Assembly: GCA_017619755.1 (NCBI GenBank)
Contig: JAFZRU010000007.1
Location: 117,641 to 181,640 of the forward strand
Origin: Prevotella sp.
GTDB taxonomy: Bacteria; Bacteroidota; Bacteroidia; Bacteroidales; Bacteroidaceae
Length of the DNA: 64,000 nucleotides
Reading direction: 5' to 3'
Below the pieces are notes generated by a model. It saw only the letters and a program-made list of their open reading frames with translations. It was not told the DNA's origin and searched no databases. The position numbers and the translations under genes are program-made. Positions 1 through 64,000 of this stretch are shown here, piece after piece (within the stretch, counting starts at the first letter, position 1; the number at the start of each line of letters is the position of its first letter).

Positions 1-345
1 TTGTATGTCGAGGTCGGGGTCGTTGTCATACTGAGTATCGGGGAAATCGAGCATCTGCATCCTCACGGGCCAGTAGCCATTGAGGTTGAACGCCTGGCGC
101 GGTGACAAGCGGTAGCGTTTCCAGTTGACCTTTCCGGTGGCTGTTTGAGCATTGAAGCTGACGAGGCTGTCGGCGAGGAAATAGGTGTTGGACAAGTCAT
201 AGAAGTCGGTGGACATGTCCTTGGCGTTGTTTTGAAGGTATTGCACACCGGCATTGGTCTGCAGTTGCGCCTGTGCGCCCATCGGGATGGCAAGGGCGAG
301 GATGGCGACGATGGAACACTTGAGGGCCCGTAATGCTTTTTTCAT
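1..345 (-). CDS. Secreted protein, N-terminal fragment (possibly GH31-type glycosidase)
   Basis: The window edge cuts this gene; only the first 115 codons are seen and no stop is reached. It starts MKKALRALKCS and has a clear signal peptide with a likely cut after MGAQAQ at about residue 27. The mature part (FYDLSNTYFLADSL, NLNGYWPVRMQML, FPDTQYDNDPDLDIQ) reads like the N-terminal beta-sandwich of family 31 glycosidases of Prevotella, but no catalytic residue lies inside the window, so the family is a guess from style. Upstream of the start the DNA is A/T rich. Secretion is well supported, the enzyme family is not. Confidence 0.6.
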   Translation of the reverse strand, partial: MKKALRALKCSIVAILALAIPMGAQAQLQTNAGVQYLQNNAKDMSTDFYDLSNTYFLADSLVSFNAQTATGKVNWKRYRLSPRQAFNLNGYWPVRMQMLDFPDTQYDNDPDLDIQ

Positions 346-468
346 CGTTAGTAATGTGATTAGTTTTGAAATGTGATGCAAATTTAGGGAAAAAAGGTGA
401 AAAGACGAAGGAAAGGGGGGATTTTTTGAACAAGATGTGGTGAGGGGGATTTTGCGAGGGGGGATTTT

Positions 469-575
469 GCGACGGCAGAGCCGTCGCCTGCGGAGAACAG
501 GCGAATGGAGGGTGGCCGTGATACGGCCACAAACGGAACACAAGCAAAGCCAGCAGCGGGGGACCGCTGCTGGCT
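469..575. repeat. Cluster of four small hairpins, including a palindrome repeated elsewhere
   Basis: Four inverted repeats follow one another: GCGACGGC/GCCGTCGC (469-487), GCCTG/CAGGC (486-502), GTGGCCGT/ACGGCCAC (512-530) and the strong stem at 548-575. The third, with its flank ACAAACGGAAC, recurs at 34064-34092 and, with two changes, at 37417-37445. The cluster lies between two minus-strand genes and covers most of the gap 346-606. It looks like a REP-type intergenic element; a coding role is unlikely. Confidence 0.6.
548..575 (-). terminator. Strong stem-loop after the 89-aa gene
   Basis: AGCCAGCAGCGG pairs with CCGCTGCTGGCT around a four-base loop (12-bp stem). It lies about 30 bases past the stop of the minus-strand gene at 607-876 and on that strand is followed by TTGCTTGTG, only partly U-rich. 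Confidence 0.55.
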
Positions 576-606
576 TCTATTTTGGGTGGAGTGACATAAC
601 CTTGTG

Positions 607-876
607 TTAACCTACCTCGTAATATCTGTTGGCCATGTTTTGGATGGCGCTTGTGTTAGGTACGAGCCTTCCATGATCGTCTTTGCTGATGAGCGTTCCA
701 AGCTCGTAGAAATCGCAATGCCTGCATAGTGCGGGGTCGTCAATGACGCTTGCCATCAATTCGGGCTGCACGGCGAGTTGTGCATTGTCGGGGTAGAGGT
801 CACGATGGTGTATGTAATTCCAAATGAGGCCGGTCACATCCTTGACATAAGCGGCCATGTCGTCGAATATCTTCAT
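607..876 (-). CDS. Small hypothetical cytoplasmic protein, 89 aa
   Basis: The protein starts MKIFDDMAAYVKDVTGLIW and ends AIQNMANRYYEVG. There is no signal peptide or membrane segment. A pair of cysteines (ALCRHCDFYELG, about residues 50-53) is the only motif-like feature. Composition (acidic N-terminus, aromatic residues) and the stem-loop behind the stop support a real gene. I do not recognise the family. It stands alone: 260 bases of A/T-rich DNA separate it from the next gene upstream. Confidence 0.6.
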   Translation of the reverse strand: MKIFDDMAAYVKDVTGLIWNYIHHRDLYPDNAQLAVQPELMASVIDDPALCRHCDFYELGTLISKDDHGRLVPNTSAIQNMANRYYEVG

Positions 877-1136
877 TTCCAGATCTTGAACATATTAAGG
901 TTAAAAGTGAATGAATAGAGAGTTGCAAGCGCGATGATTATCGCATGCTTTCCATATATATGACGGATAAAAGGCGAAATTGTTATATAAGATGTATGAT
1001 TTTTTTGATTTTTTATCAAATGGCGAGCAAAATGTCAATCAATAGGGAAAAAAATTAACCATTTGATTGAGCGAGTACGGAGGAGCTTGCTCTTTATGCC
1101 GAGCGTGAAAAAGGTCGAATGGAATTCAACGTTATT
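877..1136. other. A/T-rich intergenic stretch
   Basis: No convincing gene, RNA or strong hairpin is seen in these 260 bases. The left part should hold the promoter of the 89-aa gene, but no good TAnnTTTG box on the minus strand was found. Confidence 0.4.
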
Positions 1137-1508
1137 TCATGGTTTTTCCTCATTCTCAGCTACTCCATCCGCTTGGTGGCTTCTATTATTGACATATTGT
1201 GAATGATTGAGGTGTGTGCGCTCCTCAATGAAATCAGCCAATCCCAGGTTGTCGAGATAGTCATTAGAAATGAAATAACTTTTGTATAGATTGTTGACCT
1301 TCCTGAGCAATGGACTTACCTCCACCTTGAGTTGTCGCAACTCCTCGTCAGTAAAAAGTCTCGTAGGCGATGACAACAGCATCACCTTGACGTGAAACTG
1401 CCGTGCCTCCTGACTGCACTTGAGTGCTTCTTTCTTCAAGTGAAGACGATACGCATATACTGCAACAGCAACAGCTATTAAAAGGACAACAAAAATAACA
1501 GCTACCAT
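1137..1508 (-). CDS. Membrane-anchored small protein, 123 aa
   Basis: The frame is open further upstream, but a promoter box at 1584-1591 on the same strand puts the start inside the longer frame; the ATG at 1508 is the best candidate. From there the protein has one N-terminal membrane segment (MVAVIFVVLLIAVAVAVYAY), a basic edge (RLHLKKEALK) and a roughly 90-residue soluble part with TDEELRQLKVEVSPLLRKVNNLYKSYF-like helices, so it is probably an N-in anchored protein. It does not belong to a family I know. The C-terminus is acidic (VAENEEKP). Confidence 0.5.
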   Translation of the reverse strand: MVAVIFVVLLIAVAVAVYAYRLHLKKEALKCSQEARQFHVKVMLLSSPTRLFTDEELRQLKVEVSPLLRKVNNLYKSYFISNDYLDNLGLADFIEERTHLNHSQYVNNRSHQADGVAENEEKP

Positions 1509-1583
1509 AATGATATTTATTATTATTTCTATTAACCAATCAATCCCGCATACCTTTGTTCGGCGTGAGCTGGAAATCGCGTG

Positions 1584-1591
1584 CAAAGTTA
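1584..1591 (-). promoter_or_regulatory. Bacteroidetes -7 box for the membrane protein
   Basis: TAACTTTG on the minus strand, followed by CACGC. Transcription would begin about 70 bases before the ATG at 1508, which is why the longer upstream frame was not used. Confidence 0.5.
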
Positions 1592-1707
1592 ACATAAATA
1601 GTTGACATTTGTATAGAAAGGAATGAAAAAAAGTGAAAAAAAGTTTGTCGATAGGATATTCCTCCTCATCCATAGGGAATCCCCCTCCATGAAATAGGCG
1701 TCCTCCC

Positions 1708-1738
1708 TTTGTGGAAATTGTAAACATCCTTACCTTTG
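1708..1738 (+). promoter_or_regulatory. Promoter of the His-rich protein gene
   Basis: TTTG at 1708-1711, 19-base spacer, TACCTTTG at 1731-1738. This matches the Bacteroidetes sigma-AB consensus and lies 42 bases before the ATG at 1781. Confidence 0.75.
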
Positions 1739-1780
1739 CCGATGAAAACAAGATGTAAAATCCATATAATACCAATCACA

Positions 1781-2266
1781 ATGAAAAAGATGATATTCTT
1801 GGTGCTGCTGATGACGACCGCCATCACCGCCCATTCGATGAATTACAACACAGCCCGCGAGGAGGCATTGTTCTTAAGCGACAAGATGGCCTACGAACTG
1901 GGGCTTAGCGACGCTCAATACGAGTCAGTATATCGAATCAACCTCGACTACCTACTCCACATGACGAGCCACCGCGACCTTCACGGCCGTTGGTGGGATG
2001 TACGCAACCGCGACCTGCGCCTCGTGCTCAGCCACCCGCAATATGCGCGTTTCATTTCCATCAACTATTTCTACCGTCCTCTTTCCTGGCACTCGGGCCG
2101 GTGGTACTTCCCCATCTACGACCGCTACGCACATGGCCGCATGCTGCGCCATCATCCTCATCCATCAGCCCCCCACCATGCCGCACCCCACGGCCACGGC
2201 GCCCCGGGTCATCACCACGGCACCCCCCACGGAGGTTCACACCACCATTCTCACAGCCGGAGATAA
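1781..2266 (+). CDS. Secreted protein with histidine-rich tail, 161 aa
   Basis: The start at 1781 (MKKMIFLVLLMTTAITAHS) gives a proper signal peptide; an in-frame ATG at 1742 lies only just past the promoter box and was not chosen. The mature part begins with a helical region (ALFLSDKMAYELGLSDAQYESVYRIN), continues with an aromatic/arginine-rich stretch (YFYRPLSWHSGRWYFPIYDRY), and ends in about 45 residues made almost only of His, Pro, Gly, Ala and Ser. Such a tail could bind metal ions, but that is inference from composition. The family is otherwise unknown to me. It has its own promoter and a stem-loop behind it. Confidence 0.7.
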   Translation: MKKMIFLVLLMTTAITAHSMNYNTAREEALFLSDKMAYELGLSDAQYESVYRINLDYLLHMTSHRDLHGRWWDVRNRDLRLVLSHPQYARFISINYFYRPLSWHSGRWYFPIYDRYAHGRMLRHHPHPSAPHHAAPHGHGAPGHHHGTPHGGSHHHSHSRR

Positions 2267-2272
2267 AGTCAA

Positions 2273-2311
2273 CCGCCCTCCCCTTCTGTATGTAACGGAA
2301 AGGGAGGGCGG
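2273..2311. terminator. Bidirectional terminator
   Basis: CCGCCCTCCC (2273-2282) pairs with GGGAGGGCGG (2302-2311), followed by CCATTTAAAAG. It separates the plus-strand gene ending at 2266 from xseB, which ends at 2330 on the other strand. Confidence 0.65.
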
Positions 2312-2329
2312 CCATTTAAAAGCCCACCA

Positions 2330-2521
2330 TTATTCTTCCTCCAAGATTTTCTTTATCTCCTCGTCGGTCTTGGTGAGTTTGTCCTTGCAGAGTTGTATAA
2401 GTTGTTTGGCTCGTTTGAGCTGCTCGGCAAGGGTGTCGATGTCAAGCTGGTCGCTCTCCATTTTCCTCACGATGCTTTCCAATTCACTCACCGCTTGTTC
2501 GTATTTCACATTCTCTTCCAT
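2330..2521 (-). CDS. xseB: Exodeoxyribonuclease VII small subunit
   Basis: The 63-residue protein has the XseB pattern: a YEQAVSELESIVRKMES helix, DIDTLAEQLKRAKQLIQLCKD, then an acidic end (EEIKKILEEE). Length is normal for the family. XseB binds several-fold to XseA to form the single-strand-specific exonuclease VII, which degrades DNA from both ends. xseA is not present in this window; the gene follows the aldo/keto reductase with only three bases between stop and ATG, so it is probably co-transcribed with a gene of unrelated function. Confidence 0.9.
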   Translation of the reverse strand: MEENVKYEQAVSELESIVRKMESDQLDIDTLAEQLKRAKQLIQLCKDKLTKTDEEIKKILEEE

Positions 2522-2524
2522 ACG

Positions 2525-3967
2525 TCAATCGTTTTCATTGGGTTGTTGCTCGTCGCCCTTGAAGAGGACGGGATTTCTCCTGAGATTTTCCACAAATTCG
2601 TCTATTTTGTGCAGTTCCCGAGGTATTCTGATGTTCTGCGGGCAATGCGGCTCACACTGTCCGCACCCTATGCAGTGGTTGGCCTGTCTCATTCGCGGCA
2701 CGGCCCTGTCGAGACCTATCAGATATTCCCGTCTTCGCTTGACATACTCCTCTGCCATGTTTTCAACGGGCAGCCTCCCCTCGTTCTTGCATTTGTTGTA
2801 ATGCACGAAGATGGCGGGAATATCGATGCCGTAAGGGCAAGGCATGCAATACTTGCAGTCGTTACAGGGGATGTTGTTCACCCCCACGATCTCCTTGGCC
2901 ACTTCATAAAGGAAATTCTTATCTTCCTCCGTCACCGGCACGAGTGGGCAGTACGACAACAAGTTGTCCTTGAGGTGCTCCATATACGTCATCCCACTCA
3001 GCACGGTGAGCACACCCTCTGGTGAGCCGGCATATCTGAATGCCCACGAAGCGATGGACTTCTCCGAGTCGCGCTGCTTGAGGCGTGTGGCGAGGAATTG
3101 TGGCAGTTTGGCAAGCCTGCCTCCAAGGAGCGGCTCCATGATAACGGCAGGTATTCCCCTTTTCTGCAATTCTGCATAGAGATAGTTTGCATCCGTATTA
3201 CTATCGTTGATTTCGTTGGCATAATCCCAGTCGAGGTAGTTGAGTTCCACTTGTACGAAATCCCATTTGTACTTGTCGTGATGTTCGAGCAAGTAGTCGA
3301 ACACCTCGATGTCTCCATGGTAAGAGAAGCCAAGGTTTCTGATGCGCCCCGCCTCACGTTCCTGCAGCAGGAAGTCGAGGATGCCATTGTCGAGGTACCT
3401 CTGCCTGAGGTTATCCATCCCTCCCCCACCAATGGCGTGGAGAAGGTAATAGTCGATATAATCCACTTGAAGTTCCTTCATGGAGTTGTGGTACATCTCT
3501 ATGGATGCTTGCTTGGACCAAGTCTCCGGGTTGAAATTGGAGAGTTTGGTAGCCACGAAATATTTCTCCCTTGGATGCTTGTGCAGCGCGATGCCTGTGG
3601 ATGCTTCCGACATTCCCTGGCAATAAGCGGGCGATGTGTCGAAATAGTTGACTCCGTGCTCAATGGCGTAGTCCACAAGCTTGTTGACCATCTCCTGGTC
3701 AATTTTCTCCTTTTGTTGTCCTCCTTCTTTATATGGAATGGTGGGCAGCCTCATCATGCCATAACCCAAGAGCGATACTTTCTCCTTGGTTTTAGGATTT
3801 TCACGGTAGCTCATCTTGCCGATGGGCGGTTCCACCTGATTCTTGTAATCATCCTCCGAGCCAGAGATGCCGCCGTTTTTTCCACCACAGCCAGCCAATG
3901 CCGCCGACGTGGCCAACGCCCCTCCGCCGAATAATTTGAGGAAATTCCTTCTTGATATCTTTTTCAT
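2525..3967 (-). CDS. Tat-exported Fe-S aldo/keto reductase
   Basis: Starting at the ATG at 3967 (a GTG precedes it), the protein of 480 residues begins with a twin-arginine signal, SRRNFLKLFGGG, and a lipobox-like LAGC at residue 27, so it is probably exported folded and may be lipid-anchored. The central part is an aldo/keto reductase barrel with the catalytic set visible: YFDTSPAYCQG (Asp, Tyr), FVATKLSN (Lys) and YYLLHAIGG (His). The C-terminus carries ferredoxin-like cysteine clusters, CNDCKYCMPCPYGIDIP and CIGCGQCEPHCPQNIRIP, enough for two 4Fe-4S clusters. The neighbour upstream is a membrane polyferredoxin; together they suggest electron transfer between membrane carriers and an unknown carbonyl substrate. 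Confidence 0.85.
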   Translation of the reverse strand: MKKISRRNFLKLFGGGALATSAALAGCGGKNGGISGSEDDYKNQVEPPIGKMSYRENPKTKEKVSLLGYGMMRLPTIPYKEGGQQKEKIDQEMVNKLVDYAIEHGVNYFDTSPAYCQGMSEASTGIALHKHPREKYFVATKLSNFNPETWSKQASIEMYHNSMKELQVDYIDYYLLHAIGGGGMDNLRQRYLDNGILDFLLQEREAGRIRNLGFSYHGDIEVFDYLLEHHDKYKWDFVQVELNYLDWDYANEINDSNTDANYLYAELQKRGIPAVIMEPLLGGRLAKLPQFLATRLKQRDSEKSIASWAFRYAGSPEGVLTVLSGMTYMEHLKDNLLSYCPLVPVTEEDKNFLYEVAKEIVGVNNIPCNDCKYCMPCPYGIDIPAIFVHYNKCKNEGRLPVENMAEEYVKRRREYLIGLDRAVPRMRQANHCIGCGQCEPHCPQNIRIPRELHKIDEFVENLRRNPVLFKGDEQQPNEND

Positions 3968-4026
3968 CACTTGAATAATTGCAAATTATTAACATCTACA
4001 CATGTCATACAGTCCGACACAGAGTG

Positions 4027-5502
4027 TCAGACCTCCTTATGCACCTCGTGTCCTTCAACGTAGATGGCCGTATGAGGCCTTGCGGGGCATAGATGCTCGC
4101 AGGCACCACACCCGATGCATCGCTCTTCGTTGACAGCTGGCACGAACGGGGTGTTCTCGTCCTCTTCATCAAGCGGCACCATCTCAATGGCCCCCACAGG
4201 ACAGTGCCTGGCGCAGTTACCGCACTCCACGCCATCGGTGATGGCGACACAGTTTTTCTTCACCCACACGGCGTGTCCTATCTGTATGGCAGCCTTGTCC
4301 TCATCCCTGATGGGCTTGATGGCCCCTGTGGGACAGACAGACGAGCATCGCGTACACTCCGGCCGGCAATATCCCCTCTCATACGACATGACGGGCTGCA
4401 TGAGCGTCATCAGTCCGGCGGAGGGTCTGAGCACCTGGTTGGGACATTCCGACACGCACAGTTGGCAGGCTGTGCACCGCTTGGCCATGTTGGCGGCACT
4501 CATCGAACCCGGCGGCGTGATGGGTGTCTGTCGATACGGCGCCACCTTGTCCTCGATGACAGCGAGACCTCCGTCCACCTTCTTCTTCTCCTGTGCGATG
4601 GCCGCAGTGGTGGCCAACGCCGTGGCCATGAGGAACGCCCGCTTTCCCTTGTCGGGTGTCTCAGCCGTCTCGTTCTGTCGTGCTGGCACTGGCACCTTGT
4701 GGGCGTATTTCAACGCACCGAACTTGCACTTCTCCAAACAGTTGCCACATACCACGCAACGGCTGTAATCGACAGAATGTGTCTTGTAATCGATACAGGC
4801 AGCCTTGCAGTTTTTGGAACATTGTGAACAGTTGCGGCATTTTTCCTCATCGAAGAACACCTTCAACCATGAGAAGCGAGCGAAGAACCCCAGCAACGTA
4901 CCCACGGGGCAAATGGTGTTACAATAGGTACGTCCGTTCTTCCAAGCCAGGATGGCGATGACGATGAAGGTAACGAGTGCGATAAGGAAGGTAGGCATGC
5001 CACACATCCACACATCCACCCTGTAAAAGGCATAGCTGTCGGCATTCTCGGCGATGGAGGCGAAGAGGTTGTTGCCCATCATCCATAGAGGCTGCAACAA
5101 ATGCGTGGCGATGCGTCCGAAACTACTGTAGGGAGCAAGCAATGCCACCAAAGCCCCCGCCCCTGCAAGGAAGGCCGCCACCATGACCACGAGCATGGTG
5201 TATCTGAACCACGAGACGGCTTTGGAGTAGGAATATTTGTTGCGTTTTCGCCTCAGCCGCGCAAGCAGGTCTTGCATCACCCCCAAAGGACACACCACGG
5301 AACAGTAGATGCGCCCGAAAACGAGCGTGATGAGCAGCAGCACAGCCACAACGATGAAGTTCAAGGCCAGCAGTGCCGGCAGGAACTGTACTTTTGGCAT
5401 CCAACCGAACCAATGATGGAAGGTGCCGGTGAAATCGAGAAATAGCAGAGTGATTCCTAAAAACATCACCGCCGCCAAGATGATTCTAATTTTCCTTAGC
5501 AT
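4027..5502 (-). CDS. Membrane polyferredoxin (NapH-like N-terminus)
   Basis: This 491-residue protein starts with four to five membrane segments. Between them are two CxxxCP motifs (YCSVVCPLG, YCNTICPVG) as in NapH/CcoG-type proteins. Then come many ferredoxin clusters: CRNCSQCSKNC, CVVCGNCLEKC, CTACQLCVSECP, CRPECTRCSSVCP, VECGNCARHCP and CIGCGACEHLCP. It likely passes electrons from the quinone pool or a cytoplasmic donor to the exported aldo/keto reductase encoded 59 bases downstream. A stretch KRAFLMATALATTAAIA in the middle looks like an internal second signal-like helix, as if a NapG-type protein had fused to NapH. A TACCTTTA box on the minus strand at 5544-5551 may be the promoter. Confidence 0.8.
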   Translation of the reverse strand: MLRKIRIILAAVMFLGITLLFLDFTGTFHHWFGWMPKVQFLPALLALNFIVVAVLLLITLVFGRIYCSVVCPLGVMQDLLARLRRKRNKYSYSKAVSWFRYTMLVVMVAAFLAGAGALVALLAPYSSFGRIATHLLQPLWMMGNNLFASIAENADSYAFYRVDVWMCGMPTFLIALVTFIVIAILAWKNGRTYCNTICPVGTLLGFFARFSWLKVFFDEEKCRNCSQCSKNCKAACIDYKTHSVDYSRCVVCGNCLEKCKFGALKYAHKVPVPARQNETAETPDKGKRAFLMATALATTAAIAQEKKKVDGGLAVIEDKVAPYRQTPITPPGSMSAANMAKRCTACQLCVSECPNQVLRPSAGLMTLMQPVMSYERGYCRPECTRCSSVCPTGAIKPIRDEDKAAIQIGHAVWVKKNCVAITDGVECGNCARHCPVGAIEMVPLDEEDENTPFVPAVNEERCIGCGACEHLCPARPHTAIYVEGHEVHKEV

Positions 5503-5666
5503 CAAGTTTGTGTATTATGTGTGAGAATCCCAATATGAAAGGGTAAAGGTATTAATGTCACCAATCGAATTTGTTGGCAAATATAGCAAGAAAATAGCAT
5601 ACCGCCAAATATTTTGGCAGTAAAGTTTCCAATTATTGTCCAAAAGGAAATGACATGCTACATTTT

Positions 5667-6260
5667 TCAATCCCACCCTCTTAGCGTGATGTGGTTGAAA
5701 GCCTCCTGCATGTCGTGTGCAAACCTGTTGAGGAATCCGTCATCCCAAGGCATTCCAAGCATGTCTCCATATCTGTTGGACACATCCTTCCCAGTTTTAG
5801 TATCGATGAACTTCGTCAGTTTCAACGCCGTGCCGTCATCTGCGGCACGGTCATACCATCTGGTCTCGCATTTCACCCCTTTCTCCTGCTCTGCGGTATA
5901 GAAGTAGAAGATGAGGCTCTCATCTTTGGGGTCGTACAGGAACTCCTCGTAGCTGTTGACCCCTCCCTTGAGCGTTCGCCGAAGGAGGTTGAGCTTGCAA
6001 TACGGTATTTCCACTACTTCCACCACGTCAGTCAAGTAAAAGAAATCGAGCGTTTGCACACTTGCCACCCCGTCCGTCTTGTCACGCAGGGTGGTGGTGA
6101 CCATGTTGTCAGCCGAGCGTTTTGCATGCTCTTGTGCCTCCTGGTAAATCTTGCGAATATAGGCAATCCTATCCTTGGACTGCTTGCTGTTTTGTGCCAT
6201 CAAAGGCATAGCCATGAAGACGGCAATGGCCAATATAAGACATTTATTCAACTTTTTCAT
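5667..6260 (-). CDS. Secreted protein of unknown function, 197 aa
   Basis: MKKLNKCLILAIAVFMAMPLMAQ is a standard signal peptide; the frame is open ten codons further upstream but the Lys-rich start at 6260 is preferred. The mature part is rich in charged residues and has a pattern of beta strands (VEVVEIPYCKLNLLRRTL, SLIFYFYTAEQEKGVKCETRWYDRAADD). Periplasmic or surface location is likely. Similar proteins of this size are common in Prevotella but I cannot name a function. It is followed on the same strand by the polyferredoxin after 164 bases, and preceded by the GH43 gene 53 bases away, so the three could be read together. Confidence 0.65.
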   Translation of the reverse strand: MKKLNKCLILAIAVFMAMPLMAQNSKQSKDRIAYIRKIYQEAQEHAKRSADNMVTTTLRDKTDGVASVQTLDFFYLTDVVEVVEIPYCKLNLLRRTLKGGVNSYEEFLYDPKDESLIFYFYTAEQEKGVKCETRWYDRAADDGTALKLTKFIDTKTGKDVSNRYGDMLGMPWDDGFLNRFAHDMQEAFNHITLRGWD

Positions 6261-6313
6261 TTCAAAATGGTTATACGATGATGTGACCACCTTCGGAACA
6301 TACTCTTTCGAGG

Positions 6314-7996
6314 TTATCTACGCAAGTATTTTTTACCATTCTTGATATAGATGCCTTTACCGCCCCTGTCCGTTTGTCGGATGCCGGAAACACCATATAC
6401 CTCGGATTGTTGCTCGTCTTTGTGGATGACCGACAAGCCATCGGGATCATCCTGTGTGAACTGCCATGCGTCAAATTGTGCATTTTCCGCCTCCGTGAAG
6501 ACAAAGAACACGCTTTTGACCCCATTAAAGAGGGTTGGGTCGATAGTGATGTTGTGTTCTTCCATACTGGTGGAATTGAACTGCACAGTAGCTGCCGGCT
6601 GCGCATTGACGCTCTTCAGCCTGATTTCCAGCGTTCCCTTTCCACTTGCCTTGAGTGTGAAGGCCCTCGCCCCGATGCTTCCGAAATCCACGTTACGCAG
6701 CATCGTCCAAGCACCTGCATTCATTTTGACTTGCAAGTTGGAGGAGGCATCATTTCCTAAAGAACTGACGTAGGTGACTTTGGAAATATTTTTAAAATCC
6801 TCGTAAGAGATTCCTCCCGATGTAGCCATGGTTTCGGCCTGTTGTAAAATGTAAGGATTGAGATTGTGGACAGCCTGTGGCCCGTTGTTGGTCATAGTCA
6901 CCTTTCCAATGAGCTGCTTGTCCTCTTGTACGGTGACCTTTTCCACTCCGATGGAACGGAAACCGGAAGCTCCCGTCTTCATATTTTGTTCGAGCACCAT
7001 GGAGTGATAGAACAAATAGTAGTTGCCGGCGAATTTCTGCAAGTGCGTGTGGTTGTTCCCCCATCCGAAACCAAAGTTTCCCGGGTTGGGCACATATTCC
7101 CCCTTGTACTCCCACGCATCGGGGTCGAGCGGGTTGTCGGTCACCATGTAACACATGCTGCACGTCGAAGGAGCCGGTGCCGACCCTCGCTTGGCGTAAC
7201 TGTTCCAGTCGTTTCGGTCAGACCACGAGGTGTTGTACGTATAAACATATCTTCCGTTCATCATATTGAGTTCGCTGGCTTCGAAGAGATAAGGAGCCGG
7301 AAGGTTAACCGCCTTGCCGTCAAGCTCCGTCATGCTTTTCTTGAGCTTGGCGATGCGCGAATTACCTGGCATGAGCTGGTTTCCTTGGCTGTTGGGGTCT
7401 CCCCCTCCGAAGGCAATCCATCCCGTTCCCTCATCATCAATGACCACTCCCGGGTCGAAAATCCAATTGCACGGGCTGACACCGGGCGTGTTGCTATCAA
7501 TAAGAGGTTTGCTGAGCGGCGACTTCCAGGGACCGACCGGGGAACTTGCCTTAATCATTCCCACGCTTCCCCCACTATTGGCAAAATAGAGGAAGAACTC
7601 ATTTTGCCCTAAGTCATTCACCCTCCAAGTAACAGAGGGTGCCCATGAGGCGGCAAACCTCCATCCCCATGAACTGCAAACCTTTCCCACATCAATGGTG
7701 CCGTGGAAAGTCCAGTTGACCATATCGTCGGACGAGAAGACAACAAGCGACTTGATGTCTCCGTATCCGTTGCTGTCCTTCTTCCCATTGGCAATGAATT
7801 GCTGATGGTCGTTGGAACCATACACATAGACCCTTCCGTCAAATTCGAGAGCCGTAGGGTCTGCACAGAACACACATGGGCTGATGGGGTTGCCATGTAT
7901 GGCAGCCTTGTAACTTTTAGCCACGCTTTGGGCATGAACCATTACGGAGGCACTGAAAAGCACACATCCGGTCAATAATCTTATTTTCATCTTCAT
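6314..7996 (-). CDS. Secreted glycoside hydrolase family 43 with C-terminal CBM6
   Basis: After a signal peptide (MKMKIRLLTGC...VMVHAQ) the 560-residue protein shows the GH43 five-blade pattern: CADPTALEFDGRVYVYGSND carries the base aspartate, the segment WIFDPGVVIDDEG the pKa-modulating aspartate, and LFEASELNMMNGRYVYTYNTS the acid glutamate. From about residue 400 (ILQQAETMATSGGISYEDF) the typical start of a CBM6 beta-sandwich is seen, ending with FDAWQFTQ. Such enzymes trim xylan or arabinan side chains; the exact substrate cannot be told. The C-terminus GIYIKNGKKYLRR is a surface/secretion-type tail. The ATG at 7990 is an alternative start. A TAACTTTG box at 8041-8048 (minus) is its likely promoter. 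Confidence 0.88.
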   Translation of the reverse strand: MKMKIRLLTGCVLFSASVMVHAQSVAKSYKAAIHGNPISPCVFCADPTALEFDGRVYVYGSNDHQQFIANGKKDSNGYGDIKSLVVFSSDDMVNWTFHGTIDVGKVCSSWGWRFAASWAPSVTWRVNDLGQNEFFLYFANSGGSVGMIKASSPVGPWKSPLSKPLIDSNTPGVSPCNWIFDPGVVIDDEGTGWIAFGGGDPNSQGNQLMPGNSRIAKLKKSMTELDGKAVNLPAPYLFEASELNMMNGRYVYTYNTSWSDRNDWNSYAKRGSAPAPSTCSMCYMVTDNPLDPDAWEYKGEYVPNPGNFGFGWGNNHTHLQKFAGNYYLFYHSMVLEQNMKTGASGFRSIGVEKVTVQEDKQLIGKVTMTNNGPQAVHNLNPYILQQAETMATSGGISYEDFKNISKVTYVSSLGNDASSNLQVKMNAGAWTMLRNVDFGSIGARAFTLKASGKGTLEIRLKSVNAQPAATVQFNSTSMEEHNITIDPTLFNGVKSVFFVFTEAENAQFDAWQFTQDDPDGLSVIHKDEQQSEVYGVSGIRQTDRGGKGIYIKNGKKYLRR

Positions 7997-8139
7997 TTGG
8001 TTTGATTTCTTACTGATTACTGTCTTTAGATTTGCGGTGGCAAAGTTAGCAATAGAAATCGAATTAAGGTGCATCAGCAACAAAAAAAAGAAGAAAAAGG
8101 CGAAGAAAACATAACATAATTTAAAAAGAGGAGAATATT

Positions 8140-8170
8140 TTTGTGTTGAAAAAGTATTTCACTACCTTTG
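8140..8170 (+). promoter_or_regulatory. Promoter of the rsmG-ruvC-fbp operon
   Basis: TTTG at 8140-8143, a 19-base spacer and TACCTTTG at 8163-8170. It excludes the in-frame TTG at 8168 as start of the first gene and would drive the overlapping genes up to 16841. Confidence 0.75.
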
Positions 8171-8227
8171 CACGTCCATAATCAACATAGAGGCGCACCA
8201 CCCCTCATAGGTCAAGCGCCCGACGAA

Positions 8228-9100
8228 ATGTATCGAAATAGAATGAGATATTTGCTTCTCCCCGCCATTCTGACCGCATGCTTGTCATTCGTCAGTTGTC
8301 ACCACAAGCCCACGCTTCAAGAAATGGGCGTTGTGCTCGACACACTAACAGTAGAGGCAAGCGCCCCGCTGTGGGTGGATACCGTGGAGACCGGGGACTC
8401 CGTTGAGACTGGGGACTCCATAAAAACCGTGGAGACCTTGGACTCCGTGCGTTCCCCAGAGTGCTACGTAAGTTTGGAGTTCATCACCTTCTCCAACAAA
8501 GAACACCTCCCCCTCAACGACAGTCTCCTTCGCAGCGGCATCCTATCTCCCGAATACCTCTCCCTCACCCCCACCCATCTCTCCCCCCGTGAGGCAGTGG
8601 ACTCATTCATCCGCCGCTACATCACTGACTACCGCGAGTTTTACTCCGGCATCTACACCGACGAGGGAGACTCAGCGGCGACCATCGGCTACACCCTCCG
8701 CACGAGCGTGGAGGAAGGCCGTGACAGCATCCTCGTCTATAAAGCCCGCATCGCCAACCGCCAGGGGTCCATCACCACCGAATACACCCGTTGTGTGAAC
8801 ATCGACCTTTCCAGAAAACGGTTGCTTGGCTTGGACGACGTGTTCGTCCCTGGCGCCACCAAAGGTCTGGAAGAGGCCATCACCGCCAAGTTGGTGAAGC
8901 AGACAGACAGCAAGAGCATCAAGGGGCTTCACGAAGCAGGGTTCTTCGTCAACAGCGATGTCTATCCCACCGGCAATTTCATCCTTGGCGACAAGTCCAT
9001 CACCTTCGTCTATGTGGCCGGCGAAATAGCCGACCGCGAGAAAGGTGAAATACAAGTGGAGGTGAATTACTCCGACATCAAAAATCTTATGAAGCGATGA
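8228..9100 (+). CDS. DUF3298-type lipoprotein
   Basis: The protein (about 290 aa) has a lipobox FVSC following a hydrophobic segment (MRYLLLPAILTACLS). The start may be the ATG at 8228 or the one at 8243. After the cysteine comes a low-complexity stretch with repeats of VETGDS / VETLDSV. The C-terminal half (YTLRTSVEEGRDSILVYKARI ... TRCVNIDLSRKRLLGLDDVF ... FILGDKSITFVYVAGEIAD) has the pattern of DUF3298/DUF4163 domains, as in the anti-sigma factor RsiV, where such domains sit outside the membrane. No enzymatic role is known. Its stop overlaps the rsmG start (ATGA), pointing to translational coupling. Confidence 0.75.
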   Translation: MYRNRMRYLLLPAILTACLSFVSCHHKPTLQEMGVVLDTLTVEASAPLWVDTVETGDSVETGDSIKTVETLDSVRSPECYVSLEFITFSNKEHLPLNDSLLRSGILSPEYLSLTPTHLSPREAVDSFIRRYITDYREFYSGIYTDEGDSAATIGYTLRTSVEEGRDSILVYKARIANRQGSITTEYTRCVNIDLSRKRLLGLDDVFVPGATKGLEEAITAKLVKQTDSKSIKGLHEAGFFVNSDVYPTGNFILGDKSITFVYVAGEIADREKGEIQVEVNYSDIKNLMKR

Positions 9101-9717
9101 ACGAAATCTTGCGCCTCTTCCCCAATCTCACCCCTCTCCAAGTGTCTCAATACGAGGCCCTTTACGACCTCTATGCGAATTGGAACGCGAAAATCAACGT
9201 AATATCGCGCAAAGACATCGAGCACCTATATGAGCACCATGTGCTCCATTCACTTGCCATCGCCCACGACTTTCGACCCACCCCTGGCACGGAGTTTCTC
9301 GACGTGGGAACGGGCGGCGGCTTTCCCGGCATACCCCTTGCCATCCTCTGGCCGCAGTGCCGCTTTCACCTCATCGACGGAACGGGCAAGAAAATCCACG
9401 TGGTGCAAGAGGTGGCCTCCGCCATCGGCTTGGAGAACGTACGCGCCACCCATATCCGCTGCGAAGAGGAGCGTGGCAAATACGACTTCGTGGTAAGCCG
9501 TGCGGTGATGCCCCTTCCCGACTTGGCCCGGCTGGTGCGCAAAAACATCTCCACCCGCCCCCGTAACTCCATCGGCAACGGCATCCTCTGCCTGAAGGGC
9601 GGCGACGTGACCGCCGAAACGGCTCCCTTCCGACGCATCGTCGAGGTGAGTCCCCTGAGCGACTGGTTGGAGGGCGAGTGGTTCAAAGAGAAATATCTGA
9701 TATACCTACCATTATGA
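9097..9717 (+). CDS. rsmG: 16S rRNA (guanine-527-N7)-methyltransferase
   Basis: The 206-residue protein has the RsmG/GidB features: LYANWNAKINVISRKD near the N-terminus, the SAM-binding loop FLDVGTGGGFPGIPLAI, the second motif FHLIDGTGKKIHVVQEVA, and FVVSRAVMPL. It methylates N7 of G527 in the 530 loop of 16S rRNA; loss of the enzyme is known to give low-level streptomycin resistance in other bacteria. It overlaps both neighbours by four bases (ATGA arrangements), so it is inside a tightly coupled operon. Confidence 0.95.
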   Translation: MNEILRLFPNLTPLQVSQYEALYDLYANWNAKINVISRKDIEHLYEHHVLHSLAIAHDFRPTPGTEFLDVGTGGGFPGIPLAILWPQCRFHLIDGTGKKIHVVQEVASAIGLENVRATHIRCEEERGKYDFVVSRAVMPLPDLARLVRKNISTRPRNSIGNGILCLKGGDVTAETAPFRRIVEVSPLSDWLEGEWFKEKYLIYLPL

Positions 9718-10358
9718 TCAATATCCAGCGATTTGTGTGCAACATGCTGCAGGAGAACTGTTATGTGGTGAGCGACGAGAGCCGCGAGTGCCTTATCATC
9801 GACTGCGGAGCCTTCTATCCCGAGGAGCGCCGCGCCGTGGTGGAGTACATCCGCTCGAAGCAACTCACCCCCAAGCATCTCGTATGCACGCATGGCCACG
9901 TGGACCACAATTTCGGTGTAGATACCATCCACGACGAATTTGACCTGCTGCCCGAGGTGCACTCCGCCGACGAACCGTTCATGGTCCGTCTGCCGGAACA
10001 AGCTGTCCAGTTCATCGGATTCCGCCCCTCCAACAGCTACCCCCCGGTGGGCCAGCTGCTTGAAGATGGTGACAAGGTGACCTTCGGCAGCCATGCAGCC
10101 ACGGTGATACACACCCCCGGCCACTCCCGAGGCAGCGTGTGCCTCTACTTGGAGGAAGAAAAAGTGCTGTTCACCGGCGACACCCTCTTCCGCCAGTCCA
10201 TAGGCCGCACCAACCTGGAGGGTGGCAGCATGATGCAAATCATCCAGAGTTTGCGCAACCTCGCGCAACTGCCCGACGACACCATCATCCTGCCCGGCCA
10301 CGGAGACCAAAGCACCATGGGACTGGAGTTGGAAACCAACCCCTTCATAGACAGATGA
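9714..10358 (+). CDS. Metallo-beta-lactamase-fold hydrolase (GloB-like)
   Basis: The 214-residue protein has the glyoxalase II-type metal motif CTHGHVDHNFG, followed by VIHTPGHSRGSVC, FTGDTLFRQSIGR and a final LPGHGD. These supply the ligands for two metal ions. Members of this short class hydrolyse thioesters such as S-lactoylglutathione analogues, but many have no known substrate and Bacteroidales generally lack glutathione, so the substrate is open. The ATG at 9714 overlaps the rsmG stop and the gene's own stop overlaps the ruvC start. Confidence 0.88.
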   Translation: MINIQRFVCNMLQENCYVVSDESRECLIIDCGAFYPEERRAVVEYIRSKQLTPKHLVCTHGHVDHNFGVDTIHDEFDLLPEVHSADEPFMVRLPEQAVQFIGFRPSNSYPPVGQLLEDGDKVTFGSHAATVIHTPGHSRGSVCLYLEEEKVLFTGDTLFRQSIGRTNLEGGSMMQIIQSLRNLAQLPDDTIILPGHGDQSTMGLELETNPFIDR

Positions 10359-10918
10359 CAGAGAAGATCATCCTCGGCATAGACCCTGGCACGGTAGTGA
10401 TGGGCTACGGCGTAATCAAGGTGCAGGGCGAGCATGTGGAAATGCTCGTCACGGGGATTATCGACTTGCGCACGTTGAGCGACCCCTACCTGAAACTGGG
10501 GCACATCTTCCAGCGTGTCACGGGCATCATCGACTCCTACCTACCCGACGAGATGGCCATCGAGGCCCCCTTCTACGGCAAGAATGTGCAGTCGATGCTC
10601 AAACTGGGCCGTGCGCAGGGCGTGGCCATCTCCGCCGCCATCCAGCGCGACATCCCCATCCACGAGTACGCGCCGCTGAAAATCAAGATGGCCATCACGG
10701 GCAACGGCAGCGCCTCGAAAGAGCAAGTGGCAGGCATGCTTCGCCGGCTGTTGGGTATCCCGGAGGGCGACATGCCCCATTTTCTCGACGCCACCGACGC
10801 ATTGGGAGCCGCCTACTGCCACTACATGCAGATGGGACGTCCGGAATCACAGGCCCACTACAAAGGTTGGAAGGACTACGTGAACAAGAACCAAGACCGC
10901 GTATGCAAGCAACGATAA
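10355..10918 (+). CDS. ruvC: Holliday junction resolvase RuvC
   Basis: The 187-residue protein begins MTEKIILGIDPGTVVMGYG, containing the first catalytic aspartate, and continues with MAIEAPFYGKNVQSMLKLGRAQG (second acidic residue) and HFLDATDALGAAYCHY (the last acidic pair). This is the RNase H-like fold of RuvC, which cuts Holliday junctions bound by RuvAB. The tail (GRPESQAHYKGWKDYVNKNQ) is longer than in E. coli (173 aa). Its start overlaps the preceding stop by four bases and its end overlaps the next gene by 16. Confidence 0.95.
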   Translation: MTEKIILGIDPGTVVMGYGVIKVQGEHVEMLVTGIIDLRTLSDPYLKLGHIFQRVTGIIDSYLPDEMAIEAPFYGKNVQSMLKLGRAQGVAISAAIQRDIPIHEYAPLKIKMAITGNGSASKEQVAGMLRRLLGIPEGDMPHFLDATDALGAAYCHYMQMGRPESQAHYKGWKDYVNKNQDRVCKQR

Positions 10919-12384
10919 GGATAAGTAACGGCATCACCCGCATGCCCAAGTGGCGCATGGCAGAGCCTGTGTACTTCGAGGCCCTCGCCGACGAGCACAT
11001 CGCCATCGTGGGCCGCAACGGCAGCGGCAAGTCGATGCTCACCGACATCCTCATCGGCCGCCACCCCCTCTTGGGGGAAGGTCCGAAATACGACTTCTCT
11101 CCCAGCACGCGTCCCCTTGCCTCCGACAACATCAAGCATATCACATTCCGCGACTGCTACGGGGGTGACAACGACACCACCTACTACCTGCAGCAGCGTT
11201 GGAACCAACACGACATCGACGAGCAGACCCCCACCGTGGGACACCTGTTAGAGGAGGCCTTCTTGCTCACAGGCGACGACACTCCCGCCCGTCGCCGACA
11301 GCAGGTGCACCTTTACGAGCTGTTCGCCCTCCAGCCCCTGCTCGACAAGTACGTCATCCTCCTCTCCAGCGGCGAGCTGCGCAAATTCCAGCTGACCAAA
11401 GCCCTGTTCTGCGAGCCACGGGTGCTGATCATCGACAACCCCTTCATCGGCCTCGACGCCAAGACACGTGAACAACTGCGCACCCTGCTACACACCCTCT
11501 CTCGCGAGCGTGAGGTTCAACTCATCTTAGTGTTAGCGAAGACCGACGACATCCCCGACTTCATCACCCACGTGGTGGAAGTGAAAGAAATGAAAGTGAT
11601 GGAGAAGACCACCCGCGAGGAATACATGGCAAGGAAAAGTCACCGCCCCGCCCGCGTCCTGACACGAGACAAGGAGGAAGCCATTGCCGGCCTGCCCTAT
11701 CACGACAACGAATACCACACACGGGAGGTGGTGCGCCTCCACAACGTGAGCATCCACTACGGCGAGCGCATCATTCTCCGAAGCCTCGACTGGACAGTGC
11801 TCAACGGCGAGCGATGGTCGCTCAGCGGCGACAACGGTTCGGGCAAATCGACGCTGCTCAGCCTTGTCTGCGCCGACAACCCCCAGAGCTACGCCTGCGA
11901 CATCACCCTCTTCGACACCCCCCGCGGATCGGGCGAGACCATCTGGGACATCAAGCGCCACATCGGCTACGTGTCGCCAGAGATGCACCGCGCCTACAAA
12001 AAAGACCTCCCCGCCATGCGTATCGTGGCGAGCGGTCTGAAAGACTCCGTGGGCCTGTACGTCCACACCACGGAGGCCGAGCATGCCACCTGCCTCTGGT
12101 GGATGGACATCTTCGGCATCAGTCACTTGCACGACCGCACGTTCATGAGCCTCTCCAGTGGCGAGCAGCGGTTGGTGCTATTGGCCCGCGCCTTTGTCAA
12201 AGACCCGGAGCTGCTCATCCTCGACGAGCCTCTCCACGGTCTCGACGACCACAACCGGCAGTTGGTGAAGGACATCATCGAAGCCTTCTGCCGCCGCCAC
12301 AACAAGACACTGCTGATGGTGTCGCACTACGAGGAGGAAATCCCCTCCTGCGTGACGAAACGATTACATTTGGTAAGAAACTAA
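10903..12384 (+). CDS. Protein with two ABC ATPase domains (ModF/PhrA-like)
   Basis: The 493-residue protein consists of two ATPase domains and no membrane segment. Domain 1 has Walker A GRNGSGKSM, signature LSSGELRKFQL and Walker B LIIDNPFIGLD; here the usual catalytic glutamate after the aspartate is asparagine. Domain 2 has GDNGSGKST, LSSGEQRLVLLARAF and ILDEPLHGLD, all normal. The arrangement resembles E. coli ModF (photorepair protein PhrA), whose role is unclear. The ABC-F linker pattern is not evident. The ATG at 10903 lies inside the end of ruvC. Hydrolysis in only one of two sites is likely (inference). Confidence 0.8.
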   Translation: MQATIRISNGITRMPKWRMAEPVYFEALADEHIAIVGRNGSGKSMLTDILIGRHPLLGEGPKYDFSPSTRPLASDNIKHITFRDCYGGDNDTTYYLQQRWNQHDIDEQTPTVGHLLEEAFLLTGDDTPARRRQQVHLYELFALQPLLDKYVILLSSGELRKFQLTKALFCEPRVLIIDNPFIGLDAKTREQLRTLLHTLSREREVQLILVLAKTDDIPDFITHVVEVKEMKVMEKTTREEYMARKSHRPARVLTRDKEEAIAGLPYHDNEYHTREVVRLHNVSIHYGERIILRSLDWTVLNGERWSLSGDNGSGKSTLLSLVCADNPQSYACDITLFDTPRGSGETIWDIKRHIGYVSPEMHRAYKKDLPAMRIVASGLKDSVGLYVHTTEAEHATCLWWMDIFGISHLHDRTFMSLSSGEQRLVLLARAFVKDPELLILDEPLHGLDDHNRQLVKDIIEAFCRRHNKTLLMVSHYEEEIPSCVTKRLHLVRN

Positions 12385-12410
12385 CATATCTCAACGAAAA
12401 ACCTCAAGAC

Positions 12411-12884
12411 ATGATGAAACGCATACTTTTCACAATCACCCTCCTCGCCCTCGTGGCGGGAGTCCATGCCCAGGAAGCCTACAACGAAGCCATCCGTATG
12501 GCTAAGGAAGTGGCCGACGACACCACCAAGCCCTTGGACGAGCGCAAGGTGGCGACATTCAAGAAAGACGCCCTCTACTATCTCGGCCGTCAGTCGTACA
12601 AACTCACCCCCGACAGTTCGGTGACGATGCTCGACTACCAGGCCTTGGCGCTTTTCCAATTCATCAACCTCTTCTACGGCAGTTACAAGATGTCGCCGAA
12701 GAAGGACCGTCCGGCTGTGATCGAGCGCTTCAAGCGCGTCAGCCTGGCACACCCCCGTTTCCACGACCCCAATAAGGAGTATGTGTTGGCTTACATCACC
12801 AACGCGGGGTACATCACACAATTCTCCCTTGACACCGACTGGGTGGCGGCCTACAACGACATCCGCCACAGGCTACAGAAATGA
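12411..12884 (+). CDS. Secreted helical protein of unknown function, 157 aa
   Basis: MMKRILFTITLLALVAGVHAQ is a signal peptide. The rest is mostly helical: EAYNEAIRMAKEVADDTTKPLDERKVATFKK-like heptads, then a region rich in aromatic residues (LFQFINLFYGSYKMSPKK) and a final VAAYNDIRHRLQK. It is a conserved-looking Bacteroidales type of protein without known function. Spacing to the ABC gene is 26 bases and to the next gene 15, so it belongs to the operon. Confidence 0.7.
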   Translation: MMKRILFTITLLALVAGVHAQEAYNEAIRMAKEVADDTTKPLDERKVATFKKDALYYLGRQSYKLTPDSSVTMLDYQALALFQFINLFYGSYKMSPKKDRPAVIERFKRVSLAHPRFHDPNKEYVLAYITNAGYITQFSLDTDWVAAYNDIRHRLQK

Positions 12885-12899
12885 CGTCTTTCGCCACGA

Positions 12900-14150
12900 A
12901 TGGAACTCCGAGTACTACATTTCACTCCCCACCCCCCTCGTGACAAGGCCCTGTCCGGCTTTCTCGACACCATCCTCACCTACATGGGCGAGCAAGCTGA
13001 CATCCACCTTGCCATGCTCGTGCCACGCAGCGAACCGATCACCAACTGTGAGGTCCACTGCATCGGAACGGGATCGGCCCACTATGGCGAAAAAGGCATG
13101 GTGAACCTCCTTGCCCTTCAGAAATGCTTTCTGAAACTGCTCTACTCCCTGATGCCCGACATCGTCCACGTCCACGGCAGCTACCACTTTCTCAACTCCC
13201 GCATCGCCCTGTGGTCTCGCAAGCGCGGCTTCCCCGTGGTGTTCTCCCCGTACGGCGGCATGAACCCCGACTACATCGAGGAAGAGTATGGCTCACGTAC
13301 GTGGAAAATGCTTAGCTACCAGAAGTCGATGACCGCCGGTGCCTCTGCCATTCTTTCCTCCGATGCCAAGGAAAGCGAGTACATCCAGCGCGAACGTCTC
13401 ACCGACCGTGTGGAGTTTGTCTCCGACCCCCGTAACGACGAATACTGGGGCGAGGAGAACTATGCCCACAGCGTGTTGGGTATCTACCACAAAGTGCTTG
13501 ACAGCGACAAAGGTCTCCACATCGACCAGCAAAGCCGCGAGGCACTGAGCGCATTGCTCCATCTGAGCCTCAGCGGCAGCACGGAGCGTCAGCCCCTATG
13601 CTCAGAGGACATCCTGAACCTGCGTGGCATCACCCCCAAGCAATGGCGCGACATCCATCTCTTTGCTTATGAGCAAGGCGTGACCTCCAATATGGAAGAG
13701 GGCATCGCCAAAGCCCAGCTCACCGTGCCGGAGATTCACCTGGAAAGCACACCCGTCTTTCCTCTCCGCCAATCCAAAGACCAAAATCCACTTGGCGCCA
13801 CGCTGTCCACCAACAGCCCTCTCTCCCAACACCGCTATGAGAACAAGTTGCGCCACTGCGACGAGGCCATCCGCACCACGTGTGTGATGCTCCTCAACCT
13901 CCGCCATCTGCTTCGCCATGACAGGGCCACCCTTCGCCACCTGTGCGACCTCACCGCCGTCTTCCGCTTCGACAAACTTGACGAGCGCCAACTTGCCCTC
14001 CAACTCAAGCACCTTGGCCTTTACAACTTCACCCGCCGCATCTGCCAAGTGCTCCACGAGACGACCTATTTGGACGAGGGCTACATGCCCGTCCCCGCCC
14101 TCGACGACCGCGGCACCTCCCGCATCCGAACCCACCTTATGAAATATTGA
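12900..14150 (+). CDS. Glycosyltransferase-like N-domain fused to an unknown helical domain
   Basis: The first about 190 of 416 residues look like the N-terminal Rossmann half of a GT4 enzyme: MELRVLHFTPHPPRDKALSG, DIVHVHGSYHFLNSRIALWSRKRG, VVFSPYGGMNPDYIEEEYG, and a typical GASAILSSDAKESEYIQ. The expected C-terminal donor-binding half with the E(x7)E motif is not seen. Instead there is a Leu/Arg/His-rich helical region (LRHCDEAIRTTCVMLLNLRHLLRHDRATL). It may be a regulatory or inactive relative, or use a different donor site. It sits between the secreted 157-aa protein and fbp without polysaccharide genes nearby. Confidence 0.6.
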   Translation: MELRVLHFTPHPPRDKALSGFLDTILTYMGEQADIHLAMLVPRSEPITNCEVHCIGTGSAHYGEKGMVNLLALQKCFLKLLYSLMPDIVHVHGSYHFLNSRIALWSRKRGFPVVFSPYGGMNPDYIEEEYGSRTWKMLSYQKSMTAGASAILSSDAKESEYIQRERLTDRVEFVSDPRNDEYWGEENYAHSVLGIYHKVLDSDKGLHIDQQSREALSALLHLSLSGSTERQPLCSEDILNLRGITPKQWRDIHLFAYEQGVTSNMEEGIAKAQLTVPEIHLESTPVFPLRQSKDQNPLGATLSTNSPLSQHRYENKLRHCDEAIRTTCVMLLNLRHLLRHDRATLRHLCDLTAVFRFDKLDERQLALQLKHLGLYNFTRRICQVLHETTYLDEGYMPVPALDDRGTSRIRTHLMKY

Positions 14151-14154
14151 CCCC

Positions 14155-16155
14155 ATGAGCACAAAAAGCCAAGCCATAGAGCAAGACATGCGCTACCTGC
14201 AGCTGCTCTCCCACCGTTTCCCCACCATTGCAGAGGCAAGCACCGAGATCATCAACCTCCAAGCCATCCTCCAACTCCCCAAAGGCACGGAGCATTTTCT
14301 TGCCGACATCCACGGTGAGTTCGAGGCCTTCCAACACGTATTGAAAAACGCCTCCGGCAACATCAAGAGAAAGGTGAACGAGCTGTTTGGCAACCAGATA
14401 CGCGAGGCAGAGAAAAAAGAGCTATGCACCCTCATCTACTACCCCCGCGAAAAGCTTGAATTGGTGAAGGAAAAAGAAGAAGACATCAACGACTGGTACC
14501 ATATCACCATCCATCACTTAGTAAAGGTTTGCCGCGACGTATCGAGCAAATACACCCGCTCGAAAGTGAACAAGAGCCTTCCCCCCGCCTTCAGCTACAT
14601 CATCCAGGAGTTGCTGCACGAACGCACGGAGGATGTGGACAAGACCAACTACGTCAGCGCCATCACCGACACCATCATCTCCACGGGCAGCGCCGATGCC
14701 TTCATCGTAGCCATCTGCAACGTGATCCACCGTCTGGCCATCGACCAGTTGCACATCTTGGGCGACATCTACGACCGTGGCCCCGGCGCCCACCTGATAT
14801 TGGACACGATGCAAGACTACCACACGTGGGACATCCAATGGGGCAACCACGACATCCTATGGATGGGAGCCTGCGCCGGCAACGACGCCTGCATCTGCAA
14901 CGTCCTCCGGCTCTCTCTCCGCTATGCCAACCTTGCGACGCTTGAGGAAGGCTATGGCATCAATCTCATGCCGCTTGCCACCTTCGCCTTGGAAACCTAC
15001 GGCGACGACCCCTGCGAGGAGTTCCTTCCCCACTTCCTCGGCGAGAACACGATGGATGAAAAGACCCGCATGCTCACCGCCCGCATGCACAAGGCCATTG
15101 TCATCCTGCAGTTCAAGGTGGAGGCCCAACTCTTCCACCAGCATCCAGAATGGTGCATGGAGGGCCGCGACCTTCTCAGCCGCATCGACTACACTCGCGG
15201 CGTCGTCACCCTCGACGGGAAGGAATACTCGCTGACGAGCAACCATTTCCCCACCATCGACCCCTCATCACCCACGACACTGACCGACGGTGAGCGCGTC
15301 CTCTTAGAGCGTCTCCACCACTCGTTCACGGTAAGCGAGAAGCTCCACCGCCACATCCGCCTGATATTGCGCCATGGCTGCATGTATGCGGTCATCAACA
15401 ACAACCTGCTTTTCCACGCCTCCGTGCCTCTCAACGCCGATGGCTCCCTGAAAGAAGTGGCACTCTACAACGGCCAGAAGTTCAAGGGCATGGACTTGAT
15501 GCACAACATCGGCATGCTCATCCGCTCCGCCTTTGAGAACGACACCGAACCGGAGGAGCGCCAACACGCCATCGACTATTTCCTCTATCTCTGGTGCGGC
15601 AAGGAATCCCCCCTCTTCGACAAGTCGAAAATGGCCACCTTCGAACGGTATTTCCTCCGTGAGAAGGAGACCCATCACGAGGAGAAGGGCCATTTCTTCA
15701 AGTTGCGCACCGATTCCGCCATCTGCGACCGTATCATGGACTCTTTTGGCGTGAAAGGCCCCGTGCGCCACATCATCAACGGCCACGTTCCCGTGCATGT
15801 GAAAACCGGTGAGAACCCCATCAAGGCCGACGGGAAACTGATGGTGATTGACGGCGGTTTCTCCGAAGCCTACCACAAGGAGACGGGCATTGCCGGCTAC
15901 ACCTTGGTGTATCACAGCCGTGGTTTCGAACTGGTGCAGCATGAGCCATTCACCTCCGCCCGTGACGCCATCCTTCGCGGCACCGACATCCTCGGCACCA
16001 CCCAGATCGTGGAGATGTCCACCCACCGCATGCGCGTGGCCGACACCGACAAGGGCGAGGAGATTCGCATTCAGATAGCCGACTTGGAAAACCTGCTTTA
16101 CGCCTACCGCCACGGTATCATCAAGGAGCGTGAGCGTAGGAAGGACGTAAGATGA
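14155..16155 (+). CDS. fbp: Fructose-1,6-bisphosphatase, class 3
   Basis: Length (666 aa) and motifs fit the Bacillus-type FBPase: FLADIHGEFEAFQHVL, the metallophosphatase motif HILGDIYDRGPGAHLILD, WGNHDILWMGA, VINNNLLFHASVPLN, and NGHVPVHVKTGENPIKADGKLMVIDGGFSEAY near the end. It hydrolyses fructose 1,6-bisphosphate to fructose 6-phosphate in gluconeogenesis, which anaerobes growing on short acids need. The gene lies four bases after the preceding stop and overlaps DUF554 by four bases. Confidence 0.95.
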   Translation: MSTKSQAIEQDMRYLQLLSHRFPTIAEASTEIINLQAILQLPKGTEHFLADIHGEFEAFQHVLKNASGNIKRKVNELFGNQIREAEKKELCTLIYYPREKLELVKEKEEDINDWYHITIHHLVKVCRDVSSKYTRSKVNKSLPPAFSYIIQELLHERTEDVDKTNYVSAITDTIISTGSADAFIVAICNVIHRLAIDQLHILGDIYDRGPGAHLILDTMQDYHTWDIQWGNHDILWMGACAGNDACICNVLRLSLRYANLATLEEGYGINLMPLATFALETYGDDPCEEFLPHFLGENTMDEKTRMLTARMHKAIVILQFKVEAQLFHQHPEWCMEGRDLLSRIDYTRGVVTLDGKEYSLTSNHFPTIDPSSPTTLTDGERVLLERLHHSFTVSEKLHRHIRLILRHGCMYAVINNNLLFHASVPLNADGSLKEVALYNGQKFKGMDLMHNIGMLIRSAFENDTEPEERQHAIDYFLYLWCGKESPLFDKSKMATFERYFLREKETHHEEKGHFFKLRTDSAICDRIMDSFGVKGPVRHIINGHVPVHVKTGENPIKADGKLMVIDGGFSEAYHKETGIAGYTLVYHSRGFELVQHEPFTSARDAILRGTDILGTTQIVEMSTHRMRVADTDKGEEIRIQIADLENLLYAYRHGIIKERERRKDVR

Positions 16156-16841
16156 TAGGCACACTAACCAACACCGCCACCATCATCGCCGGCACACTCG
16201 CCGGCGCTCTCCTTCACCGTGGCATCACGGAGAAATACAAGCAGACATTGTATGACGGCTTAGGCTTGGCAAGCCTCGGCATAGGTTTGAATGCCACCAT
16301 CACCCATTTTCCACAGAGCGAATACCCGGTACTGTTCATTCTTTCCATCGCCTTGGGTTCAGTAGCCGGCACAGCCCTTGACATCGACGGCCGTTTCAAG
16401 CGCTTGGTCAACCGTCACTCGAAGTCGGGCGACGGCAAGCACCTTGCCGACGGTCTCTCCACCGCCATCCTGCTCTATTGCATCGGCCCTCTGTCGATGC
16501 TCGGCCCAGTGATCAGTGCGTTGAAAGGCGACCATACGTTCCTCTTCACCAATGCGACGCTCGACTTCGTTTCGTCCATGATTTTCGCCTCCACCTACGG
16601 CATTGGGATGGTGCTTGCCGCCCCGGTGCTCTTCTGCTGGCAGGGGATGTTCTACGTGGTGGCCAAAGTGTCGAGCTCCGCCGTGAGCGACGCGCCGATG
16701 GCCGAACTGCTTATCCTCGGCGGCCTGATGATCACGGCCTCTGGCCTCTCGCTCCTCAACCTGAAAGACTGCAAGGTGCTCAACATGCTCCCTTCGCTGC
16801 TCGTCCCGGTGGTGTGGTTCCTATTGCGCTCGCTATTTTGA
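16152..16841 (+). CDS. DUF554 family membrane protein
   Basis: The protein (229 aa) begins MIGTLTNTATIIAGTLAGALLHRGI, the typical start of the DUF554 (YdfK/YqgA) family, with TLYDGLGLASLGIGL and DGLSTAILLYCIGPLSMLGPV in the right order, and about six membrane segments. Function is not known; a channel or transporter role is assumed for the family. It is the last gene of the operon; a strong hairpin follows 12 bases after the stop. Confidence 0.88.
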   Translation: MIGTLTNTATIIAGTLAGALLHRGITEKYKQTLYDGLGLASLGIGLNATITHFPQSEYPVLFILSIALGSVAGTALDIDGRFKRLVNRHSKSGDGKHLADGLSTAILLYCIGPLSMLGPVISALKGDHTFLFTNATLDFVSSMIFASTYGIGMVLAAPVLFCWQGMFYVVAKVSSSAVSDAPMAELLILGGLMITASGLSLLNLKDCKVLNMLPSLLVPVVWFLLRSLF

Positions 16842-16853
16842 ATTGGTCGAAAA

Positions 16854-16883
16854 AAGGCGGGGATGCCAACGCATCCCCGCCTT
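16854..16883. terminator. Bidirectional terminator between DUF554 and the sugar-phosphate mutase
   Basis: AAGGCGGGGATG (16854-16865) and CATCCCCGCCTT (16872-16883) form a 12-bp stem with a six-base loop. An A tract precedes it, giving a U tract on the minus-strand transcript; it serves both convergent genes. Confidence 0.85.
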
Positions 16884-16905
16884 ATGGTTAATTTCAAGAA
16901 AGACT

Positions 16906-18651
16906 TTACAGTCCGAGGCTCTTCTTGATGGCCTCCACCTTGTCCATGCTGGCATCGCTGCAACGGTCATAGCATCCAGCGCACTTCATGTCGTCCTTCA
17001 CCTCGATGTAGAACTTGATCTTAGGCTCTGTTCCTGAAGGTCTCACGCTAATCTTGGTGTCGTCATCGCAGAACCACTGCAGTACGTTGCTCTTGTCCGG
17101 CATATCGAGGGGCTTCTTGGTGCCATCGGCAGAAGTTTGCTCAAGTGTCTGGTAGTCTTTCCAAAGCACCACCTTGCTTCCTCCGAGGTCCTTGGGCGGG
17201 TTGTTGCGGAAGTTGGTCATCATTTGCTTGATTTCGTCTGCTCCGCTCTTTCCAGGTTTCACCACATTGACGGTCACCTCCTTTGAGAAGCCATACTCAA
17301 GGTAGATATCCATGAGGAGGTCGTAAAGCGTCTTGCCATTGTCTTTCGCCCATGCGGCAATTTCGCAGATGAGGCAGATGGAAGCTGGTGAGTCCTTGTC
17401 ACGCACCTTGTCGAACGGCAGGAAGCCGAAACTTTCCTCACCACCTCCAATGTACTTGTTGACACCCTCCGAGACGCGTATCTCGTTGGCAATCCACTTG
17501 AAGCCAGTGTAGCAGTCGCGCAGTTCCACTCCGTTCTTGTCGGCGATTTTCCTGATGAGTTCCGTGGTGACGATGGTTTTGACAAGGAACTCGTTGCCCT
17601 TGAGCTGTCCGAGTTTCTTCTTGTTCGCAATGATGTACCAGCAGAACATCATACATGTTTGGTTGCCATTGAGAATTTCCCACTCTCCCTTCGGGTTCCT
17701 GCATACGATGGCGAGACGGTCGGCATCGGGGTCGGACGCGATAACCAGGTCGGCGTTGAGGCGTGTACCCAGTTTCATTCCGAGTGTCATGGCCTCCGCA
17801 TTCTCCGGGTTGGGTGAGACGACGGTGGGGAAGTTTCCGTCGATGACCATTTGCTCCGGCACGACATGTATGTTTTGGAATCCCCATGAGCGCAGGGCTT
17901 CAGGTATGATGACACGTCCTGTGCCGTGCATGGGAGAATAAACGATGTTGAGGTCCTTCTGCCTGAGAATGACGTCCTGGTCCACCATGGCTTCCTTCAC
18001 AGCCTGGAGGTAATCCCAGTCCATCTCACCACCGATGATGTCGATGAGTTCTTTGTTGCCCTCGAATTTCACATCTTCGATAGTCACTTTGTTCACCTCG
18101 TCGATGATGCCCTTGTCGTGTGGCGCAAGCACCTGTGCACCATCATCCCAATAAGCCTTGTATCCATTATACTCCTTGGGGTTGTGGGATGCCGTGACAT
18201 TGACACCGGCTTGGCAGCCTAATTGCCTGATGGCGAAGGAGATTTCCGGGGTAGGTCTGAGGCTTTCGAAGAGATAGACCTTGATGCCGTTTGCCGAGAA
18301 GATGTCTGCCACCGTCTCAGCGAACATCCTACCGTTGTTACGGCAGTCGTGTCCGACGACGACGCTGAGGTCGTTGCGCCCTGGGAAGGCCTTGTTGATA
18401 TAATTGGCGAATCCCTGCGTGGCCATTCCCACGATGTACTTGTTCATCCTGTTGGTGCCAGCGCCCATAATTCCCCTAAGTCCTCCAGTTCCAAACTCGA
18501 GGTCGCGATAGAATGCGTCGATGAGTTCTGTTTTGTCCTCATTTTCGAGCATTTCCTTTACGGCTTTCCTTGTCTCCTCGTCGAAAGCCGGCGAAAGCCA
18601 TTGCTTGGCTTTGGCCTCGCACTGCAAAATCAGTTCCGTGTTATTTTCCAT
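16906..18651 (-). CDS. Phosphoglucomutase/phosphomannomutase
   Basis: The 581-residue protein has the alpha-D-phosphohexomutase plan: FGTGGLRGIMGAGTNRMN, the active serine loop GVNVTASHNPKEYNGYK, the metal loop IASDPDADRLAIV, the sugar loop GGEESFGF, and the phosphate loop ISVRPSGTEPKIKFY. It interconverts hexose 1- and 6-phosphates, feeding sugar nucleotide or glycogen synthesis. The length fits the long PGM2-like group. The start at 18651 (MENNTELILQ) is chosen over an ATG 15 codons upstream. A TATCTTTG box lies at 18716-18723 on the minus strand. Confidence 0.93.
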   Translation of the reverse strand: MENNTELILQCEAKAKQWLSPAFDEETRKAVKEMLENEDKTELIDAFYRDLEFGTGGLRGIMGAGTNRMNKYIVGMATQGFANYINKAFPGRNDLSVVVGHDCRNNGRMFAETVADIFSANGIKVYLFESLRPTPEISFAIRQLGCQAGVNVTASHNPKEYNGYKAYWDDGAQVLAPHDKGIIDEVNKVTIEDVKFEGNKELIDIIGGEMDWDYLQAVKEAMVDQDVILRQKDLNIVYSPMHGTGRVIIPEALRSWGFQNIHVVPEQMVIDGNFPTVVSPNPENAEAMTLGMKLGTRLNADLVIASDPDADRLAIVCRNPKGEWEILNGNQTCMMFCWYIIANKKKLGQLKGNEFLVKTIVTTELIRKIADKNGVELRDCYTGFKWIANEIRVSEGVNKYIGGGEESFGFLPFDKVRDKDSPASICLICEIAAWAKDNGKTLYDLLMDIYLEYGFSKEVTVNVVKPGKSGADEIKQMMTNFRNNPPKDLGGSKVVLWKDYQTLEQTSADGTKKPLDMPDKSNVLQWFCDDDTKISVRPSGTEPKIKFYIEVKDDMKCAGCYDRCSDASMDKVEAIKKSLGL

Positions 18652-18986
18652 ATTATTACAAAAATTGTGATGAATGTGTTTTCTTGATATTGGCACTCAA
18701 GGTGCAGTTTTCATGCAAAGATAAGGATTTTTTTTGAAATAACGTCATCCATGCCGATGTTTTTTCGATTTTTAATGAAAAGGACGTATGAAAAGTTGGC
18801 TTTTCACTATGAAATTCCTATTTTTGCACTCAAAACGCGGCCAAGGCCTCTTTTCACCTCCATCCCCATGACCATGCACATCCATCTCACCATTGTTTTC
18901 ACTCGCTATGCGCTGCCATTTTCAGCCAGCCATCCTCCCGTGGCAGCCCTCCTTCCCGAAACGATTAGCAAAGGAGGTGGTTTACT
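18652..18986. promoter_or_regulatory. Divergent promoter region of the mutase and rlmH
   Basis: These 335 bases hold a minus-strand box TATCTTTG (18716-18723) for the mutase, and a plus-strand pair GTTG (18795-18798), 20-base gap, TATTTTTG (18819-18826) for rlmH. The leader of rlmH would be about 150 bases. The short frames inside it show no coding features. Confidence 0.5.
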
Positions 18987-19457
18987 ATGAAGGTGCTTCT
19001 ATTGGTAGTGGGCAAGACCACCAACAAACATATCGCGGCCTTGATTGACGACTATGTGGGTCGCATAGGGCATTATCTCCCCTTCAGCATCCAGGTGACG
19101 GGCGAGTTGAAAAACACGAAAAGCCTGTCCATCCCGATACAGAAGGAACGTGAGGGCGAGCAAATCATGAAGTATTTGCAGGATGGCGACCATGTGGTTC
19201 TCCTCGACGAGCGAGGTGTGGAACGTCGCAGTGTGGAATTTGCCTCGTGGTTGTTGCACAAGGAGATGGTGGTTCGTCGTTTAGTGTTCGTCGTGGGCGG
19301 CCCCTACGGTTTCTCCGACGCCGTCTATGCCCGGTGCAACGAGCGGGTCTCCCTCTCCCTTATGACCTTCTCCCACCAAATGGTCCGCTTGGTGTTTGTG
19401 GAGCAAATCTACCGCGCCTGCACTATCATTCGCGGGGAGCCATACCACCATGAGTGA
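18987..19457 (+). CDS. rlmH: 23S rRNA (pseudouridine-1915-N3)-methyltransferase
   Basis: The 156-residue protein fits RlmH (SPOUT class): MKVLLLVVGKTTNKHIAALIDDY, LDERGVERRSVEFASWL, FVVGGPYGFSDAVY and the C-terminal knot LSLMTFSHQMVRLVFVEQIYRA. It methylates pseudouridine 1915 of 23S rRNA in the ribosome decoding region. The start is preceded by AAAGGAGGTGG, an unusually good Shine-Dalgarno for this organism. Its last 32 bases overlap the end of maf on the other strand. Confidence 0.95.
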   Translation: MKVLLLVVGKTTNKHIAALIDDYVGRIGHYLPFSIQVTGELKNTKSLSIPIQKEREGEQIMKYLQDGDHVVLLDERGVERRSVEFASWLLHKEMVVRRLVFVVGGPYGFSDAVYARCNERVSLSLMTFSHQMVRLVFVEQIYRACTIIRGEPYHHE

Positions 19458-20022
19458 CGACACCCATCTGCCGCAGTTCCTGGTAGATGCGCTGCACGGG
19501 GAGTCCCATGACATTGAAATAGCTCCCCTTGAGGCCAGTCACCCCTACATACCCTATCCATTCCTGTATGCCGTATGCCCCCGCCTTGTCGTAAGGCTGG
19601 TAGCGGTCCACATAGTAGAAGATTTCCTCATCTGACAGGCATTTGAAAGTCACCTCCGAAACTACCGACATCACCCTTTGCTGCGTCTTGGTGGTGAGGC
19701 ATACGCCGGTGATGACCTGGTGCGTCTGTCCGCTGAGGGCTTTCAGCATGCCGATGGCTTCCTCGCGCCCCTCGGGTTTTCCCATCACTTGGCCGTTCAA
19801 CACGACGATGGTATCGGCGGTGATCACCAGTTCGTCGTCGCCGATGACATCCTTGTATGCGCCGGCCTTGGTTTTAGAGATGTATTCCGCCACTTTTTCC
19901 ACCGGCAAGTCTTGGGGATAGCTTTCATCAATCCCCTCCATCACCTTCACTTCAAAATCGATGTCGAGACCGGCGAGCAGTTCCCTTCTGCGTGGTGAGT
20001 TGCTTGAAAGATATATTTTCAT
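19426..20022 (-). CDS. maf: Maf-type nucleoside triphosphate pyrophosphatase
   Basis: The 198-residue protein has SSNSPRRRELLAGL (the SxSPRR motif), ITADTIVVLNGQVMGKP and GYVGVTGLKGSYFNVMGLPVQ. It belongs to the Maf/YhdE family that hydrolyses dTTP, UTP or modified nucleotides to monophosphates. The start at 20022 (MKIYLSSN) is chosen over an ATG five codons upstream. It is the last gene of the nitroreductase-kdsC-maf operon and its 3' end overlaps rlmH tail to tail. Confidence 0.92.
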   Translation of the reverse strand: MKIYLSSNSPRRRELLAGLDIDFEVKVMEGIDESYPQDLPVEKVAEYISKTKAGAYKDVIGDDELVITADTIVVLNGQVMGKPEGREEAIGMLKALSGQTHQVITGVCLTTKTQQRVMSVVSEVTFKCLSDEEIFYYVDRYQPYDKAGAYGIQEWIGYVGVTGLKGSYFNVMGLPVQRIYQELRQMGVVTHGGMAPRE

Positions 20023-20067
20023 GTCATGATGAGTCAATGTTTATACTTTTCATCCTGATTTGCACTG

Positions 20068-20586
20068 CTACCACCCGAAGGCCTCGGCTCCTGCAAGCCA
20101 CTTTCCTTGAGCGCGTAGCACCTGCTCAATAACGTCGCGGGCGCACCCGTCCCCTCCATTGCGATGGCTGATGTATCGGCTGACAGCCTTGATATCGGGT
20201 GCTGCGTCTGCGGGGCAGCATGGGCATCCGCAGCGTTTCATCACCTCATAGTCGGGAATATCGTCACCCATGTATATCACCTCCTCGTCTCTTATGCCAT
20301 TGGCATTTAGGTATTTGTCATAGACTTCTATTTTCACGGCACACCCGAGGAAGATGTCTTCCACACCCAAATATTGATACCTCAGACGTATGTTTTGTGT
20401 CCTTCCTCCCGTGATGACGACGATGCGCAATCCGACTTTGCATGCCAATTGTATGGCGTATCCGTCCTGTATGTTGATGGTGCGCAGCGGCTCTCCCTGG
20501 GCATCCATGGAGATGGTCTGCCTACTCAGCACGCCATCGACATCGAAAACGACGGCCTTGATTTTTGTTAAGTCATAATCAATCAT
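20068..20586 (-). CDS. kdsC: KDO 8-phosphate phosphatase (HAD IIIA)
   Basis: The 172-residue protein has the HAD motifs VVFDVDGVLSRQTISMDAQG, VVITGGRT and YMGDDIPDYEVMKRCG, with no cap domain, and CPADAAPDIKAVSRYISHRNGGDGCARDVIEQVL, which is diagnostic for KdsC. It removes phosphate from 3-deoxy-D-manno-octulosonate 8-phosphate in lipopolysaccharide core synthesis. The paired position with maf is usual in Bacteroidetes as far as I recall. It is 45 bases before maf. Confidence 0.92.
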   Translation of the reverse strand: MIDYDLTKIKAVVFDVDGVLSRQTISMDAQGEPLRTINIQDGYAIQLACKVGLRIVVITGGRTQNIRLRYQYLGVEDIFLGCAVKIEVYDKYLNANGIRDEEVIYMGDDIPDYEVMKRCGCPCCPADAAPDIKAVSRYISHRNGGDGCARDVIEQVLRAQGKWLAGAEAFGW

Positions 20587-20596
20587 ATTCTTGTTA

Positions 20597-21121
20597 TTAG
20601 TATTTCTCCAAGTGTACGTTTTCCCATTTGAGTTCATCATCATTATGAGGTGTCAATGCTTTTGCCTTCCTCCCCACGGCGATGATGCACAAGATTTCCA
20701 TATCAGGTGGCATGTCGAGTATCCCCCTGACCACCTCTGTGCTTAACGTACCATCGCTCAGCCTCCTTCCCCTCACCTGCACCCAGCACGAGGCGAGGCC
20801 CATGTCCTCCGCCTGCAGTTGCATGGAGAAGGCCGCGATGCTTCCATCTTCCACCCAACAGTCGTTGGCATCGGGATTTCCAGCCACCACGACGGCCATG
20901 GCGGCGTTTTTCACAAATTCGGCTCCTCGCTCCTTGACATCCGAGAGTTTTTCGAGGTCGCGGGGGTTATCGACAACCACAAACTGCCAAGAGCGGTTGT
21001 TTCTCGACGTGGGGGCAAGCAATGCCGCCCGCAGGATAGCCTGCACCTGGGCTGGTTCAAGCTCTCCCTTTTCAAATGTGCGGTGACTCCTTCTGACAGC
21101 CACCAAGCGTTGATAGTCCAT
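20597..21121 (-). CDS. Nitroreductase-family flavoprotein
   Basis: The 174-residue protein has RRSHRTFEKGELEPAQVQAILRAALLAPTSRN-like FMN-binding N-terminus, WQFVVVDNPRDLEKLSD, and the late segment MGLASCWVQVRGR. It likely uses FMN and NAD(P)H; substrates are unknown. The start at 21121 gives MDYQRLVAVRRSHR; a longer frame upstream would pass the TAACTTTG box at 21139-21146. It is the first gene of the three-gene operon, 10 bases before kdsC. Confidence 0.88.
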   Translation of the reverse strand: MDYQRLVAVRRSHRTFEKGELEPAQVQAILRAALLAPTSRNNRSWQFVVVDNPRDLEKLSDVKERGAEFVKNAAMAVVVAGNPDANDCWVEDGSIAAFSMQLQAEDMGLASCWVQVRGRRLSDGTLSTEVVRGILDMPPDMEILCIIAVGRKAKALTPHNDDELKWENVHLEKY

Positions 21122-21138
21122 GACACACAAAGTTTTTG

Positions 21139-21146
21139 CAAAGTTA
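21139..21146 (-). promoter_or_regulatory. -7 box of the nitroreductase-kdsC-maf operon
   Basis: TAACTTTG followed by C on the minus strand, 18 bases before the ATG at 21121, so the leader must be very short. Confidence 0.55.
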
Positions 21147-21312
21147 CGAATAAGCGAGTGAAATGCAAAAGAAAAGCAAGCTTTTCTTTTCATTTCCGAG
21201 CGGCAGTAACTTCGGCGAAGCCAAAGATACGAAAAATCGAGAGCAAGCCAAAAAGAACAAGGTCTTTTTTCATTCTCTTTTCATCCATTGGAGGAGAATA
21301 GAAAAAACTTTG

Positions 21313-21320
21313 TACCTTTG
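21313..21320 (+). promoter_or_regulatory. -7 box of the TonB-dependent receptor gene
   Basis: TACCTTTG followed by C, 50 bases before the chosen ATG. The -33 element is weak (ATTG at about 21287-21290). Confidence 0.55.
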
Positions 21321-21369
21321 CTCATTTGATTTTCACACAATAATCGTGGAAAAACATCGTTATAGAATA

Positions 21370-23760
21370 ATGATGAGACTGAAAAGAGCGATACTGCACC
21401 TTCTCCTCATGGCCTTTCTCGGAGTATTGGAAGCCTCGGGACAATCGTTCACGCTGCATGGCAAAGTGTGTGACGAGGGTGACAACCCCTTGGAGTTTGC
21501 CACGGTGGCCGTGGCGAGCCAGGGCAACGTGACGTTCACCAACCTCAAAGGGGAGTATAGTATCCAGTTGACTTCTGCCGACAGCGTCTCAGTGAGGTTT
21601 TCCATGGTGGGCTATCAAACGAAGACGCACGTGCTGCGGAAACCCCGTGGCGTGCTGACATTAGTGGTGCATTTAGTGAGCGACAACGAACTCGACGAAG
21701 TAATCATCACCCAGCGTCGCCGACAGACAGGCCAGAGCGAAGAGCTTGACACGAAAGACATGAAGACCATGCCCTCCGCCACGGGCAATGCCGTGGAGGA
21801 GTTGATCCAGTCGCAAGCCGGAGTCTCCACACACAGCGAGCTGTCCTCCCAATACAATGTACGTGGTGGCAGTTTCGACGAGAACAGCGTATATATAAAT
21901 AATGTAGAGATTTTTCGCCCCTTCCTCGTCCGCAGCGGCCAACAGGAAGGCCTTTCCATCATCAACCCCGAGATGGTGGAGAAAATCAGTTTCTCCACCG
22001 GCGGCTTCGAGGCCAAATACGGCGACAAGATGTCGTCTGCCTTGGACATCACCTACAAACGCCCCAAGGGGGTGGAGGCAAGCGTGGCGGCGAGCCTCTT
22101 GGGGGCCAGCGCCTACCTTGGTTTCAGCACGAAAAAATTATCTTGGAGCAACGGCCTTCGCTACAAAACCAACCGTTACCTTCTTGGCACCTTGGAGACG
22201 AAAGGCGAGTACACCCCTAATTTCCTCGACTACCAGAGTTATCTGAGTTACCAACCCAACAAACGCTGGACAGTGGACCTGATAGGCAACATCTCAGAGA
22301 ACCACTACAACTTCGTTCCCGAGGACCGAGAGACGAAATTCGGAACATTGGAGAACGTGAAGAGCTTCAAGGTGTATTTCGACGGCAAGGAAAAGGACCT
22401 CTTCCGCACCTATTTCGGCATGCTGAACATCACTCGCCACATCACCGACAAAACCTCCGCCTCCCTCATCGCCTCCGCCTTCCACACCAAGGAGCAGGAA
22501 CGCTACGACATCCAAGGGCAATACTGGCTGACACAGACGGAGACGAGCGAGAACTTGGGCGTGGGCACCTACATGGACCATGCCCGCAACTACCTTGAGG
22601 CCAACGTGCAGACGGTGAAGTTCGCCTTGCGCCACAAGGTGGGAACGCACGACTACCAAGCCGGCGTGACCTTCAAGAAGGGACACATCAAGGAGCGCAG
22701 CCGCGAATACGAGATGCGCGACTCCGCCGGATTCACCATGCCCCACACCGGCAAGGACTTGTATATGATATACTCGATGGATGCCAACAACCGATTGAAA
22801 GCCAATCGTTTAGAAACATACGTTCAAGACACCTGGCACTTTAGCAGCCCCAGCGAAACAACCTTCTACACGCTCAACTACGGCATCCGTTTCTCCCATT
22901 GGAATTTCAACCGCGAGAGCCTTGTGAGCCCCCGTGCCTCGCTGGCCATTGTTCCCGCTTGGAACAACGACGTCACCCTGCGCTTCGCCACCGGCCTCTA
23001 CTACCAGGCTCCTTTCTTCAAAGAGCTTCGCGACACCTCCACCATCGACGGCATCACCTACGCCACGCTTAACAAGAAAATCAAGAGCCAACGCTCCATC
23101 CACTTCATCGCCGCCTACGACTATCGATTCAAGCTCAACGAACGCAACTACCGTTTCAGTGCGGAAGGTTATTACAAGTTGATGTCGAACTTGGTGCCTT
23201 ACAGCGTGAACAACGTCAAGGTGGTGTATTACGGCCAAAACGAAGCCAACGGCCATGCCCTGGGCCTCGACCTGAAGCTCTACGGGGAGTTTGTTCCCGG
23301 CACCGACTCGTGGCTGAGTTTGTCGTTGATGGACACGAAGATGAAACTCCATGGCAAGAGCATTCCCATGCCCACCGACCAGCGCTACTCTGTCAACCTC
23401 TTCTTCACCGACTACTTCCCCGGCACGGAGCGTTGGAAAATGTCCCTGAAACTCGCCTACGCCGACGGCCTCCCCTTCGCCGCCCCCCACAGCGAGTTGG
23501 AAAATTCCAATTTCCGCGCCCCGGCCTACAAGCGTGCCGACATCGGCATGAGCTATCGCGCCTTGGACAACGACCGTCACGAGAAGAAGAAACTCAACCC
23601 CCTTCGCAACATCTGGCTCGGCGTAGACTGCCTCAACCTTTTTGGCATCAACAACGTCAACTCCTACTATTGGATTACCGACGTGACCAACCAGCAATAT
23701 GCCGTTCCCAACTATCTCACGGGGCGTCAGTTGAATTTCCGCATCCTCGCCGAATTCTAA
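21370..23760 (+). CDS. TonB-dependent outer membrane receptor
   Basis: The 796-residue protein begins with a signal peptide (LKRAILHLLLMAFLGVLEASGQ), then the CarboxypepD_reg-like domain typical of Bacteroidetes receptors (FTLHGKVCDEGDNPLEFATVAV ... GEYSIQL), then the plug (VEELIQSQAGVSTHSELSSQYNVRGGSFDENSVYINNVEIFRPFLV) and a barrel ending in an aromatic strand (GRQLNFRILAEF). It is shorter than SusC proteins (about 1000 aa) and has no SusD gene next to it, so it is more likely to take up a metal chelate, vitamin or small ligand than a polysaccharide. A promoter box lies upstream; no partner gene is adjacent. Confidence 0.9.
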   Translation: MMRLKRAILHLLLMAFLGVLEASGQSFTLHGKVCDEGDNPLEFATVAVASQGNVTFTNLKGEYSIQLTSADSVSVRFSMVGYQTKTHVLRKPRGVLTLVVHLVSDNELDEVIITQRRRQTGQSEELDTKDMKTMPSATGNAVEELIQSQAGVSTHSELSSQYNVRGGSFDENSVYINNVEIFRPFLVRSGQQEGLSIINPEMVEKISFSTGGFEAKYGDKMSSALDITYKRPKGVEASVAASLLGASAYLGFSTKKLSWSNGLRYKTNRYLLGTLETKGEYTPNFLDYQSYLSYQPNKRWTVDLIGNISENHYNFVPEDRETKFGTLENVKSFKVYFDGKEKDLFRTYFGMLNITRHITDKTSASLIASAFHTKEQERYDIQGQYWLTQTETSENLGVGTYMDHARNYLEANVQTVKFALRHKVGTHDYQAGVTFKKGHIKERSREYEMRDSAGFTMPHTGKDLYMIYSMDANNRLKANRLETYVQDTWHFSSPSETTFYTLNYGIRFSHWNFNRESLVSPRASLAIVPAWNNDVTLRFATGLYYQAPFFKELRDTSTIDGITYATLNKKIKSQRSIHFIAAYDYRFKLNERNYRFSAEGYYKLMSNLVPYSVNNVKVVYYGQNEANGHALGLDLKLYGEFVPGTDSWLSLSLMDTKMKLHGKSIPMPTDQRYSVNLFFTDYFPGTERWKMSLKLAYADGLPFAAPHSELENSNFRAPAYKRADIGMSYRALDNDRHEKKKLNPLRNIWLGVDCLNLFGINNVNSYYWITDVTNQQYAVPNYLTGRQLNFRILAEF

Positions 23761-23936
23761 GGAAACGAAGTCAAGAAACCCATGTGACGGCTCTTTTTCT
23801 TCCTTTTTGAAGCAATAAAGACAAATAGTGAAGCTCAAAAGAGAGATATTTTTCAAAAAATATACAAAGATGTGGATTTATTTTATTAATTTTGCAGCGA
23901 TTTAACACGGACTTGTTCCCTTTAAACATAAACAAC

Positions 23937-24341
23937 ATGAAAATCTCACAAATTGAACATTTAGGAATTGGTGTGCAAAGCATCGAGGCCGCCCTCCCGT
24001 TCTTTGAGGAAGTGCTTGGTTTGAAATGCTATGCCATCGAAGAAGTGGCCGACCAAAAAGTGAAGACTGCCTTCTTGAAGTGCGGCGAGGTGAAACTGGA
24101 ATTGCTTGAGCCCACGTCGCCCGAGAGCACCATCCAGAAATGGATAGACAAAGGCGGCCGCGGCGTACACCACGTGGCTTTCCGCGTGGAGGACGGTGTT
24201 GCCGAGGCACTTGCCGAACTGGATGGCAAAGGCATCCGTTTGATTGACAAGGCCCCCCGCAAAGGTGCCGAGAACCTGAACATCGCGTTCCTGCACCCGA
24301 AATCGACTTGTGGCATCCTCACGGAGCTCTGCGAGCCTTAA
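23937..24341 (+). CDS. mce: Methylmalonyl-CoA epimerase
   Basis: The 134-residue protein has the vicinal oxygen chelate fold: [20 protein letters not shown] (first metal His), [27 protein letters not shown] (second His) and TELCEP (Glu ligand in GILTEL). It interconverts (R)- and (S)-methylmalonyl-CoA in the succinate-propionate pathway. It is followed after 46 bases by the carboxyltransferase gene. A TAATTTTG box is at 23887-23894. Confidence 0.93.
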
Positions 24342-24387
24342 GCAAGACCACATCAGAAAAGGAAATGCAAACAATAACAAAAGCAAA

Positions 24388-25953
24388 ATGAGCAAGCAAT
24401 TAGAAAAGATCAAAGCCCTTGTTGCCAAGCGTGAGCAAGCCCGCCTTGGTGGTGGCGAGAAAGCCATTGAGAAACAGCATGCCCGTGGCAAATACACAGC
24501 CCGCGAGCGCATTGACATGCTGTTGGACGAAGGCAGTTTCGAGGAGTTCGACATGTTCAAACTCCATCGCTGCACCAATTTCGGTATGGAGAAGAAACAA
24601 TTCTTAGGCGACGGCGTGGTGGCCGGCAGCGGCACCATCGACGGACGTCTCGTTTACATCTTCGCACAGGACTTCACCGTCAACGGCGGCTCCCTCTCGG
24701 AGACCATGGCCGAGAAGATTTGCAAAGTGATGGACATGGGTATGAAGATGGGTGCTCCCGTGATTGGCATCAACGACTCTGGCGGCGCCCGTATCCAAGA
24801 GGGTATCAACGCCCTTGCTGGCTATGCCGAGATCTTCGAGCGCAACATCCTTGCCTCTGGCGTGATTCCACAGATTTCCGGCATCTTCGGCCCCTGCGCC
24901 GGTGGTGCTGTCTATTCCCCGGCCCTGACCGACTTCACCCTCATGATGGAGAACACGTCCTACATGTTCCTCACCGGCCCAAAGGTGGTGAAGACCGTCA
25001 CCGGCGAGGATGTGGACCAGGAGCATCTTGGAGGCGCTTCCGTACACTCTACGAAGAGCGGCGTCACCCACTTCACCGCTTCCACGGAAGAGGAGGCCTT
25101 GGAAATGATCAAGACCCTTCTGAGCTATATCCCCTCCAACAATATGGAAGAGACCCCGCGCAAACCTTGCGACGACCCCATCGACCGCAAGGAGGACCTG
25201 CTGAACGAAATCCTGCCAGACGACCCGAACATGGCTTACGACATGTACAAGGTGATCGCCTCCATCACCGACAACGGTGAGTTCTTTGAGGTGCAGCCCA
25301 AGTTTGCCAAGAACATCATCGTCGGCTTCGCCCGTTTCAACGGTCAGAGCGTAGGCATTGTTGCCAACCAGCCCTCCTGCTACGCCGGCGTGCTCGACGT
25401 GAACGCCAGCCGCAAAGGTGCACGCTTCGTTCGTTTCTGCGACGCCTTCAACATCCCCATCGTGAGTTTGGTAGATGTTCCCGGCTTCCTCCCCGGCACC
25501 GGTCAGGAATACAACGCCGTCATTCTGCACGGCGCCCAGCTGCTCTACGCCTACGGCGAGGCCACTGTCCCCAAGGTGACCATCACCCTCCGCAAGAGCT
25601 ATGGCGGCAGCCACATCGTGATGGGCTGCAAGCAGCTTCGCACCGACTTGAACTACGCCTGGCCCAATGCAGAAATCGCCGTGATGGGTGCTTCCGGCGC
25701 CGTCGCCGTGCTCTGTGCCAAAGAGGCCAAGGCCAAGAAAGACGCTGGTGAAGACGTGAAGGCCTTCCTCGCAGAAAAGGAGGAGGAATACTCCGAGCTT
25801 TTCGCCAATCCCTACCAGGCAGCGAAATACGGCTACATCGACGACGTGATAGAGCCGCGCAACACCCGCTTCCGCATCTGCCGCGCCCTGGCGCAGCTCG
25901 CCACGAAGCGCGAGAACCTGCCCGCCAAGAAGCATGGCAACATCCCCATGTAA
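24388..25953 (+). CDS. mmdA: Methylmalonyl-CoA decarboxylase / propionyl-CoA carboxylase, carboxyltransferase subunit
   Basis: The 521-residue protein has [57 protein letters not shown], the oxyanion-loop sequences [13 protein letters not shown] and [21 protein letters not shown], and a C-terminal [23 protein letters not shown]. This is the beta subunit type of acyl-CoA carboxylases, moving a carboxyl group between biotin and propionyl-CoA. With the epimerase before and the biotin carrier after, it acts in propionate formation. The membrane subunit MmdB and a biotin carboxylase are not in the window. Confidence 0.92.
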
Positions 25954-25960
25954 GACGCTC

Positions 25961-25986
25961 CCCCGGCTCCGTTGTCGGAGCCGGGG
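25961..25986 (+). other. GC-rich hairpin inside the mmdA operon
   Basis: CCCCGGCTCC (25961-25970) and GGAGCCGGGG (25977-25986) make a perfect 10-bp stem with a six-base loop eight bases after the mmdA stop. No U tract follows. It may slow or stop part of transcription or protect the mmdA mRNA 3' end. Confidence 0.6.
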
Positions 25987-26011
25987 CATCACCAATGAAA
26001 CCCCCTGAGAA

Positions 26012-26170
26012 ATGGCAACATCAATCAACGAAGTGTATGCGGCCATTGCCATGGCGCTGCACGAGCACAAGGGCAACAATGTTCACGACAAGGAGTCGGG
26101 CATCATCACCATCCGCACCCACCACACGGAGTGGAACGCCCACCTTCCGATGACCACCATGCATCCCTAA
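26012..26170 (+). CDS. 52-aa small protein of the decarboxylase operon
   Basis: An open frame starts ATG GCA ACA TCA and codes for MATSINEVYAAIAMALHEH, continuing GNNVHDKESGIITI and ending WNAHLPMTTMHP. It lies between the carboxyltransferase and the biotin carrier and ends 26 bases before the latter. From memory, a short protein with the same pattern (AAI.MALHE..NVHD.ESG.LTI....W..K) sits at this position in other Bacteroidales and has the soluble C-terminal part of OadG-like gamma chains, without their membrane helix. It could be an assembly subunit of the complex; no function is proven. Confidence 0.75.
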   Translation: MATSINEVYAAIAMALHEHKGNNVHDKESGIITIRTHHTEWNAHLPMTTMHP

Positions 26171-26196
26171 GCCCTTCACTCATAAAAGATCAAATC

Positions 26197-26634
26197 ATGA
26201 AAACGTACAAATATACAATCAACGGTAACCAATATGAGGTGACAGTTGGCGAGATTGCCGACAACATCGCCGACGTGACTGTCAACGGCGAAGCCTTCAA
26301 GGTGGAGATGGAGCCGGAGGAAGAGCCGGAGAAGAAGAAAGTGGTAGTGAAAACTGGCGCGGCCAAGGAAACCTCTGCTCCTGCGGAGGCCGACTCCTCC
26401 AGTTCGGGTCCTGTCAACACTGCCAACGCCTTGAAAGCCCCACTCCCCGGCGTGATCACGGAAATCAAGGTGTCCGTTGGCGACACGGTTTCCGCCGGCG
26501 ACGTAGTTTTAGTGCTGGAAGCCATGAAAATGGCCAACAACCTTGAGGCGGAGAAATCGGGCAAGGTGACAGCCATCCTGGTGTCGCAGGGTGCCAGCGT
26601 GATGGAAGACACACCGCTCATCGTCATCGAATAA
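26197..26634 (+). CDS. mmdC: Biotin carboxyl carrier subunit
   Basis: The 145-residue protein starts MKTYKYTINGNQYEVTVGEI, has an acidic then Ala/Ser-rich linker (EPEEEPEKKK, TSAPAEADSSSSG), and ends with a biotinyl domain: LKAPLPGVITEIKVSVGDTV and VLVLEAMKMANNLEAE, with the biotinylated lysine in EAMKM. It carries the carboxyl group for the transferase encoded by mmdA. A terminator lies directly behind, so the operon ends here. Confidence 0.93.
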   Translation: MKTYKYTINGNQYEVTVGEIADNIADVTVNGEAFKVEMEPEEEPEKKKVVVKTGAAKETSAPAEADSSSSGPVNTANALKAPLPGVITEIKVSVGDTVSAGDVVLVLEAMKMANNLEAEKSGKVTAILVSQGASVMEDTPLIVIE

Positions 26635-26660
26635 GCAAACTTCAAACACATCCATTCTGT

Positions 26661-26690
26661 GGAGGATTGGGGTTAAATCCCCAATCCTCC
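26661..26690 (+). terminator. Terminator of the mce-mmdA-mmdC operon
   Basis: GGAGGATTGGGG (26661-26672) and CCCCAATCCTCC (26679-26690), six-base loop, followed by CTTTGTTTTAG. A classic intrinsic terminator. Confidence 0.9.
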
Positions 26691-26857
26691 CTTTGTTTTA
26701 GCCCTCCGATTCGTCAAAAAACGTGGCAAATTCTAAATAAAGCAAAAAAGGATTTCCACATTTGGTTTTTTTTTCGTAAATTTGCATGATAATTTGCGAA
26801 GTGGCTCGCCACTTTGCCTCATTCACCCCATCCGACAACCCAAAAGAAGAGCAAAAG

Positions 26858-27667
26858 ATGTCCAAAAAAGTTCTATTCATCAATCAGGAAATCTCCCCCT
26901 ACGTACCAGATAGCGAAATGTCCGTTTTGGGGAAGATGCTTCCCCAAATCATGCAGGAGGAAGGCTTCGAGATACGCACTTTCATGCCCAAATGGGGCAT
27001 CATCAACGAGCGCCGCGGGCAGTTGCACGAGGTCATCCGCCTATCGGGCATGAACCTGATCATTGACGACACCGACCATCCCCTGATCATCAAGGTGGCA
27101 TCCATCCCGGTGTCGCGCATCCAGGTATATTTCATCGACAATGACGATTATTTCCAGAAGCGCAAGATGGAAGAGAACGAAAATGGAGAGGAGTATGCCG
27201 ACAATGGTGAGCGCGCCATCTTCTTCGCCCGTGGCGTATTGGAGACAGTGAAGAAGCTTCGCTGGTTTCCCGACATCATCGTCTGCCAAGGCTGGATGTC
27301 AGCCGTGGTGCCCCTCTACGTGAAGACGGCCTACAACGAGGAACCTTCTTTTGCCAACTCCAAAGTAGTGACTTCCTTGTTCACCAAGCAGTTGAAAAAC
27401 AACTTGGGCGACAATTTCAAACAATGTGTAGCTTTCCGCGAGGCAAAAGCAGATTTGCTCACCCCTTACAGCGACGATTTCAATTTCATCGAATTAGGCA
27501 AATTGGCCATCGACTACAGTGATGGCATCGTGGAAGCCGGCTCGGGAGTGGATCCCACCCTGATGGCATACGCCAAGGAAAAAGGCCTTCCCATCATGGG
27601 TTACCCCGGCGAGGAGAGCTACGCCGACGCCTACAAGGAATTCTATGCAAACTTATTAGGTGAATAA
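26858..27667 (+). CDS. Short glycogen/starch synthase-like protein (GT5 N-domain)
   Basis: The 269-residue protein begins MSKKVLFINQEISPYVPDSEMSVLGKMLPQIMQEEGFEIRTFMPKWG, which is the GT5 N-terminal catalytic domain start, and goes on with IIVCQGWMSAVVPLYVK and a final Rossmann-like part. Full GlgA is about 480 residues; the C-terminal ADP-glucose-binding half is absent. Proteins of this short type are usual in Bacteroidetes and are annotated as glycogen synthase, but activity on their own is doubtful. A TAAATTTG box lies at 26777-26784. The stop overlaps a possible GTG start of the next gene. Confidence 0.75.
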   Translation: MSKKVLFINQEISPYVPDSEMSVLGKMLPQIMQEEGFEIRTFMPKWGIINERRGQLHEVIRLSGMNLIIDDTDHPLIIKVASIPVSRIQVYFIDNDDYFQKRKMEENENGEEYADNGERAIFFARGVLETVKKLRWFPDIIVCQGWMSAVVPLYVKTAYNEEPSFANSKVVTSLFTKQLKNNLGDNFKQCVAFREAKADLLTPYSDDFNFIELGKLAIDYSDGIVEAGSGVDPTLMAYAKEKGLPIMGYPGEESYADAYKEFYANLLGE

Positions 27668-27674
27668 AAGAAAA

Positions 27675-29132
27675 ATGAGCACCCGACTATTGTCTGTCGC
27701 GGCTATTTCCGCCCTTATGCTGTTATCGGCTTGCGACGACACCACCGATGACATCGGCATCTCGCTTACCGACAATTCCGACCAATTGGCCGTCTCCTCC
27801 AGTGTGTTTCAAGCATTCTCACGCAGCGTGGCCGTGGACTCCGTGGTGGCGAAGAGTTCCCGGGGATACCTGGGCCGCATCAAGGATCCGGAGACCGACG
27901 CATACGTGACAGGCGACTTCATGACGCAATTCAACTGCATGGAGGGCTTTACCATCCTGGCGAAAGACAGCATTGCCCACCACGACGAAAACGGCGAGGT
28001 CATCGCCGACTCATGCGAGATTCGCTTGTTTTACAACAGCTATTACGGCGACTCGCTTGCCACAATGAAACTCACGCTCTACGAGCTTGACCATCCGATG
28101 CAGGAGGATGTGACCTATTACAGCGACTACAGCCCCCTTGACGACGGCAACGTCCGCCTTGACGGGGTTCACGAACAAAAAACCTACACGCTGCTCAACT
28201 ACTCCGACGAGAACCGTGGCAAAGACAACGATTACATCAACAACATCTGCATACGTCTCAACAATCCTTACACAGCCAAGGACGGTCGTACTTACAACAA
28301 CTACGGCAGTTACGTCATGCACTCCTTCTACGAGCATCCGGAGTATTTCAAGAACGCCAACATATTCCGCCGCCATGTGATGCCCGGCTTCTTCTTCAAG
28401 GTGACAGGTGGAATGGGGTCCATGGCCTATGTCACCTCACCCCAAATCAACATCTACTTCAGCCATTACAAGAACAAAAACAATACCGACAGCATATCCA
28501 AGAGCTATACGCTGCTCTCCGGCACGGAAGAAGTGCTTCAGACAACCACTGTCACCAACGACCATAGCGCCATCGCCAGTTTGGTGTCCGACGAGACTTG
28601 CACTTACATCAAAAGCCCTTCCGGTATCTTCACCGAGATCACCCTTCCCGTGGACAACATCCTCGCAGGACACGACAACGACACCATCAACACAGCAAAG
28701 ATGGTGCTACACCGTCTGAACAACGAGCAATGGAACACTTACAACCTTCCCGCCCCTCAAACGCTCTTGTTGGTGGAAGCAGACAGCGTGAGTTCGTTCT
28801 TTGAGAACAGCAAGGTAGCCAACTACAAGCAGTCCTTCCTTGCCTCCTATTCCACGGTCAACAACACCTATACATTCAGCAACATCGGGGCACTCATCAG
28901 CGCCATGAATGCAGCGAAAAAAGCTGGCTTGAAGAAAGACCCTTCCTGGGTTGCGGCTCATCCCAACTGGAACAAAGTGCTGCTGATTCCCGTCACCACG
29001 ACGACCACCTCCTATAGCAACACCACCATTCTGAGTGATGTGAGGAACGACATGTCGCTCACGAGCACGCGTCTGCAAGGAGGCAGCTCCACCCCCATCG
29101 AGATTCACGTCATTTACAGCAAGTTTGAATAA
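27675..29132 (+). CDS. DUF4270 lipoprotein
   Basis: The protein (485 aa from the ATG at 27675; a GTG at 27660 is also possible and would add MNKRK, improving the signal's basic end) has a lipobox LLSACDD and then the DUF4270 pattern: DDIGISLTDNSDQLAV, SSRGYLGRIKDPETDAYVTGDFMTQFN, RLFYNSYYGDSLATMKLTLYEL. Likely exposed at the outer membrane surface. Function is unknown. The pairing with the short GT5 protein recurs in Bacteroidales as far as I recall, hinting at a linked role. Confidence 0.85.
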   Translation: MSTRLLSVAAISALMLLSACDDTTDDIGISLTDNSDQLAVSSSVFQAFSRSVAVDSVVAKSSRGYLGRIKDPETDAYVTGDFMTQFNCMEGFTILAKDSIAHHDENGEVIADSCEIRLFYNSYYGDSLATMKLTLYELDHPMQEDVTYYSDYSPLDDGNVRLDGVHEQKTYTLLNYSDENRGKDNDYINNICIRLNNPYTAKDGRTYNNYGSYVMHSFYEHPEYFKNANIFRRHVMPGFFFKVTGGMGSMAYVTSPQINIYFSHYKNKNNTDSISKSYTLLSGTEEVLQTTTVTNDHSAIASLVSDETCTYIKSPSGIFTEITLPVDNILAGHDNDTINTAKMVLHRLNNEQWNTYNLPAPQTLLLVEADSVSSFFENSKVANYKQSFLASYSTVNNTYTFSNIGALISAMNAAKKAGLKKDPSWVAAHPNWNKVLLIPVTTTTTSYSNTTILSDVRNDMSLTSTRLQGGSSTPIEIHVIYSKFE

Positions 29133-29136
29133 ACTG

Positions 29137-29265
29137 ATGGCCGACAACTATTTGGAATACCGTCGTGAGGCTTACGAACGCCGCAAAGAGGAATGGCTTC
29201 GCAAGCAAGGTCACCTCCCTCGTAAGCCCCGTCGTCTGGAAAAGCCCGACGACGAGGCTCTTTAA
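29137..29265 (+). CDS. 42-aa highly charged small protein
   Basis: Four bases after the DUF4270 stop an ATG opens a 42-codon frame: MADNYLEYRREAYERRKEEW, then a basic stretch with LPRKPRRLEKPDDEAL. Nearly half of the residues are charged. Small proteins starting MADNYLE are, as I recall, common in Bacteroidales genomes and often wrongly called dehydrogenase fragments, which supports a real gene. A single amphipathic helix is likely. Function unknown; perhaps a nucleic-acid or ribosome-associated peptide (speculation). Confidence 0.6.
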   Translation: MADNYLEYRREAYERRKEEWLRKQGHLPRKPRRLEKPDDEAL

Positions 29266-29768
29266 CTCCCTCATCATTCTATCCACGAAAAAACCGATCC
29301 GATGTATCACTACACCAGATCGGCTGAACTATAAATCAACTCTCTCAAAATTTTTTCTATTCTCTGAAAACGAAAACAATCATCTTTCCTTGCTCACAAG
29401 TAGTGCTTCGCAAAGATTTCGTCATCCGAAAACCAATCTTTTACCTTAACACTACCTATTGAATAGATTCTCATTCGTCGTTTCTGATAGTGCAAAATTA
29501 TGCAGAAAATTTGGAAGAAACTTAAAAATCACTCCATATTTAGTGTAAAAAAGCCCATTTTTTGATTTAGGTCAAGTAGAAAACTGTTTGAAAATAGTAA
29601 AATTGGTTAAAAAAACCGATTTTTAGACAAAGTAATTATGTCATCGTCATTTTGACAACAGCGAAGCATTGCCATCTTGCACTCGAAAATGGAAAGAAAA
29701 ATAAACTTTCCTTTCCGTTTTACTCGTTTTTTCGTAACTTTGCAATCAGCAATCAAAAGAAAAAGAAA
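29266..29768. other. A/T-rich intergenic region with the promoter of the acyltransferase gene
   Basis: About 500 bases without a gene. A weak inverted repeat CCGATC...GATCGG lies at about 29292-29324. The right end holds TAACTTTG at 29735-29742, 27 bases before the next ATG. No RNA gene is recognised. Confidence 0.5.
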
Positions 29769-30680
29769 ATGGTAGTAAACACATTATTCGAGCAACTGAT
29801 ATCACACCTTTTCGCACGCGGTATTCGCAAGCGCGTGGCCGTGGTCTGTGCCTACGACTCCTCCACCCAGTACGCCATTAGCAGTGCATTGGAAGAGGGG
29901 TTTATCGACGCCATTTTAGTGGGCGACAAGTCCCAAACACCCTTCAACGCCCTGTTTGAAAAGCACGCTTCACATGTGAGCTATGTTGAAGCCCCCACGC
30001 CAGAGGCCGCCGCTCACGAGGCCGTGCGCCTGATACGCGAGGGAGAAGCCGACATCCTGATGAAGGGTCTTGTCAACACCGACACCCTTCTCCATGCGGT
30101 GCTTAACAAGGAGACGGGCATCCTCCCCCGTGGCAACGTACTCACCCACCTCACGGCATCGAGCCTCCCCGGCTATCCCCGTCTGCTCTTCTTCACAGAC
30201 GCCGCCGTCATCCCCTACCCCACCCACGAGCAACGTGTGGAGCAGGTGCGCGAGATAACCCGTCTATGCCACAGCTTTGGTATCGCCGAGCCCCGCATCT
30301 CCCTCATTCACTGCTCGGAAAAGGTTGGCGGAAAGTTCTTTCCATTCACAGAACGCTACTCCGAAATCATCGAGGCTGGCAAACAAGGTGAATTCGGTCC
30401 TTGCATCATCGACGGCCCGTTGGACCTGAAGACTTCGTGCTGCAAGGAAAGCTTGGACAAGAAAGGCATCGTCTCCCCCGTGGATGGCGCCGCCGATGCC
30501 TTGGTGTTTCCCGACATCGAGGCCGGCAACGTTTTCTACAAGACCATCACCTTCTTCTGCCATGCCGAGACCGCCGGCATCCTTGCCGGGCCGTTGGCAC
30601 CAGTGGTACTCCCCTCGCGCAGCGACAGCGACATGTGCAAGTTCTGCAGCTTGGCCTTAGCAGCCATCAACGCCACATAG
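29769..30680 (+). CDS. Phosphate butyryl/acetyltransferase family protein
   Basis: The 303-residue protein has the Ptb/Pta C-domain pattern: KRVAVVCAYDSSTQYAISSALEEGFIDAILVGD, ADILMKGLVNTDTLLHAVLNKETGI, LPRGNVLTHL, GPCIIDGPLDLKTSC and DALVFPDIEAGNVFYKTITFF. It transfers an acyl group between CoA and phosphate. In Bacteroidales such genes usually go with a butyrate kinase gene; here the next gene is uvrA and no kinase is near. The start at 29769 (MVVNTLFEQL) is chosen because the promoter box lies just upstream of it. Confidence 0.85.
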   Translation: MVVNTLFEQLISHLFARGIRKRVAVVCAYDSSTQYAISSALEEGFIDAILVGDKSQTPFNALFEKHASHVSYVEAPTPEAAAHEAVRLIREGEADILMKGLVNTDTLLHAVLNKETGILPRGNVLTHLTASSLPGYPRLLFFTDAAVIPYPTHEQRVEQVREITRLCHSFGIAEPRISLIHCSEKVGGKFFPFTERYSEIIEAGKQGEFGPCIIDGPLDLKTSCCKESLDKKGIVSPVDGAADALVFPDIEAGNVFYKTITFFCHAETAGILAGPLAPVVLPSRSDSDMCKFCSLALAAINAT

Positions 30681-30704
30681 CCTTTTCCATCATCCACTCC
30701 CCCT

Positions 30705-33521
30705 ATGAGGAAAGAAATCGAAGTCAAAGGTGCTCGGGTGAACAACCTGAAAAACATCGACGTGCACATCCCCCACGGCCAATTGGTGGTGATAGCCGGC
30801 GTCAGCGGCAGCGGGAAATCCTCCTTGGCATTCGACACGCTGTATGCCGAGGGCCAACGTCGTTATGTGGAAAGCCTGTCCTCCTACGCCCGCCAGTTCT
30901 TAGGTCGTATGAGCAAGCCGGAATGCGACTACATCAAGGGGCTCCCACCGGCCATCGCCATTGAGCAGCGCGTCATCAGCCGCAATCCCCGCTCCACGGT
31001 GGGCACCTCGACGGAGATTTACGAATACCTTCGCCTGCTCTTCGCCCGCATCGGCAAGACCTACTCCCCCGTGAGCGGGTGCTTAGTGAAGAAGCACAGC
31101 ACAGACGACATCATCGACCAAGTGCGGCAGTTCTCCTCCGGCACCAAATTCTGCGTGATGGCTCCCCTCCACATTCCTGCAGGCCGCACATTGGAGCGCC
31201 AACTGCAAATGGAGCTGCAGCAAGGGTTTGTCCGACTGTATGTCAAGGGGCAGTTTGTCCGCATCGACGACTTCCTTTCCGACGCTGCTGCGTTATCATC
31301 CACCTCACCAAAGGTAATCTACCTCCTTATCGACCGCCTCTCTGTGGATGACAGCAGTGACAGCATCTCCCGTCTTGTGGACTCCTGCGAGACGGCTCTT
31401 TTCGAGGGCGACGGGGCTTGCCGCCTCACGTTCCTCCCCTCCCACCTTTCCTACGACTTTTCCATGCGCTTCGAAGCCGACGGGATGACTTTCGAGGAGC
31501 CCAGCGACAACCTCTTCTCTTTCAACTCCCCCGTGGGTGCCTGCCCCACTTGCGAGGGCTATGGCCGCGTACTCGGCATCGACGAGCGTCTTGTGATTCC
31601 GAACACGACATTGAGCGTGTATGACGGTTGCGTGCAATGCTGGCACGGTGACAAGATGAAGATGTGGCAGGAGGAATTCTGCCGCCGTGCCTCCCGCGAC
31701 GGTTTCCCCATCTTCAAGCCATACTTGGAACTGTCACGCCAGGAGAAAGACTGGCTATGGCACGGCCTCCCGTGCGACCGCGGCCTCGACATCCACGAGC
31801 AAGTGTCCATCGACGCCTTCTTCGACATGGTGAAAGAGAACCAGTACAAGATACAATACCGTGTGATGCTGAGTCGCTACAAGGGCAAGACCATCTGCCC
31901 CACCTGCCATGGCACCCGGCTGAAGAAAGAGGCCGGCTACGTTCAAATATCGGGCAAGAGCATCTCGGACTTGGTGGAAATGCCGGTGTGGAGCCTTCGG
32001 CAATGGTTCCTCCACTTGGAGTTGGATGCTCATGAGGAGGCTGTGGCCCGCCGCCTCCTCACAGAAATCAACAACCGCCTCCGCTTCCTCGACGAGGTGG
32101 GCTTGGGATACCTGACGCTCAACCGTCAGTCGAACACGCTTAGTGGCGGAGAGAGCCAGCGCATCAACCTCACCACCTCACTTGGCAGTTCACTTGTAGG
32201 CTCGCTCTACATCCTCGACGAGCCAAGCATCGGCCTCCACAGTCGCGACACCGCACGGCTGATCAGCGTGCTCAAGGACCTACAGTCAATAGGCAACACT
32301 GTCATCATCGTGGAGCATGACGAGGAGTTCATGCGAGCCGCCGATTACCTGATAGACATCGGCCCCGACGCCGGCCGCCTTGGCGGCGAGGTGGTCTTTG
32401 CGGGCCGTGCGTCGGAGGTAAACGAACAGTCGTTGGAGCAATTCCCACGCAGCCACACGGTGAGATACCTCACTCACCAGGAGGCCATCCCCGTGCCTTC
32501 GAGCCGCCGTCCTTGGAATCTCCACCTTGTCATCCGTGGCGCACGTATGAACAACCTTCGTGGCATCGACGTCATCTTCCCTCTCAACGTGTTCACCGTG
32601 GTGACCGGTGTGAGCGGCAGCGGAAAATCATCGCTCGTGAAAGGCATTCTCTATCCTGCCTTGAAACGTCATCTCGGCGACGTGTGCGACCTTCCCGGGG
32701 AATACATGGCCCTTGATGGCGATTGGCGCCAAGTGAGCCGTGTGGAATTTGTGGACCAAAATCCCATCGGCAAGAGCAGCAGGAGCAACCCCGCCACCTA
32801 CGTGAAAGCCTACGACGCCATCCGCCAGTTGTTTGCAGAGCAACAGCTTTCCCGCCAAATGGGCTTCACCTCCCAATATTTCTCGTTCAATGCCGACGGA
32901 GGACGCTGCGACGAATGCAAAGGGGCTGGCGTCATTACCGTGGAAATGCAGTTCATGGCTGACTTGGAATTGGAATGTGAGGCATGCCATGGGCAACGCT
33001 TCAAGCGTGACATCCTTGACGTGCGTTTTGGCGGAAAGAACATCAACGACGTACTCGACATGACCGTCTCCGAGGCCATCGAGTTTTTCAATGCCAACCA
33101 ACAGGGCAACATATCCTCCAAACTTCAACCCCTTGAGGATGTCGGACTTGGCTACATCAAATTAGGTCAGAGTTCCTCCACCCTTTCAGGCGGTGAGAAC
33201 CAAAGGGTGAAGTTAGCTTATTTCATCGGGCAGGAGCGTCAAGAACCTACCATGTTCATCTTCGACGAGCCCACCACCGGCCTCCATTTCCACGACATCC
33301 GTCGCTTGCTCTCCGCCTTCCAGGCTCTCATCACTCGGGGGCACACCGTGGTGGTGATAGAGCACAACCTGGAAGTAATCAAATGCGCCGACCATGTCAT
33401 CGACCTTGGCCCCGACGGTGGCGACAAGGGTGGCAACCTGGTGTTCGCCGGCACACCCGAAGAGTTGGTGAAATGCCCAATGAGCATCACGGGCAAATAT
33501 CTCAAGGAGAAAATTATCTGA
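30705..33521 (+). CDS. uvrA: UvrABC system protein A
   Basis: The 938-residue protein shows both ATPase halves: Walker A GVSGSGKSSLAFDTLYAEG and GVSGSGKSSLVKGILYPAL, signatures LSGGESQRINL and LSGGENQRVKLAYF, and Walker B ILDEPSIGLH and IFDEPTTGLH. The second zinc site is normal (CDECKG...CEACHG). The first is not: before FSFNSPVGACPTC the usual CxxC pair is replaced (HLSYDFSMRFEADG). Together with UvrB and UvrC it finds bulky DNA damage in nucleotide excision repair. A second UvrA in the genome is possible. It follows the acyltransferase gene by 24 bases. Confidence 0.93.
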   Translation: MRKEIEVKGARVNNLKNIDVHIPHGQLVVIAGVSGSGKSSLAFDTLYAEGQRRYVESLSSYARQFLGRMSKPECDYIKGLPPAIAIEQRVISRNPRSTVGTSTEIYEYLRLLFARIGKTYSPVSGCLVKKHSTDDIIDQVRQFSSGTKFCVMAPLHIPAGRTLERQLQMELQQGFVRLYVKGQFVRIDDFLSDAAALSSTSPKVIYLLIDRLSVDDSSDSISRLVDSCETALFEGDGACRLTFLPSHLSYDFSMRFEADGMTFEEPSDNLFSFNSPVGACPTCEGYGRVLGIDERLVIPNTTLSVYDGCVQCWHGDKMKMWQEEFCRRASRDGFPIFKPYLELSRQEKDWLWHGLPCDRGLDIHEQVSIDAFFDMVKENQYKIQYRVMLSRYKGKTICPTCHGTRLKKEAGYVQISGKSISDLVEMPVWSLRQWFLHLELDAHEEAVARRLLTEINNRLRFLDEVGLGYLTLNRQSNTLSGGESQRINLTTSLGSSLVGSLYILDEPSIGLHSRDTARLISVLKDLQSIGNTVIIVEHDEEFMRAADYLIDIGPDAGRLGGEVVFAGRASEVNEQSLEQFPRSHTVRYLTHQEAIPVPSSRRPWNLHLVIRGARMNNLRGIDVIFPLNVFTVVTGVSGSGKSSLVKGILYPALKRHLGDVCDLPGEYMALDGDWRQVSRVEFVDQNPIGKSSRSNPATYVKAYDAIRQLFAEQQLSRQMGFTSQYFSFNADGGRCDECKGAGVITVEMQFMADLELECEACHGQRFKRDILDVRFGGKNINDVLDMTVSEAIEFFNANQQGNISSKLQPLEDVGLGYIKLGQSSSTLSGGENQRVKLAYFIGQERQEPTMFIFDEPTTGLHFHDIRRLLSAFQALITRGHTVVVIEHNLEVIKCADHVIDLGPDGGDKGGNLVFAGTPEELVKCPMSITGKYLKEKII

Positions 33522-33550
33522 AATAATTTTGCGATTACAAAAAAAAGGAT

Positions 33551-33558
33551 TAACTTTG
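33551..33558 (+). promoter_or_regulatory. -7 box of the tRNA-Thr/tRNA-Gly transcript
   Basis: TAACTTTG followed by C, 34 bases before the first tRNA base. Confidence 0.6.
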
Positions 33559-33592
33559 CAGCCGCGATAGAAAAAACGACTGGTTAGCAATC

Positions 33593-33668
33593 GCCGATAT
33601 GGCTCAGTTGGTAGAGCAATTCATTCGTAATGAATAGGTCCCGGGTTCGAGTCCCGGTATCGGCTCCA
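33593..33668 (+). tRNA. tRNA-Thr (anticodon CGT)
   Basis: Cloverleaf: acceptor GCCGATA pairs with TATCGGC; D-arm GCTC...GAGC; anticodon stem ATTCA/TGAAT with loop TTCGTAA; T-arm CCGGG TTCGAGT CCCGG; CCA is encoded. It reads the ACG threonine codon. Confidence 0.95.
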
Positions 33669-33677
33669 GGACATACT

Positions 33678-33751
33678 GCGGAATTAGCACATCGGTAGTG
33701 CATCGGCTTCCCAAGCCGAGGAGGCGGGTTCGATTCCCGTATTCCGCTCCA
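33678..33751 (+). tRNA. tRNA-Gly (anticodon CCC)
   Basis: Acceptor GCGGAAT pairs with ATTCCGC; anticodon stem TCGGC/GCCGA with loop TTCCCAA; T-arm GCGGG TTCGATT CCCGT; CCA encoded. It follows tRNA-Thr by nine bases, so both come from one transcript. Confidence 0.95.
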
Positions 33752-33765
33752 TCAATAAAACACAG

Positions 33766-33804
33766 AGAACCAATGAGTTGCAAGAAGAAAAACTCATTGG
33801 TTCT
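33766..33804 (+). terminator. Terminator after the tRNA pair
   Basis: AGAACCAATGAGTT (33766-33779) and AACTCATTGGTTCT (33791-33804) form a 14-bp perfect stem, then TTCTTTTGTC. Confidence 0.9.
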
Positions 33805-33828
33805 TTCTTTTGTCAAGGTTTATAAATT

Positions 33829-34014
33829 GTAAGAAAAAACTTGCGTGATAAGACCAGGAATATCACCGATGCAGACAAGCGTTGGATTGTTACAGCGTTT
33901 GATAATAACAAGAATCCAAAAGAAATAGAAACATCCGCCATCACCAAAGCAACCCCTGATGACAATGAAGGGGGCAGGGCTGTCACCCCCGATGTTTCTG
34001 ACCGACAAAGATAG
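33829..34014 (+). pseudogene. Possible remnant of a phage/ICE-type nuclease domain
   Basis: A 61-codon open stretch without a start codon reads VRKNLRDKTRNITDADKRW, then IVTAFDNNKNPKE, and ends GRAVTPDVSDRQR. The pattern (...KRWIVTAF...) reminds me of the C-terminal strands of barnase/EndoU/ColicinE5-RelE-like nuclease domains in phage and conjugative-element proteins. No upstream part exists: the terminator of the tRNA genes lies directly before. It would then be the tail of a decayed integrated element beside a tRNA gene. Recognition is from motif style only. Confidence 0.3.
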
Positions 34015-34063
34015 CAAATCTTCTTCAAACTTGCAAGGAAAGAGGGAAGATAATTATAATGAG

Positions 34064-34399
34064 GGTGGCCGTGATACGGCCACAAACGGAACCCTATCTG
34101 TTTTTATGCTTTACATACCATTTGTGAGCACCTCCCACATAAACGGCAAGGGCGACTGCCACAAAGACAAGAGCTATGGCCAACACCTCGGCATTCTGCT
34201 TCACATGCCCGTACAAGGTCCAAGCCAAGTCCTCCATTCTCCCGAGACCCATCGTCAGTCCGGTAGCCAATCCCGTTTCCCATGCGATGAAGAAAGAGCT
34301 ATGGGAAGTACCCCTTTGGCAATGGTTACTCATTTTGATGAAGAAGAGCAAGAATCTCGATCCTACGATGCCCGCCCCGAGTCCCACGAAGCTGGGAGG
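34064..34399. repeat. Direct repeat, copy 1 (duplicated end of the MFS gene)
   Basis: These 336 bases align without gaps to 37417-37752 at a constant offset of 3353 bases, with about 16 mismatches by eye (about 95% identity). The repeat starts with the palindrome GTGGCCGTGATACGGCCAC. Identity stops sharply at both ends. Confidence 0.92.
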
Positions 34400-34402
34400 C
34401 AT
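34094..34402 (-). pseudogene. Truncated MFS transporter, C-terminal 100 residues
   Basis: The minus-strand frame codes for GLGAGIVGSRFLLFFIKMSN to the end ...YVGGAHKWYVKHKNR, nearly identical to the last 100 residues of the transporter at 37447-38622, with the stop kept. The 5' three quarters of the gene are missing. It holds two to three membrane helices and has no start context, so it is not expected to work. Confidence 0.88.
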
Positions 34403-34487
34403 TCATTCCTATTCGCTTGGCAAATGCAGTGATGTTGATGGGATATTAGACAAAGATATAGGTCGTTTTGTATTGAAATATTGTTAA
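34401..34487 (+). pseudogene. Possible dockerin-type remnant
   Basis: Right after the duplicated stretch a frame reads IHSYSLGKCSDVDGILDKDI then GRFVLKYC and stop. DVDGxxDxxDIxxFVLKY resembles a second half of a dockerin type I repeat (DxDGxxxxxDxxxLxxY). It has no start codon and is too short to prove. It would link this side of the repeat to the dockerin gene at 37069. Confidence 0.3.
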
Positions 34488-34740
34488 TTATTTGATGCAA
34501 TTATTTTTTACTGTGGAGAAGTGATTTTTCTTTGAATTTTCTTGGTTACAAACTGGAAAATGACTAATTTTGCAAATATAAGGTATTGTTTTTGATTTAA
34601 CGCTGAAGCATTAACACTTTTTCCTCTGATTACCAAAGGATTAGCGTTAAAAACCTCACATTTTTCATTTTAGTATGAAACAATAGTTATGGAGTATAAT
34701 AGGCGTGAAATTTGTAAACAACGATAATTATTTTCAAGTT
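34488..34740 (+). promoter_or_regulatory. A/T-rich leader of the CotH gene
   Basis: TAATTTTG followed by C at 34565-34572 is a likely -7 box, giving a leader of about 165 bases. The rest is A/T rich; nothing else is seen. Confidence 0.45.
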
Positions 34741-37032
34741 ATGATATTAAATCGCATTTTAAGATTCCAAGCACTGCTGACAACGTTCCTTCTGTTGGGC
34801 GTATCGTGTATGATGTCAGCACAGTCAACTTTCGAAGAAAAACTGGCACAATTGGGGATAAATCGTGAAAACGTCACTGATTGGAGCGACAAAGACAACA
34901 TCTCATGGCCGAAACCTCAATGTGCGTACATCAACCTGACGGGCATTTCCAATATGCCTCGTTACAAGACCTCCAATTTGCATGCCTGGGTGGAAGTGTT
35001 TGATGGCCAAGGCAATTATTTCAAGAAACGCGCCTTAATCAATTTGCAGGGAAGGGGGTCAACCGCTTTGGCCAAGAAGAACTTCAAACTCGATTTCTGC
35101 AACGACGAATGGTTAGGTGAAGACACGCCGGACATGGTGTTTGGCGATTGGGTGCCACAGGACGGCTTCCATTACAAGGCTTTCTATCTCGACCTCTACC
35201 GGGGAATGGGCATTATGGGATATTGGGTATATGACCTCATCACCTGGCCACGTGGGCAATATGGCCGTATTTGGGAGCGCGCAAACCTCAAGAACCCTGA
35301 CGAGCGTGCGCTCTGCCACCCAGATGCCTTTCCCTGTGTGGTTTATCTCAATGGCGAGTTCCATGGCCTCTTTTGTTGGCAACTGAAAAAGCACCGCAAA
35401 AACATGAACATGAAAAAGAACACCCCGGAACATATTCATATTGAAGGGACGAGGGTGGATGGTTCCACCTTGTACCAAAACTATGTGAAGTGGAGTGTCA
35501 TTGAGGTGAGGAATCCCAAAAACCTGTACTGCATGGATGGCAGCGTGTACGACGCCGACAAGAACATGCAGGAATTGATAGACGAGACTTCACCCTACTT
35601 CAACCTGGAGACGGACGACGCCAAGACCAAGGAATACAAGCAGAACACTGCCAAGGCGAAAGCCTATCTGCAGAATTTCAGCCATTACTATACAGAACTG
35701 ATCAACATGGAGGCTGCCGGTGCTTCCAAGGAGGAGATGCGGGCGGCCATCGAACAACGCTTTGACGTCCCCAGCTTGATCGACTACATCATACACAACC
35801 TGCTTACTTCCAATGGCGATGGACTGATAAGGAACTTGCAGTGGTTCACATACGATGGGGTGAAATGGCATGTCGCACCATACGACCTCGATGGCATTTT
35901 CGGCTATTGTGTACCAACGGGGAATGGTCTTTTTGAACCTGGATATTTCCAGACCGGCCGTTTGGTGGACAGGGTGTTTACCGCCCCCTATGGGATGCGG
36001 TGGGCATATTTGTATTTCAGGAAGGAAATCTACGAACATTATGCGTACTTGAGAAACAACGGTTATCTTAATTCGGAAATCATTGCCAATTTGTTCGATC
36101 AATGGTACCACTGGTTTGGCGAGAACAATTACAAGGACGAGTGGATAAAATGGCCTAATAGCAAATGCCTTATCGAAACCCAGGCCAACGAGCCCTGGGA
36201 ACTTTGTCCTTTCGCGCAACCGGAATATTCCAAACTTCCCAACTATTCCGACACCATCACCTACAAAGCCGGGCAAAAGTGCAGGGTGCAGTCCAAGATT
36301 TGGATGACCAAGGAAGACGTGAAGGGGGTGAGGCCATACAAGATAATGGGGTCGAAAGACAGCCTTACCCGTATGGCATACTACCTGCCGATACACTTCG
36401 CCGCCCTCGACAAATGGATGCACTATACGTTTGAGACACAGGCCATGTCCTATACACTCAATGTCTCGACGGCAGGATGGACGACATTGTGCCTGCCTTT
36501 CAGTTTCGCCATTCCCGACAACCTGCAATTCTATTCCGTGAAAGGGATGCGCGAAGATGGCAGGCTAATCCTTGTCCAAACGCCAACTGTGGAGGCCAAC
36601 AAGCCTTACTTGGTGAAAGGCAAGCCCGGCTCCTATTTCCTGTCTGGATTTACCGAAGAGGCTGGTGAATTAGGCGAGGATTACCTTCGCAACGACCGCC
36701 TGCAAGGATGCCATGTCGGGAGATATGCTCCCCAGGGATCGTATGTGCTTCAAAATCAGAACGGGAATGTCGCCTTTTACAAGGTGGAGGAAAGCGGAAC
36801 GGTGCATGTCGGCGAACACAGGGCTTGGCTTGTGGCTGACAGCGAGGCAATGACCTTGCCAAACGCTTTCGAACTTGATGTAGAGGATACCGATTGTGTC
36901 GATGTGCCAGAGAGCCAGACGGGACAGATGAGTGTCTATAGTGCCGATGGCAGTTTGATCACACACCCGGTAAAAGGCCTGAACATCATCCGTTACAATA
37001 ATGGCAAGACAGCAAAGGTGATCATGAAGTAA
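34741..37032 (+). CDS. Secreted CotH-kinase family protein
   Basis: From the ATG at 34741 the protein has 763 residues and a signal peptide (MILNRILRFQALLTTFLLLG...SAQ); an ATG 12 codons upstream is possible. The middle part fits CotH-type atypical kinases: LINLQGRGSTALAKKNFKLDF, YLNGEFHGLFCWQLKKHRKN, and the metal-binding PYDLDGIFGYCVPTGNG. CotH proteins phosphorylate secreted proteins; in rumen cellulosome bacteria they go with dockerins. The C-terminal 200 residues form a beta-rich part (WTTLCLPFSFAIPDNLQFYSV) also found in the 571-aa protein at 39482, and end in a sorting-like tail (MSVYSADGSLI...IIRYNNGKTAKVIMK). It stands between two direct repeats. Confidence 0.8.
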   Translation: MILNRILRFQALLTTFLLLGVSCMMSAQSTFEEKLAQLGINRENVTDWSDKDNISWPKPQCAYINLTGISNMPRYKTSNLHAWVEVFDGQGNYFKKRALINLQGRGSTALAKKNFKLDFCNDEWLGEDTPDMVFGDWVPQDGFHYKAFYLDLYRGMGIMGYWVYDLITWPRGQYGRIWERANLKNPDERALCHPDAFPCVVYLNGEFHGLFCWQLKKHRKNMNMKKNTPEHIHIEGTRVDGSTLYQNYVKWSVIEVRNPKNLYCMDGSVYDADKNMQELIDETSPYFNLETDDAKTKEYKQNTAKAKAYLQNFSHYYTELINMEAAGASKEEMRAAIEQRFDVPSLIDYIIHNLLTSNGDGLIRNLQWFTYDGVKWHVAPYDLDGIFGYCVPTGNGLFEPGYFQTGRLVDRVFTAPYGMRWAYLYFRKEIYEHYAYLRNNGYLNSEIIANLFDQWYHWFGENNYKDEWIKWPNSKCLIETQANEPWELCPFAQPEYSKLPNYSDTITYKAGQKCRVQSKIWMTKEDVKGVRPYKIMGSKDSLTRMAYYLPIHFAALDKWMHYTFETQAMSYTLNVSTAGWTTLCLPFSFAIPDNLQFYSVKGMREDGRLILVQTPTVEANKPYLVKGKPGSYFLSGFTEEAGELGEDYLRNDRLQGCHVGRYAPQGSYVLQNQNGNVAFYKVEESGTVHVGEHRAWLVADSEAMTLPNAFELDVEDTDCVDVPESQTGQMSVYSADGSLITHPVKGLNIIRYNNGKTAKVIMK

Positions 37033-37068
37033 AACCCCAAAGACAACGATAGAATAAATACAACAGTA

Positions 37069-37407
37069 ATGAACAATTCTTTTTTATTGAAAAAATACAA
37101 CATCCTCAAAGCTTGGCTGTTGGTGTTTGCACTTGCATGTGCGACAAGCATCCAGGCCGCCGGACTTCGAGGGGATGTGGATGGGAATGGAAGCGTAAGT
37201 GTCAATGATGTGATGCTTTTGGTGGGTTATATCGTTGGGGAAGAACAAGGTGTCCCTCTTGCCACTGCAGACATTAATGACGACGGCAATGTAAGTGTCG
37301 CCGACGTACTTATGCTGGTAGAAATAATTTTGGAGGGCGAAGCAGGCCCCATCGGAGACGGTGGTGGGGCAAAACCAGATTATCCTGTTCTGACTCCTAT
37401 AAAATGA
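37069..37407 (+). CDS. Stand-alone secreted dockerin type I protein, 112 aa
   Basis: A signal peptide (YNILKAWLLVFALACATSIQA) is followed by two calcium-binding repeats: GDVDGNGSVSVNDVMLLVGYI and ADINDDGNVSVADVLMLVEIIL. This is a full dockerin pair; normally it is one domain of a larger enzyme. Here the frame ends with a Gly-rich tail (GPIGDGGGAKPDYPVLTPIK) ten bases before the second direct repeat, so it may be a gene cut short when the repeat arose. The gene is 36 bases behind the CotH gene and probably co-transcribed. A partner cohesin is not in the window. Confidence 0.82.
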   Translation: MNNSFLLKKYNILKAWLLVFALACATSIQAAGLRGDVDGNGSVSVNDVMLLVGYIVGEEQGVPLATADINDDGNVSVADVLMLVEIILEGEAGPIGDGGGAKPDYPVLTPIK

Positions 37408-37416
37408 TGTGTGCCA

Positions 37417-37752
37417 GGTGGCCGTAATACGGCCACAATCGGAACCCTATCTGTTTTTATGCTTTACAAACCACTTGTGAGCACCTCCCACATAAACGGC
37501 AAGGGCGACTGCCACTAAGACAAGAGCTATGGCCAACACCTCGGTATTCTGCTTCACATGCCCGTATAAGGTCCAAGCCAGGTCCTCCATTCTCCCGAGA
37601 CCCATCGCCAGTCCGGTAGCCAATCCCGTTTCCCATGCGATGAAGAAAGAGCTTTGGGAAGTACCCCTTTGGCAATGATTACTCATCTTGATGAAGAAGA
37701 GCAAGAATCTCGAACCCACGATGCCCGCCCCGAGTCCCACGAGGATGGGAGC
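37417..37752. repeat. Direct repeat, copy 2 (end of the intact MFS gene)
   Basis: Partner of 34064-34399. It begins with GTGGCCGTAATACGGCCAC and runs 306 bases into the transporter's 3' end. The palindrome may double as a terminator for the transporter. Confidence 0.92.
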
Positions 37753-38622
37753 CATCACACCCGCTTGCTCACCTCTTATCATCAGTATCAGGAGTGCGAA
37801 GACGAGCAGGATCAGTCCGGAAACTGCCTCGCTCATCAATTCCGCATTGACAAAAACATATTTCTCCGCCACGATTGCCATCAAGAATCCCACCATGAGC
37901 AATGCGAAAAAGGACATTCTCCCCATTTGAGTGGCCAGCACCATCCCCACGGCAGCCATAACGATGAAGAGAAGCCCCATGAGCAACCATGCCGATGGCA
38001 AGATGAACCTGTCGAGACTCAAAAGATGCCTATTGTCATCTGGAAAGCGGAAAGGACATCTCACCGCCAAGACAAGCACCATGGCCGCCAAGGCCATCGC
38101 GGTCGCTGTCCAAGCGACCATATCACTCCCCCACTTGTTGTATAATAGAAGAGCCAAGAAGGGACCAATTGCAAGTGCCAACCTTCCAAACCAAGCGACC
38201 GAGTAGTTGGCCTCCGTGCGTTGGTATGACTCACACGTATCCACCACCATCGTGCTGTAAAGCACCATCTCCGCCAGTCCGAAGCATGCACCGGTGACAC
38301 CCCTCACCCAAACCATTTCATGGGCGGCTTCGTTCCAAAGAGCGGGAAGAGCCAGACATGCCGCCATGGCTATAAGCGCATACATACACACCTTGTTGCG
38401 CCGATAACGCTCAACGAGGAAAGAGACGAAAGGCCCCACCAACAGCATACCGATGGCAAAAGCCGCCATGGCCCATGCCGCCTTTTGAGAAGAGGGAGCA
38501 AGTTTGCAAGCCATCACCATCTGCATGGAAGCCGCCATGGCGACCATGAGATTGGCAATGGCCAAAAACCAAAAGTCCCTGTTCCACAGTCGTATGTGGA
38601 CGGGTGTATTCTGCGTATTCAT
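37447..38622 (-). CDS. MFS transporter, 391 aa
   Basis: The protein has about 12 membrane segments, starting RDFWFLAIANLMVAMAASMQM, with FLVERYRRNKVCMYALIAMAA as the cytoplasmic loop 2-3 motif and a basic end (GGAHKWFVKHKNR). It is a major facilitator of the unassigned bacterial type; the substrate cannot be told. It follows the HAD hydrolase gene by 40 bases on the same strand and is probably co-transcribed. Its 3' quarter is duplicated at 34064-34399. Confidence 0.88.
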   Translation of the reverse strand: MNTQNTPVHIRLWNRDFWFLAIANLMVAMAASMQMVMACKLAPSSQKAAWAMAAFAIGMLLVGPFVSFLVERYRRNKVCMYALIAMAACLALPALWNEAAHEMVWVRGVTGACFGLAEMVLYSTMVVDTCESYQRTEANYSVAWFGRLALAIGPFLALLLYNKWGSDMVAWTATAMALAAMVLVLAVRCPFRFPDDNRHLLSLDRFILPSAWLLMGLLFIVMAAVGMVLATQMGRMSFFALLMVGFLMAIVAEKYVFVNAELMSEAVSGLILLVFALLILMIRGEQAGVMAPILVGLGAGIVGSRFLLFFIKMSNHCQRGTSQSSFFIAWETGLATGLAMGLGRMEDLAWTLYGHVKQNTEVLAIALVLVAVALAVYVGGAHKWFVKHKNR

Positions 38623-38662
38623 ACTTGATTACATCATCATTAAAAGAGCCGACCAAGACTAA

Positions 38663-39304
38663 TTATTCCCCTTTGGCCATGGCCATGTTGCATGCCTCCA
38701 AGCCGAGGAAGGAGAAGTCATCCACCACGATGTCGCAAAGCGGTGCTATCTGTTGGGCGGTATTGGTTGTCGCCACTCCCACGACGGTCATCCCCGCAGC
38801 CCTTCCAGCCTTCAGGCCGTTGAAGCTGTCCTCGAAGACGACGCAGTCTTCTGGCTTCACCTTCAACCTATTCGCCGCGACAAGGAAGCATTGTGGGTGG
38901 GGTTTGCTCTGTGTGAAGTCATCGGACGTGAGCACGGTGTCGAACATCAGTTTGAAATCAGGATGCGCCCTGTAAACACACTCCATTTTCTTCATATTGG
39001 AACTGGTGACCAATGCTGTAGCCACACCGTTCCTCCTCAATCCCTTCATGAACTCCAAGAAGCCTTTGACATATTCATAGTCCATAGCGGCCTCATATTC
39101 GTCGAGCCTCCTGACGATGTCTTTCCTGACATCCATGTCGCTGAAATGCGCGTCGAATATTTGGTCCAAAGTCTGTCCCTTGATTTTGTTCTCCAATCCC
39201 GGCTGTTCCGGGTGGTATTGCCTGCACACCCCTCCCCAAAAGATGGAGTATTGCGCTTCTGTGTCACACACCACCCCGTCGAAGTCAAAGAGAGCTGCTT
39301 TCAT
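38663..39304 (-). CDS. HAD phosphatase, beta-phosphoglucomutase-like
   Basis: The 213-residue protein has AALFDFDGVVCDTEAQYSIFW (nucleophile and acid aspartates), a helical cap, ALVTSSNMKKME (motif II), SKPHPQCFLVAANRL (motif III lysine) and VVFEDSFNGLKAGRAAGM (motif IV). This subfamily includes beta-phosphoglucomutase and sugar phosphatases. An alternative start at 39319 adds MDDFK. A TAATTTTG box is at 39339-39346 on the minus strand. It likely shares a transcript with the transporter, perhaps acting on what that imports. Confidence 0.88.
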   Translation of the reverse strand: MKAALFDFDGVVCDTEAQYSIFWGGVCRQYHPEQPGLENKIKGQTLDQIFDAHFSDMDVRKDIVRRLDEYEAAMDYEYVKGFLEFMKGLRRNGVATALVTSSNMKKMECVYRAHPDFKLMFDTVLTSDDFTQSKPHPQCFLVAANRLKVKPEDCVVFEDSFNGLKAGRAAGMTVVGVATTNTAQQIAPLCDIVVDDFSFLGLEACNMAMAKGE

Positions 39305-39453
39305 TTTAAAATCATCCATGTTCTTTGAAAATCGGGTGCAAAATTAGTACAAAAAGGCTTAAAAAACAAGAGTAATGTTTTAAAAAGGCAAAAAAGGAAG
39401 AGAATATGACGAAAAAATAGGATAAAATTGCATTTTTGGAGAAAAAAAAAGCG

Positions 39454-39461
39454 TACCTTTG
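39454..39461 (+). promoter_or_regulatory. -7 box of the 571-aa secreted protein
   Basis: TACCTTTG 21 bases before the ATG at 39482; together with the minus-strand box at 39339-39346 it forms a divergent promoter region. The -33 element is poor. Confidence 0.5.
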
Positions 39462-39481
39462 GGGCAATCAAAGCCAACGAT

Positions 39482-41197
39482 ATGAAACATCCCATCCTAC
39501 TAACCTTGCTATTTCTGCTTCTCTTGCCCGGCTTGAAGACAAGAGCCGCCGAGACCATCATCGACTTAACCGCCCAGGGCTATGAAAACGCCCAAGACGT
39601 AGGCACGGTGACATCGGGCGAGGTGACCCTCAAATTCTCGAAGAGTTCCGGCAGCAACGGCCCGAAATATTACACCACCGGCGATGCTGTGAGATTTTAC
39701 GGCGGCAACACCCTTTCCGTGGAAGCAGGGGGAAAACCCATCATCACCATCAATCTGACCTTCACCAATGGCTATGCCCCCACGAGCGACAATTTCAGTG
39801 TCACTCCTGGTAGCGCCACCCTTGGCGTGAACACCGTTTGGACGGGTAACAGCACCAAAGTGTTGTTTTTCAACACGGCAAGCAAAGGCCAATGGCGCCT
39901 GCAAAAAATTGCGGTGACCACCCAAGAGGAACCCCTGACGGAAGTGAGCACGATATCCGACCTACGCTCCCTTGCCAACGGAACAAAAGTACGCCTCATC
40001 CTTGGGGTTGACAATCCCGGCTCCATCGAGTATGTGGAGAACGACTCCTCCACATACGCCTACGTGCGTGACAGCACCATGGCCCTAAGCTTCAAGGATT
40101 TCCTTCCTGATGATGCCGGATGGCACACTGACACCGGCGGTGCACTGATAGGGAGTGTGGATGGTGAGTATCATTTTCGCGACGGAATGCCCGAGTTCAC
40201 CCACATTACCAGTTCCATTGCCGACTCCATCCTATGCCTTGACAACTGGCACAGCCCCACCCCCATACCGGTGAGCGACTTGTCAGTCCTTTCCGGCCCC
40301 GACCATCGCGCCGACTACGTTGTGATTGACACGGCAAGCCTCCGTGCCACAGACGATGACAATTACACCATCGAGCGCGACGGCGAGACACTTGAAATGA
40401 CCAACCGCTTCGGTGTGAGCGACCTCATCCCCTCCGACCTCCAAGGTCGTGAGTTCACCATCCACGGCATCCTTGGCGCTGGCGGCGAAGACCTCCACTC
40501 CGTGCTTTACTACACCCAGATAGACGAAATCATCCCGAACATCATCCTTGGGGAGACCCTTTACACCAACAACGCCACCATCGGCACCTACGACAGCCGC
40601 ACGGTGAACGTGCATGTGGAGCGGAACCTGAGGACCAACACATGGAACACACTCTGTCTTCCTTTCGACATCTATGAATTCTCCGACATCGTCTCCTCAT
40701 CCAAATTGGCAGCCTTCACCGGCTACAACGCCATCGACAACAGTTTGGAGTTCAGTGCGGTGGATGACTTGGAAGCCGGGAAGCCCTACCTGGTGTTTCC
40801 CATGGAGGATGTTGAAGGTATCACCATCCAAGGTGCCGATATCGTCAGCGGACTTTCACCCGTCACCTTTGGCCCCTATGACATGGTGGGCGTTTACGAA
40901 CCGACCACCCTTTACGCAGGTGATACGAACGTGCTGTTTCTGGGCGAGAACAACACGCTCTATCATCCCAACGTGACGAACGACCTGAAGGCGTTTCGCG
41001 CCTACTTCAAGACCACATCCGACACCCCTGCCAACATCTGCATCGACGGCGTGATGAGCGGCATCACCACCGCCACCCTTGACGGTGCCTCCCCCGACAG
41101 CCCCCTCTACAACCTTGGCGGCCAGCGTGTGGGAACCCCTGAAAGATTGCAAAAAGGGGTCTATGTGAGAGCCGGCAGCAAAGTGATCATCAAGTGA
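39482..41197 (+). CDS. Large secreted surface protein, 571 aa
   Basis: A signal peptide (KHPILLTLLFLLLLPGLKTRAAE) is followed by a beta-sandwich-like region (VTLKFSKSSGSNGPKYYTTGDAVRFYGGN), then a domain with OB-like strands (SDLRSLANGTKVRLILGVDN), and a TLCLPFDIYEFSD module. The C-terminus LYNLGGQRVG...LQKGVYVRAGSKVIIK is the Prevotella surface tail. There is no catalytic motif I know. The TLCLPF module also occurs in the CotH protein. Probably bound at or released from the cell surface. Confidence 0.75.
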   Translation: MKHPILLTLLFLLLLPGLKTRAAETIIDLTAQGYENAQDVGTVTSGEVTLKFSKSSGSNGPKYYTTGDAVRFYGGNTLSVEAGGKPIITINLTFTNGYAPTSDNFSVTPGSATLGVNTVWTGNSTKVLFFNTASKGQWRLQKIAVTTQEEPLTEVSTISDLRSLANGTKVRLILGVDNPGSIEYVENDSSTYAYVRDSTMALSFKDFLPDDAGWHTDTGGALIGSVDGEYHFRDGMPEFTHITSSIADSILCLDNWHSPTPIPVSDLSVLSGPDHRADYVVIDTASLRATDDDNYTIERDGETLEMTNRFGVSDLIPSDLQGREFTIHGILGAGGEDLHSVLYYTQIDEIIPNIILGETLYTNNATIGTYDSRTVNVHVERNLRTNTWNTLCLPFDIYEFSDIVSSSKLAAFTGYNAIDNSLEFSAVDDLEAGKPYLVFPMEDVEGITIQGADIVSGLSPVTFGPYDMVGVYEPTTLYAGDTNVLFLGENNTLYHPNVTNDLKAFRAYFKTTSDTPANICIDGVMSGITTATLDGASPDSPLYNLGGQRVGTPERLQKGVYVRAGSKVIIK

Positions 41198-41232
41198 CGA
41201 ATGTTTCCCTGTCTTAAAACGAAGAGCAACCG

Positions 41233-42264
41233 ATGAAAAAATATATGCTGATGTTGGTCATGCTTGCGAGCACGCTCGCAGCGATGGCTCAGGAAAAGAA
41301 AGACACGGTGATCATTACCCTGCGAAACGGAACGGAGGTGAGATACACGAGCGACGAATTTGACCGTGTGCAGATTATTTACAACCTGAAATATGGTGTG
41401 AAGGTCTATCTGAAGGACGGCAAGTCAAAAGATTACCTGGCAGAAAAAGTGGTGGTAGCCGAATACCACAGTGGCGATAGCGTGGTGGCAGACCTGAACA
41501 CGAACCGCAACCTTTACCGCGCCAAGTTGCTGGAATACCCCCACTTGGCTGCCGATTCGACGATGAACCAACTCATCATCAAATCGACAGAAGAGTTTGG
41601 TATCACCTTTAGTTTGGAATGGAGCTATGCCGACAAGGCCAACCGCTGGACCTGCTATCAGATGCATGCGGGCAACACGGTGAAAAACGTGACCCGCAAG
41701 GACGCCTTCCGGGAAGACCCGGAAATCCCTCCTCAGTACCGTTCGAAGCTATCAGACTACAGCAACTCCGGCTTCTCCCGTGGCCACCTCTGCCCCTCCG
41801 CCGACCGTCTGTGTTCACAAGAACAGAATTCCCAGACGTTCTTTTTGAGCAATATGCAGCCTCAACACCAGAATCACAACAACGGCCTATGGGCTCGGTT
41901 GGAAGACATGATTCGTGTATGGGCCGACAACTGCGACACACTCTACGTGGTGAAAGCCGCCACCATCCGCAGCGACCAGTTGCTTGACGAGAAATGCAAT
42001 AACTCACTGATAGTGCCCAAGTACTTCTATATGGCTGTATTGGCCTACAACAAGTCGTTCAACACTTATGAGGCCATGGGCTTGTGGACAGAACACAGCA
42101 GTAAGACCGACTCCAACAAGAACCTTGGTGACTATGCCATCACCATCGACGCACTGGAGGAGAGAACGGGTATCGATTTCTTCTGCAACCTCCCGGATGC
42201 CATAGAGGATGATAAAGAGAGGAAAATCAATCTCAACTACTGGGGTATCACCAAGACGAATTAA
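41233..42264 (+). CDS. Secreted DNA/RNA non-specific endonuclease
   Basis: MKKYMLMLVMLASTLAAMAQ is a signal peptide. The nuclease part (from residue about 120) has NSGFSRGHLCPSADRLCSQEQNSQTFFLSNMQPQHQNHNNGLW-type NUC1 motifs: the catalytic histidine sits in SRGH (classical enzymes have DRGH) and the metal-binding asparagine in QNHNNGLWARLE. An N-terminal 100-residue domain of unknown role precedes it. It likely degrades extracellular nucleic acids for nutrients. It starts 35 bases after the surface protein gene and may share its transcript; a terminator follows. Confidence 0.9.
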   Translation: MKKYMLMLVMLASTLAAMAQEKKDTVIITLRNGTEVRYTSDEFDRVQIIYNLKYGVKVYLKDGKSKDYLAEKVVVAEYHSGDSVVADLNTNRNLYRAKLLEYPHLAADSTMNQLIIKSTEEFGITFSLEWSYADKANRWTCYQMHAGNTVKNVTRKDAFREDPEIPPQYRSKLSDYSNSGFSRGHLCPSADRLCSQEQNSQTFFLSNMQPQHQNHNNGLWARLEDMIRVWADNCDTLYVVKAATIRSDQLLDEKCNNSLIVPKYFYMAVLAYNKSFNTYEAMGLWTEHSSKTDSNKNLGDYAITIDALEERTGIDFFCNLPDAIEDDKERKINLNYWGITKTN

Positions 42265-42305
42265 AAAAAACCTCCCCCAATCATACGATAAGCAACAACA
42301 ACGTC

Positions 42306-42330
42306 AAGAGCGAGGAAAAACCTCGCTCTT
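42306..42330. terminator. Bidirectional terminator
   Basis: AAGAGCGAGG and CCTCGCTCTT with an AAAAA loop, between the nuclease gene and the convergent dnaJ-like gene. Confidence 0.8.
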
Positions 42331-42334
42331 AACG

Positions 42335-43012
42335 TTATCCCATCCTCATTTGCATGAGTAGCTGCTTTTGCCGCTCGGTGAGGTTGGTGGGTAATTTCAC
42401 ATTGTAGGTGATGATGAGGTCTCCGTAGGTGCCATTGCCTCGGTCGAGACCCTTGCCCTTAAGCCTCACCTTGGTGCCGTTTTGCGTCTCCGGCTTCACC
42501 TTGAGCTTCACCTTGGTGCCATTGTTGAGTGCCACGACCACCTCCCCTCCGAGGAGAGCAGTATAGAGGTCGATGTCCATGTTGGCCGTCACCTCCCCCT
42601 TGTTGGTCTGTTTGGATGTCTTTTGACGTGAAGAGGCGCCTCTTTGTCCGAAAATCTGCTCGAAGAAACTGCTGAAGCCTCCGCCACCCTGGGTGAAAGC
42701 GGAGAAGTCAAAACCCTCGAATGGAGAGCCGCCTCCCCCACCCGACTGCCAGTACTGTCCGCCGCCGGCGTTCTCGAAAGCCTCCGCCTGCTTCCATTGC
42801 TCCCCATACTTGTCATATTTGGCCCTTTTCTCCGGGTCTCCTATGACCTCGTAAGCCTCCGACAAAGCCTGGAACTTCGCCTTCGCCTTGGGGTCGTCGG
42901 GGTGAAGGTCGGGATGAAACTGCTTGGCTCGTTTGAGATAAGCCTTTTTCACTTCGTTCTGGGGTATGTTCTTGTCCACCCCCAGTATTTTGTAATAGTC
43001 TATGAATGCCAT
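42335..43012 (-). CDS. DnaJ-like co-chaperone without zinc domain, 225 aa
   Basis: The J domain is clear ([36 protein letters not shown] with the HPD motif at about residue 33). A Gly/Phe/Ser-rich linker follows, and then one client-binding domain ([47 protein letters not shown]). The zinc-finger region of DnaJ is lacking, and compared with CbpA (about 306 aa) the second C-terminal domain is missing: the protein ends soon after the [11 protein letters not shown] strand. It should stimulate DnaK. No cbpM gene follows. Confidence 0.88.
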
Positions 43013-43123
43013 AATTTAAAACCTCCTTTTTTATTACATTTGTATCAAAAAACGTGCCAAGTATGAGAAAAAAGGAAAATGAAATTTCCTTTGTCACACA
43101 AGTATTTATTTCGGAAAAATGCG

Positions 43124-43131
43124 TATATTTG
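43124..43131 (+). promoter_or_regulatory. -7 box of the GH2 gene
   Basis: TATATTTG followed by C, 24 bases before the ATG at 43155. No good -33 element. Confidence 0.45.
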
Positions 43132-43154
43132 CACAATTAATCAAAAAACAAACA

Positions 43155-45548
43155 ATGATGAGAAACAAATTGTGCATTTTGCTGCTACTGGCCCCTCTTC
43201 TCTGCCATGGGCAGCGCAAGGAGATCACGCTTAGCGAGGGTTGGCAGTTCTCTCGCGACAAGCAGTCATGGGAGGAAGTGAGTGTGCCTCATGACTGGGC
43301 CATCAGCGGTCCCTTTGACAAGAAATGGGACTTGCAGACCGTAGCGATAGAACAAAACGGCGAGAAGGAGAAGACGGAGAAGTCGGGTCGTTCCGGTGCC
43401 CTCCCTTGGATAGGCAAGGGCTATTACCGCACCTCCGTCGTTCTCTCCGAGTCGCCCTCCACCGCCTTATTGGTTTTCGACGGTGCGATGAGCGAACCCC
43501 AAGTGAGCATCAACGGTCATGACGCCGGCGGATGGAAATACGGCTACAACGCCTTCCGTCTGGATGTCGCCTCCTATCTCCATACGGGTCGCAACGATAT
43601 CGAAGTGAGTTTGAACAACCTGGAAGAGAGCAGCCGGTGGTATCCCGGTGGTGGTCTCTACCGTCCTGTGAAACTCATCGTCGGCGGTGATGCGATGCTC
43701 GACGACTGGTCCACCTATTTCCGCACCCTTTCCGTCAAGGACGGCACAGCGGAATTGGAAGTGACAGCCGGTGCCCGTGGCAACATCACCTCCAACTTGT
43801 ACATCGACCTCACGCTTCGCGACGCCCGCGGCTTCTTCATCGCCTCCGTTCACTCACCTTTAGGCGCCAATGGTCTTCATACAGACCGCATGGACGCGAA
43901 GAAGGCGCAGTTGTGGACACCAGAGACACCTTATTTATATACGTTGGAGGTGAAACTATATCGCGACTTGCAGTTGCTCGACAGCAAAACGCTCAAAGTA
44001 GGCATCCGCACCATCACGGTTGACAAAGAGCATGGCTTCGCCCTGAACGGTGTAAGTCGCAAACTGAAAGGCGTGTGCCTGCACCATGACCTTGGGCCCC
44101 TTGGCGCCGCCGTGAACAAATCGGCTCTCATCCGTCAAATCCGCACGATGAAGGAGATGGGTTGCGATGCCATCCGCACAGCCCACAACATGCCCTCGAC
44201 CCTTCAGATGGAAATCTGCGATTCGATGGGAATGATGGTGATGGCCGAGAGTTTTGACATGTGGATTTACCCGAAATGCAAGAACGGATATGCCCGCTTC
44301 TTCAAGGAATGGGCTGACCGCGACATCGAGAACCTTGTGCTCAACCACCGCAACCACCCCTCCATAGTGATGTGGAGCATCGGCAACGAGATTCCCGAGC
44401 AATGGAGCGAAGAGGGACGTGAAATTTCCCGCCATTTACAGGACATCTGCCACCGCCTGGACCCCTCGCGCCCAGTGACCCAAGGCATGGACCGTGCCGA
44501 GGCCGCTTTGAAGTCGGGCTTCGCACAAGTGATGGACGTCCCCGGCTTCAACTACCGTGTTCACAAGTACGAGAACAACATCAAGCAGCTTCCCCAGGGC
44601 TTCCTCCTTGGCTCTGAGACGGCCTCCACGGTCAGTTCTCGCGGCGTTTACAAATTCCCCGTTGTGGTGAGCGACCATGCCGTCTATCCCGACGGCCAAT
44701 GCTCCAGTTATGACACGGAGTATTGTTCATGGAGCAACCTTCCTGACGACGACTGGCGCATACAGGACGACTATCCGTGGGTGATAGGCGAGTTTGTATG
44801 GACGGGCTACGACTACCTTGGCGAGCCGACACCCTACGACGAGTACTGGCCCTCCCGCAGCAGTTATTTCGGCATCTGCGACCTTGCTGGCCTTCCCAAG
44901 GACCGTTACTACATGTATCGCAGCAAATGGAACAAAAATGCGCACACCCTTCACCTGCTCCCCCATTGGACGTGGCCCGGCCGCGAGGGGAAGACGACGC
45001 CCGTGTATTGCTATACCGACAGTCCTTCGGCAGAGTTGTTTGTCAACGGAAAGAGCCAAGGCCGCCTGTTCAAGGACCCCTCGTCGCGCCTCGACCGTTA
45101 CCGTCTGCGTTGGAACGATGTCATCTACGAGCCAGGGGAGTTGCGCGTGGTGGCATACGACAACCAAGGCAAGGCCGTTGGAGAGCAGACAGTGCATACA
45201 GCCGGCAAAGCCTCTACGCTAAAACTCTCTTGCGACCGCACCCACCTCGCCGCTGATGGCGATGATTTGTCGTTTGTGACGGTAAGCCTTGTTGACAAGG
45301 ACGGCACGCTTCTTCCCGATGCCTCCAACCAGTTGGTGTTCGAGGTGGAAGGCAGCGGACGTTTCAAGGCCGCCTGCAATGGCGACGCCACGTCTTTGGA
45401 GCCTTTCACCACTCCCACCATGCGCCTGTTCCACGGGCAGTTGGTAGTGATAGTGCAGTCATCGCGTGAGAAAGGTCCCCTCACCCTCCGAGTGAAAGAC
45501 GCGAAGAACACTGTTCCCACAGCGGAAGCCACCATCACGGTGGAATGA
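43155..45548 (+). CDS. Secreted family 2 glycoside hydrolase (beta-galactosidase type)
   Basis: The 797-residue protein has a signal peptide (MMRNKLCILLLLAPLLCHGQ), the N-terminal sugar-binding domain (SVPHDWAISGPFD, WYPGGGLYRPVKL), the immunoglobulin-like domain, and a barrel with VCLHHDLGPLGAAVNKSALIRQI, the acid/base motif WSIGNEIPEQW and the nucleophile region VIGEFVWTGYDYLGEP. C-terminal Ig-like domains follow (PSAELFVNGKSQGR, LSFVTVSLVDKDG). It removes terminal beta-linked galactose or similar sugars from oligosaccharides in the periplasm. It is a single gene with its own promoter. Confidence 0.92.
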   Translation: MMRNKLCILLLLAPLLCHGQRKEITLSEGWQFSRDKQSWEEVSVPHDWAISGPFDKKWDLQTVAIEQNGEKEKTEKSGRSGALPWIGKGYYRTSVVLSESPSTALLVFDGAMSEPQVSINGHDAGGWKYGYNAFRLDVASYLHTGRNDIEVSLNNLEESSRWYPGGGLYRPVKLIVGGDAMLDDWSTYFRTLSVKDGTAELEVTAGARGNITSNLYIDLTLRDARGFFIASVHSPLGANGLHTDRMDAKKAQLWTPETPYLYTLEVKLYRDLQLLDSKTLKVGIRTITVDKEHGFALNGVSRKLKGVCLHHDLGPLGAAVNKSALIRQIRTMKEMGCDAIRTAHNMPSTLQMEICDSMGMMVMAESFDMWIYPKCKNGYARFFKEWADRDIENLVLNHRNHPSIVMWSIGNEIPEQWSEEGREISRHLQDICHRLDPSRPVTQGMDRAEAALKSGFAQVMDVPGFNYRVHKYENNIKQLPQGFLLGSETASTVSSRGVYKFPVVVSDHAVYPDGQCSSYDTEYCSWSNLPDDDWRIQDDYPWVIGEFVWTGYDYLGEPTPYDEYWPSRSSYFGICDLAGLPKDRYYMYRSKWNKNAHTLHLLPHWTWPGREGKTTPVYCYTDSPSAELFVNGKSQGRLFKDPSSRLDRYRLRWNDVIYEPGELRVVAYDNQGKAVGEQTVHTAGKASTLKLSCDRTHLAADGDDLSFVTVSLVDKDGTLLPDASNQLVFEVEGSGRFKAACNGDATSLEPFTTPTMRLFHGQLVVIVQSSREKGPLTLRVKDAKNTVPTAEATITVE

Positions 45549-45622
45549 AGCAGTAGCCCTTAAAATCTGTTAAATAATCAAAATTTGGGTGTGGCAAACC
45601 AATGTATGTGAAGAAAAAGTAT

Positions 45623-45630
45623 TAATTTTG
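45623..45630 (+). promoter_or_regulatory. -7 box of the rplU-rpmA operon
   Basis: TAATTTTG followed by C, giving a leader of about 75 bases before rplU. The leader carries GGCG...CGCC-like pairings, too weak to call a regulatory element. Confidence 0.5.
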
Positions 45631-45713
45631 CGTCCGATTTACTCCGTGGAGGCTCAAAGAAGTGTCGGCGCGGTGCTGACCGCCTTGCGGAACAACCTGT
45701 TATACAACCAACA

Positions 45714-46031
45714 ATGTACGCAATTGTAGAAATGATGGGTCAGCAGTTCAAGGCCGAGCAGGGAAAGAAACTGTTCGTTCACCACATGAAGGATGTGGAA
45801 GAAGGCCAGACTGTTGAGTTCGAGAATGTGCTCCTTCTCGACAATGATGGAGCAGTGACCGTAGGTACTCCGACGATTTCGGGTGCCAAAGTGGTGTGCG
45901 AAGTGTTGCAGCCACTCGTGAAAGGCGACAAAGTCATCGTGTTCAAGATGAAGCGTCGCAAGGACTCTCGCAAGAAGAGGGGCCATCGCTCCCAGTTTAC
46001 TCAAGTAGAAATCAAATCAATCATCGGCTAA
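45714..46031 (+). CDS. rplU: 50S ribosomal protein L21
   Basis: The 105-residue protein starts [20 protein letters not shown] and has the L21 end region ([22 protein letters not shown]...VEIKSI). L21 binds 23S rRNA in the large subunit. It is paired with rpmA 17 bases downstream, as in nearly all bacteria. Confidence 0.97.
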
Positions 46032-46048
46032 AAAAGGAGAACCAAGAA

Positions 46049-46306
46049 ATGGCACATAAAAAAGGTGTAGGTAGTTCTAAGAACGGCCGCGAGTCAGCAT
46101 CGCAACGACTCGGTGTGAAGATTTGGGGTGGCCAGAAAGTGGTCGCAGGTAACATCATCGTTCGCCAGCGCGGCACGAAGCACAACCCCGGCGCCAATGT
46201 AGGCATAGGTAAGGACGACACCCTCTACGCTCTCGTAGATGGCGTGGTGAATTTCCACAAGGGCTCTCGTGATAAGAGCGTCGTATCTGTCATTCCCGAA
46301 GCCTGA
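46049..46306 (+). CDS. rpmA: 50S ribosomal protein L27
   Basis: The 85-residue protein begins [20 protein letters not shown], without the cleaved N-terminal extension known from Firmicutes, and has [20 protein letters not shown] and [17 protein letters not shown]. Its N-terminal tail reaches towards the peptidyl transferase centre. A terminator follows. Confidence 0.97.
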
Positions 46307-46346
46307 CGCAAGTATCAACAAAAGACTATTCCAAACAAACAACAGC

Positions 46347-46370
46347 ATCCCACCTCCAAGGAGGTGGGAT
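46347..46370 (+). terminator. Terminator of rplU-rpmA
   Basis: ATCCCACCTCC and GGAGGTGGGAT with an AA loop, then TTTCTGCTATT. It lies 9 bases before the end of the convergent gene and may serve both. Confidence 0.85.
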
Positions 46371-46378
46371 TTCTGCTA

Positions 46379-47275
46379 TTATTCCATCCCCTCGTCGTCG
46401 GAGGAGGAGTTTATCCACTTAGTGGCGTTCACTTGTAGCTCCTCGGTTGTTCCAAGATGGTAGGGACTGTGGTCGATGTTGCAGTCGGCCACGGTCACGG
46501 TGCTTGACCTGACGTCGAAGAGGGAACCCTGATTGTCGTGGATGTAGCATCTTGCCAGCCTGACATTGTTGGACCCATTGATGTTGATGAGCGTGAACTC
46601 TTTGTTGTGATGGAAATCGCATCCCTCGAACACCACATCAGAACAAGACTCCAAAGTCATGATAAAGTAACTGCAATGGCGAATGATGCTGTTGTGGCAC
46701 AAGATGTTTTTGCTGTCTCTTGCTCCCACTCCTTCCGTACCGCAACCATACATGTCGCACTTGTCGATGACGATGTTGGAAGCGCCGATGAGTTCCACCA
46801 CCCCACCCTGGCAATATCCCTCTTCGGTATGCCCCAAGGTGAGGTTTTTCAGTTTGATGTTGCTGCACCCCAAGAAGCTGAGCACGTAGGCATAGCGCGG
46901 TGTGGCGATGATGCTCGCCCCCTTTCCGGCTCCCTCGATAGTGATGTTTTTCATCCCGGCCACGATGAGTTGCCTACCGTCGAAATTGTCCGTCCATCCC
47001 AAAGTCGGATTTTTGACGTAGTCGCCGGGCTTCGCCTCATACAAGTTGATTTCCTTGATGCCGAGGATGTCGCAAAGCGCATCATTTTCCATAGCATCAG
47101 CAAGGATGATTTCCGTCCCCTCGGTGATAATGATGTGGGTGTTGCTGGACAATGCCCGTAGCAATCCCTCTGCTGTTGCCACCCGCTGCATCTTCATACT
47201 TGGTGGGGCGGCAAAAGCCATGGTCATAGGAAAAGCCAGCAAGAGCATGGCGACAATCATGTTTATCTTCTTCAT
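46379..47275 (-). CDS. Secreted right-handed beta-helix protein, 298 aa
   Basis: MKKINMIVAMLLLAFPMTMAFA is a signal peptide (a longer frame upstream has no coding features). The rest has short repeated coils: NITIEGAGKGASIIATPRYAYVLSFLGCSNIKLKNLTLGHT, NIVIDKCDMYGCGTEGVGARDSKNILCHNSIIRHC, DVVFEGCDFHHNKEF, VRLARCYIHDNQGSLF. This is the parallel beta-helix pattern of pectate lyases and related surface proteins. The catalytic residues of pectin-acting enzymes are not evident. It could be a polysaccharide-binding or lyase-type protein. Confidence 0.75.
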   Translation of the reverse strand: MKKINMIVAMLLLAFPMTMAFAAPPSMKMQRVATAEGLLRALSSNTHIIITEGTEIILADAMENDALCDILGIKEINLYEAKPGDYVKNPTLGWTDNFDGRQLIVAGMKNITIEGAGKGASIIATPRYAYVLSFLGCSNIKLKNLTLGHTEEGYCQGGVVELIGASNIVIDKCDMYGCGTEGVGARDSKNILCHNSIIRHCSYFIMTLESCSDVVFEGCDFHHNKEFTLININGSNNVRLARCYIHDNQGSLFDVRSSTVTVADCNIDHSPYHLGTTEELQVNATKWINSSSDDEGME

Positions 47276-47444
47276 ATCTCTTAGTTTTGGTGTGTTATTT
47301 CGTGCCGTAAAGGTACGAAAAAATCGTGAAATTCCAAACATTTTGCAGTATTTTCTCTCGCTAATTCGGAATTTTGCACTACCTCTGGCTATCGCCGAAG
47401 GTAGGCGGCACTTCGGGAATAAAAACAAAAAATTCCTTTTTTGT

Positions 47445-47475
47445 TTTGTATTCCACTCAGTTTGCACTACCTTTG
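47445..47475 (+). promoter_or_regulatory. Promoter of the serS run
   Basis: TTTG (47445-47448), 19-base spacer, TACCTTTG (47468-47475). The upstream 60 bases (GTAGGCGGCACTTCGGG, A tract, T tract) resemble the last 90 bases of the window. Confidence 0.8.
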
Positions 47476-47534
47476 CAGTTTGAAATCTCATCAAGCATAG
47501 AAAAGGAGCAAAAATTCAAAATCCAAAATAAGAA

Positions 47535-48827
47535 ATGTTAACACTACGACTTATCAGTGAAGAGACCGAACGTGTGATTCGTGGTCTTGAGAAGAAACAT
47601 TTTCAAGGTGCCCGCTCTGCCATAGAGCAGGTGCTTTCCATAGACAAGCGTCGTCGCGATGCCCAGCGTGAGTTGGATGCCACGAAGCAGCAAGCGAAGC
47701 AGATGGCTTCCCAGATTGGCGCTCTGATGAAGGCCGGCAAGCGTGAAGAGGCCGAGGCCGCCAAGCAAGAAGTCAGCCAACTCAAGTCCCGCGACAAGGA
47801 GTTGCAGGAACTGATGGCCAACGCCGAGAAGGAGTTGACCACCCTGTTGTGCACCATCCCCAACATCCCCCACGAGTCGGTACCTGAGGGTACAGACGCC
47901 TCTTTCAACGTTGTAGTGAAGGAAGGCGGCGTGAAGCCCGTCCTCCCCGAGGGATCCCTCTGTCACTGGGACTTGTGCAAGAAATACAACCTGATTGACT
48001 TCGACCTTGGCGTGAAGATCACGGGCAGCGGTTTCCCACTGTACATTGGCAAGATGGCCCGTTTCCAGCGTGCTTTGGAAGCCTTCTTCTTGGAAGAGGC
48101 CCGCAAGAGCGGTTACTTGGAGGTCCAGCCTCCCTACGTGGTGAACGAGGCATCAGGCTACGGCACCGGTCAGTTGCCCGACAAGGAGGGACAAATGTAT
48201 CACTGCACCCTTGACAACCTCTACCTCATCCCCACCGCCGAGGTGCCCGTGACCAACATCTTCCGCGACGTGATTTTGGACGAGGAGCAACTCCCCATCA
48301 AGCGTTGCGCCTACTCTGGCTGCTTCCGTCGCGAGGCCGGCAGCTACGGCAAGGACGTTCGCGGCCTCAACCGCCTCCATCAGTTCGACAAGGTGGAGAT
48401 TGTACGCATCGACACCCCCTCCCATTCTTACGAGAGCTTGAACGAGATGCTCGCCCATGTGGAAGGCTTGATGCAGAAATTGGAACAGCCCTATCACATC
48501 CTCCGCCTCTGCGGTGGCGACATGAGTTTTACATCCTCCCTGTGCTACGACTTCGAGATATGGAGCGCCGCCCAGGAACGTTGGTTGGAGGTATCCTCCG
48601 TGTCGAATTTCGAAAGCTACCAGGCCAACCGCCTGAAATGCCGCTTCCGCCATGCCGACACCAAGAAGATCGAGTTGTGCCACACGTTGAACGGCTCCGC
48701 CCTTGCCCTCCCCCGCATCGTGGCCGCCATCTTGGAGAACAACCAGACGCCGGAAGGCATCCGCGTTCCCCGCGTGCTGGTGCCTTACTGCGGTTTCGAG
48801 TATCTCGACGACAAGAATTTTGAATAA
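47535..48827 (+). CDS. serS: Seryl-tRNA synthetase
   Basis: The 430-residue protein has the N-terminal tRNA-binding coiled coil (about residues 25-105, RRRDAQRELDATKQQAKQMA...EEAEAAKQEVSQLKSRDKEL), then the class II core: AVEVPVTNIFRD-like TAEVPVTN, motif 2 AYSGCFRREAGSYGKDVRGLNRLHQFDKVEI, and motif 3 NGSALALPRIVAAILENNQ. It charges tRNA-Ser with serine. It starts the run of plus-strand genes to 56944. Confidence 0.96.
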   Translation: MLTLRLISEETERVIRGLEKKHFQGARSAIEQVLSIDKRRRDAQRELDATKQQAKQMASQIGALMKAGKREEAEAAKQEVSQLKSRDKELQELMANAEKELTTLLCTIPNIPHESVPEGTDASFNVVVKEGGVKPVLPEGSLCHWDLCKKYNLIDFDLGVKITGSGFPLYIGKMARFQRALEAFFLEEARKSGYLEVQPPYVVNEASGYGTGQLPDKEGQMYHCTLDNLYLIPTAEVPVTNIFRDVILDEEQLPIKRCAYSGCFRREAGSYGKDVRGLNRLHQFDKVEIVRIDTPSHSYESLNEMLAHVEGLMQKLEQPYHILRLCGGDMSFTSSLCYDFEIWSAAQERWLEVSSVSNFESYQANRLKCRFRHADTKKIELCHTLNGSALALPRIVAAILENNQTPEGIRVPRVLVPYCGFEYLDDKNFE

Positions 48828-48863
48828 CAACAAGCCACCAAAATAAACAATATCAAGAACATT

Positions 48864-51215
48864 ATGAACAAGATTGTCAAGAAGGAGCAATTCTCAGAGA
48901 AAGTATTCCTCTTTGAGATAGAAGCCCCTCTGATAGCCAAGAGCCGCAAGGCAGGTAATTTCGTCATCGTCCGCGTGGGCAAGAAAGGCGAGCGCATGCC
49001 CTTGACCATCGCCGATGCCGACACCAGCCGCGGCACCATCACCCTCGTGGTCCAGAAAGTCGGTCTTTCGTCCATCAAACTGTGCAACTTGAACGTAGGC
49101 GACTATGTGACCGACGTGGTGGGACCTTTGGGCAACCCCACCCACATTGAGAATTACGGCACCGTGCTGTGCGCCGGCGGCGGTGTGGGTGTCGCCCCGA
49201 TGCTCCCCATCATCCGTGCCTTGAAAGCCGCCGGCAACCGCGTGCTCAGCGTCCTCGCCGGTCGTAGCAAGGACCTGATCATCATGGAAGACGCCGTGCG
49301 TGAGAGCAGCGACGTGACCCTCATCATGACCGACGACGGCAGCTATGGCGAGAAAGGCGTGGTGACGGTAGGCATGGAGAAATTGATCCAGCAAGAGCAC
49401 ATCGACAAGGCTTTTGCCATCGGCCCTCCCATCATGATGAAATTCTGCTGCCTCCTCACCCAGAAATACAACATCCCCACCGACGTATCGCTCAACACCA
49501 TCATGGTTGACGGCACAGGCATGTGCGGCGCCTGCCGCCTGACCATCGGCGGCAAGACCAAATTCGTGTGCATCGACGGTCCCGAGTTCGACGGCAGCCT
49601 TGTCGATTGGGACGAGATGTTCAAGCGTATGGGTACGTTCAAGCGTGCCGAGCAAGAAGAGTTGGAGCATTTCGAAGACCATTTGGGCAATGGCGAGGAG
49701 ACCGTCGTCGTGGAAAGCACCGACGTTGTGATGGACGACGCCCCCACCAATGACACTATCGAGGTGCTGACCGACCGCAACGCCGAGTGGCGCCAAACCC
49801 TGCGCAAGCAAATGAAGCCCAAGGAGCGCACGTCCATCCCCCGCGTGGTGATGCCCGAGCTCGACCCGGTCTATCGTGCCACGACCAGAACGGAGGAGGT
49901 GAACACGGGTCTGACGAAAGAGATGGCCCTGACGGAAGCCAAGCGCTGCCTCGACTGCGCAAAGCCCACCTGTGTGGAAGGCTGCCCCGTAGGCGTGAAC
50001 ATCCCCTCGTTTATCAAGAACATCGAGCGCGGCCAGTTCCTCGCCGCCGCAAAAGTGTTGAAGGACACCTCCGCCCTTCCCGCCGTTTGCGGTCGCGTAT
50101 GTCCCCAGGAGAAGCAGTGCGAGGCCCGTTGCATCCACCTGAAGATGAACGAGCCTGCTGTCGCCATCGGCTATCTGGAGCGTTTCGCCGCCGACTTCGA
50201 GCGCGAGAGCGGCAATATGAGCATCCCAGAGATTGCCCCCTCCAACGGCATCAAGATTGCCGTGGTGGGTTCTGGCCCTGCCGGACTGAGTTTCGCTGGC
50301 GACATGGTGAAGCTTGGCTACGACGTCTATGTGTTCGAGGCACTTCACGAAATAGGCGGTGTGCTGAAATACGGCATCCCCGAGTTCCGTCTTCCCAACC
50401 GCATCGTTGACGTGGAGATAGACAACCTCCGCAAGATGGGTGTCCATTTCCAGACCGACTGCATCGTGGGCAAGACCATCAGCATCCAGGAGTTGGAGGC
50501 CGACGGCTTCAAGGGCGTCTTCGTAGGCTCCGGCGCCGGTCTTCCCAATTTCATGGGCATTCCCGGCGAGAACTTGATCAACATCATGTCCTCCAACGAA
50601 TACCTGACCCGCGTGAACCTGATGGACGCCGCCAACCCGACGACCGACACTCCCCTTAACCCAGCCAGCAATGTGATGGTGGTGGGTGGTGGCAACACCG
50701 CCATGGACTCCGTCCGCACCGCCAAGCGCCTTGGTGCCAAGGTGACATTGGTCTATCGCCGCAGCGAGGCAGAGATGCCCGCCCGTTTGGAAGAGGTGAA
50801 GCATGCCAAGGAAGAAGGCATCGACTTCCTCACCCTCCACAACCCAGTGGAATACATCGCCGACGAGAAGGGAGCCGTGAAACAGGCCGTCCTTGAGGTG
50901 ATGCGCCTTGGCGAGCCTGACGCCAGTGGCCGCCGCCGTCCGGAACCCACCGGCGAGCTGAAGACCCTCGACGTGGACCAAGTGATTGTGGCCATCGGCG
51001 TCTCCCCCAACCCCCTCGTTCCCAAGAGCGTGGCAGGCTTGGAGTTAGGTCGTAAGAACACCATCGTCGTGGATGAGCACATGCAGTCTTCGCGTCGCGG
51101 CCTGTTTGCAGGTGGTGACATCGTCCGTGGCGGTGCCACCGTGATTCTCGCAATGGGCGACGGCCGCGCCGCTGCCGCCAACATGCACGCCCAACTCTCC
51201 GGGGAAGAGAAGTAA
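48864..51215 (+). CDS. NfnAB-type fusion: ferredoxin-NADP reductase part plus glutamate-synthase-like part
   Basis: The N-terminal about 280 of 783 residues form a PyrK/NfnA-like FAD- and NAD-binding unit with a 2Fe-2S site (GTGMCGACRLTIGGKTKFVC). After a linker comes the glutamate synthase small-chain type unit: CLDCAKPTCVEGCPVGVNIP and CGRVCPQEKQCEARC for 4Fe-4S clusters, the FAD site AVVGSGPAGLSFAGDMVKLG, VVGGGNTAMDSVRTAKRLGAKVTLVYRRSEAEMPAR, and GLFAGGDIVRGGATVILAMGDGR. In Nfn the two are separate chains that bifurcate electrons between NADPH, NADH and ferredoxin; the fusion is widespread in Bacteroidetes. It overlaps the next gene by one base. Confidence 0.9.
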   Translation: MNKIVKKEQFSEKVFLFEIEAPLIAKSRKAGNFVIVRVGKKGERMPLTIADADTSRGTITLVVQKVGLSSIKLCNLNVGDYVTDVVGPLGNPTHIENYGTVLCAGGGVGVAPMLPIIRALKAAGNRVLSVLAGRSKDLIIMEDAVRESSDVTLIMTDDGSYGEKGVVTVGMEKLIQQEHIDKAFAIGPPIMMKFCCLLTQKYNIPTDVSLNTIMVDGTGMCGACRLTIGGKTKFVCIDGPEFDGSLVDWDEMFKRMGTFKRAEQEELEHFEDHLGNGEETVVVESTDVVMDDAPTNDTIEVLTDRNAEWRQTLRKQMKPKERTSIPRVVMPELDPVYRATTRTEEVNTGLTKEMALTEAKRCLDCAKPTCVEGCPVGVNIPSFIKNIERGQFLAAAKVLKDTSALPAVCGRVCPQEKQCEARCIHLKMNEPAVAIGYLERFAADFERESGNMSIPEIAPSNGIKIAVVGSGPAGLSFAGDMVKLGYDVYVFEALHEIGGVLKYGIPEFRLPNRIVDVEIDNLRKMGVHFQTDCIVGKTISIQELEADGFKGVFVGSGAGLPNFMGIPGENLINIMSSNEYLTRVNLMDAANPTTDTPLNPASNVMVVGGGNTAMDSVRTAKRLGAKVTLVYRRSEAEMPARLEEVKHAKEEGIDFLTLHNPVEYIADEKGAVKQAVLEVMRLGEPDASGRRRPEPTGELKTLDVDQVIVAIGVSPNPLVPKSVAGLELGRKNTIVVDEHMQSSRRGLFAGGDIVRGGATVILAMGDGRAAAANMHAQLSGEEK

Positions 51216-51583
51216 TGAACGGCCTCTATACCATCATCCTTCTCATCACGAGCAACGTCTTCATGACGCTGGCGTGGTATGGGCATCTTCGCTTGCAGCA
51301 ATCAGGTGTCAGTCAGCACTGGCCCCTGATTGCTGTGATAGCCTTTTCCTGGGGCATCGCCTTCATGGAATATTGCTGCCAAGTTCCAGCCAACCGCTTG
51401 GGCTTCAGCGGCAACGGCGGTCCCTTCAACTTGGTACAGCTGAAGGTGCTTCAAGAGTGCATCAGCATCATCGTGTTTGCCATCGTGGCCAACATCCTCT
51501 TTCAAGGCCAGCACCTCAATTGGAACCATTTCCTGGCCTTCATACTGATTATCTGCGCGGTATATCTCGTTTTCATGGAATAA
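51215..51583 (+). CDS. DUF486 (DMT-like) membrane protein
   Basis: The 122-residue protein has four membrane segments and the DUF486 signature (MTLAWYGHLR, AFMEYCCQVPANRLGF, QLKVLQECISIIVFAIVANILF). The family resembles half-size drug/metabolite transporters but has no proven function. Its ATG overlaps the preceding TAA; the next gene starts four bases behind. Confidence 0.9.
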   Translation: MNGLYTIILLITSNVFMTLAWYGHLRLQQSGVSQHWPLIAVIAFSWGIAFMEYCCQVPANRLGFSGNGGPFNLVQLKVLQECISIIVFAIVANILFQGQHLNWNHFLAFILIICAVYLVFME

Positions 51584-51586
51584 GCC

Positions 51587-52318
51587 GTGCCTCCACTGAC
51601 AGCCACCGAACGCTTGGAAAAACGCGTGAGGGAGCGCTTGGTGAAGGCCATGGCCACCTACTCTCTCATCAACGACGACGACCGCATCCTCGTGGCTTTG
51701 TCAGGCGGCAAGGATTCGATGTGCCTGTTGGAGCTTCTCGCCCTTCGTCGCCAAATCCGCCACCCCCGTTTTGAGTTGGAGGCGCTACACGTGCGCATGT
51801 CCAACGTCCATTATGAGAGCGACACCGACTACCTGAGCTCCTTCGCCCGTGAGCTGGGCGTACGTCTCCACGTGCGCACCACCGGCTTCGACGCGAGCAC
51901 CGACAGTCGCCGCTCCCCCTGCTTTCTCTGTTCGTGGTACCGCCGCAAGGTGCTGTTCAATGTCGCCCAGGAGTTGGGTTGCAACAAAATCGCCTTGGGG
52001 CATCACCAAGACGACATCTTGGAGACCACGCTGATGGGTTTGTTCTACCAGGGGCAGTTTGGCTCCATGCCCGCCCGACTGCAAATGCGCAAGATGCCCC
52101 TTGTCATCATCCGCCCGTTGTGCTTGGAGACGGAGGCCGACCTCAAGGCCTACTCCGAACTTCGCGGCTACCATCCCCCCACGAAGACGTGCCCCTACGA
52201 GCGTTCTTCGCATCGCAGCGACATGAAGCAGCTGCTCAGCGAACTTGAAGCCCGCAATCCCGAAACGCGGCCATGTATATGGCGCGCCCTTGAAAAAGAG
52301 GGAAAACTAACCGAATAA
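51587..52318 (+). CDS. TtcA-like tRNA 2-thiocytidine synthetase family protein
   Basis: The start is GTG (51587), three bases after the preceding stop. The 243-residue protein has the PP-loop LVALSGGKDSMCLLELL, the CxxC motif PCFLCSWYRRKVLF, and KIALGHHQDDILETTLMGLFYQGQFGSMP, all marks of TtcA. TtcA puts sulfur on cytidine 32 of some tRNAs using a 4Fe-4S cluster. A final CPYERSSHRSDMK gives the third cysteine. Length is slightly short. Confidence 0.88.
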   Translation: MPPLTATERLEKRVRERLVKAMATYSLINDDDRILVALSGGKDSMCLLELLALRRQIRHPRFELEALHVRMSNVHYESDTDYLSSFARELGVRLHVRTTGFDASTDSRRSPCFLCSWYRRKVLFNVAQELGCNKIALGHHQDDILETTLMGLFYQGQFGSMPARLQMRKMPLVIIRPLCLETEADLKAYSELRGYHPPTKTCPYERSSHRSDMKQLLSELEARNPETRPCIWRALEKEGKLTE

Positions 52319-52329
52319 CTTACATAATA

Positions 52330-55119
52330 ATGGATACACCGTCACAATTTCTTCAACATTTCACCCGTTCGAAAGCCATCGGCCTGACTACCAAGTCAAA
52401 GCGTCCAGACAAGATATTCTTCATGCTCAACTTCGACGAGCAAGGCCTTGCCTACCTCCAGGTGGTGGACGGCAAAGGGAAAGAGGTGGAAACCGACTAC
52501 CGTCTCTACACCGACAGCAACTTCACCATCCTCCGTTCGCTGCAACGTGCCCGTGAGGAGCAGCAGGAGAAGATTGCCTGGGGGGCGGAGCAGCAGCGTG
52601 TGTATCTGCATGAATATCGCTGGCTTCTCTACGAACTGATGCGTTGCGACAACATTGTTGACAGCAAGATGAAGCCCATCGGTGTTTCCGACGAGGTTCT
52701 CCAAGTGCGCCTCGTGCTGGAGCATGTGAAAGACGGATATGCCACCCATGCCGACTTGATGGGAGAAGGCACGGCGCGAGAAGAGTTCCAGTTGCTTTCC
52801 GACAGCCACGTGCTGACGGAGAACACCATTCACCCCATCCATCCCATCGGCGACAATTTCGTCTCCTTGGGTTATTTCCTCATCCGTTTCCCAGAGGTGC
52901 TGTTGGAAGGCTATCTCTCCGTGTTCTTTTCCTATATGGAGAACATCGTCCCCGTGCTCGACGACTATAAACTGGTGATGGGCAACGAGCCGGTGGTCAC
53001 CGTTCCTACCATCATCTTCGAGAAAGTAGATGAGGACATGTCGCTCTACCTCCGCCTTGTGCAAGGCATCGACGGGATGGAGCACGACTTTGTGCAACGC
53101 TTCGACCTTGTCTATGTGGCCCGCCTGACCATGGAGCATCAGATTTTGCTCCAACGCATCGCCCACCGCGACAATCTGGAGTTGTCGAAGACGCTTCACA
53201 AGCAGATAGCCAACTACGCCTCCGCGAGTGAGAAGAAGGACATCTACCAAGAAGACGACTTGTTCATCATCCCCGAGAGCATCGCCGGCCCCTTCCTCTT
53301 GGGCGCCCTGCCGGAACTGGTCCGTGACTACCGCCTTGTGGGTTCCGAAAAGCTTCGCGAGTACAAGGTGCGCCCCGCCACTCCGAAGCTGAAGATGGGC
53401 GTCAGTTCCGGCATCGACTTTTTGGAAGGTCCCGCCACCATCGTCATCGAAGACGAGGAGTTCTCCCTTCGCAAGTTTCTCACCCAATACAAGAAAGACA
53501 AGTACATCACGCTTGCCGACGGCCACCGCGCCATCATCGACGAGGGCTACATGCGCCGCTTGGAGCGCCTTTACAAGCATGGCGGCAAGAAAGACGGCAC
53601 GCTGCGCATTTCCTTCTTCGACTTGCCGGAGGCAGAGAAACTGATGCAGGAGCGGATGGAAGGTGCCGCCTTCGAGCACCACCGCGAGGTTTACGACGGT
53701 TTCAACCACTTGTCGGAAAAAAAGATGCGCTTCCCCCAAGTGAAGGCGAAGTTGCGCGACTACCAGTCGGAGGGAGTGAAATGGATCAACTACCTCCATG
53801 AACATTCCCTTGGCGGCTGTCTGGCCGACGACATGGGCTTGGGCAAGACACTTCAAGCCATCGCGATGCTCGCCCGCCTCTACCCGAAGTTGAAGACCCC
53901 CTCCCTCATCGTGATGCCCCGCACACTGTTGTTCAACTGGCAGGACGAGTTGAAGAAATTCGCCCCTCAGCTGACGTTCAGCGTCTATTACGGCAACCAA
54001 CGCAACCTTGACGAGGCCATGGAGAGCCAGTTGGTGCTCACCACCTACGCCCTTGTACGCAACGACATCGAGCAGTTGTGCAAGAAGAAATTCCACTACA
54101 TCATCCTCGACGAGAGCCAGAACATCAAGAACGTGGGTTCGCAGACCACCCAGGCCATCATGCTCCTCCACGGTGAGCACCGCCTGGCCCTCAGTGGCAC
54201 GCCGATCGAGAACAACCTGACCGAGCTATATTCCCTGTTCCGCTTCCTCAACCCGGCGATGTTCGGCCAACTGGAAGATTTCAACCGCGAATACACCTAC
54301 CCTATCCAGCACCAAGGCGACAAGGAGACGATGTCGGCCCTGCGCTTGAAAATCTACCCCTTCATGCTCCGTCGCCTGAAGAAGGACGTGCTCAAGGAAC
54401 TGCCTGACCGCACGGAACAGACCCTCTATTGCGAGATGAATGCCGAGCAGCAACGCTTCTATGAAGAGCGCCGCCGCTATTACCAAAGCCTTGTCCGCTC
54501 CGAGATTCACGAAAAGGGCGTGGCGAAGAGCCAGTTTGTGATGTTCCAGGCCTTGAGCGAACTTCGCCGCATCGCCTCCGTTCCCGAGAGCCTGAGCGAC
54601 GGCCAGGTGTCCTCTCCCAAGGTGGAGCAGCTGATGGAGAACGTGGTGGATGCCGTGAGCAACGGTCACAAGGTGGTGGTGTTTTTCAATTTCATTGCCG
54701 GCATCGAGTTGGTGAGCGAGCGTTTGGACGCCGAGGGCATCTACTTTGTGACGATGACCGGCTCGACGCACGACCGCCGGAGCGTGGTGGAGCGCTTCCA
54801 GAACGACCCCGCATGCCATGTGATGCTGATGACGTTGAAAACAGGCGGCGTGGGTCTCAACCTGACCGTCGCCGACACCGTGTTCATCTTCGAGCCATGG
54901 TGGAACAAGGCCGCCGAGGAACAAGCCATCAACCGCTTGCACCGCATCGGCCAAAAGCAGAAGGTGATGAGCTACTCCATCATCACCCGCGACACGATAG
55001 AAGAGAAGATCCAACTGCTTCAGCAGCAGAAAGCCGAGTTGTTTGCCGGACTGATAGGCAGCGACGCCTCCTCGACGAAAGTCCTTACCGAAGAAGACAT
55101 AGAATTCATATTAAGCTGA
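52330..55119 (+). CDS. SNF2-family DNA translocase/helicase, 929 aa
   Basis: The C-terminal about 470 residues hold the SNF2 motor: LADDMGLGKTLQAIAML (motif I, about residue 497), LIVMPRTLLFNWQDELKKF, ILDESQNIKNVGSQTTQ (II, DESQ in place of DEAH), ALSGTPIENN (III), VVVFFNFIAGIELVSERL (IV), LMTLKTGGVGLNLTVADTVFIFEPWWN (V) and INRLHRIGQKQKV (VI). The first half (about 450 residues) is of unknown fold and replaces the SWIM domain found in many bacterial relatives. Such enzymes remodel protein-DNA complexes. It is followed four bases later by a 606-aa gene that is most likely its partner. Confidence 0.92.
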   Translation: MDTPSQFLQHFTRSKAIGLTTKSKRPDKIFFMLNFDEQGLAYLQVVDGKGKEVETDYRLYTDSNFTILRSLQRAREEQQEKIAWGAEQQRVYLHEYRWLLYELMRCDNIVDSKMKPIGVSDEVLQVRLVLEHVKDGYATHADLMGEGTAREEFQLLSDSHVLTENTIHPIHPIGDNFVSLGYFLIRFPEVLLEGYLSVFFSYMENIVPVLDDYKLVMGNEPVVTVPTIIFEKVDEDMSLYLRLVQGIDGMEHDFVQRFDLVYVARLTMEHQILLQRIAHRDNLELSKTLHKQIANYASASEKKDIYQEDDLFIIPESIAGPFLLGALPELVRDYRLVGSEKLREYKVRPATPKLKMGVSSGIDFLEGPATIVIEDEEFSLRKFLTQYKKDKYITLADGHRAIIDEGYMRRLERLYKHGGKKDGTLRISFFDLPEAEKLMQERMEGAAFEHHREVYDGFNHLSEKKMRFPQVKAKLRDYQSEGVKWINYLHEHSLGGCLADDMGLGKTLQAIAMLARLYPKLKTPSLIVMPRTLLFNWQDELKKFAPQLTFSVYYGNQRNLDEAMESQLVLTTYALVRNDIEQLCKKKFHYIILDESQNIKNVGSQTTQAIMLLHGEHRLALSGTPIENNLTELYSLFRFLNPAMFGQLEDFNREYTYPIQHQGDKETMSALRLKIYPFMLRRLKKDVLKELPDRTEQTLYCEMNAEQQRFYEERRRYYQSLVRSEIHEKGVAKSQFVMFQALSELRRIASVPESLSDGQVSSPKVEQLMENVVDAVSNGHKVVVFFNFIAGIELVSERLDAEGIYFVTMTGSTHDRRSVVERFQNDPACHVMLMTLKTGGVGLNLTVADTVFIFEPWWNKAAEEQAINRLHRIGQKQKVMSYSIITRDTIEEKIQLLQQQKAELFAGLIGSDASSTKVLTEEDIEFILS

Positions 55120-55123
55120 CGCC

Positions 55124-56944
55124 ATGCCATCCATCACCCTTTACATCCCACAACCCAAAGCATTGTATTCACTGAGCGACAAGTTGGAATACAACAACAC
55201 CCGCGACGTGCTGAAGAACCTGGCCAAGGACTTGTCCACCCCCTTATTGAACAAGCACATTCTTTACGAGAACCAAAACGGTGCCGCCGACCCTCCTTCT
55301 TATGTCAAGCATGTATTCAAGTCCTCCAACGTAGTGAAAGAAGAGCTCGCTCAATTCTGTGCCATGATGCTGTATGACGAGCGCAACATGAAGGCGTTCT
55401 TCGATGCTATTCCCGAGAAGCAGTCAGACCTTTATCGGGCGTTGTTGCAGCATCACTACATCTCCATGAACGATATAACGGAGCGATTCGGCATCCAACC
55501 AAAAGAAAGCAGCAGATACAGTTGGGAGCGTCGCCGTACATACGAAGTTCCCTTCCTCACCTATAATTTTTCGGGATACGACAAACATTGGGATTACACC
55601 TACCAGATTGGCCTGACAGATGCACTCCGTCCTTTCTTTTACAAGGCACTGCTTCCAGGACAGGCTGATTTGATCAGTATCGACGAACTACCAGAGGGTT
55701 TTGCCCACATCAACTTTGAGTTGTCCACGATTCGCCTTTTCCCTGTGGTGGAGGCGCTCATCGATCGTGACATATTGGAGTATGGCAACCATCGTTACAA
55801 CGCCGCCTCCGTGAAGCGAGCCGGCAAGCAACTTGGTGCGGAGGAGTTCTTCACCGACAAGAACTTGCCGAAAGAAATGCTGCTGCTTCGCAACTCGTTC
55901 ATGCTTCAGTCAGCCGGCATTGCAAACCGCTTTTCGAAGAAGAACACACGCCTCACTCTTATGGAGGAGAAATTGAAGTACATGATGGAAAAGTTCCTCG
56001 CCATTCCAGAAACCACCTATCCCCTCCTGCTCAACTACATCACGGGCCTTCGCTCCACCATGTTTGAAGACTGTTACGGCAAGTCTCTCATTTCCTCCAT
56101 TGTTCAAGGCATGAAAACCCTTCCCATGGGTAAATGGGTCTCTGTGGACTCTCTCCTGCGGCATCTGTTCATGTCCACCGACAAATACTATTTGCTTCGC
56201 TTCACCTACTACACCCATGGCGGCGACAAGAAATTCGCCAACAAGTTTTCTCGCATCGAGCACAGCATCGACTATTTCCACCAGATAGAGGAAATGGGCA
56301 TTCCCTACTGCCGCGGCCTGCTGTTTGTCCTTGCTTCCTGGGGGCTGTTGGAAATGGGTTGCCATGCCTATAACAACAAGAAGGACGTCAGTCCCTACGA
56401 CACGATGGAATACATCCGCCTAACCAACCTTGGCGACTATGTCTTCGGGCGTGTGTCCAAATACGAGGCTCCCCAAATCGCCAACGACGTGGCGTATTTC
56501 GACTTGGACCCGGAGCGCCTCATCATCCGCTCGCTGCAAGAGAACAACCCTTACGAGAGCCTTCTCTCCGACACGTGCATCCCCATCGGCAACCGTCGCT
56601 ACAAGATGAACGAAGAGACATTTCTCTCCCGCTGCCACAACCGTTCGGACGTGGAGGAGAAAATCAGTTTTTTCAAGCGTTACATCAGTGGCGACCTCAG
56701 CCCCGTCTGGGAGGCTTTCTTCACCCGTCTTCTCAATCGCTGCAAGCCGCTCAAACCGTTGGTTTCCAGTAATTATCACATCTACACGCTGTCTTCCGAC
56801 AACCAGCAACTCATCCACCTTCTCAATTTCGACCCCATCCTGCGCCCCCTCATCATCAAGGCGGAGAACTACATTTTCTTGGTGGAAAGCAGCAACCAGA
56901 CGAAATTTGAGAACCGCCTGAAGAGCCTGGGGTATCTTATCTGA
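55124..56944 (+). CDS. SNF2-linked protein with Helicase_C_3-like C-terminus, 606 aa
   Basis: No known enzyme motif is present. The last about 70 residues (VSSNYHIYTLSSDNQQLIHLL, then FDPILRPLIIKAENYIFLV, ending FENRLKSLGYLI) look like the Helicase_C_3 domain (PF13625) found N-terminal in bacterial XPB helicases: short strand, LLxDPxLRPL, strand, and a final LxxLGYL. Around residue 205 a winged-helix-like part is seen (IRLFPVVEALIDRDILEYGNHRYNAASVKRAG). It starts four bases behind the SNF2 stop, so the two are translated together. Inference: it is a DNA-binding accessory of the SNF2 motor. The domain match is by eye. Confidence 0.65.
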   Translation: MPSITLYIPQPKALYSLSDKLEYNNTRDVLKNLAKDLSTPLLNKHILYENQNGAADPPSYVKHVFKSSNVVKEELAQFCAMMLYDERNMKAFFDAIPEKQSDLYRALLQHHYISMNDITERFGIQPKESSRYSWERRRTYEVPFLTYNFSGYDKHWDYTYQIGLTDALRPFFYKALLPGQADLISIDELPEGFAHINFELSTIRLFPVVEALIDRDILEYGNHRYNAASVKRAGKQLGAEEFFTDKNLPKEMLLLRNSFMLQSAGIANRFSKKNTRLTLMEEKLKYMMEKFLAIPETTYPLLLNYITGLRSTMFEDCYGKSLISSIVQGMKTLPMGKWVSVDSLLRHLFMSTDKYYLLRFTYYTHGGDKKFANKFSRIEHSIDYFHQIEEMGIPYCRGLLFVLASWGLLEMGCHAYNNKKDVSPYDTMEYIRLTNLGDYVFGRVSKYEAPQIANDVAYFDLDPERLIIRSLQENNPYESLLSDTCIPIGNRRYKMNEETFLSRCHNRSDVEEKISFFKRYISGDLSPVWEAFFTRLLNRCKPLKPLVSSNYHIYTLSSDNQQLIHLLNFDPILRPLIIKAENYIFLVESSNQTKFENRLKSLGYLI

Positions 56945-56946
56945 CC

Positions 56947-57060
56947 GTCATAATGCTTTTGCCCCGTCAGGGCGCAATCTACTACTCCGTTATTTACCCA
57001 GGGCGTTGCCCTGGGCTGGTCTCTCGTTGGCCTTGCAGGCCGTCTTTGCACAAAATCCAT
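56947..57060. repeat. Dispersed palindrome-rich repeat, copy A
   Basis: This 114-bp stretch (GTCATAATGCTTTTGCCCC ... TTTGCACAAAATCCAT) is nearly identical to 63774-63890. It contains the small palindromes GCCCCGTCAGGGC, CCCAGGGCGTTGCCCTGGG and GGCCTTGCAGGCC. It begins right after the stop of the SNF2 partner gene. Confidence 0.9.
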
Positions 57061-57510
57061 CCACATAGGACGAAAATACATATATTCTGAAATACGCGAA
57101 GGAAAAAACATAAATATGAGCCAATTAAGGCTTTGGAAATTGCAGTGTACAAATGCATTATGCAATTTTGCATTATGCAATTTTACATAATGCATATAAA
57201 TTATTGAATATGTGATGGTTAAGTCTGTCAACGTCTGTTCTTGCTTTACGACAAGAGCGTTTCAGAGGCGTTGGTAGATCGTCTTTATACTTGTTTCCAA
57301 GGCATCACTTGGTACTTGCAACTATCGATGAACGAGGCTTTCACCATGGCTGAGCATGGAGGATTGGAATAAAGCGCCCCCCAGACCTTCTATTTATGCT
57401 GTGGTTGAAAACTATTAATGGCATCACGGTGATTGTTTTTCGAATGAGTGACTTTATGCGGGGGTATGCCTGATGTGCATACCCCCGCATTTTCGAATGT
57501 TCCTGAATGA
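57061..57510. other. Gap with short A/T repeats and a broken reading frame
   Basis: At about 57156-57193 the phrase GCATTATGCAATTTT is repeated and partly inverted. At 57223-57372 a start-less frame of 49 codons reads VCQRLFLLYDKSVSEALVDR, LYTCFQGITWYLQ, MNEAFTMAEHGGLE; it may be a gene remnant, but I do not recognise it. No RNA gene is seen. Confidence 0.35.
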
Positions 57511-59478
57511 TCAGTTGATGGTGATGGTGACGTCCTGTGTGATGTTGAGGCCTTGCCATTGGTCATCGACAGCGATGAGTTGTCCTTTGACGCTGTCGCC
57601 GCGCTTGTAGCCCATCAACGGGAAGTATTCGCTGTTGATCCGCCATTGCAGCGTAAACGGGTTCTGACTCATGATACGCTCCTGGTTGGCCTTACTGAAG
57701 AGCACCCATTCCCCGTTGATGTTCACCTCCGCACCCGGGATATTGAAGACCACGCCATGGTAATAGCCCCGCTGCAAAGCCGCAGTCTTTCCCTCAGTGA
57801 TGGAGGTGGGCACCGTAGGCATGAGGTATTTCTGGAAGAAGCCGGCAGGATTGATAAGATGGAGGTTCTGCGTCTTTCCGTCAAGATGGATTTTGTTGGT
57901 CAGCGTGGTGGCGCGGATCATCTTCATCAGTTGATCCACGTCGGCCACTTCCGCAAACATCTGGAAGCACAGGTCAGTCATCGCCAAATTGGTGTAGTTG
58001 GTATGGGAGGTAGTGTAGTTGCCATCTGGAGCATAGATGTCTCCGCCTAACGTGTGATAGGGGAAGCAGCGTCCTGAGAACAGCACGTCGGGATGGAATC
58101 CCATGGGGTATCTGGAGCCACCGTTGGCGACATCCGCATCTCCGTTCTCATTGGTGCCCACGGTGAGCATGATATGTTTGTTGATGGTGGCGTCATTTTT
58201 TCCGTTGGCAGATGATTGGGGAATACCATACATAGATTTGTCATCTGGCAAACTGATGTCTTCTTGGCAGATTATATTCCATCCCGATCTAACATTCGAT
58301 CCTGCTACGAACCAAAGGAAGTCCTTTCGCTTGATAAAATTCCGACCATTATAATAATCGGTATTCTCTTTGTCATAATCTTCTTTATTAGGTGTTTCCA
58401 TGGCCTTTGACAAGGCAAAAATAAAAATCGCATTTGTGGGGCTTTTTTCCAATAGTTCTGGCATGGCATAAAAGCGATCCTCAAGCACTACCATATTGGC
58501 ATGCTGGATGATGGAACAGAGGATGTCCCAAGAATCGTGGCCATGATCATTCTCATTATGAAAATCCTTGCCAACGAGTTCGAAATTGTCAAACCCCTCT
58601 GGTTTCTCACCCATCATTCCCGTGTAAAGCCTGAGCATCAGTTTCTGGTATTCACCGAAAGAATGGGAGCCCGCACCATATTGCCACATCATATCCCGGA
58701 CGCGGGTGCACTCGGCTATCCGGAGGTGCTCGATATGTTCGTAGGCTTTCTTGTCGCCTTTATTGATTTGCCCCACGATGGGAAGGATATCCTTGGGTTG
58801 CAGGTGCCGGATGTCAGCCGTCTGGAAGTCCATCGGTTTGATGGTGACCTCATATTTTTGCTCCAGTTTAACGCCATTCCTGCCCTGTACGGTGAAGATA
58901 AGGCTGCAATCACCTGGTTGCTTGGGGGTGAAATGTGTGGGGTCGGCGATTTCGTGACGCACACTGTCCATCTCCAACTCTGTCTTCAGCAGTGTCACGC
59001 CATCGACGAAGGTGATGCCGTCCAGCAGGTTGACCTCCTCCCCAGCCTGCAGGTTCAGTGAAGAGAAATGCGCGGTGGCCGCCATGACATAGAGTGTGAT
59101 CTGCCTTATCGTCGCATTGTCGTAATCGTTGGTGACGGTGATTATGAGTACGCCCGCCATGTCGAGGATGTCACCTGAACTCACGGCTTTGTCGTTGCAG
59201 GTCACCGCCACCTTGCAGTCCTTACCCGACTCGTCCGACCACGTTGCCACCTGTTCGCTGTTGAGGAGCAACTGACTCTTTTGGATGTCCACCTTCGCCC
59301 CTCCGAAGACATTCACGGGGTTCTGGAGGATGTTCAGAGTGGGATAGCCTTTTTTGACAGGTTCCGTGGGAATGATTGAGTTGTCATCAGAGTCGTCGCC
59401 AGAGCATCCCAGCATGATTACCAAGGCCATGCAGACAATTGTAAGCAATGACCAAATTCTTTTTACATCATTCATCAT
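57511..59478 (-). CDS. Large lipoprotein of unknown function, 655 aa, behind an invertible-type segment
   Basis: The start at 59478 (MMNDVKRIWSLLTIVCMALVIMLGCSGDD) gives a lipoprotein signal with the lipid cysteine at about residue 26, followed by an acidic sequence, as in surface-exposed Bacteroidetes lipoproteins. Two Ig-like stretches follow (about residues 50-230). The middle and C-terminal part has NENDHGHDSWDILCSIIQH, GGSRYPMGFHPDVLFSGRCF and TSHTNYTNLAMTDLCFQMF; spacing recalls subtilase motifs, but the catalytic serine is unclear, so this is only a thought. Upstream lies the 186-bp inverted-repeat segment (59601-59786) whose promoter now points away. No minus-strand promoter box was found between 59479 and 59600, so the gene is probably silent in this orientation. 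Confidence 0.7.
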   Translation of the reverse strand: MMNDVKRIWSLLTIVCMALVIMLGCSGDDSDDNSIIPTEPVKKGYPTLNILQNPVNVFGGAKVDIQKSQLLLNSEQVATWSDESGKDCKVAVTCNDKAVSSGDILDMAGVLIITVTNDYDNATIRQITLYVMAATAHFSSLNLQAGEEVNLLDGITFVDGVTLLKTELEMDSVRHEIADPTHFTPKQPGDCSLIFTVQGRNGVKLEQKYEVTIKPMDFQTADIRHLQPKDILPIVGQINKGDKKAYEHIEHLRIAECTRVRDMMWQYGAGSHSFGEYQKLMLRLYTGMMGEKPEGFDNFELVGKDFHNENDHGHDSWDILCSIIQHANMVVLEDRFYAMPELLEKSPTNAIFIFALSKAMETPNKEDYDKENTDYYNGRNFIKRKDFLWFVAGSNVRSGWNIICQEDISLPDDKSMYGIPQSSANGKNDATINKHIMLTVGTNENGDADVANGGSRYPMGFHPDVLFSGRCFPYHTLGGDIYAPDGNYTTSHTNYTNLAMTDLCFQMFAEVADVDQLMKMIRATTLTNKIHLDGKTQNLHLINPAGFFQKYLMPTVPTSITEGKTAALQRGYYHGVVFNIPGAEVNINGEWVLFSKANQERIMSQNPFTLQWRINSEYFPLMGYKRGDSVKGQLIAVDDQWQGLNITQDVTITIN

Positions 59479-59600
59479 AAACCTAAAATCCGCAATTATT
59501 TGATTTGACATTCTCTTCCTGTGTCCAAATCCTTGTAGCACCAAGATGAAAAGTCTATTGGGTGGTTGAATGATGGACCTTGGGAGAGTTCTTTTATATG

Positions 59601-59786
59601 TCTCTTTCGAAGAGATGTAGAAAAACACAAAAGCGTGATAGATGATGTTTTTCAAGCCTTCTTGATTGCTTTTTCCTAAACAAAAAGAAAAGACCTTATG
59701 AAAAATGCGTTTTTTTCTTACAATTATGCGAAATTTCGAAAAAATTTACTACCTTTGTAACCAGATGTCCATCTCTTCGAAAGAGA
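59601..59786. promoter_or_regulatory. Candidate invertible promoter segment
   Basis: The arm TCTCTTTCGAAGAGATG (59601-59617) and its exact reverse complement CATCTCTTCGAAAGAGA (59770-59786) bound a 152-bp A/T-rich spacer. Inside is TACCTTTG (59750-59757), a good -7 box, on the plus strand. Inversion would move it to about 59630-59637 on the minus strand, some 145 bases before the lipoprotein ATG at 59478. Size and build match the phase-variable promoters of Bacteroidales. No recombinase gene is in the window. Confidence 0.7.
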
Positions 59787-60010
59787 TTTGAAATTTGCTA
59801 AACAATCCCTAAGTGCGGTTGAAAACGGCCACGAGGTCTGCACCAAAATAGGGAATTATGTTTTATTGGTTTTCATAGAGTTTAGCTACAAGAGACAATG
59901 TAGGGGGATTAGGAAAAAAAGGGAAAGGGCGACCCCGTTAGGGTCGTAGCAACCATAGGTGGTTCATGTGTGGCGCGGCCTTATGGCGATTTCAAATTGG
60001 CGCATCGTGG
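59787..60010. other. Non-coding stretch with a small hairpin
   Basis: No gene is supported. CGACCC/GGGTCG (59930-59946) forms a small hairpin, followed by TAGCAACCATAGGTGGTTC, itself a partial inverted repeat (AACCATAGGTGGTT). In the present orientation the invertible promoter would transcribe into this region and the tandem repeat behind it. Confidence 0.4.
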
Positions 60011-60299
60011 CGGACATTCGCCCTGATGGGCGAGCGGATGGACATAAAGTCCACCCCTACAGTTGCAACAGGTTCTTGGAACGATGCTTTTATGAAGGGT
60101 ATCAGAGCGGTATCGGCGCGGACATTCGCCCTGTCGGGCGAGCGGATGGACATAAAGTCCACCCCTACAGTTGCAACAGGTTCTTGGAACGATGCTTTTA
60201 TGAAGGGTATCAGAGCGGTATCGGCGCGGACATTCGCCCTGTCGGGCGAACGGATGGACATAAAGTCCACCCCTACAGTTGCAACAGGTTCTTGGAACT
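60011..60299 (+). repeat. Tandem repeat, 108-bp unit, about 2.7 copies
   Basis: Units begin CGGACATTCGCCCTG at 60011, 60119 and 60227, exactly 108 bases apart. The units are almost identical (GATGGGCG in the first, GTCGGGCG in the others; one further G/A change). Each has two small hairpins, CGCCC/GGGCG and TGGAC/GTCCA. The third unit ends at about 60299. Since 108 is a multiple of three, all three reading frames stay open through it, but no coding features are seen. Confidence 0.92.
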
Positions 60300-60369
60300 G
60301 CACTTTGGAGCGGGAGATGAATAATGAAAAATAGTATGAAAGATGCTTGCAGGTGTGAATACTATTTCT

Positions 60370-60377
60370 TATATTTG
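60370..60377 (+). promoter_or_regulatory. -7 box of the Cof-phosphatase gene
   Basis: TATATTTG followed by C; a CTTG is 20 bases upstream. The leader to the ATG at 60542 would be about 155 bases long. Confidence 0.5.
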
Positions 60378-60541
60378 CAGCACCGAGGCAATAACACGAC
60401 GGCTCTTGCCGCATGTCTGTTGCCATCACATCATCCATTCACAACCTGTTTAACATAGGAGAGTACCAACTGACAATGAGTGAGGATGTGGGGAAAGTAT
60501 TCCACTGCAACTGGGGTTAGAACTGGTAACATGCAGACCAA

Positions 60542-61345
60542 ATGAAAAAATATGCTTTGTTTTTCGACATCGACGGGACACTGGTGAGTTTCAAGACTCA
60601 TCAGATACCTCCCTCCACCATATTAGCGTTGACACGGGCGAAGGCCAATGGCCACAAAGTGTTCATCGCCACTGGAAGACCACCGCTCATCATCACCAAC
60701 CTCGGTGCCATCGAGCACCTGATTGATGGTTATGTGACCATCAACGGCGCCTTGTGCTTCATCGGTGAAAAGGTGGTCAGATGCAAGGACATCCCACCCA
60801 AGGAGGCACGTCTCGTGGTGAGGGACGCCCAAGAAAAGAGCTATGGACTGATTGTCGTGGGCGAAACAGACGTGGCAGTGCTTGACCCGCAGGGAGAGGT
60901 GAACAGGATTTTCAGGAATGAGTTGGCGGTGGAGAACCTCCATGAGGCAAAGCCCATAGAGGATGTTCTCGAACAGCGCATCCTACAACTCACACCTTTT
61001 TTCACGGAAGAGTACGAACATGAGTTGATGAAACGCATCCCCGGCTGCACTTCGGGGCGCTGGCATCCCGCCTTCACGGACATCACGGCCATGGGTGCGG
61101 ACAAGGGAAAGGGGATTCTGGCCGTGGCCACCCACCTTGGACTGGACCCTCAATACACGATGTCGTTTGGTGACGGCGGCAACGACACCTCCATGATACG
61201 CTCGGCAGGCATCGGCGTGGCGATGGGAAACGCCCTCGATTCGCTGAAGCAAGAGGCCACCTATACGACCACCTCGGTCGATGAGGACGGCATCTTGAAC
61301 GCCCTGTGCCATTTCCACCTGATAGAAACCACTCAAAACCAATAA
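60542..61345 (+). CDS. Cof-type HAD-IIB phosphatase, 267 aa
   Basis: Motifs: ALFFDIDGTLVSF (nucleophile), VFIATGRPP (motif II), GADKGKGILAVATHLGL (lysine), and SFGDGGNDTSMIRSAGIGVAMGNALDSLK (motif IV). The cap lies between motifs II and III (C2 type). Such enzymes remove phosphate from sugar phosphates, flavin or pyridoxal phosphate; the substrate is not readable. The next gene starts eight bases behind, so both form an operon. Confidence 0.92.
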   Translation: MKKYALFFDIDGTLVSFKTHQIPPSTILALTRAKANGHKVFIATGRPPLIITNLGAIEHLIDGYVTINGALCFIGEKVVRCKDIPPKEARLVVRDAQEKSYGLIVVGETDVAVLDPQGEVNRIFRNELAVENLHEAKPIEDVLEQRILQLTPFFTEEYEHELMKRIPGCTSGRWHPAFTDITAMGADKGKGILAVATHLGLDPQYTMSFGDGGNDTSMIRSAGIGVAMGNALDSLKQEATYTTTSVDEDGILNALCHFHLIETTQNQ

Positions 61346-61353
61346 CGCAGACC

Positions 61354-62337
61354 ATGATTACAAACAGCAACTTTGCCGACATCAAGCCCATCGTCGAATA
61401 TCTGAAATCGGTGCCTTTTGATGTGAGCCGCACAAGTCTCTACCAGTCAACCGAACTCTATGCCGACTTCACCCCCGAACAGCCGGGGTCGTATGACAAA
61501 TGCTTCGACGCTCGCATTTATCATCACTATATCTCAAAAGGAAAGCAGACCAATGATGTGAAGGAATCGATGGCGCGAACACTCCATGACCATGGGATAT
61601 TTGTGGCCCTGGGCGAATTCTTTCGTGTTCACAATTACCTGCGTTGTGTAGGCGTCATGGGCGGACATGCCTTGTTACGCACCGATGCCATGTACCGTCA
61701 GATCGTCTTTCTCTGCAAACGACTTACAGAACTTGGTTTCTACATGCTCAGCGGAGGAGGCCCCGGGGCCATGGAAGCCACCCATTTGGGTGCTTGGATG
61801 GCAGGGTATGACAACGAGGAAGTGGAGGATGCACTACGGATGATTTCTGCCGCCCCCTCTTTCCACGATGCAGCCTGGCTGTCAACGGCCTTTGAGGTGA
61901 TACGCCAACATCCCCAGACCCAATATGTCAGCCTCGGCTTACCGACATGGCTTTACGGCCATGAGCCTTCCACGCCCTTTGCCACTCATATAGCCAAGTT
62001 CTTTGACAACAGCGTCCGTGAAAACCATATCCTCACCTTGCCTTTTGGAGGCATCATTTACACCCCGGGCAGTGCAGGTACCATGCAAGAGATTTTCCAG
62101 GATGCCGTACAGAATCACTACCTTTCCTACGGCTTCTCAAGTCCAATGATATTCCTTGGCACGAAGTTCTGGACGAAGGAGATGCCTCTCTATCCGCTCC
62201 TTCAAAAAATGACGGATAAAGGGAAGTACAAGAATCTGTCTCTAACCCTTACCGACGATGTTGAAGAAGTCATAGAGAAACTCATCATTTTTCAGGAAAC
62301 AGCCAAGGCCCATCCGGAAGATTTCTGCCTTCGATAA
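61354..62337 (+). CDS. LOG-family Rossmann protein, 327 aa
   Basis: Two motifs of the LOG/lysine-decarboxylase-like family are present: SGGGPGAMEATHLGAWMAG and LPFGGIIYTPGSAGTMQEIFQDAV (PGGxGTxxE with serine at the third place). Small LOG enzymes release cytokinin bases or nucleotides; this longer type (about 330 aa) may act on other nucleotide monophosphates. No signal peptide. The start at 61354 (MITNSNFADIKPIVEYL) is chosen; an upstream in-frame ATG lies inside the preceding gene. Confidence 0.85.
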   Translation: MITNSNFADIKPIVEYLKSVPFDVSRTSLYQSTELYADFTPEQPGSYDKCFDARIYHHYISKGKQTNDVKESMARTLHDHGIFVALGEFFRVHNYLRCVGVMGGHALLRTDAMYRQIVFLCKRLTELGFYMLSGGGPGAMEATHLGAWMAGYDNEEVEDALRMISAAPSFHDAAWLSTAFEVIRQHPQTQYVSLGLPTWLYGHEPSTPFATHIAKFFDNSVRENHILTLPFGGIIYTPGSAGTMQEIFQDAVQNHYLSYGFSSPMIFLGTKFWTKEMPLYPLLQKMTDKGKYKNLSLTLTDDVEEVIEKLIIFQETAKAHPEDFCLR

Positions 62338-62357
62338 AGGTTGTCATCACCCAGCCA

Positions 62358-63605
62358 CTACACCTGATAGACTTTCACATATTTCCCGCTTCGGCTGTTG
62401 AAAAAGATGGTGTCGCCAGCGTGGTTGTAGATGGGATGAGGGTGGGCGTCTTGCCCCAACCAGTCGCTGCGATGCTTGCATAGGGGGATCCACTCCAACA
62501 TGCCCTCTTCCCAGTGGGGGATGACACGTGAGATGTACTCTCCATCTTTCCTATGAGGATCCGGACCGTTGTCGGTGCTGTTCTCCCTGAATATCTTGAC
62601 GTCGTCGGGGAACTTGAAATAGCCGTCGCAACACAGGTTCTGCTGATGGTCCATGGTGAAATGGCCATAGGCATTGAAGTCCTCGGGAAGGGCGATTTCC
62701 CAATATCTCCTGCTTGCCAGTTCATATTTCCCCACCATGGCGGGACCGTTGGCATATCCACCATGATAGATGATGGTGGACCCGTCATCACTCCACATCT
62801 CATGGCAAACCCAGTCTGACGCACTGCGGTCATGCCCACCCGTGTTGCCAAGGGTGTCGGAACCCTCGCAACGCACACGCATGATGGTGTCGCAGGCATG
62901 GTCATACAGCCAGATGCGCCGGATGCCGCAGTCGAAGCTCGGCCATTCATGGTTGAACATAATGACATGGGGATTGACGGGATTGAACTGCACATGGGTA
63001 ATCCAACACAAGGGAACCTCTTTCTCATAAAGGAGCTTCCCCGTCATGGTGTCAAAGACGCACAGATAACTGCTCAATTTTTCCTCCTGCACCCGTCCGT
63101 CGATGTCGTAAACAGGCCTTTTGTCCAAGCCATACCCTTCCTTGTCGGGGTCGTAGTCCAATGCCCTGCCATCGGTCATCGGTACGCAGAGCAGCTTTCC
63201 GTCATTGCTCACATGTGTGAAGGCAGTCATCCGGCCATCAGGCACCTTGTTCAGTGCATATATTTCCCCATCCAAGCCCACCTTGCAGATGAGGTTGTCC
63301 TGAATGAAATAGATGATGTCACGAAGGCTGTCAAGGCAGACGCTCGCCTTGCCAAGGCCCTTGCCCAGGTGACCATCGAAATAGACATAGCTTTTCAGTA
63401 TGCCGTGATGGTTGTCAGTCAAGCGTTTCTCTTGCCCCGTGGCCAGTTCCCTGACATATACATTGGGATGGCCGTCACGGTCGCTGATGACGTACAGCCG
63501 TTTGTCATCACTGCTGAGTGAGGAGCAGGTGAAATACAACAACTGGGTGTCGAAGCCGCCGTCCTCACCATGGCACCCGCTTACAAGTTTTCTTTCTACA
63601 AGCAT
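62358..63605 (-). CDS. Oligogalacturonate lyase-like protein (PL22 type)
   Basis: The 415-residue protein is a beta-propeller: YVISDRDGHPNVYVRELATGQEKRLTD, WITHVQFNPVNPHVIMFNHEWPSFDCGIRRIWLYD, SASDWVCHEMWSDDGSTIIYHGGY, and LGQDAHPHPIYNHAGDTIFFNS. Histidines in FNHEW, CHEMW and HPHP are at positions used for metal and catalysis in PL22 enzymes, which split unsaturated digalacturonate in pectin breakdown. No signal peptide, so it is cytoplasmic as expected. The start at 63605 (MLVERKLVSG) follows a TATCTTTG box at 63623-63630. It converges with the LOG gene. Confidence 0.8.
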   Translation of the reverse strand: MLVERKLVSGCHGEDGGFDTQLLYFTCSSLSSDDKRLYVISDRDGHPNVYVRELATGQEKRLTDNHHGILKSYVYFDGHLGKGLGKASVCLDSLRDIIYFIQDNLICKVGLDGEIYALNKVPDGRMTAFTHVSNDGKLLCVPMTDGRALDYDPDKEGYGLDKRPVYDIDGRVQEEKLSSYLCVFDTMTGKLLYEKEVPLCWITHVQFNPVNPHVIMFNHEWPSFDCGIRRIWLYDHACDTIMRVRCEGSDTLGNTGGHDRSASDWVCHEMWSDDGSTIIYHGGYANGPAMVGKYELASRRYWEIALPEDFNAYGHFTMDHQQNLCCDGYFKFPDDVKIFRENSTDNGPDPHRKDGEYISRVIPHWEEGMLEWIPLCKHRSDWLGQDAHPHPIYNHAGDTIFFNSRSGKYVKVYQV

Positions 63606-63622
63606 ATTTTGAAATTTTGGTT

Positions 63623-63630
63623 CAAAGATA
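63623..63630 (-). promoter_or_regulatory. -7 box of the PL22-type gene
   Basis: TATCTTTG on the minus strand, 17 bases before the ATG at 63605; the leader is very short. Confidence 0.45.
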
Positions 63631-63678
63631 GTGCAAAATTCTCGAAAATGCAAACTTTTTCGACCTGTACGAATGAAA

Positions 63679-63890
63679 ACGGCCTGAAAGGCCAAAAGCA
63701 ATCAGCCCAGGGCAACGCCCTGGGGAAGAGGGTGAGCCAAATATCGCCCTGCAGGGGCAAAAGCCTTATAGTTGTCATAATGCTTTTGCCCCGTCAGGGC
63801 GCAATCTACTTCTCCGTTATTACATACCCAGGGCGTTGCCCAGGGCTGGTATCTCGTTGGCCTTTCAGGCCGTCTTTGCACAAAATCCAT
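63679..63890. repeat. Dispersed palindrome-rich repeat, copy B, with an inverted partner
   Basis: 63774-63890 matches 56947-57060. Directly left of it, 63679-63771 is a diverged reverse complement of the same element (ACGGCCTGAAAGGCCAA, CAGCCCAGGGCAACGCC, GCCCTGCAGGGGCAAAAG). Together they form a 210-bp imperfect inverted repeat that could fold into a long stem. Confidence 0.85.
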
Positions 63891-64000
63891 TCGTACAGTA
63901 TGAACTTTTTCCTACTCTGCTGACGCGAAGATAGGCGGCACCTCAACAAAAAAAATAAAAACTTTGATTTTTATTTTGTTTTGTATTCGGCTTGCACTAC
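63891..64000 (+). promoter_or_regulatory. Promoter-like stretch for a gene beyond the window
   Basis: GATAGGCGGCACCTC, an A tract, a T tract, TTTTGTATTCGG and TTGCACTAC repeat the arrangement before serS (47403-47470), where CTTTG completes the -7 box. The window ends just where TACCTTTG would be finished. Confidence 0.45.

Follow-up and report, generated by a model that had tools for sequence, protein, structure and literature searches.

Is the 186-bp element at positions 59601-59786 of the window (the whole 64,000-nt stretch of Prevotella sp. DNA that was analysed) an invertible promoter and, if so, which gene does it switch and which recombinase turns it? The initial annotation had described perfect 17-bp inverted repeats around a 152-nt spacer, and these proved to be exact. 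The left arm (59601-59617, plus strand) reads TCTCTTTCGAAGAGATG and contains a 15-nt dyad core, TCTCTT-TCG-AAGAGA, at 59601-59615; the right arm (59770-59786, minus strand) is its exact reverse complement, with the core at 59772-59786. The predicted invertible spacer of 152 nt extends from 59618 to 59769, a layout common to two other copies in the same genome, of 187 and 188 bp. Each arm is a quasi-palindrome, as had been claimed, with a small correction to the proposed centre: the dyad is TCTCTT-NNN-AAGAGA, and TTCGAA forms its middle in the window copy only. Perfect 17-mer inverted repeats with a spacer of 60-600 nt occur twice in the window (this element and a pair at 63679/63857), whereas 40 dinucleotide shuffles gave 0.025 on average. 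This second pair (63679-63695 and 63857-63873) is spanned by an ORF that resembles one in locus L003 on another contig, C27, and is perhaps a dispersed repeat. Tandem repeats of about 110 bp were seen by eye at approximately 60000-60300, between the element and a HAD-type hydrolase gene, and like words occur in locus L010. The window contig (C18) stops 4.2 kb past the element.

On its left, the element is followed by the gene of a 655-aa predicted lipoprotein (57511-59478 including the stop codon, minus strand, 655 codons), whose LGC lipobox was read by eye. A -7 box, TANNTTTG, is present inside the element; as annotated at first, this Bacteroidota box, TACCTTTG, is found at 59750-59757 on the plus strand, directed away from the lipoprotein gene. 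The -33 region, judged by eye, is TTTCG as against the usual TTTG, an inexact match. The inverted repeats and the promoter-bearing segment fit the size of about 170-220 bp of tyrosine-recombinase-linked Bacteroidales invertible promoters. The 122-nt leader from the element to the start codon (59479-59600, minus strand) carries no TAnnTTTG on the gene strand, in agreement with the earlier remark that no other promoter box was found for this gene. Inversion in silico places one TAnnTTTG ahead of the ATG on the gene strand, at 59630-59637 (minus strand), and the proposal that the assembly represents the OFF state and that inversion gives ON fits the direction of the promoter before and after this operation.

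For the lipoprotein, Pfam, NCBIfam and PADLOC yielded nothing at the thresholds applied, and a sequence search against solved structures (alignment A5) found no match with E up to 1. A pattern for lipoprotein relatives matched 31 stretches of viral contigs, of which none was confirmed. A relative that is 67% identical occurs in a related species (G626), where a fixed TATCTTTG lies 43 bp before the matched start. Neither dyad nor box was found within the upstream stretch searched, and three neighbour genes of the window were not found in the 20-kb stretch around this relative; the G626 copy therefore informs on neither orientation.

A side observation concerns other relatives of the lipoprotein, which in 8 of 398 genomes of the genus contain 6 to 24 in-frame TGA codons. 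Over the loci noted (L173, L174, L175 and L177 in G731, G192, G150 and G649, respectively; also L157-L165, L179 and L184), the range is 6-29 per frame. In alignments to the window protein, TGA stands over glycine in 78 of 161 codons and GGA over glycine in 60 of 95, and CGA stands over tryptophan or phenylalanine in 11 of 23, over glutamate in 4 and over arginine in 3. A tRNA pair with anticodons UCA and UCG and long variable arms lies near the TGA-rich genes in all four genomes first examined, and the stretch of G626 that carries the normal-code relative contains no such pair. Six further loci from the tRNA search comprise one repeat of the first case, two with the pair (both among the 8 genomes), one with the UCA tRNA only and two in which none was called. 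The UCA tRNA has matches in 11 of 398 genomes, six of them among the eight TGA-rich ones (chance 2e-9); two of the eight are without it, and five genomes have it without such a gene. In Absconditabacteria, UGA is glycine and CGA/CGG is tryptophan (PMC8629427), and the acceptor ends of the tRNAs, by eye, fit the glycine identity rules and, base 20 aside, the tryptophan rules set out in that paper. To judge from codons and tRNAs, the lipoprotein relatives seem to read UGA as glycine beside tRNAs of their own, in an Absconditabacteria-like code, with neighbouring genes in normal frames. Contamination is made less likely by the fact that one TGA-rich genome is a single 2.7-Mb contig. These recoded relatives are possibly more interesting than the switch itself.

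The genome of the window (G000; 3.7 Mb in 67 contigs, 86% complete) was searched for other copies of the arm and for a near or distant recombinase, both suggested by the initial annotation, and both exist: elements of 187 and 188 bp plus a 271-bp variant, and one close member of a tyrosine recombinase family, on contig C36. A DNA search with the window element found the C36 copy at 73% over 210 query bases and the C27 copy at 69%, and the core pattern with set spacing gave exactly three elements of 186-188 bp (window, C27:64095-64282 and C36:31488-31674) and none in the backward control. The arms of the window and C36 copies differ at 3 of 17 positions. The fourth element, at C48:45980-46250, measures 271 bp and has perfect 18-bp arms. 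In the C18 (window), C27 and C36 elements the sole internal TAnnTTTG is directed away from the cargo-side gene, and these elements are OFF as assembled. The C48 element has a TAnnTTTG on each strand, of which the one near the arm, at the family position, faces away from the helicase gene and the second, in mid-element, faces it; this element is probably OFF too. The C36 recombinase (399 aa) has Pfam arm-binding, SAM-like and catalytic domains, and its element follows about 30 bp after the gene. It is the only close family member in G000; its next best match there, 31% identical, is encoded on C27 at a distance of 41 kb from that contig's element. PF13102 has three matches in G000, two of which are weaker relatives and none of which lies on C18. 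No family recombinase was found on the window contig, hence none adjoins the window element, and at this degree of completeness a recombinase may be missing from the assembly.

It is very probable that 59601-59786 is an invertible promoter of this family, OFF for the lipoprotein gene as assembled and probably flipped in trans by the C36 recombinase. The flipping of the window copy, and its flipping by this enzyme, would be carried over from relatives, as the window copy comes from one assembly in one orientation. The recombinase would pair the two arms, exchange strands in or beside the central 3 nt of each TCTCTT-NNN-AAGAGA dyad and turn the segment. In the assembled orientation the promoter would fire away from the gene (OFF); once the segment is inverted, a transcript starting from the -7 box at 59630-59637 (minus strand) would pass through the left arm and the 122-nt leader into the lipoprotein gene (ON). 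The C36 recombinase would act on the window element in trans, in the manner of Tsr19 and its distant Bacteroides fragilis promoter, and trans action is probable since the window contig has no family recombinase. This same absence is also what would be expected of a locked relic, that is, an element derived from a recombinase-linked module that has no adjoining recombinase, no longer flips and leaves its gene silent. Three of the four G000 copies are OFF and the fourth is probably so, and locked elements would look alike, which is a counterpoint to the preferred reading. Further counterpoints are the differences between the window and C36 arms, the inexact -33 match, a small serine recombinase and two weaker PF13102 relatives in an incomplete genome and, among the family recombinases described below, five with ample sequence but no element and the frequent Tyr in place of the His of HxxR. 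Perfect arms, both boxes kept, an intact 655-codon frame and a recombinase with intact catalytic residues in G000 argue against a relic, which is considered rather unlikely, if the best of the alternatives.

The invertible-promoter reading draws on the family as a whole. The strict arm pattern is present in 3 of 200 genomes of the genus, the own genome included. A recombinase alignment search of genome contigs returned 255 relatives, of which the best 80 were taken and all 80 analysed with a script that sought arms within 1300 bp of the recombinase. An element was found downstream in 67 of these best 80 of 255 relatives, three of them doubtful (L108 is a run of N, L122 is without the dyad and L061 has N in one arm). 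Of the 13 relatives without an element, 8 lie on contigs that stop within 310 bp of the recombinase, and the other 5 have ample sequence. Most elements (53 of 67) lie 20-60 bp after the recombinase gene, three nearer and 11 further, up to 996 bp. Judged by the -7 box, 49 of the 67 are OFF (towards the recombinase), 7 ON (towards the downstream genes), one both and 10 uncalled; the first downstream ORF runs in the same direction in 67 of 68 rows (the 68 include two duplicate loci). The catalytic R, K and R are present in all 81 recombinases and H and Y in 80 of 81, and the usual His of HxxR is Tyr in 71 of 81; four recombinase rows contain an internal stop in plain translation. A relative at E 1e-120 or better occurs in 111 of 399 genomes of a GTDB family sample, and further relatives are found in 27 plasmid records (E 1e-60) and 13 records of a phage collection (E 1e-40; the latter unannotated). 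In the OFF state (L002 298-1712; OFF loci among L045-L124) the promoter faces the 3' end of the recombinase gene, so that an antisense transcript could damp the recombinase.

The arms of these elements follow one scheme. In 66 of 71 elements both 15-nt cores score at least 13/15 against the TCTCTT-NNN-AAGAGA dyad. The centre triplet takes 22 forms among the elements and is the same in both arms in 65 of 66, for arms that were chosen to have at least 14 of 17 matching letters, favouring equal triplets; equal triplets are what strand exchange within the centre would demand. An asymmetric box, TTTGCTAAACAA, was derived from the same data and counted with up to 2 mismatches. Of the 59 elements called ON or OFF, 52 carry it inside (shuffle mean 3.1), 49 have it no more than 40 bp beyond the arm on the recombinase side (shuffle mean 0.85) and 1 has it beyond the other arm. 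Among 52 OFF elements, 45 have the internal box on the minus strand (4 show a plus-strand match as well or in its place), and among 7 ON elements, 6 have it on the plus strand. With one box fixed outside and one inside, their relative orientation reports ON or OFF. In the window, the inner box TTTCCTAAACAA (59672-59683, plus strand) would move with the spacer, and the outer box TTTGCTAAACAA (59794-59805, plus strand), fixed beyond the right arm, is a candidate arm-type or accessory site of the recombinase, whose arm-binding domain may hold this box.

Two further explanations lose ground at this point. Flipping by a serine recombinase of the Mpi kind has a possible agent in G000, a small serine recombinase encoded by a resolvase-family gene with a 219-aa frame on C16, but in its arm dyad and both boxes the window element agrees with those found next to tyrosine recombinases of the family, and this explanation is highly unlikely. 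The same dyad fits the initial suggestion that a recombinase other than the Mpi type may act. A MITE, a small non-autonomous transposon spread through the genome, would account for dispersed copies of near-equal length with inverted ends, but the outer box is on one side only and the relatives lie mostly at one place, after a recombinase. The MITE was rejected, and is less probable still, on inspection by eye of the flanks of three own copies, where no target-site duplication was found.

Inversion itself is documented in relatives: as the first reading of the locus had proposed for the window element, family copies of the same layout occur in both orientations between matching flanks. L092 (Bacteroidaceae bacterium IMSAGC_004) and L093 (Bacteroides nordii) have 99.9% identical flanks (1200 bp upstream and 3000 bp downstream of the element); with one element inverted, the two differ at 2 of 196 positions, as against 124 without inversion. 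The elements of L051 and L111, both from metagenome assemblies, differ at 1 of 188 positions inverted versus 119 uninverted, and the 300 bp downstream agree at 0.99 in a gapped alignment. The plasmid comparison covered 12 of the 27 records, with ten pMMCAT-type plasmids aligned over 868 bp and two records left out, an eleventh with a transposase insertion there and a twelfth that is another plasmid. Nine of the ten agree but for one base, and the tenth, of B. uniformis CL06T06C18, is identical but for that base once the stretch between the arms is inverted, an exact inversion in one of ten. Such direct inverted pairs within the family make it most improbable that the arms, themselves dyads as operators often are, represent paired repressor operators that never invert and resemble invertible elements superficially. 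The pMMCAT-type plasmids and a Phocaeicola massiliensis plasmid (L189-L198, L200) carry two tandem inverted-repeat elements after the recombinase; in the ten pMMCAT-type copies the second element is flipped once and the other is oriented alike throughout. In 9 of 80 cases the contig ends no more than 310 bp past the recombinase, a rate of 0.38 per kb as compared to 0.042 further on and 0.041 upstream. This excess may reflect populations of mixed orientation, which would give it, and other causes of assembly breaks could give it too.

The genes downstream of the family elements are often of the defence type. When the first three downstream genes of at least 150 aa were grouped and representatives rather than every member annotated, with no background rate, restriction-modification or other defence-type genes were found at 42 of 65 loci. 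Among these 42, 17 have an HKD-SNF2 helicase, 7 a Type II methyltransferase with a Type IIG-like partner, 8 belong to a helicase group whose lead gene is weakly methyltransferase-like, 4 are Type ISP or IIG-like, two have ResIII, and DndC, a C5 methyltransferase, BrxC and an Eco57I-type gene occur once each. Cargo of other kinds was seen as well, among it an LRR protein, a ketoacyl synthase and an aromatic lyase. In G000, the C36 element precedes an HKD-SNF2 helicase with Type III methyltransferase and restriction genes, the C48 element an HKD-SNF2 helicase with a Type IIG gene and the C27 element a lipoprotein-headed operon without PADLOC matches. One protein of the C27 operon shares 35% identity with a Bacteroides muris protein that is encoded in a recombinase-linked operon and has a tubulin match under the Pfam cut-off. 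This region downstream of the C27 element (L041 5045-8968) encodes a lipoprotein (VWA-like, by eye only), a small protein and a relative of the weakly tubulin-like protein, and a related operon lies beside the recombinase in L102 and, by clustering, also in L063 and L110.

A joint reading of these observations is offered tentatively. One recombinase and four unlinked promoters might form one phase-variable regulon, with boxes that sense orientation and with antisense damping. Its members might be the Type III and Type IIG operons with their HKD-SNF2 helicases, the lipoprotein-headed tubulin-like operon and the window lipoprotein. The fixed outer and the moving inner TTTGCTAAACAA might be arm-type sites that tell ON from OFF and bias the population to OFF, and where the recombinase adjoins, the OFF promoter might fire antisense towards the recombinase gene and damp it. 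The asymmetric box provides a testable idea for why most assembled copies are OFF. Family recombinases often precede restriction and modification genes, and phage defence and a surface protein could switch in the same cells. With the C36 enzyme, an orphan switch in a Prevotella-type genome is linked to a likely recombinase.

The idea that the whole family is new was rejected, as papers on related promoters (PMC8748976, PMC4747536) and on inverton groups (PMC11892184) show that the kind is known. Among the literature matches listed, none dealt with this recombinase family before Prevotella restriction-modification operons, which does not prove novelty. According to the DNA inversions section of a review (PMC12632263), restriction-modification systems of gut Bacteroidales are affected by inversions, and invertible methyltransferase promoters have been named as a possibility (PMC10333322). 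Inverton groups from a gut community include tyrosine invertases beside Bacteroidota invertons with the same promoter motif, and the invertase is described there as not regulatable by the inverton (PMC11892184); the likeness to the window family lies in invertase type and promoter motif. The Mpi capsule promoters of B. fragilis (named in PMC4747536) are similar in that one recombinase serves many promoters in trans, whereas Mpi is a serine recombinase. The IP-ARG classes of invertible promoters on Bacteroidales mobile elements have the invertase gene immediately upstream and an internal -7 TANNTTTGY; in one class two invertible regions lie side by side, and pMMCAT stands in the same invertase tree (PMC8748976). 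The upstream invertase, the internal -7 box and the two adjacent regions, as in the pMMCAT-type plasmids here, are shared, and the recombinase of these plasmids is 52.7% identical to the C36 recombinase; in contrast, IP-ARG cargo consists of resistance or glycan genes, and the window copy is without an adjoining recombinase. In Bacteroides fragilis, the tyrosine recombinase Tsr19 (BF2766) inverts a promoter just downstream and one distant promoter (PMC4747536). Because Tsr19 has a distant target, the missing adjacent recombinase lowers but does not bar membership of the window element in the family. Set beside the C36 recombinase by description only, Tsr19 is likewise a tyrosine recombinase with a local and a distant promoter, but its local cargo is exopolysaccharide, whereas G000 has a local element and three others, and restriction-modification operons follow two of these four.
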